Shown here: piece after piece, positions 1-8,027 of the stretch
Position numbering within the stretch: the first letter of the stretch is position 1
Layout of the letters: every line of letters starts with the position of its first letter
Assembly (NCBI GenBank): GCA_017379255.1
Contig: JAFNWZ010000301.1
Coordinates: 1-8,027 of the forward strand
Direction: 5' to 3'
Length of the DNA stretch: 8,027 nt
Source of the DNA: Akkermansia sp.
Lineage (GTDB): Bacteria > Verrucomicrobiota > Verrucomicrobiia > Verrucomicrobiales > Akkermansiaceae
Notes under the pieces: generated by a model
Told to the model about the DNA's origin: nothing
The model's input: the letters and a program-made list of their open reading frames with translations, nothing else
The model's database searches: none
Program-made: the position numbers and the translations under genes

Positions 1-138
1 ATTTACCCGGGGTTCCGCCGCTAACGCGGCTCCACCCCGCGCTACTTTATACCGCCCTGACGGGCTCAAAAATCCGCGCACTCCGCGCGCCAGAATAGAC
101 CGATAAATTACAATCTACGAAACTTTGGGACACATGTG
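1..138. mobile_element. End of a hairpin-rich MITE-like repeat (copy A), truncated by the window edge
   Basis: This stretch matches the right part of the complete element at 3074-3496. Both hold a CGGGGT...ACCCCG hairpin (8-39), a second small hairpin (54-65), a GC-rich palindrome (75-89), then ATAAATTACAATCT and the terminal sequence GAAACTTTGGGACACATGTG ending at 138. Positions 100-138 are an exact 39-base reverse complement of 3074-3112, the left end of the other copy. No coding region is visible. The other end lies outside the window. The boundary at 138 is inferred from the well-defined boundary of the second copy. Confidence 0.75.
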
Positions 139-226
139 GTTTCAAACGCGGGGTGTACACACAGTAACTCTATCCTACTACCAGCAGATTTGAAACACGC
201 CTGTTTCCTGCTGCCACAATACCCGC

Positions 227-254
227 TTGATTTTATGGTGCAGGGCAGTAGAAT
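227..254 (+). promoter_or_regulatory. Putative htpG promoter
   Basis: TTGATT (227-232) and TAGAAT (249-254) are separated by 16 bases and resemble a sigma-70 promoter. Transcription would start near 261 and give a leader of about 23 nt. No Shine-Dalgarno sequence lies at normal spacing before the ATG; the only purine run (AAGGGG, 255-260) is too far upstream. The downstream context of the -10 box (TAGAATA then GGGGCAAAC) resembles that of the first pilT gene. Confidence 0.45.
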
Positions 255-283
255 AAGGGGCAAACTTCATTATAAACGCAACT

Positions 284-2125
284 ATGGCAAATATGCATCA
301 GTTCCAGACGGAGGTCCGGCAGCTGCTGGACATTGTGATTCATGCATTTTACAGCGACCGCGAGGTCTTTGTGCGCGAGCTGGTTTCCAATGCTTCCGAC
401 GCATTGGAGAAACTGCGCCTCAAGCAGCTTACCCAGACTGATATCTACGAACCGGAGCGTGAGCTGCGCATCACCATTACCACCGATGAGGAAGCCGGCA
501 CGCTTACCATTGCCGATAGCGGTATCGGCATGACGCAGGAGGAAGTGGTGGAGTTCCTTGGCACGATTGCCCACTCCGGCACCAAGAAGTTCCTGGAGGC
601 CATGAAGGAGACCAAGGGCGGCACGCAGGACCTCATCGGCCAGTTCGGTGTGGGCTTCTACAGCGTGTTCATGGCCGCGGACAAGGTGGAGGTGACCACC
701 CGCTCCTGGCAGCCGGATGCCACCCCGGTGAAGTGGGTGAGCGATGGTCAGGAAGGATATGAACTGGCCGAAGCTGCCGCTGACGCTCCGCGCGGCACGA
801 GCATCCTCATCCACCTGAAGGAGGATGCAAAGAACTTTGCCAAGGGTGACCACACGCGCTACATCCTTTCCAAGTACAGCAACTTCGTGGGCTTCCCCAT
901 TGATTTCAACGGCGAGCACCTCAACACGGTGCAGGCTATCTGGATGAAGAGCAAGAAGGACGTGAAGCCGGAGGAATACGAGGGCTTCTACCAGTTCATT
1001 GCCCACACAGAGAGCAAGCCGCTGAGCTACATGCATTTCAGTGCCGATGCCCCCATCGTGCTCAACTCCGTGCTCTTTGTGCCGGAGGAGAATCCGGAGG
1101 CCATGGGCTTCGGCCGTTGCGAGCCGATGGTGTCGCTCTACTGCCACAAGGTGCTCATTGACAGCAAGCCCGAGAAGCTGCTGCCGGAGTGGCTGCGTTT
1201 CCTGGCCGGTGTGGTGGACAGCGAAGACCTGCCGCTCAATATCTCCCGCGAGATGCTGCAGGACAACTCCCTGCTGCGCAAGGTGTCCGGTATCATCACC
1301 AAGCGTTTTATCAAGCATCTGGAAGGCGTGGCTAAGAATGAGACCGAAACCTACGAGAAATTCTGGCGCACCTTCTCCCGCTATATCAAGGAAGGCGTCG
1401 TGACCAGTTGGGAACACAAGGATGCCCTGGGCAAGCTGCTGCGCTTTGAATCCACCTTCACCGAGCCCGGCAAGCTCACCAGCTTCGAGGACTATGTGTC
1501 CCGCATGAAGGAGAACCAGAAAGATATCTACGTTCTCTACGGTGCCAGCCGCAGCCAGCTGGAGAATTCGCCCTATCTGGATGCGCTGAAGGCCCGCGGT
1601 TTCGAGGTGGGCTTCTTCACCGAAGGCGGCGACCAGTTCGTGGTGGAAAGCCTCATGAAGTTCGGAGAGAAGGAAATCAAGTCCATCGACCGTGCCGGGT
1701 TGGAACTGCCCCCGCTGGAAGCCCAGCCCGACCAGCCCGGTCTGGATGAGGCGGAAGCCGAGGGACTGACCACCTGGGTGAGCGAGACATTCAAGGAGCG
1801 TTTCTCCAAGGTAAGCACCAGCGACCGCGTGACCAGCGCCCCGGCCATTGCCCTGCAGGGTGAAGGGGATATTTCTCCGGAAATCAAGGCCTATCTCCGT
1901 GCCATGGGGCAGGAAATCCCCGAAACGCACCCGGATATTGCCTTCAACCCGCACAACCCGATTGTGATGAAGCTGGCCGAGCTGCGCACGCAGGATGAAG
2001 CCCTCGCAACGCTGCTTGCTGACCAGCTTATCAACACTGCGCTGCTGCGCGCCGGCATGCTCGATGACCCCGCCAAGCTGGCGGATAATTCCCAGACCCT
2101 GCTGGAGAAGCTGTTGAACAAGTAA
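284..2125 (+). CDS. htpG: HtpG, Hsp90-family ATP-dependent molecular chaperone
   Basis: This is a cytosolic homodimeric chaperone that uses ATP hydrolysis to remodel client proteins. The 613 residues are close to the usual bacterial length of about 620-640. The N-terminal GHKL ATPase domain shows RELVSNASDA (catalytic-type E32, N36), DSGIGM (78-83), GTIAHSGTKKF (93-103) and the lid/P-loop-like GQFGVGFYS (119-127). The middle domain carries LPLNISREML (316-325), with the conserved Arg322 that contacts the ATP gamma-phosphate in the family. The C-terminal third (from about 495) matches the dimerisation domain, with NPHNPIVMKL at 555-564. It lacks the MEEVD tail of eukaryotic Hsp90, as expected. 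The ATG at 284 is chosen because the family begins a few residues before FQTEV; ATG 293 is the only close alternative. The gene stands alone, with its own putative promoter and a terminator hairpin downstream. Identity is certain; clients are unknown. Confidence 0.97.
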   Translation: MANMHQFQTEVRQLLDIVIHAFYSDREVFVRELVSNASDALEKLRLKQLTQTDIYEPERELRITITTDEEAGTLTIADSGIGMTQEEVVEFLGTIAHSGTKKFLEAMKETKGGTQDLIGQFGVGFYSVFMAADKVEVTTRSWQPDATPVKWVSDGQEGYELAEAAADAPRGTSILIHLKEDAKNFAKGDHTRYILSKYSNFVGFPIDFNGEHLNTVQAIWMKSKKDVKPEEYEGFYQFIAHTESKPLSYMHFSADAPIVLNSVLFVPEENPEAMGFGRCEPMVSLYCHKVLIDSKPEKLLPEWLRFLAGVVDSEDLPLNISREMLQDNSLLRKVSGIITKRFIKHLEGVAKNETETYEKFWRTFSRYIKEGVVTSWEHKDALGKLLRFESTFTEPGKLTSFEDYVSRMKENQKDIYVLYGASRSQLENSPYLDALKARGFEVGFFTEGGDQFVVESLMKFGEKEIKSIDRAGLELPPLEAQPDQPGLDEAEAEGLTTWVSETFKERFSKVSTSDRVTSAPAIALQGEGDISPEIKAYLRAMGQEIPETHPDIAFNPHNPIVMKLAELRTQDEALATLLADQLINTALLRAGMLDDPAKLADNSQTLLEKLLNK

Positions 2126-2153
2126 GGCCCAGGTGCATTAAGCATACATCTGA

Positions 2154-2190
2154 CCCCGCTGCGCTTCCATGGTGCAGCGGGGCGGTTCTT
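2154..2190 (+). terminator. Rho-independent-like terminator after htpG
   Basis: CCCCGCTGC (2154-2162) pairs perfectly with GCAGCGGGG (2174-2182) across an 11-nt loop. A modest T-rich stretch (GGTTCTTT) follows on the plus strand. It lies 28 bp after the htpG stop and directly before the stop codon of the convergent transporter gene. On the minus strand the same stem has no T-run, so it should mainly terminate htpG. Confidence 0.7.
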
Positions 2191-2993
2191 TACAGCACCA
2201 GCGCCATAATCAGCATGCCGGTGGCCACGCCGTATATGCTCAGGTGGTGGTGTCCCCAGCGTTCGGCCATGGGCAGCAGTTCATCAAAGGAGATATAGAC
2301 CATGATGCCCGCCACCACGGCAAAGAGAACGGCCAGCAGCGCCGGACTCAGGAAGGGGAGCAGAATCAGCATGCCGACCAGGGCTCCCAGAGGCTCTGCC
2401 AGCCCGGAAAGCAGCGCCCAGCCAAATGCCTTGCGGCGGTTGCCGGTGCCGTAGAGCAGGGGCAGCGCCACCGCTATGCCTTCCGGTACGTTGTGGATAG
2501 CCACAGCCAGGGCGACTGAGGTGGCAATGCCCGTGTTGTCAAAGGCAGAGGCAACCGTGGCTATGCCTTCCGGAAAGTTATGGATGGCAATGGCCAGGGT
2601 AAAGAGCAGGGCTGAGCGTCGCAGTTTGGCATTGCCGGCAAACTCACCTGTGGCTTTCACGCAATCCATGCAGCCCGGGTCGGGGATTTCGTGCGGGTTT
2701 TCGTCTTCGGGAATCAGACGGTCAATGAGGCAGGCCAGCGCCATACCGCCGAAGAAAGCCAGTGTAGTGCCCCATTTGGCGTTTTCTGCCAGCATCCCGC
2801 TGGCCGCGGGCATGAGCTCCATGAAGGAAATATATACCATGACCCCGGCGCTTGCGCCCAGGGCAAAGGTGAGCATGCGGGTATCTGTGCGCCTGACAAA
2901 AAGTGCCAGTGCCGCGCCGATTCCCGTGCTCAGACCCGCCAGCAGGGAAAGCCCCCCGCCCAGCAGCAGATTCTCCTGTATCCCTGTCAGCAT
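2190..2993 (-). CDS. ZIP-family divalent metal transporter (ZupT/GufA-like)
   Basis: This is an inner-membrane transporter expected to import zinc and possibly other divalent metals. The 267 residues are normal for bacterial ZIP proteins and form about eight hydrophobic segments. The diagnostic motifs are present in two consecutive helices: HNFPEG (138-143) and HNVPEG (167-172), which supply the binuclear metal centre in the family. Glu200 in GLAEPLGA lies in the following helix. GVMVYISFMELMP (50-62) and GIMVYISFDELLP (229-241) are near-identical, reflecting the internal repeat of the fold. The loop after helix 3 is short and has a C-x-x-C pair (Cys108, Cys111) next to His101, a possible regulatory metal site; this is inference. 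The ATG at 2991-2993 begins the first helix, as in ZupT. The gene is convergent with htpG and divergent from the pilT pair. A strong promoter sits directly upstream. Exact metal specificity cannot be read from sequence. Confidence 0.93.
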   Translation of the reverse strand: MLTGIQENLLLGGGLSLLAGLSTGIGAALALFVRRTDTRMLTFALGASAGVMVYISFMELMPAASGMLAENAKWGTTLAFFGGMALACLIDRLIPEDENPHEIPDPGCMDCVKATGEFAGNAKLRRSALLFTLAIAIHNFPEGIATVASAFDNTGIATSVALAVAIHNVPEGIAVALPLLYGTGNRRKAFGWALLSGLAEPLGALVGMLILLPFLSPALLAVLFAVVAGIMVYISFDELLPMAERWGHHHLSIYGVATGMLIMALVL

Positions 2994-2999
2994 GCGCGC

Positions 3000-3028
3000 A
3001 GTTTACTCCTGCCTCGTGCTGCTGTCAA
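3000..3028 (-). promoter_or_regulatory. Promoter of the ZIP transporter, predicted to give a leaderless mRNA
   Basis: On the minus strand a perfect TTGACA (3023-3028) is followed by exactly 17 bases and then TAAACT (3000-3005, four of six matches to TATAAT). Only six bases separate the -10 box from the ATG, so the start point would fall on or next to the start codon. No Shine-Dalgarno site can fit. Confidence 0.6.
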
Positions 3029-3064
3029 TTGGAAATTAGAATTATTATTGATTTTCAGTGAGAT

Positions 3065-3073
3065 AATTCTGAT
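3065..3073. repeat. Left 9-bp target-site duplication
   Basis: AATTCTGAT abuts the left end of the element at 3074 and is repeated exactly at 3497-3505, immediately outside the right end. A perfect duplication placed exactly at both termini is the usual mark of transposition. Confidence 0.88.
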
Positions 3074-3136
3074 CACATGTGTCCCAAAGTTTCGTAGATT
3101 GTAATTTATCGGTGAGCGTAGCGAGCGGAATTCATA

Positions 3137-3238
3137 GCCCACGGTAGTGGGCGACAGATGTTAGGCAGGTGCAAGCGTGCGTTAGCACGCGCAGCGCCTG
3201 CTCCAACAAAAAACAAATCAAAACCCGTGATAACGGGT
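3137..3238. repeat. Three hairpins in the left half of copy B
   Basis: GCCCAC/GTGGGC pairs around loop GGTA (3137-3152). GCGTGC/GCACGC pairs around loop GTTA (3175-3190), enclosed by an outer 8-bp arm, 3165-3172 with 3194-3201, containing one G-T wobble. ACCCGT/ACGGGT pairs around loop GATA (3223-3238). All innermost loops are four bases. Their density suggests a structured DNA or RNA; function is unknown. Confidence 0.7.
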
Positions 3239-3422
3239 GACAGAAAGTGATGCTTTATGTTGATGCTTAGCTTTATGCCAACCACTCACTGCGTTCGGGG
3301 TTTAGGTTGTTTTATTGTTTAACCCGGGGTTCTGCGACTTCGTCGCTCCACCCCGCGCTAAAGGCTGCCGTCCTACGGGACTCCAAATTTCGCTCGCTAC
3401 GCTCGCCAATAAATTACAATCT

Positions 3423-3476
3423 TTAGCAGCGTATTGTTAATTAGCTGTGCTACAAGAATTTGAAAGCAATCCTAAT
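3423..3476. other. Extra ~54 bp inside the right inverted repeat of copy B
   Basis: In copy A and in the left arm of copy B, CAATCT is followed after two bases by GAAAC. In the right arm of copy B these two landmarks (ending 3422, starting 3477) are 54 bases apart. The extra bases are AT-rich and have no visible repeat at their edges. They look like a secondary insertion, or a feature marking the right end. Confidence 0.6.
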
Positions 3477-3496
3477 GAAACGTTGGGACACATGTG

Positions 3497-3505
3497 AATT
3501 CTGAT
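3497..3505. repeat. Right 9-bp target-site duplication
   Basis: AATTCTGAT directly follows the right terminal CACATGTG and is identical to 3065-3073. The match stops at exactly nine bases in both directions. Confidence 0.88.
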
Positions 3506-3524
3506 AAGCAGCCAACATTTATGC

Positions 3525-3553
3525 TCGCCATGCCCCGGGAAAGGTGGTAGAGT
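3525..3553 (+). promoter_or_regulatory. Putative promoter of the pilT operon
   Basis: TAGAGT (3548-3553) is a plausible -10 box, with a weak -35 (TCGCCA, 3525-3530) 17 bases upstream. The predicted leader is under 10 nt and has no Shine-Dalgarno site. The stretch from GGTAG to CAAAC is similar to the equivalent region before htpG. The mobile element ends only 28 bp upstream of the -35. Confidence 0.35.
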
Positions 3554-3568
3554 AGGTGTCAAACCGTC

Positions 3569-4981
3569 ATGAGTGATTCTACTTACATCTATGATAATGT
3601 TGGCGAGTACCTGAAGCTGGGCAAAACCATCTACAGTCCCACCATGTACCTGGGGCCGGGGCTTCAGCCGTACTGGTTGAAGGCTGGTGCGTATGAACCA
3701 GTGGCAGAGACAGCCGGTGTGCTGACTGCCGATGATACCCAGAAGCTGGTGGAAAGCTGCACCACCCCGGAGCAGCGCGCTACCCTGGCAGAAAAAGGGG
3801 TGGTTGATTTCATTGCCGATGGGCCTTGCAGCAAGTACCACGCCTATATCTATGCGCAGGCAGAAGGCCCCCTGGTGATTCTGGTGACGCTGCATGTGGA
3901 TGACTACCTGCAGCAGGGTATTGATGCCAAGTGCTCCGATATCCATCTGCCGTCTGCCGTGCCGCCCTCGTGGCGTCGTTTCGGCTCGCTGCTGCCCATG
4001 TGGGAGGGAGCTCCCGCCTTTACTAAGGAAGACTGCCACGCCCTGGTGGACAGCTTCTTGGGTGAAAAGGAATGGGCCCGCCTCAAGGAAATCGGCGATG
4101 TGGACTTTGCCTACCAGAACGAGCGCGGCCGTTACCGCGCCTCCGTTGTGTCCCAGCGCCTGGGCTATGATATCTGCTACCGCATCATCAACAGCCGCGT
4201 GTTCTCGATGAAGGAAATCAACCTGCCCACCGAATACGTGGAACCGCTCACCCGCTTTACCAACGGCCTTATCCTCGTGACGGGTGCCGTGGGCTCGGGC
4301 AAATCCACCACGCTGGCCTCCATCATCGACTTCATTAACAGCGACCGCCACGACCACATCATCACCATGGAAGACCCCATCGAAACGGTGTTTGAATGCA
4401 AGGGCTGCCATGTGAACCAGCGCGAGGTGCACTCCCACACCGAATCCTTTGCCCGCGCCCTGCGCGCCGCCCTCCGCGAAGACCCGGATGTCATCATGGT
4501 GGGTGAAATGCGCAACCTGGAAACCATCTCGCTGGCCCTCTCCGCCGCAGAAACGGGTCACCTGGTGCTGGGCACGCTGCACACCGGTTCTGCCGCCCGC
4601 ACCATTGACCGTATTCTGGATGCATTCCCCGTGGAGGAACAGGACCACATCCGCGTGATGGTGTCCGAATCCCTGCGCGGCGTGTTCTCCCAGCAGCTTG
4701 TGCCCCGCAAGGACGGCAAGGGCCGCGTGATGGCGCTGGAACTGCTGGTCAACAACGCCGCCGTGGCCAACTGTATCCGCGAAGGCAAGACCTTCATGAT
4801 TCCCGGCCTGATTCAGACCGGCAAGAACCTGGGTATGCGCCTGATGGATGACTCCCTGCAGCAGTTGTACAAGGATGGCATCATCTCCGCAGAAGAATGC
4901 CGCGGCCGCGCCACGGACCAGGTGATGATGGAGAAATTCCTCAAGGAAAACCCCGAGCCCGCCGCCCCTGCACAAGCCTGA
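3569..4981 (+). CDS. PilT-family ATPase with a duplicated N-terminal domain
   Basis: This is a secretion/retraction ATPase of the PilT group, expected to act as a hexamer at the cytoplasmic face of a type IV pilus machine. The ATPase core shows Walker A GAVGSGKST (239-247), Asp box EDPIE (268-272), Walker B VIMVGEMR (308-315) with Glu313, and His box TLHTGSA (336-342). The C-terminal NCIREGKTFMI resembles the conserved PilT tail helix. At 470 residues it is about 100 longer than ordinary PilT. The excess is at the N-terminus: residues 28-108 (LGPGLQPYWLKAGAYEPV ... VVDFIADGPCSKY) align with 124-207 (DIHLPSAVPPSWRRFGSLLPM ... DVDFAYQNERGRY), so the N-terminal domain occurs twice, the first copy degenerate. 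Walker A has Ala-Val where PilT normally has Pro-Thr. The gene precedes a canonical pilT by 33 bp. It may be a regulatory or partner subunit; that is inference. Confidence 0.9.
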   Translation: MSDSTYIYDNVGEYLKLGKTIYSPTMYLGPGLQPYWLKAGAYEPVAETAGVLTADDTQKLVESCTTPEQRATLAEKGVVDFIADGPCSKYHAYIYAQAEGPLVILVTLHVDDYLQQGIDAKCSDIHLPSAVPPSWRRFGSLLPMWEGAPAFTKEDCHALVDSFLGEKEWARLKEIGDVDFAYQNERGRYRASVVSQRLGYDICYRIINSRVFSMKEINLPTEYVEPLTRFTNGLILVTGAVGSGKSTTLASIIDFINSDRHDHIITMEDPIETVFECKGCHVNQREVHSHTESFARALRAALREDPDVIMVGEMRNLETISLALSAAETGHLVLGTLHTGSAARTIDRILDAFPVEEQDHIRVMVSESLRGVFSQQLVPRKDGKGRVMALELLVNNAAVANCIREGKTFMIPGLIQTGKNLGMRLMDDSLQQLYKDGIISAEECRGRATDQVMMEKFLKENPEPAAPAQA

Positions 4982-5014
4982 AAAGAATAAATCCCTAACC
5001 CGTTTTTCCCTGAA

Positions 5015-6109
5015 ATGAATAACAAGATTGATGAATTTTTCCAGGCTCTGGTAGACCAGGGCGGTTCTGACCTCCACCTCTCTGAGGGCGAACCCCCGAA
5101 GGTGCGCGTGCATGGCGATGTGACCGCCATCCGTGAAGCACCGCTCACCCACGAGGAGATGATTGAGCTCATGGAACCCATCTGCCCGCCCAAACTCTGG
5201 AAGGAATTCTGCGAGATTGGTGATGCGGACTTCGCGTATGAGATGAACGAGAAATCCCGTTTCCGCTGCAACTACATGAAGCAGCAGCGCGGGTATTGCT
5301 GCGTGTTCCGTCTCATTCCCACCAAGATCCTGACCCTGGAGCAGCTTAACGTGCCGGAGCAGATCAAGCGCTTTGGCGAAATGCGCTCCGGTCTGGTGCT
5401 GGTCACCGGCCCCACCGGTTCCGGTAAATCCACCACGCTGGCTGCACTTATCGACTACATCAACACCAACTTCTCCCGCCACATCATCACGGTGGAAGAA
5501 CCCATCGAATTCGTGCATCCCAGCAAGAAGAGCATCATCACCCAGCGCGAAGTGCCCAACAACTGCCCCTCTTTCGCTGATGGTCTGCGTGCTTCTCTGC
5601 GCGAGGATACCGACATCGTGCTCGTGGGTGAAATGCGCGACCTCGAAACCATCTCGCTGGCACTTACCGCAGCCGAAACCGGCCTGCTCGTGTTCGGCAC
5701 TCTGCACACCAACAACGCCCGTAAGACCGTGGACCGTATCATCGATGTGTTCCCGGCCGAGCAGCAGTCCCAGGCCCGCACCATGCTGGCCGGTTCGCTC
5801 CGCGGCGTGGTGGCCCAGCTGCTCATGAAGCGCTGCGACAAGCCCGGCCGCGTGGCCGTGAACGAAATCCTCTTTGCCACCCCGGCAGTGAGCGCCATCA
5901 TCCGCGAAGGCGCCACCCAGAAACTGGCCGACGTCATCGTGGGCGGCAAGGCCATGGGCATGCAGTTCATGGATGACGCCATCTGGCAGAAGCTCCAGCA
6001 GGGCATGGTCACCCCCGAGGAAGCCTACATGAAAGCCATCGACAAGGCCCGCTTCAAGAACTTCCTGCCCAAGGGCATGGAAACCATCGCCAACGCAGGT
6101 GGAGCTTAA
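5015..6109 (+). CDS. pilT: PilT, type IV pilus retraction ATPase
   Basis: This is a hexameric cytoplasmic ATPase that drives pilus depolymerisation and twitching motility in the family. The 364 residues are standard PilT size. In order it shows the N-terminal domain with SDLHLSEGEPPKVRVHG (18-34) and GDADFAYE (69-76), Walker A GPTGSGKST (132-140), Asp box EEPIEFVH (161-168), Walker B IVLVGEMRDLET (201-212) with Glu206, and His box TLHTNNA (229-235). The late SAIIREGATQ motif matches the PilT C-terminal region. The ATG follows the first pilT-like gene by 33 bp with no promoter in between, so the two are probably co-transcribed. No Shine-Dalgarno site precedes the start. A strong terminator follows the stop. 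No other pilus gene is in the window, so whether pili are made cannot be judged. The core is closely related to the upstream gene, suggesting an old tandem duplication. Confidence 0.95.
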   Translation: MNNKIDEFFQALVDQGGSDLHLSEGEPPKVRVHGDVTAIREAPLTHEEMIELMEPICPPKLWKEFCEIGDADFAYEMNEKSRFRCNYMKQQRGYCCVFRLIPTKILTLEQLNVPEQIKRFGEMRSGLVLVTGPTGSGKSTTLAALIDYINTNFSRHIITVEEPIEFVHPSKKSIITQREVPNNCPSFADGLRASLREDTDIVLVGEMRDLETISLALTAAETGLLVFGTLHTNNARKTVDRIIDVFPAEQQSQARTMLAGSLRGVVAQLLMKRCDKPGRVAVNEILFATPAVSAIIREGATQKLADVIVGGKAMGMQFMDDAIWQKLQQGMVTPEEAYMKAIDKARFKNFLPKGMETIANAGGA

Positions 6110-6138
6110 AGTCATTTTTTGCCTCTGCGCATCAACCG

Positions 6139-6172
6139 CACACCGGAGAGCAAGCTCTCCGGTGTGTTTCCT
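6139..6172 (+). terminator. Rho-independent terminator of the pilT operon
   Basis: CACACCGGAGAG (6139-6150) and CTCTCCGGTGTG (6155-6166) form a perfect 12-bp stem with a CAAG tetraloop. TTTCCTTT follows. It lies 29 bp after the second pilT stop codon. Confidence 0.85.
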
Positions 6173-6179
6173 TTCCTCT

Positions 6180-6401
6180 CGCAGACGCCGTCTGCGAAAT
6201 TCTCTCCTCGGCAGAGGAAATTATCTCCGCGAAGCAGAAATTCTCTCGCCGCCAGGCGAAATTCACTCCGCCCCCTCCGGGCGGATGATAGACAAGTGAA
6301 AACACGCTGCGCGCGAGAGAAAGGTGAAAACAGGCTTTGCCTGAGTGAAAACCCGCGCCTGTGGGCGCGGGAGAGGTGATACAGGAGGACTCGCAGAGTC
6401 C
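6180..6401. repeat. Array of about nine short palindromes with conserved linkers, in two opposed halves
   Basis: The left half has a 20-21 bp period. Linkers AAATTCTCT, AAATTATCT, AAATTCTCT and AAATTCACT (starting 6197, 6218, 6238, 6259) alternate with palindromes at 6180-6196, 6206-6217, 6227-6237 (imperfect), 6247-6258 and 6268-6284. The right half has GTGAAAAC linkers (6296, 6324, 6345) and GTGATAC (6376), alternating with a weak palindrome near 6305-6313 and good ones at 6332-6342, 6352-6371 and 6387-6401. On the minus strand the right linkers read GTTTTCAC, often followed by CTC, so the halves look like one family in opposite orientations meeting near 6285-6295. Palindromes differ in sequence while linkers are conserved, the reverse of what spacers do in CRISPR. 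No gene is visible in this interval. Function unknown. Confidence 0.8.
6348..6371 (-). terminator. Possible terminator for the recombinase gene
   Basis: On the minus strand CCCGCGCC, loop CACA, GGCGCGGG is followed directly by TTTT. The stem has 8 GC pairs. It lies about 60 bp after the recombinase stop codon and forms one unit of the palindrome array, whose GTTTTCAC linkers place a short T-run after several of the stems in this direction. Confidence 0.5.
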
Positions 6402-6429
6402 ACGGAACTTAACACATTCAAATTCCACT

Positions 6430-7434
6430 TCAGGCAGCCCAGAACCGGGCCGCCCTTTGCACCCCGCGCTGGTCCACATAGCGCGTTCTCAGCAGCGTGG
6501 CATCGCGATGCCCGATTTCCACCTGCAGCTCCGCGTAGCTGCGGAAGTGGCTCAGGTGGTAGCTCGCAAAGGTATGCCGCAGCACATCCTGCGGCCATTT
6601 CCTGCCGCCTCCCCAGCCGGAGGCGCGGCGCAGCTCGCGCCAGTGGTGCAGCCAGTTGCGCGGGCAAATCAACCCATTATCTTCTCCTTTCCTTTTTCGC
6701 AGAATCCGCAGTAGCGGCTTGTGAATCGTCACCCGCCGCGCGCCACCGGTCTTGCTGTGCTGCGGCAGAATATAGATAGCCTGCGCCTGTAAATCCACCT
6801 GCGCCCATGTGAGCCGCGCCACCTCATGCGGTCGGATGCCGGCGTAGAGCATCATCCCCACCGCCGCCGCGCAGCTGCCACCCTGGTAGTCCTCTGCCGT
6901 TGTGGTAAGCTGCCCAATCTCCTGCGGCGTCAGAACCGGCACGGGGTGCTCCACCACCCGCGGTGCTTCCACCTTAGAAACAGGGTTCGCATCGCACCAG
7001 CCCCGCTTCACCGCAGTGCCGAATACCCCGCTCAGGATTAAGCGTGCCTTCTGCCGCTGCCGGGGCGTATCAAACGCCGTTTCAATGTACTCCGCGCACT
7101 CCTGAGGAGTGATGCTGCGCACTTTCCTCTTCGCCAGTCCCTTGCATCGCAGAATGAATCGCCGCGTGAAGTATCGGAAATCATAGACCGTTCGGATTCG
7201 CCTGTCCTTCCGCGCCTCCAGCGCTACATCCACCGCCTGCTCAAAGCTCACCGTTCGCTCTTGTTGTTTGAGAGCTTCTGCTCCTGCGGCAATGCACCGC
7301 TTTGCGCGTTTGATGCTGCCCCTATTGGCCTCTAAGATTTCTTTCGCGATTATTGCTGCTTCGAGTACGGGAACTCCCGTGGCGCTCAGAATCGCCAGAG
7401 CGGCTTGATCGTCGGTATGCTGTGTTGGTTTCAT
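6430..7434 (-). CDS. Tyrosine recombinase (XerC/D-like integrase), probable invertase for the adjacent switch
   Basis: This is a site-specific DNA recombinase that cuts and rejoins through a 3'-phosphotyrosine. The 334 residues comprise an N-terminal helical extension (1-60), a core-binding SAM-like domain (about 62-155) and the catalytic domain. Catalytic candidates are Arg201 in YAGIRPHEVARLTW, Lys228 in HSKTGGARRVTI, Arg286 in DVLRHTFASYHL, His309 in IGHRD and nucleophile Tyr319 in RTRYVD. The His normally three residues before the second Arg is Asp283 here; related integrases vary at this position, so activity is still likely. No phage, conjugation or cargo genes accompany it, which argues against a prophage or ICE integrase. 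Its start lies 7 bp from an 18-bp inverted repeat forming the invertible segment, so that segment is the likely substrate (inference). The ATG at 7432-7434 has no Shine-Dalgarno site and touches a weak -10-like TAAAAC. No internal Met before residue 194 offers a good alternative. Confidence 0.92.
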   Translation of the reverse strand: MKPTQHTDDQAALAILSATGVPVLEAAIIAKEILEANRGSIKRAKRCIAAGAEALKQQERTVSFEQAVDVALEARKDRRIRTVYDFRYFTRRFILRCKGLAKRKVRSITPQECAEYIETAFDTPRQRQKARLILSGVFGTAVKRGWCDANPVSKVEAPRVVEHPVPVLTPQEIGQLTTTAEDYQGGSCAAAVGMMLYAGIRPHEVARLTWAQVDLQAQAIYILPQHSKTGGARRVTIHKPLLRILRKRKGEDNGLICPRNWLHHWRELRRASGWGGGRKWPQDVLRHTFASYHLSHFRSYAELQVEIGHRDATLLRTRYVDQRGVQRAARFWAA

Positions 7435-7441
7435 GTTTTAT

Positions 7442-7459
7442 CGCTTTTGAAATTCGTAA
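7442..7459. repeat. Left 18-bp inverted repeat of the invertible segment
   Basis: CGCTTTTGAAATTCGTAA is the exact reverse complement of 7585-7602, and the match ends sharply on both sides. Length and placement next to a tyrosine recombinase gene fit a recombination site with crossover inside the repeat. Confidence 0.85.
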
Positions 7460-7464
7460 GTCAA
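7459..7464 (-). promoter_or_regulatory. -35 element TTGACT inside the invertible segment, currently facing the recombinase
   Basis: On the minus strand TTGACT matches the consensus in five of six bases. Five bases lie inside the invertible segment and the sixth is the first base of the repeat. In the present orientation it is followed by only a poor -10 (ATAAAA at 17 bp or TAAAAC at 18 bp) touching the recombinase ATG. After inversion it would occupy 7580-7585, exactly 17 bp before TATAAT. Confidence 0.6.
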
Positions 7465-7584
7465 GCACAAAAACTGTTTTAATCTGAGAAAATTGTGAAA
7501 TACATAATCTCATTTCATGTAACGGTGTTTCCAGAGTGGATATTCTGGTATCATCAGAAGAACAGACAATTAGTCTATACAGCT
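7460..7584. other. 125-bp predicted invertible DNA segment (phase-variation switch)
   Basis: This AT-rich stretch is bounded by the exact 18-bp inverted repeats and lies between the divergent recombinase and surface-protein genes. It holds no credible gene. Its left edge carries an outward -35 box and its right edge (ACAGCT) carries none, so it is asymmetric exactly as a promoter switch needs. A weak internal palindrome (CCAGA 7531-7535 with TCTGG 7544-7548) is also present. Confidence 0.72.
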
Positions 7585-7602
7585 TTACGAATTTCAAAAG
7601 CG
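7585..7602. repeat. Right 18-bp inverted repeat of the invertible segment
   Basis: TTACGAATTTCAAAAGCG is the perfect partner of 7442-7459. It occupies all but one base of the interval between the would-be -35 position and the -10 box at 7603. Confidence 0.85.
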
Positions 7603-7608
7603 TATAAT
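7603..7608 (+). promoter_or_regulatory. Perfect -10 box of the surface-protein gene, lacking a -35 in this orientation
   Basis: TATAAT starts at the first base after the right repeat and lies 22 bases before the ATG at 7631, giving a leader of about 15 nt. The hexamer 17 bases upstream is CAGCTT (7580-7585), which matches TTGACA at one position only. The promoter should be silent or weak as written. Confidence 0.65.
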
Positions 7609-7630
7609 TCCGGAAATTCATCATTCTATT

Positions 7631-8027
7631 ATGAAACTTCATCTCCCCAAATCATTGTTGGCTACAGTTTTAGCTGTATTATGTGTGTCCTCGTTACAAG
7701 CTGAAGAGTATACCGGTTCTGTAGGTGGGGATGGGGTGACATTGGATCGCTTTACTAATTTATCAGGAGGCTATATTCTGAATGTATCTTATTTATTGGA
7801 TTTCACGGACTGCGATGGTTTTACTATAGCTGATAACACTACGTCAGGAGGTCTCAGAACGAGTTCTGATATTTTGATAAGTGCATGTGGTGATGTTGTC
7901 ATCCGGAATAACGATAGCGTAGAAGGTCTACGAAGCGGTATACTTGAAGCTGAGAATATAATTATTACAGGAAACGATAGTGTAACATTCAGCGAAAATG
8001 ATAAGGATACGATGTATTACCAAGGAC
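7631..8027 (+). CDS. Secreted beta-helix-like surface protein, N-terminal part (continues past the window)
   Basis: I do not recognise a named gene. The open frame runs from ATG 7631 through 132 codons to the window edge without a stop. It begins with a clear signal peptide: MKLHLPKSLL, a hydrophobic core to residue 22, and a likely signal peptidase I site after SLQA (residue 24). Cys18 is not in a good lipobox. The mature part is rich in Asn, Asp, Ser, Gly and beta-branched residues and shows rung-like repeats: DGFTIADNTTSGGL (62-75), ILISACGDVVIRNNDSV (81-97) and ILEAENIIITGNDSVTF (104-120). The VTFSEN string resembles the FxxN motif of Pmp/autotransporter-type beta-helices. I infer export and possibly surface display through an unseen C-terminus. 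Base composition is far more AT-rich than htpG or pilT. Expression is probably set by the invertible promoter just upstream. Confidence 0.8.
   Translation, partial: MKLHLPKSLLATVLAVLCVSSLQAEEYTGSVGGDGVTLDRFTNLSGGYILNVSYLLDFTDCDGFTIADNTTSGGLRTSSDILISACGDVVIRNNDSVEGLRSGILEAENIIITGNDSVTFSENDKDTMYYQG

What the first reader, a model, noticed from the sequence alone, without database searches (positions are those of the whole stretch)
7442..7608. Promoter-inversion (phase-variation) switch whose flip would build a near-perfect promoter
An exact 18-bp inverted repeat (7442-7459, 7585-7602) encloses 125 bp. TATAAT lies immediately outside the right repeat and has no -35. TTGACT lies at the inner edge of the left repeat, pointing away. 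Inversion moves it to 7580-7585, giving TTGACT, a 17-bp spacer made of the repeat, and TATAAT: 11 of 12 consensus bases at ideal spacing, reading into a secreted protein gene. The adjacent gene is a tyrosine recombinase. Splitting a promoter so the repeat is its spacer leaves a clean ON/OFF readout. As written, the locus is OFF. Invertible promoters controlled by site-specific recombinases are established in gut bacteria; this particular locus and architecture are my inference.
Basis: partly seen in the sequence, partly recalled or inferred. Interest (0 to 1): 0.93.

Follow-up and report, generated by a model that had tools for sequence, protein, structure and literature searches.

The report
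Flip-assembled split promoter switch
In the genome of a gut bacterium of the genus Akkermansia, a 125-base piece of DNA holds what looks like one half of a gene's start signal, and a neighbouring recombinase is predicted to flip it so that the two halves meet, likely switching a predicted surface protein on or off; the same two-part layout is found at dozens of other sites in the genus.

Summary
An exact 18-bp inverted repeat (7442-7459, 7585-7602) encloses 125 bp; TTGACT sits at its left inner edge and TATAAT directly outside its right edge. Inversion gives TTGACT-17-TATAAT before a predicted secreted-protein gene, beside an intact tyrosine recombinase gene. As written the locus is OFF. Comparison supports the reading strongly. 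In 46 non-redundant cassettes (this one included) TAnnnT lies exactly 17 nt from TTGAC on the gene side in 37 (18 nt in 5 more) and, towards the recombinase, in 0 of 46 at 17. Four loci, one in this genome, are assembled ON. One paralogous contig ends in a mirror copy of its own recombinase start, as expected if reads held both orientations. In two single-contig Akkermansia genomes, of 29 sites examined, 25 have TA at spacer 17 on exactly one side and none on both; 3 of 7 orthologous pairs lie in opposite orientations. Akkermansia invertons near autotransporter and PEP-CTERM genes are published. What I did not find described, in limited searches, is that the promoter is split with the recombination site as its spacer, nor the cassette with its own recombinase. 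Flipping and transcription at this locus are untested.

The parts
6430..7434 (-). Tyrosine recombinase gene (334 aa), divergent from the target gene; likely inverts the segment
   Evidence: Pfam Phage_integrase E 7.9e-13. R201, K228, R286, H309 and Y319 are conserved in every one of the 65-68 of 69 aligned rows that cover the position; the usual His of HxxR is Asp in 67 of 67 (the roles of these residues are recalled)
7442..7459 (+). Left recombination arm CGCTTTTGAAATTCGTAA
   Evidence: Exact inverted repeat; similar arms, 3 mismatches, in paralogous cassettes of the same genome
7460..7584 (.). Invertible 125-bp segment, assembled in the OFF orientation
   Evidence: Aligns better with other cassette segments in the TTGACT frame than the other way (0.58-0.70 against 0.50-0.55); paralogue C308 holds its segment the other way round relative to its flanks
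7459..7464 (-). Mobile -35-like half TTGACT, now pointing at the recombinase gene; would move to 7580-7585 (+) on inversion
   Evidence: Sequence; the 46 loci scored carry TTGACT, having been selected for TTGAC at an arm
7585..7602 (+). Right recombination arm; 7586-7602 would be the 17-nt promoter spacer in the ON state
7603..7608 (+). Fixed -10-like half TATAAT
   Evidence: TAnnnT at this exact spacing in 37 of 46 loci on the gene side, 0 of 46 on the recombinase side
7631..8027 (+). Target gene, 5' part only: predicted secreted surface protein, runs off the contig
   Evidence: Start resembles targets of other cassettes (MKLHLP-type in 23 of 43, this one included). The full-length target of paralogue C308 matches Chlamydia-PMP-type repeats, passenger/autotransporter repeats and PEP-CTERM, some of them near the cut-offs; 26 residues of the two starts align at 65%

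Best explanation
An exact 18-bp inverted repeat beside an intact tyrosine recombinase gene encloses 125 bp with a -35-like box (TTGACT) at one edge, and the recombinase is predicted to flip this segment so that the box meets the -10-like box (TATAAT) fixed in front of a predicted surface-protein gene, which would switch that gene on. The repeat arm is itself the 17-bp promoter spacer, so strand exchange within the arm keeps the spacing. Shown by sequence and comparison: the arms, the two boxes, their spacing, the lack of a promoter match as written, the one-sided -10 across relatives, and both orientations among relatives. Inferred: that the adjacent recombinase does the flipping, that this locus still flips, that the ON form is transcribed and the OFF form is silent, and that the product is surface exposed. 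Within one genome several such cassettes sit before different genes, so cells could likely show different combinations of surface proteins.
For: (1) In 46 non-redundant loci with recombinase, repeat and TTGAC (window included), TAnnnT lies at spacer 17 on the gene side in 37 and at 18 in 5 more; towards the recombinase 0 of 46 at 17. Background at other gene-side spacings is 5 of 644. (2) In the OFF form the hexamer at the -35 place matches TTGACA at only 0-3 of 6 positions in 45 of 45 (C121 left out); allowing spacers 16-18 the best match is 4 of 6, in 2 loci. (3) 42 loci are OFF and 4 ON as assembled; the ON paralogue C308 is in this same genome, and its segment matches OFF paralogues C228 and C359 at 0.81 and 0.80 in the TTGACT frame against 0.52 and 0.47 the other way. 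(4) Contig C121 runs recombinase start, arm, segment, arm, mirror copy of the recombinase start (59 nt exact, arm included) and ends there, as if reads of both orientations were joined. (5) The two arms of a locus vary together: 0.67 mismatches of 13 within loci, 3.2 between, 0 of 5000 permutations (loci were chosen for having matching arms, which biases this). Recombinase distance tracks arm distance (rho 0.67, 0 of 2000). (6) In single-contig genomes G059 and G060, a pattern of TTGAC plus arm motif gives 50 and 54 hits, 0 in reversed controls. Of 30 read in context, 29 have the partner arm on the segment side and 2 have a match on the other side; TA at spacer 17 on exactly one side in 25 of 29, on both in 0. 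3 of 7 orthologous pairs are in opposite orientations.
Against: No reads could be examined, and the window contig itself is assembled in one orientation. 9 of 46 loci lack TAnnnT at 17 (4 lack it at 17 and 18; one of these is the C121 join). 10 of 56 repeat-bearing loci have no TTGAC at the arm, and 3 upstream regions of full length gave no repeat. In the two single-contig genomes 4 of 29 sites have TA on neither side, and the last T of the -10 is mostly missing there (TAnnnT at 17 on 2 current and 3 flipped sides). The related loci share ancestry, so counts are not independent. What transcribes the recombinase gene is unexplained. The window's arms differ by 3 bases from the nearest paralogous arms.
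Confidence: 0.88

Rival explanations
1. The switch is a fossil or is locked: the cassette family flips, but this copy is fixed OFF.
For: The window contig is assembled in one orientation only; the arms have drifted 3 bases from the paralogues; copies without a recombinase gene occur elsewhere in this genome (C65, C25).
Against: Both arms carry the same 3 changes and stay 18/18 identical; the recombinase ORF is open with its conserved residues; the -10 is a perfect TATAAT.
Confidence: 0.09
2. The segment swings an outward promoter between recombinase gene and target gene, so that the form called OFF drives the recombinase.
For: TTGACT faces the recombinase gene in the OFF form, 24 nt from its start codon in the window.
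Against: TAnnnT at spacer 17 towards the recombinase in 0 of 46 loci, and at most 1 of 46 at any spacing from 10 to 26.
Confidence: 0.06
3. The repeats are binding or integration sites of a mobile element's integrase and do not invert; the promoter match is chance.
For: The recombinase is of the phage-integrase fold family and cassettes sit before unrelated genes.
Against: One-sided -10 at fixed spacing and loci in both orientations. Two exact site patterns had no match in viral contigs, which is weak evidence.
Confidence: 0.02

Closest known systems
Akkermansia muciniphila invertons (motif of Jiang et al. 2019, cited in PMC13343947; 'group 138' of PMC11892184)
   Same: Inverted repeats with a CGGATT-type core around a short segment (158 bp between arms in the printed example), near autotransporter or PEP-CTERM genes; orientation shifts over mouse generations (passages of PMC11892184); the cps1 inverton switches capsule (passages of PMC13343947).
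   Different: The passages I read speak of a promoter motif in inverton sequences; none says that only the -35 is inside and the -10 outside. Here the recombinase gene sits in the cassette itself; at the one site examined closely in G059 (2094059-2094248) no recombinase relative lies beside it.
Bacteroides capsule invertible promoters with the Mpi recombinase (recalled; Mpi is cited in PMC11892184)
   Same: Inversion of short segments by a site-specific recombinase turning surface genes on or off.
   Different: Recalled: there the promoter lies inside the segment and one recombinase serves many sites; here the promoter is divided at the recombination site.
Mycoplasma penetrans p35-family promoter inversion (recalled, not read)
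   Same: Many paralogous surface-protein genes, each with its own small invertible promoter element.
   Different: Other organism and gene family; no recombinase gene in each cassette, as far as I recall.
E. coli fimS with FimB/FimE (recalled)
   Same: Short inverted repeats, tyrosine recombinase, promoter inversion before a surface structure.
   Different: Recalled: a whole promoter moves; in the split form only the -35 moves.

Membership tests
Invertible promoter (inverton), general kind | Inverted repeats enclosing a short segment next to a gene start | tested here: met
   18/18 arms, 125-bp loop, 28 bp between the right arm and the ATG
Invertible promoter (inverton), general kind | One orientation has a promoter sequence for the gene and the other has none | tested here: met
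   By sequence only: TTGACT-17-TATAAT after inversion, no promoter match as written
Invertible promoter (inverton), general kind | Both orientations observed | tested here: inconclusive
   Seen among paralogues, orthologous pairs and in the C121 contig, not for this locus itself
Invertible promoter (inverton), general kind | Orientation-dependent transcription | not testable with these tools
   Needs reporter or RNA data
Published Akkermansia inverton type (CGGATT..AATCCG; group 138) | Arm motif CGGATT-N3-AATCCG | tested here: inconclusive
   Window arm CGAATT-TCA-AAAGCG matches 9 of 12; several same-genome cassettes have CGGATT exactly but a different second half; not filed as a strict member
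Published Akkermansia inverton type (CGGATT..AATCCG; group 138) | Next to PEP-CTERM or autotransporter genes | tested here: inconclusive
   The window gene is cut by the contig end and has no family match; the target of paralogue C308 matches PMP, autotransporter-repeat and PEP-CTERM models
Tyrosine recombinase | R-K-HxxR-H-Y active-site residues (recalled) | tested here: inconclusive
   R, K, R, H, Y conserved; Asp replaces the first His of HxxR in 67 of 67 aligned

The most novel reading that the evidence does not exclude
Akkermansia builds phase-variable promoters from two halves: the invertible DNA carries only a -35 box, every target gene keeps its own -10 box, and the recombination site itself is the 17-bp spacer. 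This single rule lets ON or OFF be read from bare sequence at many sites per genome. In gut species such as this one it is packaged as a portable cassette with its own recombinase and matched arms, placed before different surface genes.
Probability: 0.7. Interest if true: 0.72.

Novelty: new variant of a known kind. Interest (0 to 1): 0.62.

Why it matters
If the rule holds, the ON or OFF state of many switches in a widely studied gut genus can be called from assemblies and reads alone. It may also explain why PMC11892184, which searched for motifs in inverton sequences, found the Akkermansia promoter motif only weakly promoter-like: half of the promoter would lie outside (my inference). A spacer that must also be a crossover site ties recombination and transcription to the same 17 bp, which is directly testable.

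Tried and rejected
Integrase promoter: I looked for a -10 facing the recombinase gene at spacer 17 and found none. In several cassettes an AT-rich TATAAY-like stretch lies just inside the far arm (e.g. C308, C228), which might serve the recombinase in the ON form, but it is not conserved; left open.

The first arm co-variation test was circular, because the inverted copy was compared with itself; the one was out of register between loci. Only one search is used.

Orthologues of the window's own target and of the L058 target, to see one locus in both states: too diverged in other species. Gene-side test by ORF length in G059 and G060: flanks too short to discriminate. Exact 24-mer in genome contigs and two patterns in viral contigs: no match. 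The inverton coordinates printed in PMC11892184 do not hold a repeat in G059; one with the same 158-bp loop lies 1966 bp further on, next to a 1845-aa ORF with an MKLRLP start. That these are the same inverton is a guess. L221/L222 look like a further pair in opposite orientations by eye but fell under my flank-similarity cut and are not counted.

Paper searches. The three aimed at a divided promoter returned no paper, but their wording was narrow. Jiang et al. 2019 is not held and supplements were not open to me. Seen as passages only: PMC13343947, PMC11892184; of PMC8278651 the single match was its reference list.

Full report
What is there. The window is contig C278 of a 457-contig genome, G000. 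Of the 42 related loci, 33 are titled Akkermansia sp. with a ruminant host in the title and 9 Akkermansiaceae bacterium without a host. At the window's right end stand a tyrosine recombinase gene (6430-7434, minus), an exact 18-bp inverted repeat (7442-7459, 7585-7602) around 125 bp, TATAAT at 7603-7608, and the start of a predicted secreted protein at 7631. TTGACT lies on the minus strand at 7464-7459. Inversion brings it to 7580-7585, 17 nt before TATAAT. As written no sigma-70-like promoter is found in 7300-7750.

Is it more than chance? The repeat alone is: 200 window shuffles held no match and the best of 400 Markov controls scored 12 against 18 here. The promoter halves needed a comparative test, because one 11-of-12 match can be luck.

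Test across related cassettes. I took 77 sequences: the window, 5 further loci of G000, 29 loci from relatives and the 42 from genome contigs; many of the last two sets are the same places. I looked upstream of each recombinase gene. 56 non-redundant loci had a repeat. Three regions of full length had none (L047, L077, L085; the last was anchored inside the gene), eight entries were cut short by contig ends (L011, L020/L049, L023/L051, L033, L035, L066), and three lacked the gene start (L088-L090). 46 of the 56 carry TTGAC at an arm; 10 do not. Reading each of the 46 in the orientation that points TTGAC at the target gene, TAnnnT stands at spacer 17 in 37 and at 18 in 5; other spacings from 10 to 26 give at most 2. 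Reading towards the recombinase gene gives 0 of 46 at 17 and at most 1 at any spacing. Gene-side background is 5 of 644. Without the C121 join, the 45 loci have at the -35 place of the OFF form only 0-3 matches to TTGACA (up to 4, in 2 loci, if spacers 16-18 are allowed). So the -10 belongs to the target gene, the -35 belongs to the segment, and the arm is the spacer.

Evidence for inversion. 42 loci are assembled OFF and 4 ON (L007 in this genome, L024, L058, L086). L007's segment matches OFF paralogues L006 and L008 in the TTGACT frame (0.81 and 0.80, against 0.52 and 0.47 the other way), so relative to its flanks it is turned round. Contig C121 of this genome ends in a 59-nt mirror copy of its own arm and recombinase start, most simply a join of reads from both orientations. 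Arms of one locus vary together and track their recombinase; both could partly reflect common descent and the way loci were chosen.

Beyond the cassette. In the single-contig genomes G059 (2,664,102 bp; I recall this as the length of the A. muciniphila type strain, not verified) and G060, TTGACNNCGGATTNNNAATNCG with up to 2 mismatches gives 50 and 54 hits, the reversed control none; some hits overlap on both strands or are two arms of one element. I held 30 of these 104 in context, all zero-mismatch (15 of 19 and 15 of 16). 29 of 30 have a partner arm on the segment side; 2 have a match on the other side. TA at spacer 17 is on exactly one side in 25 of 29 and on both in none; other spacings give at most 6; background is 38 of 1044. 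By that rule 15 are ON, 10 OFF and 4 undecided. Seven orthologous pairs between the two genomes could be matched by flanks; three are in opposite orientations (L207/L210, L209/L212, L223/L224; the first is of the undecided kind) and four in the same. The one-sidedness matters: a base preference of the recombinase should show on both arms.

Targets. Of 45 cassette loci, 43 had a reading frame starting near the arm; 23 begin MKLHLP-like, the other 20 are varied (by eye, not scanned, some resemble acyltransferases, GtrA-type membrane proteins and a glycosyltransferase). The full-length target of paralogue C308 matches Chlamydia PMP repeats, passenger/autotransporter repeats and PEP-CTERM.

What is known. 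PMC11892184 (passages read) reports an inverton group with 32 of 39 members in A. muciniphila, near autotransporter and PEP-CTERM genes, with orientation shifts over mouse generations, and an Akkermansia promoter motif that missed its p < 0.001 promoter cut-off. PMC13343947 (passages) shows the cps1 inverton in both orientations linked to capsule. Neither set of passages describes a split promoter. Jiang et al. 2019 could not be read, so priority is uncertain.

Limits. No reads, no RNA, no enzyme assay. The recombinase's own promoter is unexplained, and its HxxR His is replaced by Asp in all 67 aligned rows that cover it, whose effect is unknown.

Noticed in passing
G000:C65:3693-3718 (L121): An inverton before an autotransporter-like gene, in the ON form (TTGACT-17-TAGGAT); no recombinase relative was found on this contig, so it may be served in trans.
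   Followed up: partly
G000:C25:253-407 (L126): Arms and TTGACT next to what looks by eye like a decayed recombinase gene.
   Followed up: no
G000:C121:6385-6443 (L010): Contig ends in a 59-nt mirror copy of its own arm and recombinase start, as if both orientations were assembled together.
   Followed up: partly
window 6430-7434: The recombinase family has Asp in place of the first His of the HxxR motif in 67 of 67 aligned rows.
   Followed up: partly
window 99-138 and 3074-3113; also 3096-3132/3386-3422 and 3477-3497: A 40-nt exact inverted repeat 2.9 kb apart around an HSP90-type gene and a ZIP-type transporter gene, with further related copies; perhaps traces of a mobile element.
   Followed up: no
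G059 and G060, hits: 50 and 54 TTGAC-arm hits; of the 29 sites examined, 15 ON and 10 OFF by the spacer-17 rule.
   Followed up: partly
cassette loci: Cassettes with a recombinase gene are assembled OFF 42 to 4, while the examined sites in the two single-contig genomes are 15 ON to 10 OFF; the cause of the OFF excess is unknown.
   Followed up: no
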